A stretch of 40,552 nt of DNA from an uncultured Pseudomonadota bacterium (GCA_903921785.1 CAIXRH010000064.1:1-40552), one strand, 5' to 3'; positions 1-40,552 are shown, numbered from the stretch's first letter. The notes: a model not told the origin generated them from the sequence alone. Numbers and translations are program-made.

Positions 1-189
1 CCCCAAGGAACGCCCAGGGTGACCCCCTCACCCCCCGAGTTCCTTGGCCTCCGCGCCGCCAGACCCCAAGGAACGCCCAGGGTGACCCCTTCACCCCCTG
101 AGTTCCTTGGCCTCCGCGCCGCCAGACCCCACGGAACGTCCAAGGTGACCCCTTCACCCCCTGAGTTCCTTGGCCTCCGCCGCCCACCG
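1..189. repeat. 63-bp tandem array with nested hairpin, array 1
   Basis: Three tandem copies of a 63-bp unit open the window, so the array may extend to the left. Each unit holds a symmetric nested inverted repeat. The outer arms are CCAAGGAAC and GTTCCTTGG, at 3-11/39-47, 66-74/102-110 and 129-137/165-173. The inner arms are GGGTGA and TCACCC around a 5-nt loop. In the first copy the spacers between outer and inner arms are 5 nt on both sides. The third copy has one change in the left outer arm and one in the left inner arm. An open frame crosses the array only because 63 is divisible by three; I do not regard it as a gene. Confidence 0.9.
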
Positions 190-233
190 CCCAGTCCGGG
201 CGCCCCGCCTGCCGACCCGATAGCCCGCCCGCG

Positions 234-938
234 ATGAACCTCGTCCTCCTGGAGCCCCGCGAGCGCGGCGGTCCCCTCCCCGCCGCCGACGTGCGCACCC
301 GGCACGTCCTGGAGGTCCTCCGCCGCGGCGTGGGCGACCGGTTCGACGCGGGGATCGTCGACGGGCCGCGCGGCGTGGCCACGATCTCGGCGCTCGACGC
401 CGCGGGGCTGCACTTCCGCTTCGAGCCGACGGTCGAGCCGCCGCCGCTCGCCGCGATCACCCTGATCGTGGCCACCCCCCGGCCGGCCACCGCCAAGGAC
501 GTGCTCCGCGACGCGACCACCCTCGGCGTCTGCGCGATCCATTTCGTCCACGCCGAACGCTGCACCCCGTCCTACGCGACCGCGAGCCTTTGGACGGCCG
601 AGGCGGTCGGCGAGCAGCTCCGCCTCGGGGCCGCGCAGGCGTTCGACACCCGGCTGCCCGTCGTGACGTGGGGTCGCCCGCTGGCCGCGGCGCTCGCCGA
701 GGTGGCAACAAATATGCCCGTGGTTGCCCTCGACAACTACGAAGCGACCGTCGCCCTCGGCGCGCTCCGCCCACCCGCGCCGATCACGCTTGCGTTCGGG
801 CCGGAGCGCGGCTGGGGTCCCCGCGACCGCGAACAACTGCGCGCGGCCGGGGCGACGCTGGCGCACCTGGGGAGCCGGGTCTTGCGGCTCGAGACGGCGG
901 TCACCGCGGCCGTGGCGATCGTGGCGGCGGGGTCGTAG
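234..938 (+). CDS. rsmE: 16S rRNA (uracil(1498)-N(3))-methyltransferase RsmE
   Basis: This 234-residue protein has the length and layout of RsmE, the SPOUT-class enzyme that methylates N3 of U1498 in 16S rRNA using S-adenosylmethionine. The N-terminal PUA-like part contains the usual R-x-x-HVLEVLR start (about residues 21-30). The C-terminal trefoil-knot part holds the cofactor loops GPERG (189-193) and LGSRVLRLETA (212-222). The ATG at 234 gives the full family length although no clear Shine-Dalgarno sequence precedes it. It stands alone between a hairpin-repeat array upstream and a hairpin at 947-970 downstream. The assignment rests on motifs and is firm. Confidence 0.95.
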   Translation: MNLVLLEPRERGGPLPAADVRTRHVLEVLRRGVGDRFDAGIVDGPRGVATISALDAAGLHFRFEPTVEPPPLAAITLIVATPRPATAKDVLRDATTLGVCAIHFVHAERCTPSYATASLWTAEAVGEQLRLGAAQAFDTRLPVVTWGRPLAAALAEVATNMPVVALDNYEATVALGALRPPAPITLAFGPERGWGPRDREQLRAAGATLAHLGSRVLRLETAVTAAVAIVAAGS

Positions 939-946
939 GGCGGAGG

Positions 947-970
947 GTGGGCGCACCGTGCGGCGCCCAC
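947..970 (+). terminator. GC hairpin after rsmE
   Basis: A perfect 8-bp inverted repeat (GTGGGCGC / GCGCCCAC, 8-nt loop) starts 8 nt after the rsmE stop codon. No T-tract follows. It is a candidate transcription end or 3'-protecting structure by position only. Confidence 0.5.
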
Positions 971-1137
971 GGGCCCGACACGAAGAGGCTCACCAACTCG
1001 CGGGAAGATAACCCAAACCTACACTTCTGCCTCGGCAGACGGAGGCACGCACAGCCGGACGAGGGGTTCTGCGGCGGTCGACGGTGCGCGCCGCGCGGGT
1101 CGGTCACCACACCGCCCCCCGCGCACCACCGCCCCCG

Positions 1138-1212
1138 CGGCACCTCGACCACCAACGTTTGTCGTGGCTCGCGACGCCCCTGCACCACCGGGAGGTGAAC
1201 CCACCTTCATCC
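1138..1212 (+). repeat. Dispersed intergenic repeat, family A copy 1
   Basis: About 75 bp matching the copies at 2684-2758 (plus) and 2386-2451 (minus). It runs from CTCGACCACCAACG through GTGGCTCGCGACGCC to GGGAGGTGAACCCACCTT. The end contains a small palindrome, AGGTG-AACC-CACCT. The remaining sequence of the 939-1233 gap shows no gene. Confidence 0.8.
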
Positions 1213-1233
1213 TCGTCAACCACGGCACCCGCC

Positions 1234-1659
1234 TCACTTCCCTGGGTACGACGTCCGCATGTGCGCGACCGACCGCACCAGCAACTCTTCGAGCACCGCG
1301 AGGTCCACGTCGGCGAGGCGCTTGAGGTAAAGATAGGAAGAACCTGTAGTGTAGCGGCCGAGGCGCGCCATGAGGTCGGGCCAGCGTTCGAAGCCGGCCA
1401 TCACGTAGACCACGAGGTTGGCCTTGCGGGGCGAGTAGCCGGCGACCGCGGCGTCCCCCTCGCGGCCGCTGGCATAACGGTAGTGGTAGCTCCCGAATCC
1501 GACGATGGACGGCCCCCACATCCGCGGCGGCTCCCCCACGACCCGCTCGAGGAGCGTGTTGAGCGCGGCGCACTCGGCCTGCCGCGCCTCCGTCTGCCCC
1601 GAAAGGAACTCCGCGACCGGCACCGGCGTGGGTTGGGTCTTGTTCTCGGACTGTGCCAT
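1234..1659 (-). CDS. DUF1801 (YdhG-like) domain protein
   Basis: This is a cytoplasmic protein of 141 residues from the ATG at 1659. The open frame extends further upstream, but that extension runs through a dispersed repeat and has no family character. The middle of the protein carries the DUF1801 signature, with MWGPSIVGFGSYHYRY (about residues 47-62) followed by a short basic-acidic turn and the GYSPRK segment. The family is widespread and its biochemical role is not established; the fold resembles a small binding domain. The gene converges on rsmE and diverges from the lipoprotein gene at 1900. Upstream bases show only a weak AGGT ribosome-binding match. The family call is confident; function is unknown. 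Confidence 0.85.
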   Translation of the reverse strand: MAQSENKTQPTPVPVAEFLSGQTEARQAECAALNTLLERVVGEPPRMWGPSIVGFGSYHYRYASGREGDAAVAGYSPRKANLVVYVMAGFERWPDLMARLGRYTTGSSYLYLKRLADVDLAVLEELLVRSVAHMRTSYPGK

Positions 1660-1734
1660 GACGACCTGGGTAACCGACCAACGGCGCGGTCGACGACCAA
1701 GGTGTCGAGGGGCGGCGGCGCCCCACCGCCGTTC

Positions 1735-1800
1735 CACCCGGACGCGTGGGTGGTCGAGGAACCGCCGGGGCGAGAAGGGCACCACGGGCGGGGGCGCCGC
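1735..1800 (-). repeat. Dispersed intergenic repeat, family B copy
   Basis: Read on the minus strand it contains CCCTTCTCGCCCCGGCGG followed by TTCCTCGACCACCCACGCG. It resembles the copy at 40130-40170 (CCATTCTCCCCGCGATCG followed by TTCCTCGACCGCCGACC). It shares the CTCGACC core with family A. It lies between the divergent genes that start at 1659 and 1900. Confidence 0.6.
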
Positions 1801-1899
1801 GGCCGAGCACAATCCCGGAGGGGCTGGCGGCCGCCGGGACCTCCGGTCCCCCCGCGTCCCCGGGCACGCCTCCCCGAGTCCACCACGTTATCCGCCCAC

Positions 1900-2295
1900 A
1901 TGAAGCTCGCTCCCACCCTGGCGCTCATCGGGCTCTGCTGCCTCGCCTGCTCCTACACGGACGTGAAGGGCGACACCTGCACCGCCGACGACCTCTTCGA
2001 GGCCGAGAACGGCGACCGTTACTGCCGCGACGCCGACGCGCCCGACGAGTGCGAGGCGGTGGTCAACGAGATGATCGACGCCTTCGTCACCTGCGGAGAC
2101 GGCGCCTTCACCGAGGATCAGCTCCGCCTCCAGCTCGCCCAGGACGGGGTCACCTGGGACTGCGATCTGGCGGTGGCCACCAGCCTCGACCTGGATACCT
2201 GCCACGAGCAGCTCGCCGACCCCGAGTGCGAAGACGGGGTGGCGGTCATCTCCGAGGAGTGCCAGGGGTCGATCCTGGCGGTGGAAGAGGAGTAG
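1900..2295 (+). CDS. Cys-rich predicted lipoprotein, family not recognised
   Basis: A 131-residue protein beginning at the ATG at 1900, chosen because a hydrophobic signal peptide follows directly (MKLAPTLALIGLCCLAC). The likely lipidated cysteine is residue 17, so the mature protein would be membrane-anchored on the outer side of the inner membrane or in the outer membrane. The mature part is acidic and has about nine further cysteines spaced through it, which suggests disulfides. It contains no catalytic motif that I know. The minus-3 position is Cys rather than Leu, so the lipobox is imperfect. Flanked by repeats on both sides, it appears to be transcribed alone. Confidence 0.7.
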   Translation: MKLAPTLALIGLCCLACSYTDVKGDTCTADDLFEAENGDRYCRDADAPDECEAVVNEMIDAFVTCGDGAFTEDQLRLQLAQDGVTWDCDLAVATSLDLDTCHEQLADPECEDGVAVISEECQGSILAVEEE

Positions 2296-2305
2296 CCGCC
2301 AACGG

Positions 2306-2348
2306 CGTCGGCGCGGCGACGAACGTCGGCGCGGCGGCGAACGTCGGC
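2306..2348. repeat. 18-bp direct repeat
   Basis: Two and a third copies of CGTCGGCGCGGCG(A/G)CGAA begin 11 nt after the lipoprotein stop codon. It is short and may be simple-sequence drift in GC-rich DNA. Confidence 0.6.
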
Positions 2349-2385
2349 ACCCGGGGCGGCGGCGGCGCGACGCACCCCCACAAGG

Positions 2386-2451
2386 ATGGGTTCACCTCCC
2401 GGCCCGGCTCCACGGTCGCGAGCCACGACAAGCGTCGGTGGTCGAGGCGCC
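2386..2451 (-). repeat. Dispersed intergenic repeat, family A copy 2
   Basis: Inverted relative to the copies at 1138 and 2684. On the minus strand it reads CTCGACCACCGACGC, then TTGTCGTGGCTCGCGACC, then GGGAGGTGAACCCATCC. Together with the plus-strand copy at 2684-2758 it brackets hairpin array 2 as inverted repeats. Confidence 0.8.
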
Positions 2452-2499
2452 GCCGACGCGGCCGGAGCCGATGGGGCGCCCCGGCCACCTTCACGAACG

Positions 2500-2665
2500 C
2501 GTCACCCATCGAGTTCCTTGGCCTCCGCCCCGCCCAAGCCCAAGGATCGCCCAGGGTGACCCCGTCACCCATCGAGTTCCTTGGCCTCCGCCCCGCCCAA
2601 GCCCAAGGATCGCCCAGGGTGACCCCGTCACCCATCGAGTTCCTTGGCCTCCGCAGCGCCCAAGC
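2500..2665. repeat. 63-bp tandem array with nested hairpin, array 2
   Basis: A right half-unit (2501-2521) is followed by two complete units at 63-bp spacing. Each unit is a symmetric nested hairpin: CCAAGGA (2540-2546), 7-nt spacer, GGGTGA (2554-2559), 5-nt loop, TCACCC (2565-2570), 7-nt spacer, TCCTTGG (2578-2584). The next copy is at 2603-2647. The sequence is clearly related to array 1 but carries its own fixed differences, such as GATC in place of GAAC next to the left arm. Confidence 0.9.
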
Positions 2666-2683
2666 CGAAGCACGGCGCCCCAG

Positions 2684-2758
2684 CGGCACCTCGACCGCCG
2701 ACGCTCCTCCTGGCTCGCGACGCCCCTGCACCACCGGGAGGTGAGCCCACCTTCGCCG
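2684..2758 (+). repeat. Dispersed intergenic repeat, family A copy 3
   Basis: It is very close to copy 1 at 1138-1212, sharing GGCTCGCGACGCCCCTGCAC and CACCGGGAGGTGA. It carries the CTCGACCGCCGACG core and the AGGTG-AGCC-CACCT palindrome. It ends 43 nt before the glyS stop codon. Confidence 0.8.
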
Positions 2759-2801
2759 GTGCGCTCGGCGCCGACGTCGGTCGATGCGCCGACCCGCCCC
2801 C

Positions 2802-4835
2802 TCAGCTCGTCGACAACTTCGAGAAGTCCGCGAGCGTGGAGAAGCGGTCGACGATCGCCCGGAGCAGGCCGAGGCGGTTGCCGCGGAGCGCGAGGTCCTC
2901 GTCCATCACCATCACGCCGTCGAAGTACGCATCGACGAGCGGGCGGAGCGCGACGAGCGCGGCGAGCTGCTCCTTGGGCACGCTCGAGGCCGGGATCGCC
3001 GCGACGGCCTCCCGGAGTGCGTTGCCAGCGGGGCCGATCGCGTCGGCGTCGAGCGCGTCGAGCGCCAGCACGTCCCCCGGGTTCTGCTTCACCAAGCCGG
3101 CGACCCGGCGGAAGGTCGCGCGGATCGCGCCCATCCGCCCGTCCGCGGCCAGGGCGCCGAAGGCCCGGGCGCGCGCCGCGAGGTCCGGGACCAGCCGGGA
3201 GCCGGCGGAGAACACCGCTTCCACCACGTCGGTGGGGACGCCCTCGTCCTGGAGCGCGGCGCGGAGGCGCGCGTAGACGAAGTCGCAGACCTCGTCGCCG
3301 CCGACACACCCCGCCGCGCGGAAGACCTCCTGAACCGGAACGGCCGCGACGCGACGGCCGAGCAACAGCGCGACCACGCCCACCGCCGCGCGACGGAGCC
3401 CGAGGTGATCCGCGCCGCCCTTCGGCTGCAACCCCGCGGCGAACGCGGCGTCCAGCAGGGTGAGCCGCTCCGCCAGCGCCAGCGCCGTGCCCGCCGCCGA
3501 CCCCGGCACCGCGTCGCCCGTGAAGCGCGGGAGGTAGTGCTCCTCGATCGCCAGCGCGACCTCCGCCGGCAGCCCCTCCGCCTCCGCGAGCTTTCGCCCG
3601 ACGTGGCCCTGGAGCTCGGGGAACTCCCCGACCATGAGCGTGGTGAGGTCGCTCTTGGCGAGCAGGCCGGCTTCGAGGACTGCCCCGGCGTTCGCCGAAC
3701 AGAGCCCCGCGAGGCGCTCGCCCGCGGCCGCGAGCTGCGACTGCCGCTCCGACATCGTGAGCGGCCGCCCCGACGCGCCCTTCACCTCGCGCAGCCACAC
3801 CATCCCCGACAGCTTCTGCCCGTGCTCCGCGAGGGGCCGCTTCCGGTCCTCCGCGTAGAAGAACTTCGCGTCGTGGAAGCGCGCAGCGAGCACGCGGGCG
3901 TTGCCGGCCGCGATGAGCGCTACGTCGCCGTGGGGGTTGTTGGCCGCGAGGAGGAACTGGTTGGTGAGCTCGCCGTCGCGGTAGAGCGGGAAGTACCGCT
4001 GGTTCACCTTCATGCTCTCCACGAGGAGCCGCGGGGGCAGCCCGAGGAGCGAGGCATCGAACTCACCCACGATCACCGTGGGCTTCTCGATGAGGTTCAC
4101 CACCTCGTCCACCAGCGTGTCGTCGGCCCGGAGCTCGGCGCCGATCTCGGCGGCGCGGGCCCAGAGCCCCTCGACCAGCTGCGTGCGACGCTCCGCGAGG
4201 TCGGGGACGACGTCCCGCGCGAGCAGCTCGGCCTCCCACTGCGCCGCGCCGGTGACCCGGAACGGCTCGGGGTGCCAGAGCCAGTGGCCCACCGAGGTGT
4301 CCACCGTCGCCTGCCCGGCGATATCCGTGGGAACCCGCACACCGTCCACCACGGCGCAGACGTACTGGATCGGCCGCGGGAACTGCTCCTTGCGGCGCCC
4401 CCACTTCATCGTCTTCTTGAACGGGATCGCGAAGATCGCGGCGTGGAGGCCGGCGGCCACCACGTCCACCAGCTTCTGGGCGCCTTCCACGCGACGCGCG
4501 GCGATGACCTCGCCCTTCGGCCCCGGGACGCGCTCCAGCGCCTCCACCGACACGCCGAACTTGGCCGCGAACGCCTGCGCTGCCGGACCGGGCGCCCCGT
4601 TGGGGAACGCCACGGACACGGCCGGACCGGTGACCAGCTTCTCCACGCCGGGCGTCTCCGCCACGACGTCGGAGAACGCCACCGCGACGCGGCGCGGCGT
4701 GCCCCAGACCCTCGGCGCGCTCGGCGCCAAGGGCCCGAGCAGCTTCGCCATCTGGGCGGCGAAGCCCTCCATCGCCGGCCCCACGAAGCGGGCGGGCAGC
4801 TCCTCGACCCCAATCTCGACGAACAGCTCGGACAT
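2802..4835 (-). CDS. glyS: Glycine--tRNA ligase beta subunit
   Basis: This is the 677-residue beta chain of the alpha2-beta2 glycyl-tRNA synthetase, which works with GlyQ to charge tRNA-Gly in the cytoplasm. The N-terminus (MSELFVEIGVEELPARFV) is diagnostic. Further family blocks are FKKTMKWGRRKEQFPRPI, VNQRYFPLY and AEDRKRPL. The C-terminal third is the helical tRNA-binding region, ending about where the family normally ends. The ATG at 4835 lies 2 nt after the glyQ stop codon, so the two are one operon with glyQ first. The frame continues far upstream through glyQ as a high-GC artefact; the chosen start is fixed by the conserved N-terminus. Confidence 0.97.
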   Translation of the reverse strand: MSELFVEIGVEELPARFVGPAMEGFAAQMAKLLGPLAPSAPRVWGTPRRVAVAFSDVVAETPGVEKLVTGPAVSVAFPNGAPGPAAQAFAAKFGVSVEALERVPGPKGEVIAARRVEGAQKLVDVVAAGLHAAIFAIPFKKTMKWGRRKEQFPRPIQYVCAVVDGVRVPTDIAGQATVDTSVGHWLWHPEPFRVTGAAQWEAELLARDVVPDLAERRTQLVEGLWARAAEIGAELRADDTLVDEVVNLIEKPTVIVGEFDASLLGLPPRLLVESMKVNQRYFPLYRDGELTNQFLLAANNPHGDVALIAAGNARVLAARFHDAKFFYAEDRKRPLAEHGQKLSGMVWLREVKGASGRPLTMSERQSQLAAAGERLAGLCSANAGAVLEAGLLAKSDLTTLMVGEFPELQGHVGRKLAEAEGLPAEVALAIEEHYLPRFTGDAVPGSAAGTALALAERLTLLDAAFAAGLQPKGGADHLGLRRAAVGVVALLLGRRVAAVPVQEVFRAAGCVGGDEVCDFVYARLRAALQDEGVPTDVVEAVFSAGSRLVPDLAARARAFGALAADGRMGAIRATFRRVAGLVKQNPGDVLALDALDADAIGPAGNALREAVAAIPASSVPKEQLAALVALRPLVDAYFDGVMVMDEDLALRGNRLGLLRAIVDRFSTLADFSKLSTS

Positions 4836-4837
4836 CG

Positions 4838-5752
4838 CTACCTCCCCAGCTCCTTCCGACGTTCTTCGAGGCTCATCCGCGACGTCTCCTTGTAGAGCGC
4901 GGCGCAGGCGCAGGCGAGATCGCGCACCCGGCGGATGTAGCCGGCGCGCTCGGCGACGCTGATCGCGCCCCGGGCCTGCAACATGTTGAAGGTGTGGCTC
5001 GCGCCCATCACGCACTCGTACGCGGGCAGCGGGAGCCGGGCTTCGACGAGGCGCCTGGCCTCCTTCTCCCACACCTCGAAGGCGGGGGCGAGCAGCGACG
5101 CGTCGCTGCACTCGAAGTTGTCCTTCGCCTGCTCCAGCTCGTTGCGGGAGTACACGTCGCCGTAGGTGATGCAGCCGGGCTGGCCGCGCTCGCCGACCCA
5201 CACGAGGTCGTAGACGTTGTCGACGCCCTGCAGGTACATCGCCAGGCGCTCCAACCCGTAGGTGAGCTCGCAGGGCACCTCGTCCAGCTCGATGCCGCCG
5301 ACCTGCTGGAAGTACGTATACTGAGTGACCTCCATCCCGTCGAGCCAGACCTCCCAGCCGAGGCCCCAGGCGCCGAGCGTGGGGGACTCCCAGTCGTCCT
5401 CTACAAAACGTAGATCGTGGGCCTTCAGGTCCAGGCCGAGGGCTTCGAGGCTGCCACGGTAGAGCGCCTGGATGTTCGCCGGGTGCGGCTTGATGAGCAC
5501 CTGGAATTGGTAGTAGTGACCGAGGCGGTTGGGGTTCTCTCCGTAGCGTCCGTCCGCCGGGCGGCGGCTGGGCTGCACGTAGGCGCAGCGCCACGCGCCC
5601 GGGTCGAGCGAGCGGAGGAACGTGGCCGGGTGGAACGTACCGGCGCCCATCGGCTGGTCGTAGGGCTGGAGGATCGCGCAGCCCTGCGCGGCCCAGTAGG
5701 CCTGCAGGCGGAGGATCAGGTCCTGGAAGGTCAGTCGCGGCGTCACGGGCAA
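4838..5752 (-). CDS. glyQ: Glycine--tRNA ligase alpha subunit
   Basis: This 304-residue protein is the catalytic alpha chain of the tetrameric class II glycyl-tRNA synthetase. Typical blocks are [15 protein letters not shown] near residue 30, the motif-2-like run [28 protein letters not shown], and the glycine-recognition region around [19 protein letters not shown]. The length matches bacterial GlyQ. The start at 5752 gives a normal N-terminus ([13 protein letters not shown]). It is the first gene of glyQ-glyS. A 93-nt gap separates it from the preceding minus-strand gene, so its promoter probably lies at 5753-5845. Confidence 0.97.
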
Positions 5753-5811
5753 ACTCCCCGGGGGGGCGCGGTGCTAACGCGGGGGGCCGTGACGGGCATG
5801 GGAGATGGCGA

Positions 5812-5833
5812 GGAGGGCGCGCCGGCTCCCTCC
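5812..5833 (-). terminator. GC hairpin after the hydrolase gene
   Basis: A 6-bp inverted repeat (GGAGGG / CCCTCC, 10-nt loop) lies 12 nt beyond the hydrolase stop codon and before glyQ. There is no T-tract. It is a candidate terminator by position. Confidence 0.35.
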
Positions 5834-5845
5834 GGTCGCCGTCGA

Positions 5846-6658
5846 TCAGCCCGCCGCCGCGAAGAACCGCTCGAGGACGGGCGCGATCGCCTTCGTGCCG
5901 ATGTTGTGGTCCTGGCCGGGGATGAGCTCGTGCACCGCGCCAGGGATGGCTCTCGCCAGCACCTCGGCGCTGTGGTGCATCCAGGGCGGGCTCTTCCCCC
6001 CGGCGGCGCTGAGCGTGGGCACGGAGACGGCGGCGCAGGCGGCGACGAGATCGTCGGGGAGGGGGCCGCCACGCTGGGTGTCGCCGAGGAGCGCGAGATC
6101 GTAGGCCAGCGTGTGCGCCACCGCGCGCAGCTTCGGCCACACGTTGGGCATCCAGCGCATGACGAAGATGCCGAACGCCGGCACGCCGACCACACGCATG
6201 AACAGCTTGACGGCCGAGTCCCGGTCCCCGGCGGCGAGCAGGCTGGAGATGCGCTCGCGGTAGTCGGGCGGGTCGGGGACGTGGGTGCCGTCGAGCGCGA
6301 AGGGGGCCTCGTAGAGGACGAGGCGGCGCACGGGGAGCCCCGCGCCGATCGCGCGGAGGGTGAGCGCCACGCCGGAGGAGATGGCGTAGAGGTGCGGCGG
6401 CCCGTCGACGCAAGCGACGATGGCGGCCAGGTCTTCGATCTCGCGGGCGGGGTCGTAGGGGGCGGTGTCCCCGCTCTCGTCGCGGCCGCGGCGGTCGTAG
6501 ATCACGACGGTGAAGCGCGGCGCCAACGCCTTGGCGAGCGCCGCCATGGGGCCGAAACCGCGGCGGCAGAACGCACCGTCGACGAGGATCAACGAGGGGC
6601 CGCTGCCCAACTTCTCGTAGGTGAGCGTGGTGCCGTCGGCCGAATGAGTGATGCTCAC
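5846..6658 (-). CDS. Alpha/beta hydrolase
   Basis: This 270-residue cytoplasmic alpha/beta-hydrolase-fold protein has the family's DRRGRDESGD loop after strand 4 (about residues 55-64). A nucleophile elbow A-I-S-S-G places the catalytic serine at about 94. The late GQDHNIG segment supplies the catalytic histidine. The elbow has Ala in place of the first Gly of G-x-S-x-G, which is common in this subgroup. The substrate cannot be told. The start is GTG and shares a GTGA overlap with the stop codon of the upstream ArsR-SRPBCC gene. The two proteins are therefore probably made together, and the hydrolase is likely under ArsR control. Confidence 0.88.
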   Translation of the reverse strand: MSITHSADGTTLTYEKLGSGPSLILVDGAFCRRGFGPMAALAKALAPRFTVVIYDRRGRDESGDTAPYDPAREIEDLAAIVACVDGPPHLYAISSGVALTLRAIGAGLPVRRLVLYEAPFALDGTHVPDPPDYRERISSLLAAGDRDSAVKLFMRVVGVPAFGIFVMRWMPNVWPKLRAVAHTLAYDLALLGDTQRGGPLPDDLVAACAAVSVPTLSAAGGKSPPWMHHSAEVLARAIPGAVHELIPGQDHNIGTKAIAPVLERFFAAAG

Positions 6659-7446
6659 GACACACCCAAACGGTTGACGAGGGCCGCGAGCTGGTCAAGC
6701 CCGGAGCCGACGCCCTGCGTGTAGCCATAGCCGACGTGCAGCTGCTTCATGCTCGCGGAGGCGAACCGGGTGTGGTGCGTGAGCCGCGCGCCGCCGGGAA
6801 CGGCCTCGAAGCTCAGGGTCACGACCATCTCTTCGGCGCCGGGCGCCTCGAAGCGGTTGGTGTAGCGGATCAGCCGGTCCGCTTCGATGGCGACGTACTC
6901 GCCGCCGAAGACGGGCCCCTGCACACCGTCCGGCCCGGTCATCGCGAAGCGGTAGCGACCGCCCACCCGGAAGTCCATCTCGCAGAGCGTGAGCGGGTAG
7001 CCGGCCGGGCCGAACCACTGCCGCAGGTAGTCCGGGCGGGAGCAGGCGAGGAACAGCACCGAAGGAGGAACGGGGAAGTCGCGGGTGAGCGTGAGCTCGC
7101 GGTCGGCATCATCGGACATGGAGGGGACCTCGGGAACGGGAAGCGTGCGCACGAGCGCATCGAGGCGATCGAAGGAGCCGGCCCAGAACGCTTCGTACCG
7201 ACCGAGCCACTGCCAGGCTTCGACGAGCGCGGTGGGGCGGAGGCTGACCCGGCGAAAAGCATGATCGCGCCGGCGCTCGATCAGGCCGGCGCGCTCGAGC
7301 ACATCGAGGTGGCGACTGACGGTGGGCTGGCTCAACGCGGAGGGCCGCACCAGCTCGCCGACCGTGGCCTCCCCCTGCGTGAGCCGGGCGAGGATCGCGC
7401 GCCGCGTGGGATCGGCAAGGGCGGCGAAGGTGAGGTCGAGCGACAT
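6655..7446 (-). CDS. ArsR-family regulator fused to an SRPBCC/AHSA1 domain
   Basis: Starting from the ATG at 7446 the protein has 263 residues. Residues 4-72 form a winged helix of the ArsR type (LADPTRRAILARLTQGEATV, then SQPTVSRHLDVLERAGLI). It lacks the metal-binding ELCVCDL cysteines, so it is not an obvious metal sensor. From about 115 a START-like AHSA1 domain follows (LTLTRDFPVPP, RQWFGPAGY, FRVGGRYRF), with a hydrophobic cavity that could bind a ligand. These two modules are usually adjacent separate genes; here they form one frame. An ATG 12 nt upstream (7458) is possible but lies inside the palindrome at 7454-7482. The downstream hydrolase overlaps by 4 nt. I infer autoregulation. 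Confidence 0.88.
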   Translation of the reverse strand: MSLDLTFAALADPTRRAILARLTQGEATVGELVRPSALSQPTVSRHLDVLERAGLIERRRDHAFRRVSLRPTALVEAWQWLGRYEAFWAGSFDRLDALVRTLPVPEVPSMSDDADRELTLTRDFPVPPSVLFLACSRPDYLRQWFGPAGYPLTLCEMDFRVGGRYRFAMTGPDGVQGPVFGGEYVAIEADRLIRYTNRFEAPGAEEMVVTLSFEAVPGGARLTHHTRFASASMKQLHVGYGYTQGVGSGLDQLAALVNRLGVS

Positions 7447-7453
7447 GCACTCA

Positions 7454-7482
7454 TGCATATAGCATGATGGCTATATGTGCAA
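7454..7482 (-). promoter_or_regulatory. Putative ArsR operator and promoter at the gene start
   Basis: An 8-bp perfect inverted repeat, CATATAGC / GCTATATG (7456-7463 and 7470-7477, 6-nt spacer), is the most AT-rich spot in the vicinity. On the minus strand a TTGCAC -35-like box (7482-7477) is followed after 17 nt by TATGCA. That would put the transcript start at or next to the ATG at 7446, so a bound regulator would block its own promoter. The palindrome is seen directly; the promoter is an inference. Confidence 0.6.
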
Positions 7483-7740
7483 GTATCGGTCTGGACGCCG
7501 GGGAGCGGGCGCCCGCGGGACGCCGGAGCGCACTCAAGCCGCCGGCGGGCGCGCCGCTGGCGAGAGAATCCCCTCGGCCACCCCCGGCACGGCCGAACCT
7601 CGCTCCACCACCCCGGCGGCCCAGCGCGAGGGGGACCGCAGCGCGGCCACGGCCCGGTCAAATCCCCGGCGGCGGCTCCCGATCCGCCCCGTCCGGCCCC
7701 GCGCGCGCGCAGCGCGGGGACCAGGTAGGACCGGCGGGCT
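7483..7740. other. Intergenic stretch without a recognised gene
   Basis: The GC-rich DNA between the divergent-facing end of the ArsR operon and the end of fkbH contains no supported gene, no CTCGACC core repeat and no array unit. It has only short GC runs. Confidence 0.5.
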
Positions 7741-7755
7741 CGGGCCTCCGGCCCG
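7741..7755 (-). terminator. GC hairpin after fkbH
   Basis: CGGGCC-TCC-GGCCCG forms a 6-bp stem with a 3-nt loop, 6 nt beyond the fkbH stop codon and at the end of the five-gene operon. There is no T-tract. Confidence 0.45.
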
Positions 7756-7761
7756 CTGCCC

Positions 7762-9540
7762 TCAGCAGCGGACGAAGTGGTTCGGCTCCGGGAGCGTCTC
7801 GAGCGTCGCGGCGTAGACCTTCCCCTCCCCGCCCCCCTCGACCACCGGCAGCCCGAGTTGGTCGTACAGCTCGGCCACCTGCGCGTTCTTCGCCGTGGGG
7901 AGATACTCGCCGACGACGCGCCGGTAGCCCCGCAAGCGCGCCGCATCCAGGAACTTCGCCCAGGAGAACTGCTCAACGGTGCGGCCGATCACCCGGCAGC
8001 TCATCAGCCACGTGTCCACCCGCACGGTCTCGTCGTCGTGCGGCACGCCGAACATGACCGCGACCAGGCCGTGATCCCCGAAGCGGTCGGCGAGGCGGAT
8101 GGAGAGGGCGATGGCGCGCGGGTCCTTCCGAAGCTCGTCCACCACGTCGGTGCCGTGCCGGCGCGTGGTGAGGTTGAACTGGTTGGTCTTGCCGAGGAGC
8201 TGCACGACGCGCTCCAAATCGGCGTCGTCCACCTCGCGGACGTCGGCGACCATCGCGAGTGAGGTGAGGTAGTCGTCGAGCGAGGCGAAGTTCTCCTCGG
8301 CGGTGCGCCGCTCCGCCTCCGCGCGGTACTGCTCGGCCCGCGCGGCGTCCTCCGCCGTGAGCCCCACCGCCTCGAACCAGCTCCCCGCTTCGAGCGCGCG
8401 CACGTAGAGCGCCGGCTCTTCGGGCACCTCCACCACCTCGACCTCCGGGAGCGCCTGCCGGATGTGCTCCCGCTCGGCGGGGTTGTCGTCGAAGAAGACG
8501 AAGCTGTCGAGGCCCAGGCGAAGCGTCTTCGCCAGGCGGGAGAGCGCCATCGCCTTCGGGTCCCAGCTCGCTTCGAACCCCGCGAAGTGCGAGAGCTTCA
8601 GCACCATGTCGGGGTTCTTCTCGAAGGGCTCCCGGGCGTCGGCCGCGTTGTTCTTCGACGCGACCGCGAGCAGCACGCCGCGCTTGGTGAGCCCGGCGCA
8701 GTAGGTCTGGAAGGCGCGGAACGCCTCGCCGTCGGGCGTCTCGCGGATGGCGACGCCCATCGGGCCGGTCTCGCCCACGACGCCGCCCCAGACGGTGTTG
8801 TCGAGATCGAGCACCAGCACCTTCTTGGGGCCGGTGGTGAGCGCCCGGATCGACGCGTGGAGCGCCCGGCAGAGCGCCACGATACCCTCAGACGACCAGG
8901 GCATCTTGGTCCAGTGGTATTGCCGGGGGTCGTAGAACCGCGAGCGGCCGACCTCGCCGACGACCTGCTCGAGGTCCACCCAGGCGGCGCCCTTGGGGAG
9001 CCGCGCCCGGAGCGCCGCGTTCATCGCCCGCACCCGCGCGACCCGCTCGCCCCCGAGGCCCGCCAGCGAGATCCCGGCCGGGCCCGCGCCCGTGTAGTCG
9101 TACCCGACCTGCACCAGCTTCACCGCCCCGCGCATCGCCCAGGCGGCCTCCCAGAAGGACAGCTCGCCGTCGATGGCGGCTTGAAGGTCGTCCCCCGAGA
9201 AGAGCCGCTGCGTCCACGGGATGAGGACCAGCACGTCGGCCGCTTCGCCGCGGCCGAGCTCCTGGAGGATGTTGTCGTAGTCGCCGTCCTTCACCGACAT
9301 CGGCGTGGCCCGCTCGTGCGCCACCGCCGTGAGCACCGGCGGAATCCACGCCGTGGTGCACTGCCCGAGCACCCGCACCTTCACGCCGCCCGGGTTCTCC
9401 CGCGCGATGAGCCGGCCCGCGCGCTCGTAGGACTCCGCCGGCACCTGCTGGCGACGCAGAGCGTCTCGGAGCAGGCGAAGTCCTTCTTCCACCCGACCTT
9501 CCTTCCGGAGCCGGGTGACGTCCGTGAACACATCGGACAT
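7762..9540 (-). CDS. FkbH-like glyceryl transferase/phosphatase (HAD-IIIC)
   Basis: This is a 592-residue, full-length three-part FkbH-like protein. Residues 50-235 form an SGNH-like N-terminal part with Cys61 in GQCTT. The HAD-IIIC core follows, with DLDNTVWGG (245-253), ASKNN (294-298) and FFDDNPAE (349-356). A GNAT-like C-terminal part runs from about 400. Characterised FkbH enzymes take a glyceryl group from 1,3-bisphosphoglycerate, remove the phosphate and pass the acyl group to an acyl carrier protein. An ACP gene lies two genes upstream in the same operon, fitting that role. It is the last gene, 1 nt after the methyltransferase. Whether its product is glyceryl-ACP here is an inference. 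Confidence 0.9.
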   Translation of the reverse strand: MSDVFTDVTRLRKEGRVEEGLRLLRDALRRQQVPAESYERAGRLIARENPGGVKVRVLGQCTTAWIPPVLTAVAHERATPMSVKDGDYDNILQELGRGEAADVLVLIPWTQRLFSGDDLQAAIDGELSFWEAAWAMRGAVKLVQVGYDYTGAGPAGISLAGLGGERVARVRAMNAALRARLPKGAAWVDLEQVVGEVGRSRFYDPRQYHWTKMPWSSEGIVALCRALHASIRALTTGPKKVLVLDLDNTVWGGVVGETGPMGVAIRETPDGEAFRAFQTYCAGLTKRGVLLAVASKNNAADAREPFEKNPDMVLKLSHFAGFEASWDPKAMALSRLAKTLRLGLDSFVFFDDNPAEREHIRQALPEVEVVEVPEEPALYVRALEAGSWFEAVGLTAEDAARAEQYRAEAERRTAEENFASLDDYLTSLAMVADVREVDDADLERVVQLLGKTNQFNLTTRRHGTDVVDELRKDPRAIALSIRLADRFGDHGLVAVMFGVPHDDETVRVDTWLMSCRVIGRTVEQFSWAKFLDAARLRGYRRVVGEYLPTAKNAQVAELYDQLGLPVVEGGGEGKVYAATLETLPEPNHFVRC

Positions 9541-9541
9541 G

Positions 9542-10459
9542 CTAGCCGAGCTCCGTCGTCCGCTTCTGGAGGAGGAGCCCCATCGAGCGCGGGACGAAGC
9601 GCGCCTTCGGGAGCGTACGCAAGGGCGCCACGGACATGGTCTCCAGCACCCGGAAGCCGTACTTCTCGGCCATCAAGACCAGCTCCGACTCCTTGCGGAA
9701 CTCGTAGATATGGTCGATCTGGGCCGCGGTGAGCGCGCCGGTGAGCCAGGCCTTTCCGCCAGGCTTGAGCAGGTGGGCCATCACCTCCACCAGCTTCTCG
9801 GGCTCTTCGAGGTGCTCGATGAGGAACGAGCAGAGGCACGCATCCGCCTCCCCAGCCGGGAGCGCGCTCAGATCGAGCGCGTTGCGGCGCTCGTAGCTGG
9901 CCCGATCGGCCACGCCGGCCGACTTGGCGATCGACGAGGCGATCGCGATGGACGACGGGGAGATGTCGAAGGCCTGGAGCCGCGCGTCCGGACGCTCGGA
10001 GAGCAGCCACACGCCCCAGCCGCCGTGCCCCGGCGCGATCTCCACCACCGAGGCGTTCGCCGCGATCTTCCGCGCGAAGCGGTCCCGGAAGACCCGGGAG
10101 AGCTCCATGTGGTGCGACCACAAGAAGTTGGTGAGGAAGACGCCCCAGAGGTACTCGTCCATCACCTCGCGGTCGGCGTATACGCTGGCTTCGCACTCGG
10201 CGAACGAGGAGTTCTCGTAGTGCCCGTCCGCCTCGTAGCGGGCCTGGGCCATGATCACGTCGTTGGAGAAGTTGACGTAGGCATCCACGCAGAGCGGCGC
10301 CCAGCCCTCGTCCCCGTGCACCCCGGCGGCCCAGCCGCCGAACTTCTCGGCGACCTCGGTGAAGAGCTCCGGGTCCTTCGCCAACGCCTCTTCCATGCCG
10401 CGCACGGAGCGCGGGTGGTTGGCGCGGGCGTACGCGAACATCTGCTCGAGGCGCGACAC
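9542..10459 (-). CDS. Class I SAM-dependent methyltransferase
   Basis: From the GTG at 10459, 1 nt after the ACP stop codon and preceded by a G-rich run, the protein has 305 residues; an ATG at 10441 is the alternative. It has the Rossmann motif I VVEIAPGHGGWGVWLL (about residues 138-153), an acidic end to strand 2 (AFDISPSS) and CSFLIEHLEEPEKLV followed by LLKPGGKAWL. About 130 residues of helical sequence precede the methyltransferase core. The target is unknown. Its place between the ACP and FkbH genes suggests it methylates the ACP-bound acyl group or the final decorated product. Confidence 0.85.
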   Translation of the reverse strand: MSRLEQMFAYARANHPRSVRGMEEALAKDPELFTEVAEKFGGWAAGVHGDEGWAPLCVDAYVNFSNDVIMAQARYEADGHYENSSFAECEASVYADREVMDEYLWGVFLTNFLWSHHMELSRVFRDRFARKIAANASVVEIAPGHGGWGVWLLSERPDARLQAFDISPSSIAIASSIAKSAGVADRASYERRNALDLSALPAGEADACLCSFLIEHLEEPEKLVEVMAHLLKPGGKAWLTGALTAAQIDHIYEFRKESELVLMAEKYGFRVLETMSVAPLRTLPKARFVPRSMGLLLQKRTTELG

Positions 10460-10460
10460 C

Positions 10461-10700
10461 TCAGCCCCCCAGGCGGCGGTCGATGAGGTCCACCAGCTCG
10501 CCCACGTTCTTGAGCCCGGTGACCTCGCCCGACTTGAAGCGGAGCTTGAACGCACGTTCTGCGGCCATCATCAGCGTGACGTGCATGACGGAGTCCCACG
10601 CGGAGACCTGCGCCGCGGTGGTGGCGCGGGAGATGACGAGATCGTCGTCCTCGAAAACGTCGCGGAAGACGTCCTGAAGCTTGCTGAGCGTGTCGGCCAT
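10461..10700 (-). CDS. Acyl carrier protein
   Basis: This 79-residue cytoplasmic protein has the ACP helical pattern and a phosphopantetheine attachment serine at residue 37 in SAWDSVMHV. It sits 12 nt after the MBOAT gene and 1 nt before the methyltransferase gene. No fatty-acid or polyketide synthase gene is nearby. The likely partners are therefore FkbH, which would load it, and MBOAT, which would unload it across the membrane in the way DltB uses DltC. Confidence 0.9.
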   Translation of the reverse strand: MADTLSKLQDVFRDVFEDDDLVISRATTAAQVSAWDSVMHVTLMMAAERAFKLRFKSGEVTGLKNVGELVDLIDRRLGG

Positions 10701-10712
10701 GGGGTGCTCCGG

Positions 10713-12164
10713 TCAGAACTGGAAGTAGATGAAGTCGCCGCTGGAGGTGCGGACGGAGGAGAAGATCGCGACCGCGAAGACCGCCCAGACGGTGGTGCGC
10801 ACGGGGAGGAACCAGACAGCGTCCTTGACCCGGGGGGCGAGGAAGCGCTCGTAGACGATGGCCAGGCCGAGCGGCAGGGCCGCGTAGGCACATAGCCCGA
10901 GCATCGACGCGCTCACAGTCCACTGCTCCGGCGTGCCCCCGAGCGGGTTGAGCGTGAGGTGCCTGAGCAGCACCGGCACCGACGGCTGACGGAAAATGTG
11001 CATCCCGAACAGGGTGAACCCGAACATCACCGGGACGGTGAGGTAGCGCCACCGCCCATCCTTCTTCCACTTCTTGGGGAGCTTCGCCACGACGGCGGCG
11101 TAGGCGGTGCCGATCACGGCGTAGTACGCGCCCCAGAGGATGAAGTTCGCGGTGGAGCCGTGCCATATCCCCGAGACCAACATCGTGATCGCGAGCGCCC
11201 GGGCGGTGTTCCAGAACGGGCTCCACTCTCCGGTGAACGGGATGGTGACCCAGTCCCGCACGGAGTCGGAGAAGCAGGCGGGCATATACACGTAATCACG
11301 TAGCCACGTCGAGAACGAGATGTGCCAGCGCGTCCAGAACTCCATGGGCGTCGCGGCCAGGTAGGGATGGGCAAAGTTGTCCATCAGCTCGATCCCGAGC
11401 ATCCGCGAGGTTCCCCGTGCGATGTCGGTGTACCCGGAGAAGTCGGTCACGGCCTGGATGGTGAAGCCGAGGACGCCGGTCCACACCATCGCCCACGAGG
11501 GGTCCTGGTGGAGGAACATCAGGTCGACGTAGGGGGAGATCGCGTCGGCCAAGGCCACCTTCTTGAACCCACCCCACAACGCGAGGCCCATCCCGCTCGT
11601 GACCCGCGACCAGTCGAAGTAGCGCTCCGACTCCAGCTGCGGGAGCACGTTCTGGGGCCGCTCCACGGGTCCCGCGACGAGCTGGGGGAAGTACGAGCCG
11701 TAGAGGAAGTAGTCGACCGGATCGTGGCGCACACGAAGGCGACCCCGCGCGACGTCGATGGTGTAGGCGAGGTTGTGGAAGGTGTAGAACGAGAGCCCGA
11801 GCGGCAAGGCCACGTGCAGCGCCGCGATGCGGCCCGCCTCTTCGGGGCCCACCAGCTTTGGGATGATCTCCGCGGCGAACCATCCGAAATACTTGAACGT
11901 GCACAGGTTCACCACGCTGAGCAGCACGGCGGCGGCGAGGATGCGCCCCTTCTGCTCGGGGTGACGATCCACGAGGATCGCGGCCCCGTAGTTCATCCCG
12001 GTCACCGCCAGGAGCAGCAGCGGGAGGCGCAGATCGAACCACCCGTAGAAGACCTGGGAGGCCAGGAGCAGAAAAATGTTCTGCCACCGCCGCTTCTGAA
12101 GCAGCCAGTACCCGATGAACACCACCGGGAAAAACAGCAGGAAGTCCGTGTCGACAAAGGACAT
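10713..12164 (-). CDS. MBOAT family membrane-bound O-acyltransferase
   Basis: This 483-residue polytopic membrane protein belongs to the AlgI/DltB branch of MBOAT enzymes. It carries the signatures PLGLSFYTFHNLAYTIDVARG (start about 121), FPQLVAGPVERP (159-170), the RWHISFSTWLRDYVY run with His281, and SGIWHGSTANFILWG with the invariant His335. These proteins take an acyl group from a cytoplasmic carrier and move it to an acceptor outside the membrane. The preceding gene encodes an SGNH-like protein (1 nt gap) and the following gene an ACP (12 nt gap). That reproduces the DltD-DltB-DltC set in a different order. Confidence 0.95.
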   Translation of the reverse strand: MSFVDTDFLLFFPVVFIGYWLLQKRRWQNIFLLLASQVFYGWFDLRLPLLLLAVTGMNYGAAILVDRHPEQKGRILAAAVLLSVVNLCTFKYFGWFAAEIIPKLVGPEEAGRIAALHVALPLGLSFYTFHNLAYTIDVARGRLRVRHDPVDYFLYGSYFPQLVAGPVERPQNVLPQLESERYFDWSRVTSGMGLALWGGFKKVALADAISPYVDLMFLHQDPSWAMVWTGVLGFTIQAVTDFSGYTDIARGTSRMLGIELMDNFAHPYLAATPMEFWTRWHISFSTWLRDYVYMPACFSDSVRDWVTIPFTGEWSPFWNTARALAITMLVSGIWHGSTANFILWGAYYAVIGTAYAAVVAKLPKKWKKDGRWRYLTVPVMFGFTLFGMHIFRQPSVPVLLRHLTLNPLGGTPEQWTVSASMLGLCAYAALPLGLAIVYERFLAPRVKDAVWFLPVRTTVWAVFAVAIFSSVRTSSGDFIYFQF

Positions 12165-12165
12165 C

Positions 12166-14547
12166 TCAGTCCGCCCCTCCCCACAAGGTGAACAACATCG
12201 GAGGGTTCTCCGCCGGGTTTTGAAGCTCGATCGTCAAGGGCTGGCCGTAGTGGCCGATGACCGGCGGGCGCACGGGCACCTCGTCCCCCTTGGCCATCGC
12301 GGCGAGGCTGAGCGCCGCTGTGGCGACCGTCTGGTCTCCGAGGCGCAGCTCGAACGCCAGGGGCGCGGCGTCGGACTCGCCCGCGGCGGCGACCGCCAGC
12401 ACCCGCACCCGGGCCAACCTCAGCCCGCCTTCCGCGCGGCGGGTGTCTTCGCTCGGCGAAATCGTGAGCTTGTCCCCGGGGTACACCCAGAGCCGCGTTC
12501 CGCAGGAGCGGCACGCCTTCGCCCAGCAACGGCGCTCGGGGTCGAGCCCGACGGTGTAGGCCGGCGAGCTCCCCGCCGCGGCCGCCGGGAACCACAGCCG
12601 GTCCTTGAGGTGCGCCAGACCGGACTCCGGCGGCATTCGTGCGTCGAACGAGTCGGGCCTCGCGTGCTCGAGCGGGGCGCCATCCGCGAGGACGGAGAGG
12701 GGCGAGCAGCCGCTGACGTTGCGCCAAGGCGCCGCGATCCACCCGTGGTCGCCCTCCGGCGTGACCGTCGCGGTCGCGAACGCCGACGTGGCCGAACCGC
12801 GGACCTCGGCGGCCTTCGCCAGGTCCGCCCAGCGCATGACCGCGGGCGCCACCACGTCCTGCAGCTGCTCGCCGACGTGCCACGTGAGCGCGTGAACCTC
12901 CGCGTAGGCCGCGCCCGCCGGGCTCTCCACCTCGATCGACCACGGACCCTCCGGCCGCGGCACCGAGAGGCTGCCGACGAAGCGCCCCGACTCCAGGCTG
13001 AGCTCCACCTGTCGCTCCCCGACGCGCACCACCGGCGCCGCAGCCGCGGTCTCCACGGGCCTCACCTCCACGTCGACCGTCAGCTCCGCGCCCTCCGCCT
13101 CGGGTGGCGCGCCGTAGGTCCACTTCAGGGAGGTGGAGGGCCACAACCACCAGGCTTCGTCCTCCTTGCCGTCGCGCACCGGCAGCGCGTCGGCGAGGCG
13201 CAGCTCGATCGCTCCCGAAGGTCCCTTCGCGAGTCGCACGTCGATCCGGCCGTCGGCATAGCTGTACTTCCCGATGCAGCCATCGGTGAGCGCCTCTCCG
13301 CCTCGGGTGCGCTTGAGCAACCGGTCGCCTTGGACCACCTCAATCGGAGAGCGACGCCGCCAGGGGAGCGTGGCCAGCCGAGGCTCCGCGAGCGACGCCG
13401 CGCCAGTGAGCGTGATCGTCGCTTTGCAGGGGCCGTCCCCTGCGGCGACCGTCCCCAGGTCCAGGGTCGGTCCCGCGCCGATCCGCTCCACCGATTGCAG
13501 CGCCAGCGGCGCGATGGGGCGCACCAGGGGGCCGGGCCGCGTCGCGCCGATCGCGGTGATTCGCTCCGCCAGTTGGAGGGTGAACTCCTTCGCTGCCGGC
13601 GGGCGCATGTGCCGACCGTCCTTGAACGCGTCGTCCGACAGCTTCATCTGCCGCAGGTCCACCCACCCGACCCCGAGCTCGTTGCCGAGGGCCAGGATCT
13701 CCGCCTCGGCCGCATCGGGGAGGTACTGGGAGGGCTGGAAGCGCGCCGCGGTGGGCGCAAAAACCACGACGAGTTGGGCGCCGTGGGCGTGCACCAGCCG
13801 GGCGAGCGCCGGAAGGTAGCCTTGGCGAGCGTCCGCCACGCCCCCGCCGAAGAGGCCCAGCTCCTCGTGCGCATCGGCCACGCGACCGCCGACCATCTGA
13901 AACGAGCCCGCCTCGTGCTCTTCGCCGAAGACCTCTTTCCCTGCTTCATCCGCGATCGTCTCGGCGTCGGCTCCGTCGGAGCCGACGTAGAAGAGCGCGG
14001 CGGGGCCGTCCCGGAACGCCTTGAGCAGCGCCGCCCGGGGCTCGCCGCGGCGCTGAAGGGCGCGCTCCATCCAGGCCGGCCGCTCCGACGCGAACGTCAG
14101 CTCACGGATGGTGTCGTCCGGCTCGGCGAATTGATCCGTGAGATCGTGAAGATAGGTGGGCGACGGGGTCACCGCGAGCAGCGACTGGATCGTGGTGACC
14201 ACCACCACGAGCTTCGGGGCGTAGCCGGCGTCGAACACCCGGTACTTCAGCATCGCGTACCAGGTGGCGGGCCCGGCGCTGTTGAACGCCATCGTGACGG
14301 CGCCCTTCGGCTCGAGGTCGAGGTTCTCCGAGAGCGTGCGCAGCTCCACGTCCGTACGAGAGAACGACGGGCCGACCACGACGACGCTGAAGGGCTTGGC
14401 CGCGAGGTTCGCGTCGATTTGCTGCACACTCTCGCTCGGGGACCACGGCTCCGGACGCAGCAGCCACGCACCCGCGCCAGCGAGGACCAGCAGCGGGAGG
14501 ACCACCGCCAGCGCCCCAGCGAGGGTTCGACGGATCGTGGCTTCCAT
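12166..14547 (-). CDS. Membrane-anchored SGNH-like protein with large C-terminal region (DltD/AlgX-like role)
   Basis: From the ATG at 14547 this is a 793-residue protein with one N-terminal membrane anchor (about residues 9-29), so the bulk is periplasmic. Residues 54-330 look like an SGNH hydrolase fold. Block I is VVVVGPSFSR with Ser61 or Ser63, block II is AFNSAGP (Asn89), and a late DGRHMRP supplies the Asp310/His313 pair. The remaining 460 residues seem beta-rich, perhaps carbohydrate-binding, with a Cys-rich spot RCWAKACRSCGTRLWVYPG. The frame runs further upstream into a repeat, but the membrane anchor fixes the start. It is first in the operon and would act as the extracytoplasmic acyl-transfer partner of MBOAT. 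Confidence 0.82.
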   Translation of the reverse strand: MEATIRRTLAGALAVVLPLLVLAGAGAWLLRPEPWSPSESVQQIDANLAAKPFSVVVVGPSFSRTDVELRTLSENLDLEPKGAVTMAFNSAGPATWYAMLKYRVFDAGYAPKLVVVVTTIQSLLAVTPSPTYLHDLTDQFAEPDDTIRELTFASERPAWMERALQRRGEPRAALLKAFRDGPAALFYVGSDGADAETIADEAGKEVFGEEHEAGSFQMVGGRVADAHEELGLFGGGVADARQGYLPALARLVHAHGAQLVVVFAPTAARFQPSQYLPDAAEAEILALGNELGVGWVDLRQMKLSDDAFKDGRHMRPPAAKEFTLQLAERITAIGATRPGPLVRPIAPLALQSVERIGAGPTLDLGTVAAGDGPCKATITLTGAASLAEPRLATLPWRRRSPIEVVQGDRLLKRTRGGEALTDGCIGKYSYADGRIDVRLAKGPSGAIELRLADALPVRDGKEDEAWWLWPSTSLKWTYGAPPEAEGAELTVDVEVRPVETAAAAPVVRVGERQVELSLESGRFVGSLSVPRPEGPWSIEVESPAGAAYAEVHALTWHVGEQLQDVVAPAVMRWADLAKAAEVRGSATSAFATATVTPEGDHGWIAAPWRNVSGCSPLSVLADGAPLEHARPDSFDARMPPESGLAHLKDRLWFPAAAAGSSPAYTVGLDPERRCWAKACRSCGTRLWVYPGDKLTISPSEDTRRAEGGLRLARVRVLAVAAAGESDAAPLAFELRLGDQTVATAALSLAAMAKGDEVPVRPPVIGHYGQPLTIELQNPAENPPMLFTLWGGAD

Positions 14548-14689
14548 CACCGAATCGACATGGGCGCAGGGGCCAGGAGAGGAGGGCAGGCAACCTACTC
14601 CCCCCGGCGCGCTCCCGGCAACCGACGCGACCCACTCCCGATCACGGGTGGCAGCGGGCCGCAGCGCCTCACGGTCCATCCCACCGACC

Positions 14690-14735
14690 CACGTCGGCGG
14701 TCGAGGAGCCACCGTCTGCGAGCCAGCCTCCCCGG
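14690..14735 (-). repeat. Dispersed intergenic repeat, family B copy
   Basis: On the minus strand it reads TGGCTCGCAGACGG then TGGCTCCTCGACCGCCGACG. It matches 23779-23840 on the plus strand closely. It lies in the 197-nt gap between the PqqB-linked gene and the SGNH operon. Confidence 0.7.
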
Positions 14736-14744
14736 GCGCCGAGC

Positions 14745-15752
14745 TCAGCGACAGAGCTCCTCGCACCCAGAGGCGCTCCAAGAAACGCGAGCCCAGTCCG
14801 CCCCCAGGCGCACCTCGCTGGGAGCCCCCAGGTCGCCTGGGCACGCGGTTGGCGGCCGCGCGGTGCCTACGTGGTAGCAGGCACAGCCGAGCTGCGCGTC
14901 CGTCGGCGCCTCCTCGGGCTGGATCGCGGTGGCGAAGCTCACCAGCGTCCCTGCGGACACCGCGACGTGCCCGCAGGCCAGTGCGTCCGGCGTCCGCACC
15001 CGCTGGAGGGAGAGCGACATGCCGTCACGATCCGCCGCGATCGCTCCCCAGCTGCGCAGGGTGAGGGGCGCGCCGGTTGGGGTGCGGAGCACCGACGGCG
15101 CCACCACGTCGATCGGCCCCGGGCCGACCGTGAGGCTCGGGTCCGGTCCGCCCATGGCGGCCATCGGCACCTCGTTCTCCCGGTCGTCTCCCAGGGTGAG
15201 CGCGAAGCCGTCGACCGAAAGGTCCACCCCGCCCGACCAGAAAAACACCCCGGTCGTGTACGTCGGCCCGCTCTTTCCCAGCGTGAGCCCCCGGTCTTGC
15301 GGCACGATCTCCGCGCGACGGAGCGGGGCCGGGACGAGCGGCAGGGCTTCCTCCGGGAGCTGCTCCGCGAGGGCGAAGACCGTGCGTCCCGTGAGATCGG
15401 GCCGCCAGACGGGCGCCCGCACCTTCGCGCAGGCGTCGGGCGTGGCATCCACGAGCCTCGCGTTCACCGCTCCCTCGGCCACGGTCAGGGAGTATCGACC
15501 GGCACAGTCCAGCCGGACGCCGCCGACCGTCGTGCCGTCGCCCACGCTGAGGCCGCCCGGCGCCTCCGGGCAGCGCTCCGGGGGGACCACGAGCTGCCCG
15601 GCGAGCGCCGTGAGGCCGCCGCAGAGGGCGAGGTTCCTTCCTTTTGGCACGTCCGGCTCCACGCAGGTCACGCCCGGGACCGGCGCCGCGACCATCACCG
15701 CAGGCGTCCACCCCGGAGCCACGTGGCCGACCTCGCAGGCCGGGGGCGTCAC
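14745..15752 (-). CDS. Uncharacterised protein coupled to a PqqB-like hydrolase
   Basis: I do not recognise this 335-residue protein. It starts at an ATG that overlaps the stop codon of the PqqB-like gene by 4 nt (ATGA), which supports both its reality and its start. It has no signal peptide or membrane segment. It is rich in Gly, Pro and Val with beta-type periodicity, and contains about ten cysteines, including the C-terminal pairs CACYHVG and GCEELC. The Cys content and the paired metallohydrolase suggest metal binding or disulfides, but this is only a guess. A repeat lies beyond its stop codon. Confidence 0.65.
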   Translation of the reverse strand: MTPPACEVGHVAPGWTPAVMVAAPVPGVTCVEPDVPKGRNLALCGGLTALAGQLVVPPERCPEAPGGLSVGDGTTVGGVRLDCAGRYSLTVAEGAVNARLVDATPDACAKVRAPVWRPDLTGRTVFALAEQLPEEALPLVPAPLRRAEIVPQDRGLTLGKSGPTYTTGVFFWSGGVDLSVDGFALTLGDDRENEVPMAAMGGPDPSLTVGPGPIDVVAPSVLRTPTGAPLTLRSWGAIAADRDGMSLSLQRVRTPDALACGHVAVSAGTLVSFATAIQPEEAPTDAQLGCACYHVGTARPPTACPGDLGAPSEVRLGADWARVSWSASGCEELCR

Positions 15753-16582
15753 AGCTCCACCCGCTCGCCTTCGTACGCCACGCTCGAACCTGCCGCCCGA
15801 ACGGCCGCAGCCTCCGGGGAGTTCGCCCGCAACGCCGGGTTGGTGTGATTGAGGTGCACGAAGCGCACCTTGGCGCGTGCTGCCGCGGGGAGCGCCGCGA
15901 GCCGCCCGAGCGTGTCCACCATCCGGGGGTGCGGCACCTCCCGCATGTCGCGCTCCAGCTCGCCGTCGGCCCAGAACGTGCCGTCGATCCAGGCAACGTC
16001 CACCTCGGCGAGCACCGCTTCAAGCCTCCGATCCCAGTCCTCCCACCGGTCGAGGTCGGGGAGCCAGAGCGCGGACCGGCTTGGGCCGCGGATGATGAAG
16101 GCCACGGTCTCGCTGTACTCATCACGGTGCGGCACCGACACGGCCTCTACGCGGATTCGGGGACCGAGATCGAACGAAGCGCTGGTCCAGAGGCGTACGT
16201 TGCCGAGCGCCACCAGCTGGTTCCACGGCCCGTTCACCGCCAGAAAACTGGCCATCCGTGGTTGTACCCCGAGGGGCAGTCCGCGAACGCCCATGCTTTC
16301 GCGGCCCAGGAACGCGAGGCCCAGGTAGTGCCCGACGTGGGCGTGGGTGAGGAGGATCCCCGACAGCGGCCCCGGCGCAGAGACGGCGAGCCGCTGAAGC
16401 TGCTCGGGCAGCGCGGGCGTCGCGTCCACCAGCCAACGCAGGTCGGCCTCGGGGTCGACGATGGCGAGGCAGGCGGGCAGGTGGCGGACCGAAACGTCCG
16501 CGCAACACGGGCGCGCACAGCCGGGTTGAGGGTGGCCGCCATCCTGCGCGATCCCCAGGGTCAGAACGTAGGGAGCCGACAT
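15749..16582 (-). CDS. PqqB-like MBL-fold metallohydrolase
   Basis: This 277-residue cytoplasmic protein resembles PqqB. The start LGIAQDGGHPQPGC followed by a Cys cluster (CARPCC) is the characteristic N-terminus. The metallo-beta-lactamase-fold motif is THAHVGHYLGL (about residues 79-89), with Gly where hydrolases usually carry Asp. Later His/Asp positions include VPHRDEYSE, WIDGTFW and HLNHTNP. PqqB itself hydroxylates the peptide-derived tyrosine during pyrroloquinoline quinone synthesis. No pqqA, C, D or E is in the window, so this is an orphan member, and its partner is the overlapping unknown gene. Start ATG 16582; the promoter region is shared with the divergent gene at 16725. Confidence 0.85.
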   Translation of the reverse strand: MSAPYVLTLGIAQDGGHPQPGCARPCCADVSVRHLPACLAIVDPEADLRWLVDATPALPEQLQRLAVSAPGPLSGILLTHAHVGHYLGLAFLGRESMGVRGLPLGVQPRMASFLAVNGPWNQLVALGNVRLWTSASFDLGPRIRVEAVSVPHRDEYSETVAFIIRGPSRSALWLPDLDRWEDWDRRLEAVLAEVDVAWIDGTFWADGELERDMREVPHPRMVDTLGRLAALPAAARAKVRFVHLNHTNPALRANSPEAAAVRAAGSSVAYEGERVEL

Positions 16583-16724
16583 TTTGACAAGCTAATTCGT
16601 GCGGACTTCGCGCGCGCCGGCGCCCCGCCTTCGTACCCGCACCGGATACGAGTATTTGGATTGTCAGCGGGGGGTTGACTTTCCCTGGACGGCGACCGAT
16701 CGGGGGCCGGGGCATGGTAGACAC

Positions 16725-17636
16725 GTGCTGTTCCTTATGCTCGCTTGTGCACCCGCGGACGAGACCGTCCTTGAGCCGGGCTGCGACCTGTGCGCGCTCA
16801 CCGATGCCAACCAGTACCGGCTCTCCGCGGAGCTCACCGCCGCCGAAGCGCTGCTCGCCCCTGGCAAAGACGTGGTGATCGACTTCGCGGGGCTCACGCA
16901 GGACCTCCAGGGCCACCCCGTGGACCCCGCGGTCGACATCGATCAGGTCTCCCTCCTGGCGTTCCGCAACCTGGCGCCGGCGGAGATCCGCGAGCGTCTG
17001 GTCAACGATGAGCTCCAGCAGTCCGACGTCGCAGGCTGGCTCACCGCCTACCCCACGGGCACCACCGTTCAGCTCTCCGGCTTCGGCACGAGCGGAAACA
17101 CGGTGGACGCGCCCGACTACTTCGTCGGCGGCACCACCTGGATGGTCATCCTCGCCCGCGACGAAGGCTCCACCGCCGCCTCCGTCGCGTTCTTGCTCCC
17201 CTCGGAGAGCGCCGCCGAGGAGAAGGTGATCGTGGACAACTCCACCAGCCGCCTCGCCGTGGATGTCGACCTCGCCGCGTTCGCGCCCGTGATCGTCGAG
17301 CCCGGCCGTACGGACGTCGTGCTCGACTGGTCGGCCGTGGAGACCGACGGCTTCGGCCACGAATTCGTACGCTCGACCGCCACCGAGCTGGCGCTCTACC
17401 GCTTCGACGAGACGCCTGAGGCGCTCTCTTCCGCCGCCCTCGACCTCGACGCGCTGGTGGATGAGTCCTGGACTCTCCAGCTCAACGGCCGGCCCGAGGC
17501 CACACTCGACGATCTCCGTGGTGAAACCGCGTTCACCGGAATCTCCACCGGTTCCACGTGGGTGATGATGCTGCGCGCAGCCGACAGCCTCAACCCCGCC
17601 CCGTATCTGCTCACCCGCCTCAAGGCCGCCCGGTGA
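16725..17636 (+). CDS. Predicted lipoprotein with ultra-short signal peptide
   Basis: From the GTG at 16725 the protein has 303 residues and begins VLFLMLAC, a seven-residue signal peptide ending in a lipobox. An ATG 126 nt upstream is in frame but would add a hydrophilic leader inside the divergent promoter region. The mature part has a CDLC pair and then two similar halves with a repeated pattern (VVIDFAGLTQDLQGHPVD and VVLDWSAVETDGFGHEFV), suggesting an internal duplication. No enzyme motif is visible; the two halves resemble beta domains. The stop codon overlaps the start of the next gene (GTGA), so the pair is cotranscribed and likely forms one surface unit. Confidence 0.75.
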   Translation: MLFLMLACAPADETVLEPGCDLCALTDANQYRLSAELTAAEALLAPGKDVVIDFAGLTQDLQGHPVDPAVDIDQVSLLAFRNLAPAEIRERLVNDELQQSDVAGWLTAYPTGTTVQLSGFGTSGNTVDAPDYFVGGTTWMVILARDEGSTAASVAFLLPSESAAEEKVIVDNSTSRLAVDVDLAAFAPVIVEPGRTDVVLDWSAVETDGFGHEFVRSTATELALYRFDETPEALSSAALDLDALVDESWTLQLNGRPEATLDDLRGETAFTGISTGSTWVMMLRAADSLNPAPYLLTRLKAAR

Positions 17637-19024
17637 TCCTGCTGCTCCTCGGTTGTGGCACCGTCGGTGCCCTCCCCTCGGACAGCGCCACCGCCGACAG
17701 CGACAGCGGCCCGGTCGACGCCGACTGCAGCAACGAAGCGGACGCGCACGTCGGCGGATCCGGGGTGGACACGGTGCCCGAGCTGCGCTGGACCGCGCCG
17801 GAAGGCGTCGCAGCCTGGGCGGAGTTCGACAACGGCGACGGGCTGACCCGCACCAGCCGGGTGGGGAGCACGGGTCCCGAACGCAGCGCCCTGCTCCTTG
17901 GCGTGCTCCCCGACGTTTCCTTCAACTGGCGGGTCTTCGTCAGCGACGCCGACGGCGCCCGCTGCGTCGGCGCCGGCACGGCCAGCAACGGCGCGCTGCC
18001 CGCTGGCGTGCCCGCGAGCGAAGGGACGGCCGCGAGCGGCGCCATCGACGGCTTCACCGCCGCGCCCATCCTCGTCCCCGGCGTCACCGACGAACAGTGG
18101 ATGATGATCTTCGACGGGCAGGCGCGCGTGATCTGGGCGAACCCGGTGAAGGGGGTCAACGGCACGATCTTCTCGACCGAGTTCGAGCGGGGGCAGGACG
18201 CCCTCCTCTTCCTGGTGCAGACCACCTCCGCCGACCTCGACGGCAGCATCCACCGCCTCAGCTTCAACGGCCAGCAGACCGTCGTGGCCACGGCTCCGGG
18301 CCTCCACACCGACTTCACGCAGCTCGGCGACGGCCGCTACGCCGGGTTGACCTGGGAGCTCCGCGACATCGGCAGCGACCGGGTGCTCGGCGACCACGTG
18401 GTCACCCTCGACGAGGGCGGGGCCACCACCGTGTGGAACGCCTTCGACGAAGAGCCGTACATCCCCTCCGACAAGTGGGAGGCCGGCTTCTACGTGCCGG
18501 ATCCGACCGCGCTCGACTGGAGCCACGTCAACAGCATCTCGTGGGACGAAGCGAGCGACGACCTGGTGATCACCGGCGCGGGCTACGACATGGTCGCGCG
18601 CCTCTCGGCGAGCACCGGGGAGACCCGGTGGCTCTTCGCCAACGGCATCGGGGACTATCCGGATACCGCCACCGTGAGCCTGTTTCCGCACGGGGCATCG
18701 ATCCTCCCCGATGGCGATGTGCTCCTGTTCAACCGCGGCGACTTCCTCCACGATCCCCTCCACACCTGCTCGTGGGTCAGCGAGGTCCATGTGGACACGG
18801 CCGCGACGACCGTGACCGAACGCAGCCGCCTCACGGGCGAGTCGTGCCTGCTCACGAGCTTCCTGGGCAACGCCGAGCGGATCGCCGACGATGTCACCTT
18901 TGTCGACTGGACCTCGGCCGGCCGCATCGATCAGCTCGCCGCCGATGGCACGTCCCTCTGGAATGTGTCGCTCAGCGCGGGTCGGGCGTTCGCCACCGCC
19001 GACTTCCGGGCGGCGGGCGAATAA
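17633..19024 (+). CDS. Arylsulfotransferase-like (ASST-type beta-propeller) lipoprotein
   Basis: From the GTG at 17633, which overlaps the previous stop codon, the protein has 463 residues. It starts VILLLLGC, again a seven-residue signal peptide, followed by a low-complexity Asp/Ser/Thr linker. The middle and C-terminal parts resemble bacterial arylsulfate sulfotransferases and related propellers: a propeller blade at ARVIWANP, then DWSHVNSISWDEASDDLVIT, STGETRWLF and FPHGASILPDGDVLLFNRGD. In true ASST enzymes a His in such loops transfers sulfate between phenols, and His residues occur here in the equivalent SHVN and PHGA positions. Activity is not certain, since many relatives are uncharacterised. 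The gene ends 10 nt from the convergent egtD stop codon. Confidence 0.78.
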   Translation: MILLLLGCGTVGALPSDSATADSDSGPVDADCSNEADAHVGGSGVDTVPELRWTAPEGVAAWAEFDNGDGLTRTSRVGSTGPERSALLLGVLPDVSFNWRVFVSDADGARCVGAGTASNGALPAGVPASEGTAASGAIDGFTAAPILVPGVTDEQWMMIFDGQARVIWANPVKGVNGTIFSTEFERGQDALLFLVQTTSADLDGSIHRLSFNGQQTVVATAPGLHTDFTQLGDGRYAGLTWELRDIGSDRVLGDHVVTLDEGGATTVWNAFDEEPYIPSDKWEAGFYVPDPTALDWSHVNSISWDEASDDLVITGAGYDMVARLSASTGETRWLFANGIGDYPDTATVSLFPHGASILPDGDVLLFNRGDFLHDPLHTCSWVSEVHVDTAATTVTERSRLTGESCLLTSFLGNAERIADDVTFVDWTSAGRIDQLAADGTSLWNVSLSAGRAFATADFRAAGE

Positions 19025-19034
19025 CGCCGCGAGA

Positions 19035-19961
19035 TCAGGCAGCCAGCAGCAGCACCGCGAAGCGGCTCCCCGCGTCCGTCCACGTTTGCCGAAGCTGGAA
19101 TCCGGCGCGCCCCGCGAGCGCCCCGAAGCCCGGGATGTCGTACTTGTAGGCGTTCTCGGTGTGGATCGTCTCACCCGCGGCCATCGAGAATCGTCGGCCG
19201 GCGACGTGGAACACCACCGCCTCGCGCGCCTGGAGGTGCATCTCGACCCGACCGAGCGCGGCGTCCACCCGGGAGAGATGCCCGAACTGGGCCAGCACGA
19301 AGTCGGCCGCATACCTTCGGTTGAGGTGGGCGAGCGCGTTCTTGTTGAAGGCCGCGGTGACCCCCTCGCGGTCGTCGTAGGCGCGGCGGAGCACCGCCGG
19401 GTCCTTCCAAAGATCCACGCCGATCAAGAAACGCCCGCCGGGACGCACGATCTCCCGCATGTTCGCCAGGAAGTGTACGGCGTCGTCGGGATCGAAGTTG
19501 CCGATGGTGGACCCGGGGAAGAACCCGATTCGCCGGCCCTCCGGGAGGGCTGGGAGCGTGAACGGCTCGTGGTAGTCCGCCTCGACGGCCATGACCGTCA
19601 CCTTCGGGAAGGCCTCTTCCAACCTCGACGCGCCCGCGGTGAGCGCCGTGACCGACACGTCGATGCCGACGTAGGCGACCGCGGGGAGATGCGCCAGGAG
19701 CGACGCAGCCTTCGCGCCGCTTCCGCAGCCCGGCTCCACCATCACCACCCGGGCGGCGCCGTCCGCCGCCGCCATCGCCATCTCGACCGCGTGCTCCCGA
19801 AAGATCTCCGCCTCTACCCGGGTGGGGTAGTAGTCCTCCACCGTGGTGATCCGGTCGAACAGCCCCGAGCCTGCCTCGTCGTAGAACAAGGTCGGAGGCA
19901 GGGTCTTCGGGGACGAGGCGAGGCCGTGGAGCACCACCCGCAAGAGGCGATCGTCGGTCAT
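19035..19961 (-). CDS. egtD: L-histidine N(alpha)-methyltransferase EgtD
   Basis: This protein trimethylates histidine to hercynine with S-adenosylmethionine, the first step of ergothioneine synthesis. Family blocks are TLPPTLFYDEAGSGLFDRIT near the start, YYPTR, MVEPGCGSGAKA as the SAM loop, FFPGSTIGNF, and the C-terminal HTENAYKY. I chose the ATG at 19961 (308 residues) because GGAG lies 5 nt before it. An ATG at 19991 would add ten residues and overlap the egtB stop codon by 8 nt. The gene follows egtB in the same direction, so hercynine production and its oxidation partner are coexpressed. Confidence 0.95.
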   Translation of the reverse strand: MTDDRLLRVVLHGLASSPKTLPPTLFYDEAGSGLFDRITTVEDYYPTRVEAEIFREHAVEMAMAAADGAARVVMVEPGCGSGAKAASLLAHLPAVAYVGIDVSVTALTAGASRLEEAFPKVTVMAVEADYHEPFTLPALPEGRRIGFFPGSTIGNFDPDDAVHFLANMREIVRPGGRFLIGVDLWKDPAVLRRAYDDREGVTAAFNKNALAHLNRRYAADFVLAQFGHLSRVDAALGRVEMHLQAREAVVFHVAGRRFSMAAGETIHTENAYKYDIPGFGALAGRAGFQLRQTWTDAGSRFAVLLLAA

Positions 19962-19983
19962 CGCGGCTCCGTTCGCGGGGAGC

Positions 19984-21219
19984 TCAGACATCCTGGGCCA
20001 GCCGCACCCCGGTGAACTGCCACCGGTCCTTGGGGTAGAAGAAGTTCCGGTACGAAGTCCGCGAATGCGATCGCGGGGTAGCGCACGAGGCGCCTCGGAG
20101 CACCATCTGGCTCACCATGAACTTGCCGTTGTACTCGCCGAACGCCCCCTCGGCCGCGCGGTAGCCCGGGTAGGGGGAGTACGCCGAGGCGGTCCATTGC
20201 CAGGCGTCGCCGAAGCCCTGGCGGAGCCCCGGCGCGTCACCAGCGGGGCTCGGGTGCCACTGCCGCCCCTCCACGAACGGGCCGTCGTCGGCGCGGAGGG
20301 CGGAGAACGCGAACTCCCACTCGGCCTCGGTGGGCAGACGGGCGCCGGCCCAGCGAGCGAAGGCGTCCGCCTCGAAGCAGGAGACGTGCACCACGGGCTC
20401 GTCGGGGCCGCGCTTCCGGAGGCCGGAGAGGGTGAAGTGGGCGTCGCCTTCCCAGTACAGCGGCGCGCGGATGTCGGTCGCGGTTCGCCACGCCCACCCC
20501 TCGGAGAGCCACAAAAGCGGCCGGTCATAGCCGCCATCGGCGATGAACGACTCCCACTCGGCGACGGTGACGAGTCGGTCTGCGAGGCGGAACCGTTCCA
20601 GCCAAGCCTTGTGGCGGGGGCCCTCGTTATCGAACGAAAACCCCGGACCCGTGGTGCCGATCTCCACCAGACCCTGCGGGAACTCCACCCAGCCGGGCGT
20701 ACGCGCAGCCGGGGCCACGATCGGCGCGGGGGCTCGGTAGGCCGGGCGAAGGGGGTTGGCCGCGAGGTGATGTTTCAGATCCGTGAGGATGAGCTCCTGG
20801 TGCTGCTGCTCGTGGTGGAGCCCGAGCTCCATCGCGCCCGCCGCCGCGTGCCACGCCTCCGCCGACGCGGTGGCCGCAAAGTTCGCGAGCTGCTCGTCCA
20901 CCGCCACGCGCCAGGCGATCACCTCCGCCAGGGAAGGCCGGGAGAGGTCGCCGCGACGCGGCCGGGCGTGACGCGGGCCGACGGACTCATAGTAGGAGTT
21001 GAACAGGAAGGACCAACCCGGGTTGTACGGGGCCAGCCCCGCGTGAGGGCCAAGCACGAACGCCTCGAAGAACCAGGTCGTGTGCGCGAGGTGCCACTTC
21101 ACGGGACTGGCGTCGGGCATCGACTGGACCTGACAGTCTTCGCCGGAGAGCCCGTCGGCGAGCGCCACGGTCGCGTTGCGTACAGCGAGGAGGCTCGCCG
21201 CCAGCGTTTCCCGGTCCAT
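19984..21219 (-). CDS. egtB: Ergothioneine biosynthesis protein EgtB (sulfoxide synthase)
   Basis: This 411-residue non-heme iron enzyme joins a thiol donor to hercynine with oxygen. It has the two expected parts: an N-terminal DinB-like helical domain with iron ligands in WHLAHTTWFFE (His43/His46) and LHHEQQHQEL (His136/His140), and a C-terminal formylglycine-generating-enzyme fold (RLPTEAEWEFA, GDAWQWTASAYSPYPGY, GEYNGKFM, RNFFYPKDRWQFTGVRLA). No egtA, egtC or egtE is present. Members of this type may use cysteine or gamma-glutamylcysteine; the sequence does not let me decide. It sits just upstream of egtD. Confidence 0.96.
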   Translation of the reverse strand: MDRETLAASLLAVRNATVALADGLSGEDCQVQSMPDASPVKWHLAHTTWFFEAFVLGPHAGLAPYNPGWSFLFNSYYESVGPRHARPRRGDLSRPSLAEVIAWRVAVDEQLANFAATASAEAWHAAAGAMELGLHHEQQHQELILTDLKHHLAANPLRPAYRAPAPIVAPAARTPGWVEFPQGLVEIGTTGPGFSFDNEGPRHKAWLERFRLADRLVTVAEWESFIADGGYDRPLLWLSEGWAWRTATDIRAPLYWEGDAHFTLSGLRKRGPDEPVVHVSCFEADAFARWAGARLPTEAEWEFAFSALRADDGPFVEGRQWHPSPAGDAPGLRQGFGDAWQWTASAYSPYPGYRAAEGAFGEYNGKFMVSQMVLRGASCATPRSHSRTSYRNFFYPKDRWQFTGVRLAQDV

Positions 21220-21304
21220 GCCCGCCTCGGTGGTCGGCGTCTAACGTGCCCGTGAAGGGCGAACACGGAGGATCCGTGCCGCGGCGAGCGCCCCCCGGAT
21301 CGAC

Positions 21305-22333
21305 CTACACCGGAAAGGCAACCCGGCCGGGGTCCCACGTAGCCCAGGTCTCCGGCGGGACGGCGGCGCTGCGCACCTGGCCCCACCACCCGGTGAGCTT
21401 GAGCTCGCCGGAGAGCAGCGCCGCCTGGATGCTGGACAGGCAGCGGTGGCCGTACACCGCAAGCGCCGGCTCGGGACGCCCGTCGACCAGCGGATAGACC
21501 AGGTCGGCCGTGGGGGAACCGGACGCCAGAAGTCCGCGGAGCAGGGCGACGGGCGCCGCGTGATGGCGGGCACCGACCAGGAGCACCTCGGGCGTGTCGC
21601 CGGAGGCGAGGCCGGTGAACAGCGCTCCGAGGAGACCGAGCTGCGGCCGTAGATCGCCGACGACGCGTACGCGCCCGGTCAAGGACGCGGCGGAGACCGC
21701 GACCGCCGGCGCGGCCACCACCAACGCCGGCGCGTCCAGCTCACGCGAGAGCCGCTCGGCCACCGACACCGTCGCCGCGAGCCCCTCGGCCTCCGCCACC
21801 GGCAGGACCAACGTCGGCCGGCGCGGCGGAGCGGCGACGCCAAAGCGCGCCCACACCCACTCCGCCACCGCCGCTGCGTCGCCCAACGGCAGTACCGGCA
21901 GCTCCGTCGCCACCGCAACGTCGCTCGCCCAGGCGATGACGTGCTTGGGCGGCGCCCACCCCTCCGTGGAAGGACCGCCTTCGCGGTGGACCCGGATCGT
22001 CGGGAGCCCCGAGCCGCGGAAGCCCTCGGCGAGCACGAGGTCGGCGTCGCCAAGGAGGCGCTGCACCACGTGGACCAGAGAGACCTCGCCTTCGAGGCGC
22101 TGAAACAGGGCGAGGCGCTCGGCGCTGAGCACGGCGACGCAACCGGCGCCCGCCTCCGAGAACCGCCAGGAGTCTTTGCCCGGCTTGTCGAGCACCAGTC
22201 GGTGCGCGTCGGACTTCAGCACCCCGATCCGTAGTCCCCGGCCGACAAGCTCGCGGATCACGCCTTCGAGGAGGGTCGTCTTCCCGGTGCCGGAGGGAGC
22301 GGCGAAGGCGACGATCGGCGGCAGGCGCGACAT
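21305..22333 (-). CDS. MobB-type GTP-binding protein fused to a degenerate MobA-like domain
   Basis: This 342-residue protein has two domains. Residues 1-165 are MobB, a GTP-binding adaptor of molybdenum cofactor guanylylation, with P-loop APSGTGKTTLLE (12-23), the KSDAHRL block and LVLAEGFRGSGLPTI. Residues 170-342 follow the MobA fold order (GLLGALFTGLASGDTPEVLLVG, then YPLVDGRPEPALAVYG and the WDPGRV end). They lack the canonical nucleotide-binding start L-A-G-G-x-S-x-R-M-G-x-D-K and the D-x-P metal motif. No other molybdenum cofactor gene is in the window. It may support bis-MGD assembly with the MobA part serving as a scaffold; that is an inference. Confidence 0.8.
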   Translation of the reverse strand: MSRLPPIVAFAAPSGTGKTTLLEGVIRELVGRGLRIGVLKSDAHRLVLDKPGKDSWRFSEAGAGCVAVLSAERLALFQRLEGEVSLVHVVQRLLGDADLVLAEGFRGSGLPTIRVHREGGPSTEGWAPPKHVIAWASDVAVATELPVLPLGDAAAVAEWVWARFGVAAPPRRPTLVLPVAEAEGLAATVSVAERLSRELDAPALVVAAPAVAVSAASLTGRVRVVGDLRPQLGLLGALFTGLASGDTPEVLLVGARHHAAPVALLRGLLASGSPTADLVYPLVDGRPEPALAVYGHRCLSSIQAALLSGELKLTGWWGQVRSAAVPPETWATWDPGRVAFPV

Positions 22334-22366
22334 GGGCGCCGGCTAATCCGGCGCAAGCCGCGCCGC

Positions 22367-23662
22367 CTACGCCGCCGGGACCAGCTTGCTGCCGCGCCAC
22401 AACAGCGCGGCTGCCGCGATGCAGCACAGCGGGGCCACCATCAGCGCGTCGCGGGCGGCCATGGGCACCGCAGCGCCGCCGAGCATGTCCGCCAGCTGCC
22501 CGGTGAGCGGGGGCGCGATGCCGTAGCCGACGAGGTTGACCACGAAGAGATAGGCGCCGACCGCGAGGCCGCGCTGCGCGGGCCCGGCGATCGTCACCAC
22601 GTCCGCGGCGGCGGGGCCCAGCCAGGCGAGACCGAGCCCGAGCAGCAGCACGTACGCGGCGAACATCACCGGGAGGCTGCCGCTGTGCAGCAAGACGAGC
22701 CAGAGCGGGGCGCAGGCCATCGCGAGCACCGCGGAGAAGCGCATCCGCCCGCCCGGGTGGTGGGCGCGCCAGCGGTCGCCGAACCAGCCGCCGAAGGCCG
22801 TGGCCAGGCCGCCGGCGAAGAGGCTGCCGAAGCCGCCGAGGAGACCGATGTCGGTCTTCGCCACCCCGAAGCCCAGCTCCAAGAGCTTGGGCACCCAGAT
22901 GGAGAGCGAGTAGCTGGCGGCGGCGAACAACGCGTACCCGGCGACGTGCCAGCGGAACGCCGGCGCGCCGATCACCCCTCGCCAGTCCGCGGGGACCGGC
23001 GTCGCGGCGGCCGGGGTGGTGCGGGCCGGCTCGGGGAGCATCCACACGAGCACCGCGAGCGCCACGCCAGGGAAACCAAGGAAGTAGAACGCCTGCCGCC
23101 ATCCGTAAGCCTGCCCGATCCAGCTCCCCAGGAAGAACGCGGCCGCGGCACCGAGCGGCACACCAGCGCAGTAGATCGACTGCACCGTGGCACGGCGGCG
23201 GGGCGGAAACCAGTCGGCCAGCAAGGAAAGCGCGGCCGGGCCGAGGCTGGCCTCCCCGATCCCGACCATCACGCGGCAGGCGAACAACGTCCAGAAGTCG
23301 TGGGCGAGGCCGGTGAGCCCGGAGAAGAGGCTCCAGGTGAACAGCCCCGCGGCGATCATCTTGGTGCGCGGCACGCGGTCGGCGAGGCGGCCGAAGGGCA
23401 CCCCAAGGAGCGTGTAGAAGATCACGAAGGAGGTGGTGCCGAGGAACGCCAGCTCGCGGTCCCCGAGGGCGAACTCCGTCTTGATCGCCCCGAACTGCAT
23501 GAGGATCAGGTTGCGGTCGAGGAAGTTGAAGACGTACACCAGCCCGAGGAGGGCGAGGCCACGGATCGCGGCCGGGTCGGTCGCGGCTTCCATCGGCGCA
23601 GCGCCCATGCTGTGCTGCGGCGCAGCGGTAGGCATCGCGGGGGCGGCGAGGGTGGTGGACAT
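22367..23662 (-). CDS. Spinster-like MFS transporter
   Basis: From the ATG at 23662, which has GGAG 6 nt upstream, this protein has 431 residues and about twelve membrane helices. The first helix contains VYVFNFLDRNLILM, characteristic of the Spinster/MFS_1 subgroup. The loop 2-3 motif is GVPFGRLADRVPRTKMI, and helix 4 has RVMVGIGEASLGPAALSLLADWFPP. A 35-residue hydrophilic N-terminal extension precedes helix 1. The substrate is unknown; relatives carry lipids, organic acids or amino-acid derivatives. The mobB-like gene follows after 33 nt, then egtB and egtD on the same strand, so cotranscription is possible. Confidence 0.9.
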   Translation of the reverse strand: MSTTLAAPAMPTAAPQHSMGAAPMEAATDPAAIRGLALLGLVYVFNFLDRNLILMQFGAIKTEFALGDRELAFLGTTSFVIFYTLLGVPFGRLADRVPRTKMIAAGLFTWSLFSGLTGLAHDFWTLFACRVMVGIGEASLGPAALSLLADWFPPRRRATVQSIYCAGVPLGAAAAFFLGSWIGQAYGWRQAFYFLGFPGVALAVLVWMLPEPARTTPAAATPVPADWRGVIGAPAFRWHVAGYALFAAASYSLSIWVPKLLELGFGVAKTDIGLLGGFGSLFAGGLATAFGGWFGDRWRAHHPGGRMRFSAVLAMACAPLWLVLLHSGSLPVMFAAYVLLLGLGLAWLGPAAADVVTIAGPAQRGLAVGAYLFVVNLVGYGIAPPLTGQLADMLGGAAVPMAARDALMVAPLCCIAAAALLWRGSKLVPAA

Positions 23663-23686
23663 CCGAAGCTCCAGGGGCGCCCGCAC

Positions 23687-23713
23687 GCTATCGTGCATGC
23701 TGCGCTGCGTCAA
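23687..23713 (-). promoter_or_regulatory. Possible promoter/operator of the MFS gene
   Basis: On the minus strand TTGACG (23713-23708) is followed after 15 nt by GATAGC. The latter lies inside a palindrome, GCACG-ATAG-CGTGC. Position upstream of the GGAG-led ATG is right, but spacing is short. This is a weak prediction. Confidence 0.3.
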
Positions 23714-23778
23714 GACGTCACGCCGCAATGCAGTACGCGCCCCGTGCCGCAGGGTCGGGCGGGCCTTCAGGTCGTGCG

Positions 23779-23840
23779 CTCGGCCTCCTTGGCTCGCCGC
23801 CGGTGGCTCCTCGACCGCCGACCTGGCCGGGTGGCAGGGC
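23779..23840 (+). repeat. Dispersed intergenic repeat, family B copy
   Basis: It contains TTGGCTCGCCGCCGG followed by TGGCTCCTCGACCGCCGACC and closely matches the minus-strand copy at 14690-14735. It lies between the MFS gene start and the lipoprotein stop at 23882. Confidence 0.7.
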
Positions 23841-23881
23841 GGTATGGCGCCGCCAGCCCGTGGACAGGTAAGCCGAAGTCC

Positions 23882-24901
23882 CTACCGCCACCCCTCGACG
23901 ATCACCTCGTCGCGCACCAGCGGCGACGCGAAGCTCACGCCCCACTCCGCAGCGTTCCACCCCGCACGATCGACGGGCTGGAGCTGCGGCTCCGGCACGG
24001 CTGCACAGCCGTCGGTGACGTAGAACCAGGCGCGCAACAGATGCTCCGGGACCGGCTCGATGACCAGCGAGCTGAACTCGACCTGCGGGTACACGGTCAT
24101 CCACTCCGCGGCAGGGAAGCTCGGGTCCCAGGCGTCGGAGAAGTCTTCGATCTCACTGGGGAAGAAGCCGAGGCCGGCCATCGCGTCCTCGATGCTGGCC
24201 TGCGCGAGGTCGCCCCGGACACACCACCCGGCCTCCGTCTGGAAGCGCTCCACCGGCCAGCGGAGCTCGTAGAACAAGTAGTCCCGCGCGCCCTGGGGCG
24301 TCGCGAGCCGGCCATCCGGGAACGCCCGGACCCGCCAGCCGTCCGCGGGGTACAGCGGGTCCGTCTCCGTGAGGCGCCGCGCGGGAACGCTGACGCGGAC
24401 GTTCATCGGCCGCGTCGGGTAGAGGTAGACGTTCGGCTTGTCGACCTGGGCTTCGTACCCCAGCTCCACGAGCGCCTCGGTGGCGCAGACGTCTGTGCCG
24501 GTGATGTCCACCGCGGCGCAGCCCGACCAGCCGCCGCCCGCGACCACCTCCACGCCGTAGCTCCCCGGCTCTACGGTCGCGTCGAAGTGATCGTCGACCA
24601 CGTCGCCGCCGGTGACGGTCTCGCCGTACCAGGTTGAGCCGGTGTCAACGTTGATGCACGCGGTTTGATCGGCCGCGATCGTGGCGACGAAGGCGGTGCC
24701 ACCGAGGGGCGCTTCGCCGGGGCGGCTCACGGTGACGCAGAGGTTGCCGGTCGGGCTCCAGGTTCCGGTATCCCCCGTGTCGGCGGTGTCCGCGGTGTCC
24801 CCCGTGTCGGCGGGGTTGCCGGTGTCGGTGGCCGTCCCGGTGGGGCTCGACGTGGCGCAGGCGGCGAGGAGGGCGACGGTGAACGGGAGGAGACGTTCCA
24901 T
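23882..24901 (-). CDS. Predicted lipoprotein with KPxxYLYP domain
   Basis: The ATG at 24901 begins a classic lipoprotein signal peptide (MERLLPFTVALLAAC), followed by a Thr/Asp/Gly repeat linker typical of this genome's surface proteins. The protein has 339 residues. After a Cys-containing beta domain (about residues 50-150) comes KPNVYLYPTRP and a C-terminal region with DYLFYELRWP, GWCVRGD and an aromatic-rich end. I have seen the KPxxYLYP module in unannotated exported proteins of many phyla; its function is unknown to me. It diverges from the exported protein at 24992 and is probably monocistronic. The open frame continues upstream only as a GC artefact. Confidence 0.8.
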   Translation of the reverse strand: MERLLPFTVALLAACATSSPTGTATDTGNPADTGDTADTADTGDTGTWSPTGNLCVTVSRPGEAPLGGTAFVATIAADQTACINVDTGSTWYGETVTGGDVVDDHFDATVEPGSYGVEVVAGGGWSGCAAVDITGTDVCATEALVELGYEAQVDKPNVYLYPTRPMNVRVSVPARRLTETDPLYPADGWRVRAFPDGRLATPQGARDYLFYELRWPVERFQTEAGWCVRGDLAQASIEDAMAGLGFFPSEIEDFSDAWDPSFPAAEWMTVYPQVEFSSLVIEPVPEHLLRAWFYVTDGCAAVPEPQLQPVDRAGWNAAEWGVSFASPLVRDEVIVEGWR

Positions 24902-24991
24902 GCGCTCAACATAGCCACGCGCCGCGCCGGCCGCGCGTCGATGTCGCGGCAGGAGCGTGGGCTGCCGCGTCCGGAGAGGGTACGTACGGCC

Positions 24992-25786
24992 ATGCTCCTC
25001 GCCGCGCTCCTCACCGCCGCCGCCCACGCGGAGGACCTCCTCCCGCGCATCCTCCCGATTCCCCCGGATGCCCACGCCGTGGTCAAGTCGGTGCCGACCG
25101 CCGGGCGGGCGGCGCCCGAGCTCACCCGCGTCAGCGCGGTGAAGAACAAGATCACCGATGAAGACGCCTGGTTCTCCACGAACGACCTCCATCTTCCCGT
25201 GCTCGAAACGCGTCCCGACTGGATGCCCGACGCGATCGGTGGGCGGCCACTGATCCGGGTGATCGATCAGGGGAGCACGCTCACCGCGCTGTTCGGGACC
25301 GGCAACGACGCCAGCGTGGTCGTGGTCTATGGCGCGGACCGGCAGGTTCGCGGCGCGTGGGACGTCGGATCGTGGCTCACGCCGAAGAAGGCCGTTCGGG
25401 GAGACGAGGCGTTCGTCCACGGTGGCGTGCGCTGGGCGTGGATCGTCGAGGACATCCTGTACCTGTCCACCTCCCACCGCACCTACGCGTCCACCTCCTA
25501 CGGTAAAAATGCGTATGTCACCGCCATCGACGTGGCGACCGGAGACCTTCGTTGGCGCTCCGATCCCCTGGTCTGCAATGCGACGTCCTTCGTCGTGATC
25601 CGCGACGCGATCGTCTGCGGCTACGGCTTCACCGGCGAACCCGACGCCATGGTGCTGCTCGACCGCGCCGATGGCCGCGTCTTGAGTCGAACCACGCTCA
25701 GCACGGGTCCCGACTGGTTCGTGCTGGCCGACGACAAGCTCTACGTGCGAACCTACGACACTGACTACGTATTCGGCGTGAAGTAG
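24992..25786 (+). CDS. Exported PQQ/beta-propeller-like protein
   Basis: Starting at the ATG at 24992 (GGAGAGGG about 12 nt upstream), the 264-residue protein has a signal peptide MLLAALLTAAAHA cleaved before EDLL, so it is periplasmic or secreted. An in-frame ATG at 24941 would add 17 residues with a basic n-region and cannot be excluded. The mature part contains propeller-like strands with the turn YVTAIDVATGDLRWRSDP, and later VLLDRADGRVLSRTTLSTGP and ADDKLYVRTYDTDYVFGV, as in outer-membrane PQQ-like repeat proteins. No catalytic site is apparent. It converges on the amidase gene. Confidence 0.75.
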   Translation: MLLAALLTAAAHAEDLLPRILPIPPDAHAVVKSVPTAGRAAPELTRVSAVKNKITDEDAWFSTNDLHLPVLETRPDWMPDAIGGRPLIRVIDQGSTLTALFGTGNDASVVVVYGADRQVRGAWDVGSWLTPKKAVRGDEAFVHGGVRWAWIVEDILYLSTSHRTYASTSYGKNAYVTAIDVATGDLRWRSDPLVCNATSFVVIRDAIVCGYGFTGEPDAMVLLDRADGRVLSRTTLSTGPDWFVLADDKLYVRTYDTDYVFGVK

Positions 25787-25814
25787 GGCGGCACAATCGT
25801 GGTGATGCGGGCCG

Positions 25815-25833
25815 GGCCGGGCGCCCGCCGGCC
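25815..25833. terminator. Hairpin between convergent genes
   Basis: GGCCGG and CCGGCC form a 6-bp stem with a 7-nt loop. It directly abuts the amidase stop codon and lies 28 nt after the plus-strand gene, so it could serve both directions. No T-tract is present. Confidence 0.4.
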
Positions 25834-26706
25834 TCAGCGGTTCGCGCGCACCACCGCCCGGGCCACCGCGCTGGCGAACGCGGGGGCGGTGGCGGGATCG
25901 TCCCAGAGCGCCACGTCGGCGCGGTCGAGCGCCTGGTGGGTCTCCACGATGACCAACGGCACCTTGCTGCGTCGCAGCATCCGGATCCGCTTCTTCATCG
26001 TGTGCCGGTCGACGAAGACCCCCTCCCCTTCTTTGCCGTACAGGCCCGGGTAGTCGGTGCCGTCGTAGGGTTCGAACCCGGCGTCGACCATCGCGGCCGA
26101 CAGCTCGACGGCGAGGCGTCGGCGGGCAGTCACCAGCGGCTCCTCCCCTTCGTCGCTGTAGAGGAGGGCAAAGCCGGTCGCGCCGGTCTCGCCCCAACAG
26201 CCCGACTGCGCGTCGATCGCGGGGTTCGCGGCCGCGCGTGCGTCGCTGTGGAGGCTGATGACAGCGTCGGCGGGCCACGCCGCCAGGTCACGGAGCCGGG
26301 CGTCGTAGGACACGGGGAGGGCATCGGGGCGGCTGGAGCGCACCGTGAGGCCGGAGAAGGCGAAAAGCGCGCGAGCGGTGGCGTCCTGCAGACCGCGGGT
26401 GAAGTCCGCCTCGGCGCGGCAGGTGACCGACGTGTTGCCTCGGTTCTTCTCCTCTCCGTGGCCGGCGTCGACGAGGACGCGGAGCGGGCGGGTCGGTGCT
26501 TCGGGCGGGAGCACCCGCAGGGGACGGCTCACCGGCGGCGAGGGAGGGTCGGCGGGGACGTCGCTGCCGGCGCCGGCGGGAGCCGCGATGGGGAGCGCTT
26601 CCGGAGCTGTGCCGCCCGTGTGGACCGGAGAACCCGTGCCGAACGCCGACGCGCAGGCGAGGAGGAGGAAGCCGGCGAGGAGGACGAGCACGGGACCCCG
26701 AGACAC
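25834..26706 (-). CDS. N-acetylmuramoyl-L-alanine amidase (Amidase_3), lipoprotein
   Basis: From the GTG at 26706 the protein has 290 residues and a signal peptide with an arginine n-region and a lipobox (VSRGPVLVLLAGFLLLAC). A GTG at 26760 is possible but would overlap the upstream gene by 31 nt and bury the signal. A Pro-rich linker leads to the zinc amidase domain, with VLVDAGHGE (first ligand His), a Glu/Asp-rich middle, ISLHSDA (third ligand) and the catalytic Glu in VIVETHQALDR. Such enzymes cleave the bond between MurNAc and the stem peptide. It follows the small cytochrome gene by 23 nt, the last gene of the envelope operon. Inserted segments such as YGKEGEGVFVDRHTMKKR lengthen the domain. 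Confidence 0.88.
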   Translation of the reverse strand: MSRGPVLVLLAGFLLLACASAFGTGSPVHTGGTAPEALPIAAPAGAGSDVPADPPSPPVSRPLRVLPPEAPTRPLRVLVDAGHGEEKNRGNTSVTCRAEADFTRGLQDATARALFAFSGLTVRSSRPDALPVSYDARLRDLAAWPADAVISLHSDARAAANPAIDAQSGCWGETGATGFALLYSDEGEEPLVTARRRLAVELSAAMVDAGFEPYDGTDYPGLYGKEGEGVFVDRHTMKKRIRMLRRSKVPLVIVETHQALDRADVALWDDPATAPAFASAVARAVVRANR

Positions 26707-26729
26707 GTAGCGCGACGCGCGGTTCCCGA

Positions 26730-27095
26730 TCAGGTCCCCGGCGTCCCGCAGCTGAGCCACCAGGTGAGCCGCTGGCGATCGTCCTCCGGGACCCCGCCCG
26801 CGGGGGGCATGCTCGGCATCCCCCCCGTCGAGGACGAGAGGATCGAATCAGCGAACAACCACGCCTGCTCGACCGTGTCGAAGGTGACCTCGTCGGGAGC
26901 GCCGTGGCGATCTGGCGCGGTGGACGCGTGGCAGGTCTGGCACTGTGCGGTGAGGAAGCCCTGCCCGAAGGTCTCCCAGGTGAGGTGCGGCGCATCGACG
27001 CACGGATCGACGTTGGCCGAGGTGTCGGCGGTGTCGACCGGGCCGGAGTCGGAGCCGGTCGGCGGGGAGGCGCACGCCGCGAGAAGGAAGATCAC
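26730..27095 (-). CDS. Small cytochrome c lipoprotein
   Basis: This 121-residue protein starts at a GTG overlapping the upstream stop codon (GTGA). Upstream of it no ATG or GTG occurs in frame before a TGA at 27134-27132, so the signal peptide VIFLLAAC of seven residues is forced. After an Asp/Ser/Thr linker comes a single heme motif CQTCH and a later MPSMPPAGG, whose methionines could be the axial ligand, then a Trp-Trp-Leu end typical of planctomycete-type cytochromes. I infer electron transfer at the membrane with the DUF1592-like and DUF1501 partners encoded just upstream. Confidence 0.85.
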   Translation of the reverse strand: MIFLLAACASPPTGSDSGPVDTADTSANVDPCVDAPHLTWETFGQGFLTAQCQTCHASTAPDRHGAPDEVTFDTVEQAWLFADSILSSSTGGMPSMPPAGGVPEDDRQRLTWWLSCGTPGT

Positions 27096-28366
27096 GCCAC
27101 CACCCCCATGATCGGGTCGACATCTACGTATTCAGCGGGATCCACATCGGCGAGCGCCAGGAGGGTGGCGCCGACCGCTTCGGCAGAGAGCACCTCGCCA
27201 CCGTCGGACACGTCTCCGGAAGCCGGGTCGATGTTGAAGCCGTAGTAGTTGGGATCGAAGCCGCCGATCACCCGGTCGCCGACGAGGCCGTCGCCCCAGA
27301 GGAGCACCGAGGTGAACGGCCAGTGATCCTTGCCCGTGAAGCCGTTGAGCGCGGGAGTGCGCCCCATCTCGGAGAGCAACACCACCACCGTCTCTTCGGC
27401 GAGGGTGGCTGCGGAGGTGCCCGGCGTCTGGCGGAGGCGCTCGATGAGCTGCCCCAGCCCGGCGAACGTGGACTCCCAGAGCGGCGACTGGAGCGCATCG
27501 TTCTGGGTGTGGGTGTCCCAGGCGCCGGGCGTGCCGGCGTTGAGGGTGACACAGCGGCTCACGCCCATGGACAGGGCGTCCGCGGCGACCTGGGCCTGGG
27601 CGTCGAGATCGGCGCCGGCGGTGAAGTCGATGGACCACGCGAGGTCCTTGAGGTCTTCGAGATGGGCGAGCGACGCCGCGTAGTCCTGGGTGAGGCTGCG
27701 CTCCAGCGCCGACCGCGAGGCGTCGGCCCGCGCGGCGGCGCGACGCGCCATCCAGCGGTCGACCACCTTCTCGGAGGGCGCCTTCATCGTGCCCCCGACC
27801 GGGGTGTCCGTCCAAGTGAGCGCGCGACGGGAGAGGAGGGCTTCGAGCTGGCCCGAGGCCCCGGTGCGGGCCACGGCGACGCCCAGGCTGCCGGGGAACG
27901 ACGGGCCGCCGAGGACGAGGTGTGGGAGGGTGAACGCCTCGCGGTCTGCGCCAGCGATCGCCGCCGGCCAGTCGGGAGACACCCCGGACGTCGTGCCGGT
28001 CATGGCGATCATCGTGCAGATCTCGTGGGCGATCGAGCGCACCATCACCCCGTTGAACACGACCGTGTCCGCGTGGTTCGCCTCGAAGAACGTGCGCACG
28101 CTGGGCCGAGAGGGGTGGTCGACAAACGACAGGTTGCCGACGGTGGCGAGCGCGCCGTCGGGCTCCATCGCCACGGCGGAGTTGGCGTACTCGGTGGCGA
28201 AGACCCGCGTCGGGTCCCAGCCACCCTGGGCGAAGACGAAGATGAACTTCCGGCCGCTGGCGGGCGTCGCCGCGAAGGACCGGGCGGGCAGCCCGGCCGC
28301 CGCCAACGCCGCGCCGCCAACCCCCAGGTGGGCCCCGTTTCGCAGGAATTCTCGACGGTTGAGCAT
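27092..28366 (-). CDS. DUF1501 family protein, Tat-exported
   Basis: From the ATG at 28366 the protein has 424 residues. The N-terminus has the twin-arginine signal NRREFLRNG followed by a hydrophobic stretch and ASF-type cleavage, so it is exported folded. The DUF1501 blocks are FIFVFAQGGWDPTRVF, GTTSGVSPDWPAAIAG, TLNAGTPGAWDTHTQND and VVLLSEMGRTPALNGFTGKD-HWPF. This family is related to the sulfatase/alkaline phosphatase superfamily but its reaction is unknown. The gene sits 11 nt after the DUF1592-like gene; a GAGG ribosome site overlaps that stop codon. The combination of DUF1501 with a cytochrome partner recurs in Planctomycetota and Myxococcota. Confidence 0.9.
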   Translation of the reverse strand: MLNRREFLRNGAHLGVGGAALAAAGLPARSFAATPASGRKFIFVFAQGGWDPTRVFATEYANSAVAMEPDGALATVGNLSFVDHPSRPSVRTFFEANHADTVVFNGVMVRSIAHEICTMIAMTGTTSGVSPDWPAAIAGADREAFTLPHLVLGGPSFPGSLGVAVARTGASGQLEALLSRRALTWTDTPVGGTMKAPSEKVVDRWMARRAAARADASRSALERSLTQDYAASLAHLEDLKDLAWSIDFTAGADLDAQAQVAADALSMGVSRCVTLNAGTPGAWDTHTQNDALQSPLWESTFAGLGQLIERLRQTPGTSAATLAEETVVVLLSEMGRTPALNGFTGKDHWPFTSVLLWGDGLVGDRVIGGFDPNYYGFNIDPASGDVSDGGEVLSAEAVGATLLALADVDPAEYVDVDPIMGVVA

Positions 28367-28377
28367 CGGGGGTTCCC

Positions 28378-29949
28378 TCAGTAGTAGAGGAAGTCGGGGT
28401 CGCGGAGGAGGGCGGAGAGCACGCCGGCCCAGGCGGCCTTGCCGTCTCGCTCCACGGCGTACAGCGAGGACCAGAGCTCGAGGCCGGCGGCGACCTCCTC
28501 GCCGTCGGCGGCCACGCGGTGGCCGTAGAGCCGGAGGTGCAACGCCTGGAGCTGCGCGGCCATGCCGGCCCGATCCGTCTCGGGGGTGGCCGCGAAGTCG
28601 ACCGTGAACAGCCGCTCCGGCCCCTCGTTGACCACGTACGCGCTCGCCGCCTCGGCGAGGCGCTCCTGCACCAGGAGCAATGTGGCGTTCGGCGAGGTGG
28701 CCGTGCTGGTGACGTTGTACCCGTCGGCGCCGCCGGCGAGGGTGCGGAAGCCGACGGCGTCGGAGCCGAGGAGATCGTAGCCGCCATATTCCCAACGGAA
28801 CCCGGTCAGGTCCTCGACCTCCGCGGCCAGCAGGTCCGGGGTGGCCATCTTCAGGGGAACGTACCCAGCTTCGTCCGTGGCGCCGGCGCGGTAGCGTGGG
28901 TCGGCGAGCACCGTCCGGAAAAGCGCCCGCACCGTGAGCCCGTCGGCGACGAAGTCGTTCCGGTGCTCGACCAGCGCCGCGGTGTCCGCGAGGGCGATCT
29001 TGCGGCGCAGCAAAAGTTCGTAGGTCTGCTGCACCGCGCATTGCGGGAAACGCCGATCGGCCGCGATCTGCTCCCCGAGCTCGTGCAACGAGTACCCGGG
29101 CACGCCGTAGTAGGCGGGCGCGACGCCGGTGTAGTCGCGATACCGCTGCTCACGGGCCGGGAAGTACGTGGAGGCCTCCAACGGGTTGGTGTAGTCGTAC
29201 CACCAGAAGCCGAAGAGGTAGCTGGCGAGCGGGTCGAGCGAGTTGTGGCAGCTCTGGCAGCTCGGGTTCTCCCGCAGCGCGTCCTGCACGGCGTCGCCGT
29301 CGAGGAGGTTCACGTTGCGGTCGAAGTCGATGGGACGGGAGAGGTAGTCGTCGCAGAGGAAGATGCGGCTGATGGCGTTCGCGCGCTTCCGATTGGCGTT
29401 GCTGGTGGTCGAGGGGTAGCGCCACCAGAGGCTGTTGGTGCTGAGCACCCCCGCGGCCGGCCGCCCATCGGTGTAGTGCGCCTTGAGCCATCCCTCACCC
29501 TCCGGGCGATCGATCGGCCAGGCCGCGGCGAGGGTCTCATCCGCCACGGTGAAGGCCCCGGTGACCAGGGTCGAGTAGGGCAGGTCCTGGTCGGCGACGT
29601 AGCCGAGAAGCTGGAGGTCCTCCTCGCCGACAGCGCGCTGGAACGCCACGTCGTCGAGGCCGTAGGCCGACCCGGCGATGAGGAACGACTCCGTGCGGGT
29701 GAGGTAGACCTCACTCCAGAGGTCGCGGACGCGGGCGGGGAAGCCGGGGTCGTGCAGCCAGGTCTCGGTGAGCGCATCGAGCGCGGCGGGGTCGGCCTCC
29801 ACGGCGGCGATCTCCGCCTCGGTCGGGCGCTTCCCGCGCACGTCGAGAGAGATGCGCTCGGCGAGGGCCACGGCGCCCATCTCGGGCGCGGGCGTGACGG
29901 CGGCGCTGTCGCCGGGATCGGTGGCGCACGCGGCGAGGAGGAGGATCAT
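28378..29949 (-). CDS. DUF1592/DUF1588-like cytochrome lipoprotein
   Basis: From the ATG at 29949, which overlaps the previous stop codon (ATGA), the protein has 523 residues. It begins MILLLAAC, a seven-residue signal peptide. A helical N-terminal half carries RIFLCDDYLSRPIDFDRN, then a heme motif in NPSCQSCHNSLDPLA. The region FPQCAVQQTYELLLRRKIA to LFRTVLADPRYRA matches the DUF1588/1585-type tail of planctomycete cytochromes. I expect heme attachment outside the cell membrane. Substrate and partner are unknown; the following DUF1501 gene is its probable companion. Upstream starts exist in frame but lie inside the preceding gene. Confidence 0.85.
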   Translation of the reverse strand: MILLLAACATDPGDSAAVTPAPEMGAVALAERISLDVRGKRPTEAEIAAVEADPAALDALTETWLHDPGFPARVRDLWSEVYLTRTESFLIAGSAYGLDDVAFQRAVGEEDLQLLGYVADQDLPYSTLVTGAFTVADETLAAAWPIDRPEGEGWLKAHYTDGRPAAGVLSTNSLWWRYPSTTSNANRKRANAISRIFLCDDYLSRPIDFDRNVNLLDGDAVQDALRENPSCQSCHNSLDPLASYLFGFWWYDYTNPLEASTYFPAREQRYRDYTGVAPAYYGVPGYSLHELGEQIAADRRFPQCAVQQTYELLLRRKIALADTAALVEHRNDFVADGLTVRALFRTVLADPRYRAGATDEAGYVPLKMATPDLLAAEVEDLTGFRWEYGGYDLLGSDAVGFRTLAGGADGYNVTSTATSPNATLLLVQERLAEAASAYVVNEGPERLFTVDFAATPETDRAGMAAQLQALHLRLYGHRVAADGEEVAAGLELWSSLYAVERDGKAAWAGVLSALLRDPDFLYY

Positions 29950-30875
29950 CCTGCCCCCGGCGGCGTGAGCAACCCCGAGAAGTCGACCCCGCAGACGGCT
30001 CCGAGGTCCTCCCCACGGAAGTAGACCTCTCCGCAGCCGTCGCACCGATCGGCCTCCACGGGGGCGTCGTAGGTGGCCGGGCCGTCGTAGATCACGTCGT
30101 ACCAGCTCCCGTCGGCGTCGCGCACGCTGACCACCCCGGCGGGCTCTCCGGGGCAGTCGGCCATGATGTTCTCGCTCATCAGGTACACCCCGTCGAAGAC
30201 GACGGCCTGGGTCCCGTCGCCGAGGCCGCCGAGGCTGCCGGAGAGCGACACCGCGCGCCCCTCATACGAGGGGGCGTAGTAGGTGTAAAGCGAGAGATCG
30301 GGCCCCGCGTCGGCCTCCAGCCAGCTGCCCGCCACCAGCGGCCCGCTCCCCTGGAAGCCTCCCTGGATCACCAGGTAGTAGCCCGAGTACCAGCTCGGGT
30401 CGTCGACCGGGAGCTGAGAGGTGATTTGGATGGCGTAGGTGCTGCCGCCGAACTCGATGCCCGAGCCGTCGGCGCCCTGGATGCTCCCGACGCCGTTGAG
30501 CGCCGCGCCGTCCCAGTACGAACCATCGCCCGCGTCGGTGCCGGCGTAGAGTTGGTAGAAGCTGTATCCGGAGAACTGGGTACCATCCGCGGCAGTGCAG
30601 GTGTCGTACCAGTAGGCGCTGCCGTCGTAGTCATAATAGTTCGGACAGCCGCTGCTCGCGCGCGCCATCCCCGCCTCGTAGGCGGTGAAGATGGGTGACG
30701 CACTGTAGTCCCATACGGCGCCGACACCCTCGCTGACCAGCCCCGTCACCTCCTCGAGCGACAACGCCGCCACCGGAGGCGCGTCCTCCTCATAGATGTA
30801 CGGGGTATCGGCCGCCGGCGCGGAGTCGGCGGTGGTGGGCTCCGGCTGGACGCACGCAAAGCCGAAGAGCAGCAT
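29946..30875 (-). CDS. Tyr/Gly-rich predicted lipoprotein, first gene of the cytochrome operon
   Basis: This 309-residue protein starts at the ATG at 30875, preceded by GGAGG 7 nt upstream; no in-frame ATG or GTG precedes it. The signal peptide MLLFGFAC has only seven residues before the lipid-anchored Cys. The mature part is acidic and very rich in Tyr, Gly, Ser and Asp, with paired cysteines (CPNYYD, DTCTA, DRCDGCG), which suggests a secreted beta-rich domain with disulfides. I cannot place it in a family. It is the leading gene of a five-gene operon and overlaps the next gene by 4 nt. Confidence 0.8.
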   Translation of the reverse strand: MLLFGFACVQPEPTTADSAPAADTPYIYEEDAPPVAALSLEEVTGLVSEGVGAVWDYSASPIFTAYEAGMARASSGCPNYYDYDGSAYWYDTCTAADGTQFSGYSFYQLYAGTDAGDGSYWDGAALNGVGSIQGADGSGIEFGGSTYAIQITSQLPVDDPSWYSGYYLVIQGGFQGSGPLVAGSWLEADAGPDLSLYTYYAPSYEGRAVSLSGSLGGLGDGTQAVVFDGVYLMSENIMADCPGEPAGVVSVRDADGSWYDVIYDGPATYDAPVEADRCDGCGEVYFRGEDLGAVCGVDFSGLLTPPGAG

Positions 30876-30909
30876 GGGGCGCCTCCGAGCGCCTACCCTA
30901 TCCGCGGGC

Positions 30910-30944
30910 CGGGCGGCCCGGGGAGATTTCCGCCGGGCCGCCCG
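30910..30944 (-). terminator. 12-bp GC hairpin upstream of the cytochrome operon
   Basis: CGGGCGGCCCGG (30910-30921) and CCGGGCCGCCCG (30933-30944) form a perfect 12-bp stem with an 11-nt loop. It lies 16 nt after the stop codon of the small basic protein and 34 nt before the ATG at 30875. No T-tract follows. It could end the upstream transcript or fold in the leader of the operon. Confidence 0.6.
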
Positions 30945-30960
30945 AAGCGTACGCCGATCG

Positions 30961-31095
30961 TTACTTGCCCTTCACCTTGCCCGCCGCCTGGGGCGGCGGC
31001 GCTTGCTTTTTGTCGTGCGCGACCTTCGCCGCGGCCTTCTGGTTCTTGTCCTGCGCCTTGGCGCGCTGCTGCGCCTTCGGGTTCTTGTCGCCCAT
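30961..31095 (-). CDS. Small basic MGDKNPKA-type protein
   Basis: A 44-residue highly basic protein beginning MGDKNPKAQQRAKAQDKNQK and ending GKVKGK. The MGDK(S/N)PK start is one I recall from a very common set of short uncharacterised bacterial proteins, so I believe it is real although no function is known. A GGGG run lies about 8 nt before the ATG at 31095. The frame extends upstream to 31248 but that extension has no family character. The protein is probably disordered and nucleic-acid binding by charge, which is an inference. It is followed by the 12-bp hairpin. Confidence 0.75.
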   Translation of the reverse strand: MGDKNPKAQQRAKAQDKNQKAAAKVAHDKKQAPPPQAAGKVKGK

Positions 31096-31255
31096 GATCA
31101 ACCCCTGCCTTCGCATGAAGAGGCACCGGCCCGGCTGCGAAGTCCGTACGAGGGTGAGGCGCCGAGAACGCCGCCGAGACCTTGCTACGCACGGATGTAC
31201 GTTCGACCAGGGCTCGCGAGGCGGGAGGAGGGCCGGGAGGGGGAACAAACGCCCC

Positions 31256-32212
31256 TCACCAACCCCCTTCGACCTCCACGAGGATCTTCCCCTTCATCCC
31301 GCCGCGCTGCTGGCGCTCCAGCGCGCCACGGAGCTCCCGGACGGGCCAGGTGGAGTCGATGGGCACCTGCATGCCGGCGAGCACCCAGTCGCGGAGCTGC
31401 ACGAGGTCGGACGAGCGGTTCTGCACCGTCACGAACTCGCTGCGTTGCTGGCCGAAGAGCGTGAGCGCCTTGCCCCAGAAGACGCCCGGGCCGGGCAGGG
31501 TGGTGACGTAGGCGCCCGTCGGCGTGAGGAGGTGCCGGCACGAGGCGAAGCTCCAGGCCGCCGCGACGTCGAGCACGAGGTCCCACGTACCGGACGCGCG
31601 GAGCGGGTCGGTCTGGGTGCGGTCGATCACGGCGTCGGCGCCCAAGGAGCGCACCAGCTCGACCGCTCCAGTGCTGCACACCGCGGTGACCTTCGCGCCG
31701 AGCGCGTGGCCCACGCCGAGGGCCATGGTGCCCACCCCACCCGCCGCCCCGACGACGAGGATCGACCCGCCGGAAGGGAGCTTCCCGAGATCACGGATCA
31801 TCTGGAGCACCGTCGCGCCGCCGGTCGGGAACGCCGCGGCGACCTTCCCATCCATCGTCTCGGGGATCGTGGTGACCATCTCGGGGGTGGCGACCACCCA
31901 CTCCGCGAACGCGCCGCGGCGGGTGGCCCGGGTGTAGGGGAGGAATCCCGCGACCCGGTCGCCCACGACGAGGCCGGCGACGCCAGCGCCCACCTGGTCC
32001 ACCACCCCTTCGAAGTCGTAGCCGACCACCACCGGCGATTGCCGGCCGTGGAGGATAGAGGCGACGAATCCGCCACCGAGCACCTTCCAGTCCGCGGGGT
32101 TCACCGCCGCGTGGCGCACCCGCACCCGTACGTTTCCGGCGCTGGCCGAGGGTTCGGGCACGTCGGTGATCGCGAGCTCGGCGACGCCGCCGGGGGAAGC
32201 CATGGATTTCAT
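31256..32212 (-). CDS. Zinc-independent MDR oxidoreductase (quinone oxidoreductase-like)
   Basis: This is a 318-residue member of the medium-chain dehydrogenase/reductase superfamily in the NADPH:quinone reductase branch. The N-terminal catalytic domain has VRVRHAAVNPADWKVLGG and VVVGYDFEGVVDQVGAGV. The Rossmann domain has the nucleotide loop VVGAAGGVGTMALGVGHALGA (about residues 150-170). There is no structural-zinc Cys cluster. These cytoplasmic enzymes reduce quinones or enones with NADPH; the substrate cannot be told. It starts at the ATG at 32212, 71 nt from the divergent GreB-like gene, and is followed 160 nt later by the small basic protein gene. Confidence 0.9.
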   Translation of the reverse strand: MKSMASPGGVAELAITDVPEPSASAGNVRVRVRHAAVNPADWKVLGGGFVASILHGRQSPVVVGYDFEGVVDQVGAGVAGLVVGDRVAGFLPYTRATRRGAFAEWVVATPEMVTTIPETMDGKVAAAFPTGGATVLQMIRDLGKLPSGGSILVVGAAGGVGTMALGVGHALGAKVTAVCSTGAVELVRSLGADAVIDRTQTDPLRASGTWDLVLDVAAAWSFASCRHLLTPTGAYVTTLPGPGVFWGKALTLFGQQRSEFVTVQNRSSDLVQLRDWVLAGMQVPIDSTWPVRELRGALERQQRGGMKGKILVEVEGGW

Positions 32213-32283
32213 CGGGGCGATCTAATCGCTCAGCGCCCGCCCGTGACCCTCACCCCCTCCCCGCGACCGAATACGCTCCCCCC

Positions 32284-32781
32284 ATGTCCAAGGCGTTCAC
32301 CAAGGACGACGACGGGGACGACCTCGCCGTCTCCCCTCCCCTGCCCCCGCTTCCGCCCGGCGTGCCGAACTACGTCACGCCGGAAGGGGCCGCGAGCCTC
32401 GCGGCCGAGCTCAAACGCCTGGAGACCGAAGAGCGCCCCGCGCTGCGCCGCAGCGACGACGCCACCGCCCGCTCCCGCCTCGCCTGGGTGGACGCGCGGA
32501 TCCGTGCCCTCGCCGAGCGGGTGGACCGGGTGGAGATCGTCCGACCTCCGGCCGACCGCGAGGTGGTTCGGGTGGGTGCGTGGGTGCGCATCGACGGGGA
32601 ACACGGGGAGCGGGAGGTGCGGATCGTGGGGCTCGACGAGGCGGACGCCGCGGCGGGGCGCATCAGCTGGAGGTCGCCGCTGGCCACGGCGCTGGTCGGC
32701 GCCCGCGTGGGGGACACCGTCACGCTGGCGTCGCCGCGGGGCGAGACGGCGGTCGAGATCGTGGCGGTCCGGTACGGGTGA
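32284..32781 (+). CDS. GreA/GreB-family factor with altered coiled coil
   Basis: This 165-residue protein starts MSKAFTKDDD, as GreB does, and has the block NYVTPEGAASLAAELKRLETEERPALRR. The C-terminal FKBP-like domain is intact (VVRVGAWVRI to SWRSPLATALVGARVGDTV). GreB stimulates RNA cleavage by RNA polymerase with acidic residues at the tip of a coiled coil in a GDRSENADY-like segment. Here that tip is replaced by a shorter SDDATARS, so the coiled coil is reduced and only a DD pair could act. It is transcribed alone, divergent from the MDR gene. Either a cleavage factor with a minimal tip or a regulator without cleavage activity is possible. Confidence 0.85.
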   Translation: MSKAFTKDDDGDDLAVSPPLPPLPPGVPNYVTPEGAASLAAELKRLETEERPALRRSDDATARSRLAWVDARIRALAERVDRVEIVRPPADREVVRVGAWVRIDGEHGEREVRIVGLDEADAAAGRISWRSPLATALVGARVGDTVTLASPRGETAVEIVAVRYG

Positions 32782-32784
32782 GGG

Positions 32785-32850
32785 AGCGGCGGCGCCGACG
32801 TCTGTCCTGGCTCGCGCCGGTAGGGGAGGACCGGGAGGGGGAACGAAGAC
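32785..32850 (+). repeat. Dispersed intergenic repeat, degenerate family A copy
   Basis: GGCGCCGACGTC, TGTCCTGGCTCGCG and GGGAGGGGGAACG line up with the family A copies but with deletions and changes. It begins 4 nt after the GreB-like stop codon. Confidence 0.5.
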
Positions 32851-33109
32851 CCATACCTTCTGGCGGGACGCAACGAGCTACCGTGCGAATCGCTCACGAC
32901 GCACCGCGAAAAATGTTCAACTATTTTCGGGTCGCCGCGAGATCTTCTCCCGCCTGAACCCTTCTCCCTGCAGGCGAAGTTGTCGCCGTCCTCCCCCGTG
33001 CTCAACCGGCCTTCTTTGCGGCCGCGCTTGGGCACAAGGGTCTTGCTGTTTGCCCCTCCTTGTTTTTCCTGCCCGACGTCGCACCCAGGCCACTGACCTC
33101 GTCTGGGCG
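32851..33109. other. Intergenic stretch without a recognised gene
   Basis: This region is less GC-rich than its surroundings. I find only a weak 6-bp inverted repeat, CGAAAA / TTTTCG (32907-32912 and 32924-32929), and short T-runs near 33060. A short ORF frame crosses it on the minus strand but looks like no known protein. An RNA gene is possible but unsupported. Confidence 0.4.
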
Positions 33110-33139
33110 CGGCGCCGGGTCTGGGGGAAGCCGGCGCCG
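33110..33139 (-). terminator. 9-bp GC hairpin ending the phosphodiesterase-like operon
   Basis: CGGCGCCGG (33110-33118) and CCGGCGCCG (33131-33139) form a perfect 9-bp stem with a 12-nt loop. It starts 2 nt after the last stop codon of the operon. No T-tract follows. Confidence 0.6.
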
Positions 33140-33141
33140 AC

Positions 33142-33966
33142 CTACAGCGTGACCCCGAACAGGTCCTTGAGCAGGAAGCCGGCGAGCAACGAGACGCCGA
33201 AGAACCAGCCGAGGATGCCGCTCTCTCCGTCGGGGAAGAAGGGCATGGCCTGATCCTTGCGGGCCTGGATGGAGATCTCTTCGAACGGGGACTCCGCTGA
33301 GGGGACCGCCTCCGCCGGGTAGAGCAGCGCCTCCCACGACTTCGTCCGGAGCACCGAGACCTTTCGCGGCTCTCCGCCCACGGCGAGGGTCTTCGTCTCG
33401 GTCGCCGCGCCCGCGTGGAGGGTGAGCACGTGGTCCCCCGGGGCGTCGAGCCGCAAGCGCCAGGCCACCTCGCCGTCCGGGGTGCGGACCGGCGGCGCGT
33501 CGAGCGAGACGCCCTCGGGGAGGTCGAGCTTCACGTCGGCCGGGGTGACGCCGCCCACGTCCGCATCGAGCTTCGCCACCACCAACGCCGTGGAGCCGAC
33601 GGGGAGCGGCGCGTAGGCGTAGTTGGAGACCAGCTGCACCAGGATGGCGGTCATCGGCACGAACATGATGACCATCGGGACGATGTTGTACCCGAGGTAG
33701 AGCACGTTGTAGCCGAGGGACTTCACGGTGGCCGGGAGCACGGTGCGGAGGTCGTCGCGGAAGAGCACGACCTCCAAGAGGTGCACCTGGATGAAGTTCT
33801 TCGCCCGGGTGATGCCCGCCTGGTTGCTCACCGCCTTGATGACCAGGAGCGCGAGGATCCCGCCCACGAGCGGCCACAGCACGAGGTCGAACCACGGGCG
33901 ACCGTGGCCGAAGGGGGCGAGCAGCACGTCGAAGATCGCCGTGCAGATGCGGTTGAACAAGCCCAT
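33142..33966 (-). CDS. Conserved three-helix membrane protein, function unknown
   Basis: This 274-residue protein has three clear membrane segments (about 27-46, 93-113 and 250-268). Between the first two is an amphipathic stretch with basic residues (SNQAGITRAKNFIQVHLLE). From 120 to 200 there is a beta-rich extramembrane domain with conserved-looking turns (VAWRLRLDAPGDHVLTLHAG). The arrangement loosely recalls EMC3/YidC-type insertases, but I do not claim that family. It is last in the operon, 6 nt after the ribbon-helix-helix gene. Association with two phosphatase-superfamily proteins suggests a membrane partner or substrate handler. Confidence 0.75.
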   Translation of the reverse strand: MGLFNRICTAIFDVLLAPFGHGRPWFDLVLWPLVGGILALLVIKAVSNQAGITRAKNFIQVHLLEVVLFRDDLRTVLPATVKSLGYNVLYLGYNIVPMVIMFVPMTAILVQLVSNYAYAPLPVGSTALVVAKLDADVGGVTPADVKLDLPEGVSLDAPPVRTPDGEVAWRLRLDAPGDHVLTLHAGAATETKTLAVGGEPRKVSVLRTKSWEALLYPAEAVPSAESPFEEISIQARKDQAMPFFPDGESGILGWFFGVSLLAGFLLKDLFGVTL

Positions 33967-33972
33967 GGCGAC

Positions 33973-34176
33973 CTAGGAGATGTACCCGAGGCCCTTGAGC
34001 TTCGCGCGGATGTCGGCGTCGTTCTTGGTGTCCTCGAAGTGCAGCATCTCCTTCTCGAGGATGTGCTGGATGAACTCTTCGGTGGTGGCGTAGCCGGCCA
34101 CGTCCGCCACCTTGGTGATGCGGGCGTGGAGGTCCTTGTCGATCTTGACGCTGACAGACTTGCCGAAGCCGAACAT
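33973..34176 (-). CDS. Small ribbon-helix-helix-like protein
   Basis: This 67-residue protein reads as a ribbon-helix-helix fold: strand VSVKIDKDL, helix HARITKVADVAG, turn YATTEEF, helix IQHILEKEM. Such folds bind DNA as dimers and often regulate their own operon. An acidic-basic tail ends in LKGLGYIS, a motif shared with the lipoprotein at 38511 (LKALGYL). It sits 15 nt after one phosphatase-superfamily gene and 6 nt before the membrane gene. No toxin gene accompanies it, so an antitoxin role is not supported. It may instead be a membrane-complex component. Confidence 0.7.
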   Translation of the reverse strand: MFGFGKSVSVKIDKDLHARITKVADVAGYATTEEFIQHILEKEMLHFEDTKNDADIRAKLKGLGYIS

Positions 34177-34191
34177 GGGGGCTCCTCGGGG

Positions 34192-36243
34192 CTAGGGGGT
34201 GAAGACGGGCTTGCCGATCATCTCGGGGAGCGGCGCGAGGCCGTACCACGCGAGCACGGTCGCGGTGACGTCGGTGAGGTTGGGATCGCCGCCGCCGAGC
34301 TTGTGGTTGCTCAAGAGCACGCCGGGGACGACCTCGGGCGCCATCAGGTGGTTCCCAGACCAGCGCGAGGTGTTGTCCTCGATCTCCGGCTCCACGATCT
34401 CCCCGAGCGTGGACGCGTCGGAGTGGCCGAAGCCCTTGTCGTAGCCGACCACGAGATCGGGGGCGTCCCCCGCCCGAGCGCCGTGGTAGATCTCGGCGCC
34501 CTTGAACATCCGCAGGACCACATGTTTGTCGGGCGCGGCGGGGTCGGTGAAGCCGAGGAGGTCGGCGGAGAGCTTGTCTTCGAGCGCTGGGACGTCCGCC
34601 TTGGGGACAATGCCTTGCGCCTCGCGGCCCTGCTCGTTGATGTAGAGCGCGTTGAACCCGAGGGCGTACGCCTGGGTCTTGGACCAGTCCACGTCGCCGA
34701 GGACGATCTTGCCGGTGCGCTTGCCGTCCTTGAGCGTGAGGTACCCGTGATCCCGGAGCCAACTGTTGAGGTGGACCTCGCGGGTGTACGGCTGGAAGCC
34801 GTGGTCGCTCATCACCAGCAGCAGCGTGTCCTCGGGGAGCCTCGCGCGGAGGTTCCCGACCAGCCGGTCGACGTTCTCGTAGTAGCCCTCGATGTCCATC
34901 GCGTGCTTCGCGGCAGCGCCTTCTTCCCACGCCGGGTGGTGCGGGGCGTCGGCGTACTTGGGATCGCCGTGGCGCCAGAGCATGTGGCACTGGAGATCGA
35001 CGTCGGAGAGGTAGAAGAAGGTCGCGTCTCCCCGCTGGAATCGCGCGAGCGCCACCCCGAGCATCGACTCGGCGTCGTGCTGCACGAGCGCCACCTGCTT
35101 CACGTAGTCGTCGTCGTCGAACGTGCCGTCCTTGAGCGCGTTGGTCTCCTCCGGCATGCCCTGGCTGTAGAACTGCCCGCCGAGCGCCTCGGCGAGGTCG
35201 GGCGCGAAGTCGTCCGGGGTGGAGATCGGCTGGGGCGAATCCTCGGCGTCGAGGTTCACGGGAGAGACGTAGAGCTTGAAGCCCGGACGGAGCTCCTTGG
35301 CGTAGAACCGGACCGCGCCGCCGAGCGCCATCGCCCCGTGGGGCAGGGCGTCGAAGCTCACCTTCACCCAGTCGGACCACTCGCCTTCCCGCAGCAGCAC
35401 CTTCTCGTCGCCGACCGTGAGGAGCGCAGTGGGCGCGTCGGGATCGATCGACACCGTGAGCGGCACGGTGAGGTAATCCGAGTCGTGCGGCGCTTCGCCG
35501 GGCGGGAGGTGGAACAGGTCGGGCGCGCCCTTGATGAGGGCCTTCACGGTGTCGCCCTTGCCGTCGAGGTCGAAGTCTTCGACGGTGACGAGCTGCACGT
35601 CCCCCTTGAGCTCGTGGCCGGGGAGCGTGACGGGCGGCTTGTCGGTGATCCACGTGTAGACGCCGTAGCCGCCGCGCATGTCCACCGTGCCCATCCCGGA
35701 GAGCGTCTTCGCTTCCGACGCGGTGACCGGGTAGTTCCCGGGCACCCGGTACACTTCGACATCGACCCCGGCGCCGTAGAGCACGTCCCACCAGGGGGTG
35801 CCGGAGCGGTTGTTGAGGATGTCGTCGCCCGCGATGATCGGCAGGTAGTAGCCGCCCACCTTCACGCTGGTGCCGGGATCTCCCGGCGGGGGCGTGGCCG
35901 AGCTGATCGGCAGGTAGGTCTTCGGATCGCGGTGGACGAAGTCGTAGATGCCGTGGCCGCCGGGGTCCATGCCGGTGACGAAGTTGGACCAGGCGACCGG
36001 GCTCTGCGGCGGGTTCGACGTGCCGAGGTTCTCGAAGCCACCGTCGGCCGCCAGCTTCTTGAAGTTCGGGGCCTTGCCCTGATCCATCAGCCGCTGGAGG
36101 ATCACGGGGTCCATCCCGTCGACGCCGAGGATGAAGATCCCCGCGTGGTCGACGTGGTGCTCCTGGGAGCAGGAGAGCGCGAGGGCCGAGGCGCCGAGCG
36201 CGGCGAGCGCGAGGATCGGCGCGAAGGAAGAGGGCCTACGCAT
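34192..36243 (-). CDS. Alkaline phosphatase superfamily protein (type I phosphodiesterase-like), lipoprotein-like
   Basis: A 683-residue extracytoplasmic protein with a signal peptide ending in LALSC (Cys25 as possible lipid anchor; the minus-3 residue is Ala). The metal-site motifs of the type I phosphodiesterase / nucleotide pyrophosphatase group are all visible: GVDGMDP (about 40-46), SPVAWSNFVTG with the likely nucleophile, HGIYDFVHRDP, DVDLQCHMLW, MSDHGF and NHLMAPEVVPG near the end. A 200-residue insert with beta repeats lies in the middle. It overlaps the upstream paralogue by 8 nt. The substrate is unknown; its companion enzyme suggests lipid or glycan headgroup chemistry. Confidence 0.88.
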   Translation of the reverse strand: MRRPSSFAPILALAALGASALALSCSQEHHVDHAGIFILGVDGMDPVILQRLMDQGKAPNFKKLAADGGFENLGTSNPPQSPVAWSNFVTGMDPGGHGIYDFVHRDPKTYLPISSATPPPGDPGTSVKVGGYYLPIIAGDDILNNRSGTPWWDVLYGAGVDVEVYRVPGNYPVTASEAKTLSGMGTVDMRGGYGVYTWITDKPPVTLPGHELKGDVQLVTVEDFDLDGKGDTVKALIKGAPDLFHLPPGEAPHDSDYLTVPLTVSIDPDAPTALLTVGDEKVLLREGEWSDWVKVSFDALPHGAMALGGAVRFYAKELRPGFKLYVSPVNLDAEDSPQPISTPDDFAPDLAEALGGQFYSQGMPEETNALKDGTFDDDDYVKQVALVQHDAESMLGVALARFQRGDATFFYLSDVDLQCHMLWRHGDPKYADAPHHPAWEEGAAAKHAMDIEGYYENVDRLVGNLRARLPEDTLLLVMSDHGFQPYTREVHLNSWLRDHGYLTLKDGKRTGKIVLGDVDWSKTQAYALGFNALYINEQGREAQGIVPKADVPALEDKLSADLLGFTDPAAPDKHVVLRMFKGAEIYHGARAGDAPDLVVGYDKGFGHSDASTLGEIVEPEIEDNTSRWSGNHLMAPEVVPGVLLSNHKLGGGDPNLTDVTATVLAWYGLAPLPEMIGKPVFTP

Positions 36244-38434
36244 CGGCGCCCTCCGGGAAGATCAAGGCGCCCGGCGCCGAGCCCGACTGGGGGAGCGAGC
36301 GTGGATCGAGCGGGCCGCCCACCGTGCCCTCCTGCCCTGGCGCCGCGAAGAGCATCCGCCCCTGCATCTGCTTGGGCGGCGTGTGCCCGAACAGCGAGAG
36401 GATGGAGAAGGGGATGTCCTGGATGTGGGGCTTCTCCACCGCGATCTTCCGGTTGCAGAAGAACACCCCGGGGACGATGCTCGGGTCCACACAGTGGTCG
36501 CCCGACCAGGACTTCGTGTTGTCCTCGAAGACCTCGGTGGTGACCGAGCCGGTCGCGCAGGTCCACGAGTGGCGGTAGCCGCCTTCGTAGCCGACGAGCA
36601 CGTCGGGCGCCTCGAAGACGTAGGGGCCGTCGAACGCCTCGAAGGCGGCGACGGCCTTGCGGATGGCGGGCTTGCCGTTCTCCGGGTCCACCAGGGCTTC
36701 GAGCTTCGCGCAGAGCTCCTTCACCAGCGCCGGGTACTCGGCGTCGGCGACGATACCCTCCTTCTCCCGTCCCTTCCGGTTGATGAACAGCCCGGTGAGG
36801 CCCATGGAGAACGCCTGGGTGCGGCTCCAGTCGACGTGTTCGAACCAGTCGCCGGAGACGGTGTGGCCGTCCTTGAGCGCGAGGTAGCCCTCGCGGAAGA
36901 GCCAGGTGTTGAGGTTCACGCCGCGGCGGAAGTTGGTGAAGCCGTGGTCGCTCATCACCATCACCACCGCGTCGTCGCCCACCTCGGCGAGGAGCTTGCC
37001 GATCATCGCGTCCATGTGGGCGTAGACCCGTGGGATCGCGTCGGCGTAGGCGGTGGCTTCTTTGTCCCGGTTCGCGGGGTGTGTGGGGTCCAGGTACCGG
37101 TAGAACATGTGCTGGACGCGATCGGTCGTGTCGAACACGGTGGTGACCAGACCCTCGCGGGTGTGGGCCACGGCGTCGAAGAACAACTTCTCGCGCTCAT
37201 CGCAGAAGGCCATCGCCTGATCGAAGAAGGCGCCTTCGTCGATCACCCGCTCGTTGAGCGCCCAGGTGTCCTCCGCGAGGCCGAGCGTGGCGAAGGGGCC
37301 GAAGCGCTTCGCCAGGTACACGGAATAAACCTCAGGGTGGCTGATCGGCATCGCCGGGGACTCCGGGTCGATGTGGATCGGGGTCATGTAGAGGTTCACG
37401 TCGGGCTCGACGGAGGAGAGGTAGAACCTCGCGATACCCGCGACGTACACCCCGGGGGCCGCCTTGAACGAGAGGTGGATCCACTCCGAGTAGGTGCGGT
37501 GTTTGAGCTCGAAGCTCTCCCCGCCGTCGATTGAGATGTCGACCTTGTCCTTCCCGACCGTGAGGGTGAACGGGAGGGTCATGCGCCCGCCGTCCCGCAC
37601 CATGCTGTTGTCGGGGCCGACGATGCGGGAGCGGATGACGTTGCCCTTGCGGCGGAGCACGGTCTGCTCGCCGCCGGTGAACGCCGCCTTGCCCTCGTTG
37701 TTCGCCGTGGAGAAGAAGCTGAAGGTGCCCTGGCTGCCGCGAAGGTCCGGGACGCACATGCCCGAGAGGAGCAGGCCGCGGAACTTCACCGGGGGGAAGG
37801 TGATCGGCACCCGCTGGATGATGCTCGGGATGTGCTTCTCGCCGAGCACCTTCCAGAACGCCTCGCTCTTCTGGAGGAGCTCGATCTTCGGCTTGCCGAG
37901 CGGCACGATGTACTTGCCGATGTTGAGCACGCGCTCGGCGTTCTTGATGTCGGTGGACGAGAGGATCGGCGCGTAGGTGCAGGGATCGCGGGTGATGAAG
38001 TCGAAGATCCCGTGCCGGGACGGATCCACCCCGGTTGCAAACGTTGACCACGCCACCGGGGACATCGAGGGGTTGCTGGTGTCCAGCGCGCGGAACACCC
38101 CCTTCTCCGCCAGCTTCTGGAGGTTGGGGAGCTTCCCTTCCCGCAAGAACTTGGTGGTGAGGCCGGGGTCCATCCCGTCGAGCCCCATCACGATGACCCG
38201 CCGCGCCTGGGCCCGCTTGTACGGGTTTCCCACGCGAATCGTGCGGATGATGAAGGTGAACGGCCAGAGCAGGATCGTGCCGATCGCCAGGGCGAACGCC
38301 GCGACCATGACGGCGAGCGACCCGGCGAAGGCGAAGCCTGCACCCGGACCGATATACGCCTGCGCGATCGCAGGAGCGAGGAGGTACGCCACGGCGAAGG
38401 CGTAGGGGACGGGCAGCCGGGTACGCGGGGCCAT
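36236..38434 (-). CDS. Membrane-anchored alkaline phosphatase superfamily protein
   Basis: This 732-residue paralogue of the next gene differs at the N-terminus: two membrane helices (about 7-27 and 37-66) flank an AYIGPGAGF motif, then a basic juxtamembrane loop. The catalytic domain starts at GLDGMDP (Asp86) and continues SPVAWSTFATG (nucleophile region 125-135), HGIFDF, FDTTDRVQHMFYRYLDPTHP, MSDHGFTNFRRG and GDHCVDPSIVPG. All predicted metal ligands of the superfamily seem present. It is the first gene of the four-gene operon and diverges from the lipoprotein at 38511. Two related enzymes side by side imply related substrates or a heteromeric unit. Confidence 0.9.
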   Translation of the reverse strand: MAPRTRLPVPYAFAVAYLLAPAIAQAYIGPGAGFAFAGSLAVMVAAFALAIGTILLWPFTFIIRTIRVGNPYKRAQARRVIVMGLDGMDPGLTTKFLREGKLPNLQKLAEKGVFRALDTSNPSMSPVAWSTFATGVDPSRHGIFDFITRDPCTYAPILSSTDIKNAERVLNIGKYIVPLGKPKIELLQKSEAFWKVLGEKHIPSIIQRVPITFPPVKFRGLLLSGMCVPDLRGSQGTFSFFSTANNEGKAAFTGGEQTVLRRKGNVIRSRIVGPDNSMVRDGGRMTLPFTLTVGKDKVDISIDGGESFELKHRTYSEWIHLSFKAAPGVYVAGIARFYLSSVEPDVNLYMTPIHIDPESPAMPISHPEVYSVYLAKRFGPFATLGLAEDTWALNERVIDEGAFFDQAMAFCDEREKLFFDAVAHTREGLVTTVFDTTDRVQHMFYRYLDPTHPANRDKEATAYADAIPRVYAHMDAMIGKLLAEVGDDAVVMVMSDHGFTNFRRGVNLNTWLFREGYLALKDGHTVSGDWFEHVDWSRTQAFSMGLTGLFINRKGREKEGIVADAEYPALVKELCAKLEALVDPENGKPAIRKAVAAFEAFDGPYVFEAPDVLVGYEGGYRHSWTCATGSVTTEVFEDNTKSWSGDHCVDPSIVPGVFFCNRKIAVEKPHIQDIPFSILSLFGHTPPKQMQGRMLFAAPGQEGTVGGPLDPRSLPQSGSAPGALIFPEGADA

Positions 38435-38510
38435 CGGAGGCGCGTGTATAGTCGGCGAGGGCGGCGCGGGCTACCTGTCCGGCCGTCCTGAATCGTCGCC
38501 CGGAGCCCCG
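38435..38510. promoter_or_regulatory. Divergent promoter region
   Basis: These 76 bases separate the two divergent transcription units. TATAGT (38447-38452, plus) and TATACA (minus, overlapping it) are -10-like elements facing both ways; I see no clear -35 boxes. The operon to the left and the lipoprotein to the right may be controlled together. Confidence 0.35.
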
Positions 38511-38999
38511 ATGTCCCCCGTCCGTACCGCCGCCTTCGCCCTCGCCGCCCTCTTCGCCGCCGCGTGCGCCTCCGGCCCCGACGTGGAGGCCCTCCAGAAG
38601 GGCGTGGACGACGCCGTGGCCGCCAAGGACTTCGGCGGGGCCGTCACCAAGGCGGACGAGGCGCTCAAGCAGGAGGCGATCGCCAAGGACCCCGCGAAGG
38701 CCTGGCGCTTCGAGTCCGCCAAGCTCAACGCGCAGGCCTCGGGAGGAAAAGGCGCCGACGTGAAGGCCGGCCTGGAGCGCCTCGCCGGCACCTACCCGAA
38801 GCAGATCACCAGCTCGCTCTACCTGAGCCTCGCCGACAAGCTCCGCGCCGCCAACGACGGCCCCGGCTACGCCGACCTCCTCGACGCCGGCAAGAAGAAG
38901 TTCCCCGAGGAAGCGGCCTTCGCCACCAAGCTCGAGGAGCTCAAGACCAGCGCCGATCCCGCGGAGATTGAGCGGCTCAAGGCGCTCGGCTACCTCTAG
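38511..38999 (+). CDS. Helical lipoprotein divergent from the phosphodiesterase-like operon
   Basis: This 162-residue protein starts with a lipoprotein signal (MSPVRTAAFALAALFAAAC). The mature part is Lys/Ala/Glu-rich and almost wholly helical, like a short tetratricopeptide array (paired helices around DFGGAVTKADEAL and AGLERLAGTYPKQI). It ends in the motif LKALGYL, which matches the end of the small ribbon-helix-helix protein across the divergent promoter. It is followed after 4 nt by the CobW-family gene. The role is unknown; a periplasmic scaffold is an inference. Confidence 0.8.
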   Translation: MSPVRTAAFALAALFAAACASGPDVEALQKGVDDAVAAKDFGGAVTKADEALKQEAIAKDPAKAWRFESAKLNAQASGGKGADVKAGLERLAGTYPKQITSSLYLSLADKLRAANDGPGYADLLDAGKKKFPEEAAFATKLEELKTSADPAEIERLKALGYL

Positions 39000-39003
39000 G
39001 CGC

Positions 39004-39969
39004 ATGGCGCGTTCCCCGGAGCGCGCGCTCCCCGTCACCCTGCTCACCGGGTTCCTCGGCGCGGGGAAGACCACCCTGCTCAACCGGCTTTTGTCGGCGC
39101 CCGACGCGCCGCCGGCCGCGGTCGTGGTCAACGAGTTCGGCGCGCTCGGCATCGACGGGCGCCTCGTGGTCGGCGCCGCGGACGACGTGATCGAGCTGCG
39201 CAACGGCTGCATCTGCTGCGAGGTGCGCGAGGACCTCCGCAAAAGCGTCGTCGACCTCCTCGCGAAGCGCCGTCGTTTCTTCCGGCCACTGCGCTTCGAT
39301 CGCCTGCTCGTGGAGACGTCGGGCCTCGCCGCCCCCGGCCCGCTGGTCCAGACGTTCCTCCTCGATCCCGTGCTCGCCGCCGAGACCCGGGTGGACGGCG
39401 TCGTCGCGCTGGCCCACGCGGCGCACGTCGCCCGACAGCTCGGGGATCACCCGGAGGTTGGGGCGCAGCTCGCGTGTGCGGACGTCGTGCTGCTCAACCA
39501 CGCGGATGAATCCGCCGATCTGGCCACCGCCACGGCCGCCGTCCGCGCCGTCGCCCCGCTCGCGACCCTCACCGTCTGCACCCGCGCCGACGTGCCGCTC
39601 GCCCCGCTCTTCGACCTTGGCGGCGCCGATCCCGCCCGCTGGCGGCTCGGCGACACCGTCGCCCACTCCGCCGGCATCACCACCCGCAGCTTCCGCACCG
39701 ATCGCCCGATCGACCTCGCGAAGCTCAAGATGTACCTCCAGTTCGTCGCGGCGCGGCGGGGCTGGGAGGTGCTGCGGCTCAAGGGGCTCTTCCGCTGTCC
39801 CGGGGTGCCACGCGCGGTGGTGGCGCAGGGCGTCTACCAGTGGTTGGAGCTGGGCCCCTCCGAGCTGGCGCCGCCCGCGGAGTCGGGCCTGGTGATCATC
39901 GGACGCGGCCTCGACGCCGGGGAGCTCGATCGTGGGTGGGCCGCGGTGGTCGGCGGGGCGCCCACGTAG
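39004..39969 (+). CDS. CobW/COG0523 family GTP-binding metallochaperone
   Basis: This 321-residue cytoplasmic G3E GTPase has P-loop GFLGAGKTTLLN (17-28), switch region VVVNEFGALGIDG, and the family's metal-binding motif ELRNGCICCEVREDL (about 67-81), containing Cys-x-Cys-Cys. The Walker-B-like LLVETSGLAAPGPL follows. The guanine-specificity NKxD motif appears as NHAD in VVLLNHADES, which is atypical. Such proteins deliver zinc, cobalt or other metals to client enzymes. The ATG at 39004 is 4 nt after the lipoprotein stop codon. The adjacent phosphatase-superfamily genes need metals, making them possible clients; this is an inference. Confidence 0.93.
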   Translation: MARSPERALPVTLLTGFLGAGKTTLLNRLLSAPDAPPAAVVVNEFGALGIDGRLVVGAADDVIELRNGCICCEVREDLRKSVVDLLAKRRRFFRPLRFDRLLVETSGLAAPGPLVQTFLLDPVLAAETRVDGVVALAHAAHVARQLGDHPEVGAQLACADVVLLNHADESADLATATAAVRAVAPLATLTVCTRADVPLAPLFDLGGADPARWRLGDTVAHSAGITTRSFRTDRPIDLAKLKMYLQFVAARRGWEVLRLKGLFRCPGVPRAVVAQGVYQWLELGPSELAPPAESGLVIIGRGLDAGELDRGWAAVVGGAPT

Positions 39970-39980
39970 TCTCGCCGCCC

Positions 39981-40045
39981 CGGTCGCCCCTCGACCGCCG
40001 ACGTTCGTCGTGGCTCGCGACGCCGGCTCTCGGGCCGGGAGGTCA
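39981..40045 (+). repeat. Dispersed intergenic repeat, family A copy
   Basis: It contains CTCGACCGCCGACGTTCGTC, GTGGCTCGCGACGCC and GGGCCGGGAGGTC. It retains the CGACG-TT-CGTCG palindrome. It starts 11 nt after the CobW-family stop codon. Confidence 0.75.
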
Positions 40046-40061
40046 GGGCAGGATCGAGATC

Positions 40062-40133
40062 ATGGCGATCGGCCGGTTTTTCCAATACATGTCGAAGGGC
40101 TGGAGGCGCCGGACCGGCCTTCCTGGCGGATAG
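40062..40133 (+). CDS. Possible 23-residue basic peptide
   Basis: An ATG opens a short frame that begins MAIGRFFQYMSKGW and ends in an Arg-rich tail before a TAG. An AGG lies about 10 nt upstream. Its composition, amphipathic and basic, is compatible with a small membrane or antimicrobial-type peptide, but the frame is short and sits between two repeats. I include it only as a possibility. Confidence 0.2.
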   Translation: MAIGRFFQYMSKGWRRRTGLPGG

Positions 40134-40170
40134 GTCGGCGGTCGAGGAACGATCGCGGGGAGAATGGCGG
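40130..40170 (-). repeat. Dispersed intergenic repeat, family B copy
   Basis: On the minus strand it reads CCATTCTCCCCGCGATCG then TTCCTCGACCGCCGACC, resembling the copy at 1735-1800. It lies upstream of the MopE-like gene. Confidence 0.6.
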
Positions 40171-40264
40171 GGCGGGCGCCCTCCCCTCCCGAATGGAGGG
40201 CGGTCCTCCTCCCGGATCGGCTACACTCTCCCTGCGGCCTCTCTCCCCGGCCGCCGGAGCGCCG

Positions 40265-40552
40265 ATGAGCCGCCTTCCCCTCCTGTTCGCGCTCACCGCC
40301 CTCCTCGGCTGTCCCGACCCGAACGGCGGAAAGACCCCGGTCGACACCGGCACGAAGGACACCGCCGTCGAAGCGGTGGACGAAGACGGCGACGGCTACC
40401 TCCCCTCCGAAGGGGACTGCGACGACTCCAACCCTGACGTACACCCCGACGCGGTGGAGCTGTGCGACGGGCTGGACAACAACTGCGATGAGGTGGTCGA
40501 CGAGGGGGTTGCTACCTTCTATTACGTAGACGCAGACCTCGACGGCTTCGGC
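40265..40552 (+). CDS. MopE-like metal-binding-motif lipoprotein, 3' end beyond window
   Basis: The first 96 residues are present and the frame runs off the window. The ATG at 40265 has GGAG 5 nt upstream and a TACACT -10-like element at 40222-40227. The signal peptide MSRLPLLFALTALLGC ends in a lipobox. A Thr/Asp linker leads to DEDGDGYLPSEGDCDDSNP and ELCDGLDNNCDEVVDEGV, the Cys/Asp pattern of the putative metal-binding motif repeats found in MopE of Methylococcus and many myxobacterial surface proteins. These repeats probably bind calcium. The total length cannot be seen. Confidence 0.85.
   Translation, partial: MSRLPLLFALTALLGCPDPNGGKTPVDTGTKDTAVEAVDEDGDGYLPSEGDCDDSNPDVHPDAVELCDGLDNNCDEVVDEGVATFYYVDADLDGFG

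Follow-up and report, generated by a model that had tools for sequence, protein, structure and literature searches.

Ultrashort, uncharged signal peptides on putative lipoproteins in a lineage of the Myxococcota

Five genes in a 40,552-nucleotide stretch of DNA from an uncultured bacterium (GCA_903921785.1 CAIXRH010000064.1:1-40552; the whole stretch is called the window here) begin with seven residues that run directly into a cysteine. We consider it very likely (probability about 0.82) that these five are genuine extracytoplasmic lipoproteins, canonical Sec-Lgt-Lsp substrates with a minimal signal, and that this signal is a trait of the lineage. We document below the start codons, the enrichment of short signals, their distribution over the lineage, the comparison of homologues, the type of cargo and the occurrence of lspA and lgt, while use of Sec, lipidation and cleavage are inferred.

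Results

Five putative lipoprotein genes with cysteine at residue 8

All five N-termini place Cys at residue 8 with no Lys, Arg or His ahead of it (Table 1), as described by an earlier sequence-only reading of the window. The lipobox is standard in four of them; MLLFGFAC (30875) is atypical, with Gly at -3, and orthologues of this gene carry the lipobox Cys at the matching place (e.g. MFFVWMFAC and MSPLLLLLAC). The starts at 17633 (GTGA), 27095 (GTGA) and 29949 (ATGA) each form a 4-nt overlap with the stop codon of the preceding gene, and GGAGG lies just 5′ of the start at 30875. All five short starts were picked by a codon-model gene finder without knowledge of lipoboxes. Two of them are forced, with an in-frame stop 12 codons upstream of 27095 and 32 codons upstream of 30875 and no ATG, GTG or TTG between; the claim that these two genes lack a longer ATG or GTG start thus held, and extends to TTG. 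Longer in-frame candidates exist for the other three (GTG16599 and TTG16656 for 16725, GTG17558 for 17633, GTG30045 for 29949). VIFLLAAC is the sole candidate signal of the 121-aa cytochrome at 27095, a protein that should be exported because attachment of c-type haem happens outside the cytoplasm.

Table 1. Genes of the window with short uncharged signals; a slash marks the putative cleavage site.
Coordinates	Strand	Product	Signal	Remarks
16725..17636	+	lipoprotein, 303 aa	VLFLMLA/C	no recognisable domain
17633..19024	+	lipoprotein, 463 aa, arylsulfotransferase (ASST) domain	VILLLLG/C	PF05935 E=3.3e-12
26730..27095	-	lipoprotein, 121 aa, CQTCH haem c motif	VIFLLAA/C	
28378..29949	-	lipoprotein, 523 aa, PSCyt2/PSCyt3 (DUF1549/DUF1588)-like, CQSCH motif	MILLLAA/C	
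29946..30875	-	lipoprotein, 309 aa	MLLFGFA/C	operon neighbour of PSCyt-like lipoprotein
25834..26691	-	Amidase_3 protein	VLVLLAGFLLLA/C	signal from GTG26691; Cys13, no basic residue; intermediate case
24992..25786	+	protein with SPI-type short uncharged signal	MLLAALLTAAAHA/EDLL	shortening not limited to lipoproteins

The signals of the other lipoproteins in the window measure 14 (23882, minus strand), 16 (1900, plus), 18 (38511, plus) and 24 residues (34192, minus), so that the 14-18 residues originally given for them were slightly too narrow a range. The Asp/Ser/Thr linkers at the mature N-termini, also pointed out by that reading, are not distinctive, being about equally common after long signals. 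The amidase, if begun at GTG26691, has the N-terminus VLVLLAGFLLLAC; the gene finder preferred GTG26760. Between 23882 and 30875 the minus strand carries a row of genes that includes a lipoprotein, the PSCyt2/3 (DUF1549/1588)-like lipoprotein, a Tat-type DUF1501 protein, the small c-type cytochrome and the amidase. The PSCyt-like protein belongs to a large paralogous family; a single genome of the order can encode as many as 14 homologues.

Short signals are enriched genome-wide and are missed by motif rules

The genome of the window (G000) comprises 7.48 Mb in 362 contigs at ~70% GC, of which we sampled 695 kb with 534 called genes. When trained on the longest ORFs, the gene finder mistook antisense frames of this GC-rich DNA for genes; a GC3-seeded version was used instead, trained on 299 kb of G000 and relying on codon statistics with a small bonus for start codon and Shine-Dalgarno (SD) sequence. 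In the sample, 71 genes showed a lipobox preceded by hydrophobic, uncharged residues, and in 38 of these the Cys fell at residues 7-11 (2 at 7, 13 at 8, 9 at 9, 12 at 10 and 2 at 11), without a single Lys or Arg before it. Two parts of the original description therefore required correction: the length of seven residues is not fixed, 6-10 being common, and the feature is not confined to five genes, since it is genome- and lineage-wide and also found in SPI signals. When residues 2-31 of the 534 proteins were shuffled (200 runs), a mean of 0.29 and a maximum of 3 proteins had a lipobox Cys at or before residue 11, compared with the 38 observed. The strict Cys8 DNA pattern (Met/Val, four hydrophobic residues, one further residue, Ala/Gly, Cys8) matched the whole genome 77 times and its reversed control once; within the sampled part, 10 of 12 matches coincided with the start of a called gene, and the remaining two likewise look like lipoproteins. 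By extrapolation, G000 would hold several hundred such short-signal genes.

One objection is that these proteins are neither lipoproteins nor exported, and that their N-termini merely form short hydrophobic patches on proteins that are cytoplasmic or peripheral. In its favour, about six hydrophobic residues are fewer than a Sec h-region normally requires, and proteomics is absent. Against it, Cys is selected at +1: substituting N, Q, D or K for Cys in the search returned no gene at all. S and T returned 9 and 11; these matches partly resemble short SPI signals, and S and T are five times commoner than Cys. The lipobox profile is normal, alike in short and long signals. The cargo also speaks against the objection: besides the arylsulfotransferase, the cytochrome c with CxxCH and the PSCyt-type domains of the window, the mature domains found genome-wide include GH16, CotH, pectinacetylesterase, FG-GAP/ASPIC, GH31, NHL, Ig-like, MopE-type and an NMT1-type binding protein. 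Judged by domain families, the cargo is mostly cell-surface or periplasmic, as expected of extracytoplasmic proteins. Homologues in a sister family, moreover, carry standard lipoprotein signals (see below). We regard this alternative as very unlikely. The best-supported reading remains that all five are true lipoproteins whose signals are ultrashort and uncharged; lipidation and cleavage at the Cys are strongly implied by the sequence, with no protein-level data behind them.

Reviews describe lipoprotein signals as a positive n-region followed by an h-region and a lipobox (PMC9360617, PMC8048626), and one recent lipoproteome gives a mean Cys position of 21.4 ± 2.7 (PMC13068155). The PROSITE PS00013 rule wants the Cys between residues 15 and 35. 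The short signals meet neither requirement, with Lys or Arg in the n-region in 0/5 window genes and 0/38 genes of the sample. The prediction that such signals would be missed held for motif rules, as PS00013 and G+LPPv3 (motif from PMC13068155, with the excluded-residue set of v2) caught none of the five. Across the sample both accepted 0/38 short signals, and G+LPPv3 matched 11/33 long ones; classic motif rules found 17/71 lipoproteins overall.

The short starts are unlikely to be annotation errors

A second objection is that the starts are mis-annotated and that the real start lies further upstream, whether a longer ATG/GTG candidate or a non-AUG codon, so that the protein includes an ordinary Arg-containing n-region. 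Consistent with this, three of the five window genes have longer in-frame candidates, some upstream candidate is available in 22/38 short genes, and the upstream frames are rich in Arg. However, in 16/38 short genes the in-frame stop is reached without any ATG, GTG or TTG, and in several of them it lies a mere 3-13 codons away; examples are the RlpA genes (stop)EES-MLLLFLVAC and (stop)SSAPRYPPG-MLLFLTLIAC. According to the codon model the upstream frames lack a coding signature, and in operonic genes their Arg content is explained by the out-of-frame ends of the preceding genes. Initiation signals are also placed at the short start. An SD core was found at -14..-5 upstream of 17/38 short lipoprotein genes, against 5 in a control window, and TANNNT (-10-like, of the leaderless type) at -14..-11 in 7/38 against 0. 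The SD bonus of the gene finder slightly favours the former result, except for the forced starts, at which the SD core was present in 8/16 against 3/16 in the control window. Mis-annotation is thus very unlikely. Separately, the presence of TANNNT 11-14 nt 5′ of starts in G000 (e.g. L115:10919, L013:13896) suggests many leaderless transcripts.

SPI-type signals are shortened as well

In G000, 41/534 genes have an uncharged N-terminus in which an A-x-A site lies 9-14 residues from the start and hydrophilic sequence follows, compared with 5/909 genes of control bacteria (distant bacteria found via glycyl-tRNA synthetase alpha). Examples are MLLLALSTAFA/LDAS, MLLLLAASAFA/DVAY and MLFLASVAFA/APLN. 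A few of the 41 contain Cys and may be lipoproteins missed by the stricter filter. Short hydrophobic uncharged N-termini as a whole make up 15.5% of G000 genes and 2.1% of control genes.

These signals bear on a third alternative, in which the lipoproteins are carried across by a Tat-exported partner (hitchhiking) and the short lipobox end directs lipidation only. Two points support it: the Tat-type DUF1501 protein (MLNRREFLRN..., 27092-28366) sits between two lipoproteins of the 30875-25834 operon, and there is a precedent in the Desulfovibrio vulgaris [NiFeSe] hydrogenase (Valente et al. 2007, cited in PMC8048626), which is reportedly exported together with a Tat partner. Against it, no Tat gene adjoins 16725 or 17633; the feature is shared by hundreds of unrelated proteins, including c-type cytochromes, which are exported unfolded; and the SPI signals are likewise short, with cleavage sites of their own. 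We therefore judge hitchhiking very unlikely as well and retain the reading of minimal Sec/SPII signals.

Homologues differ in the n-region and retain the cysteine

In RlpA, known as a lipoprotein of E. coli, the short form occurs as (stop)EES-MLLLFLVAC (G262), MLPLLLALLGC (G210), (stop)SSAPRYPPG-MLLFLTLIAC (G092) and VIALLVALGC (G306), compared with VRRLLPYIFILALNSAC and MRLLLLALPLLVAC in the sister family f2. The best PSCyt-like protein per genome begins with MVMWLLAC, VVTWLLAC, VILFLAC, MVIFLMAC or VIALWLAC in families f1 (the family of the window) and f5, and with MVRPLLFCLALTSC, MTRTLATLALLLISC or MRHLTLSLALLLAASC in f2. Homologues of the gene at 29946-30875, the upstream neighbour of the PSCyt-like gene, begin with MSPLLLLLAC directly after a stop codon in G097, and elsewhere with MFFVWMFAC, MLTILMFAC or MTLILAALAC. 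For all three proteins the sister-family signals are mostly Arg-containing with Cys at 13-17, whereas the counterparts in the window's family consist of Met, a hydrophobic stretch and Cys at 7-11, often forced by in-frame stops. Arg is still present in a few f1 members (G097 VVARTLVTLSLLALVSC and several upstream-neighbour genes). We infer from these sequences that the Arg-bearing n-region was lost and the core shortened, while the Cys and the mature part were retained. Homologues with conserved upstream residues had been named in advance as what would refute the short starts; the comparison favoured the short starts instead, same-family homologues being equally short and often stop-forced.

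The minimal signal is not universal, because some conserved lipoproteins of the same genomes keep a longer one: Pal retains one Arg and about 14 residues (MLRILMFLPLLLVGC). Pal was set aside as an orthologue test on account of this short but Arg-containing signal. BamD was also set aside, as most BamD proteins of this order are not lipoproteins. BamD (TIGR03302) is usually a lipoprotein; here (L179-L208) the lipobox Cys is missing in nearly all genomes of the order, where BamD has SPI-type signals, and in G083 and G306 this SPI signal has also lost its basic residues.

The trait is concentrated in one order of the Myxococcota

MYXO-CTERM tags, described as universal in Myxococcota (PMC11980579), gave 35 matches in G000 and were found in 0/14 control genomes; relatives carry them too. 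By this content we place the host lineage in the Myxococcota. The strict Cys8 pattern was surveyed in 379 genomes of the phylum, among which the window's family f1 is represented by 22 sampled genomes of six genera. All 22 showed 10-121 matches, with at most 3 control matches each. In other families of the same order, high counts were found in three genera, with 112 matches in G083 and 58 in G306 (f5) and 85 in G328 (f6), and 19 matches occurred in G092 (f3); the remaining members of f5 and f6 showed 2-7. Nearly all the rest of the phylum showed 0-17, and 30 genomes outside the phylum, reached through loci, 0-7. The trait is thus found in f1 and in parts of two or three other families of the order, through either a single gain with losses or several gains.

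G000 has two lspA genes (PF01252), both Asp motifs being present, and six lgt-like genes (PF01790). A special LspA or Lgt that tracks the trait was considered and rejected: multiplicity is order-wide, and strongly enriched genomes include G262, with a single lspA. Across the order we found no change in lspA or lgt that tracks the short-signal trait. As separate observations, lspA is duplicated in tandem at G083:C93, G306:C761, G328:C23 and G025:C89 (L243, L250, L247, L259), with lgt directly after the pair in G083 and G306; the G000 copies lie on separate contigs, one adjoining lgt; and the tree suggests several independent lspA duplications. The lgt-like genes number three to six per genome across the order.

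Discussion

The signals described here resemble the Sec/SPII signals captured by PS00013 and G+LPPv3 in their lipobox ([LVIF][A/L/S/T][A/G]C), hydrophobic core, linker-like mature N-terminus, extracytoplasmic cargo and accompanying lspA and lgt. They differ in being short, at roughly half of textbook length, and devoid of basic residues, with an n-region of Met only, an h-region of about five residues and Cys at 7-11 rather than ~15-25. Likewise, the SPI-type signals of G000 have the A-x-A sites of ordinary Sec/SPI signals but are shortened and uncharged, the cleavage site coming after 9-14 residues where 20-30 would be usual. An E. coli Lpp signal stripped of all basic residues has been studied (Vlasuk et al. 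1983, cited in PMC9360617); charge is therefore perhaps not strictly required. That laboratory case is likewise a lipoprotein signal without basic residues, but it was engineered and is near full length, whereas the myxobacterial form is natural, shorter and spread over hundreds of genes. The D. vulgaris [NiFeSe] hydrogenase similarly is a lipidated protein without a standard lipoprotein signal, but it is a single enzyme, whereas the myxobacterial short signal is a general lineage trait. No report of natural ultrashort or uncharged lipoprotein signals was found in the open-licence literature searched, which is weak evidence of novelty.

In the mechanism we propose, the signal would be reduced to the initiator fMet, about five hydrophobic residues and the lipobox. 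The protein would enter the Sec translocon on its hydrophobic core alone, the free N-terminal amine being the only positive charge; Lgt would then add diacylglycerol to the Cys, and Lsp (LspA) would cut before the Cys within the membrane, releasing a peptide of 6-10 residues. Such minimal signals most likely derived from ordinary ones through loss of the Arg-containing n-region, the reduction having gone furthest in lipoproteins, and about half of the lipoproteins and many SPI-exported proteins of the lineage would use them. The lineage may tolerate them through altered targeting or an altered translocon, or merely through relaxed selection. In a bolder reading, towards which we lean slightly less than away, SecA/SecYEG/SRP and both signal peptidases have changed so that Met, 5-8 hydrophobic residues and a cleavage site suffice for hundreds of SPI and SPII substrates even though the n-region is not positively charged. 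If this were true, the rules of positive charge and h-region length would be host-dependent and not general.

By convention, signal peptides in general are expected to have a basic n-region and no fewer than 7-8 residues in the h-region, and motif rules have these requirements built in. A lineage in nature that dispenses with both, over hundreds of genes, would allow the needs of Sec, Lgt and Lsp to be tested directly. Since classic motif rules find 0/38 short signals and 17/71 lipoproteins overall, estimates of the secretomes and lipoproteomes of these environmental bacteria may be too low, and for this clade it may be necessary to retrain gene callers and signal predictors.
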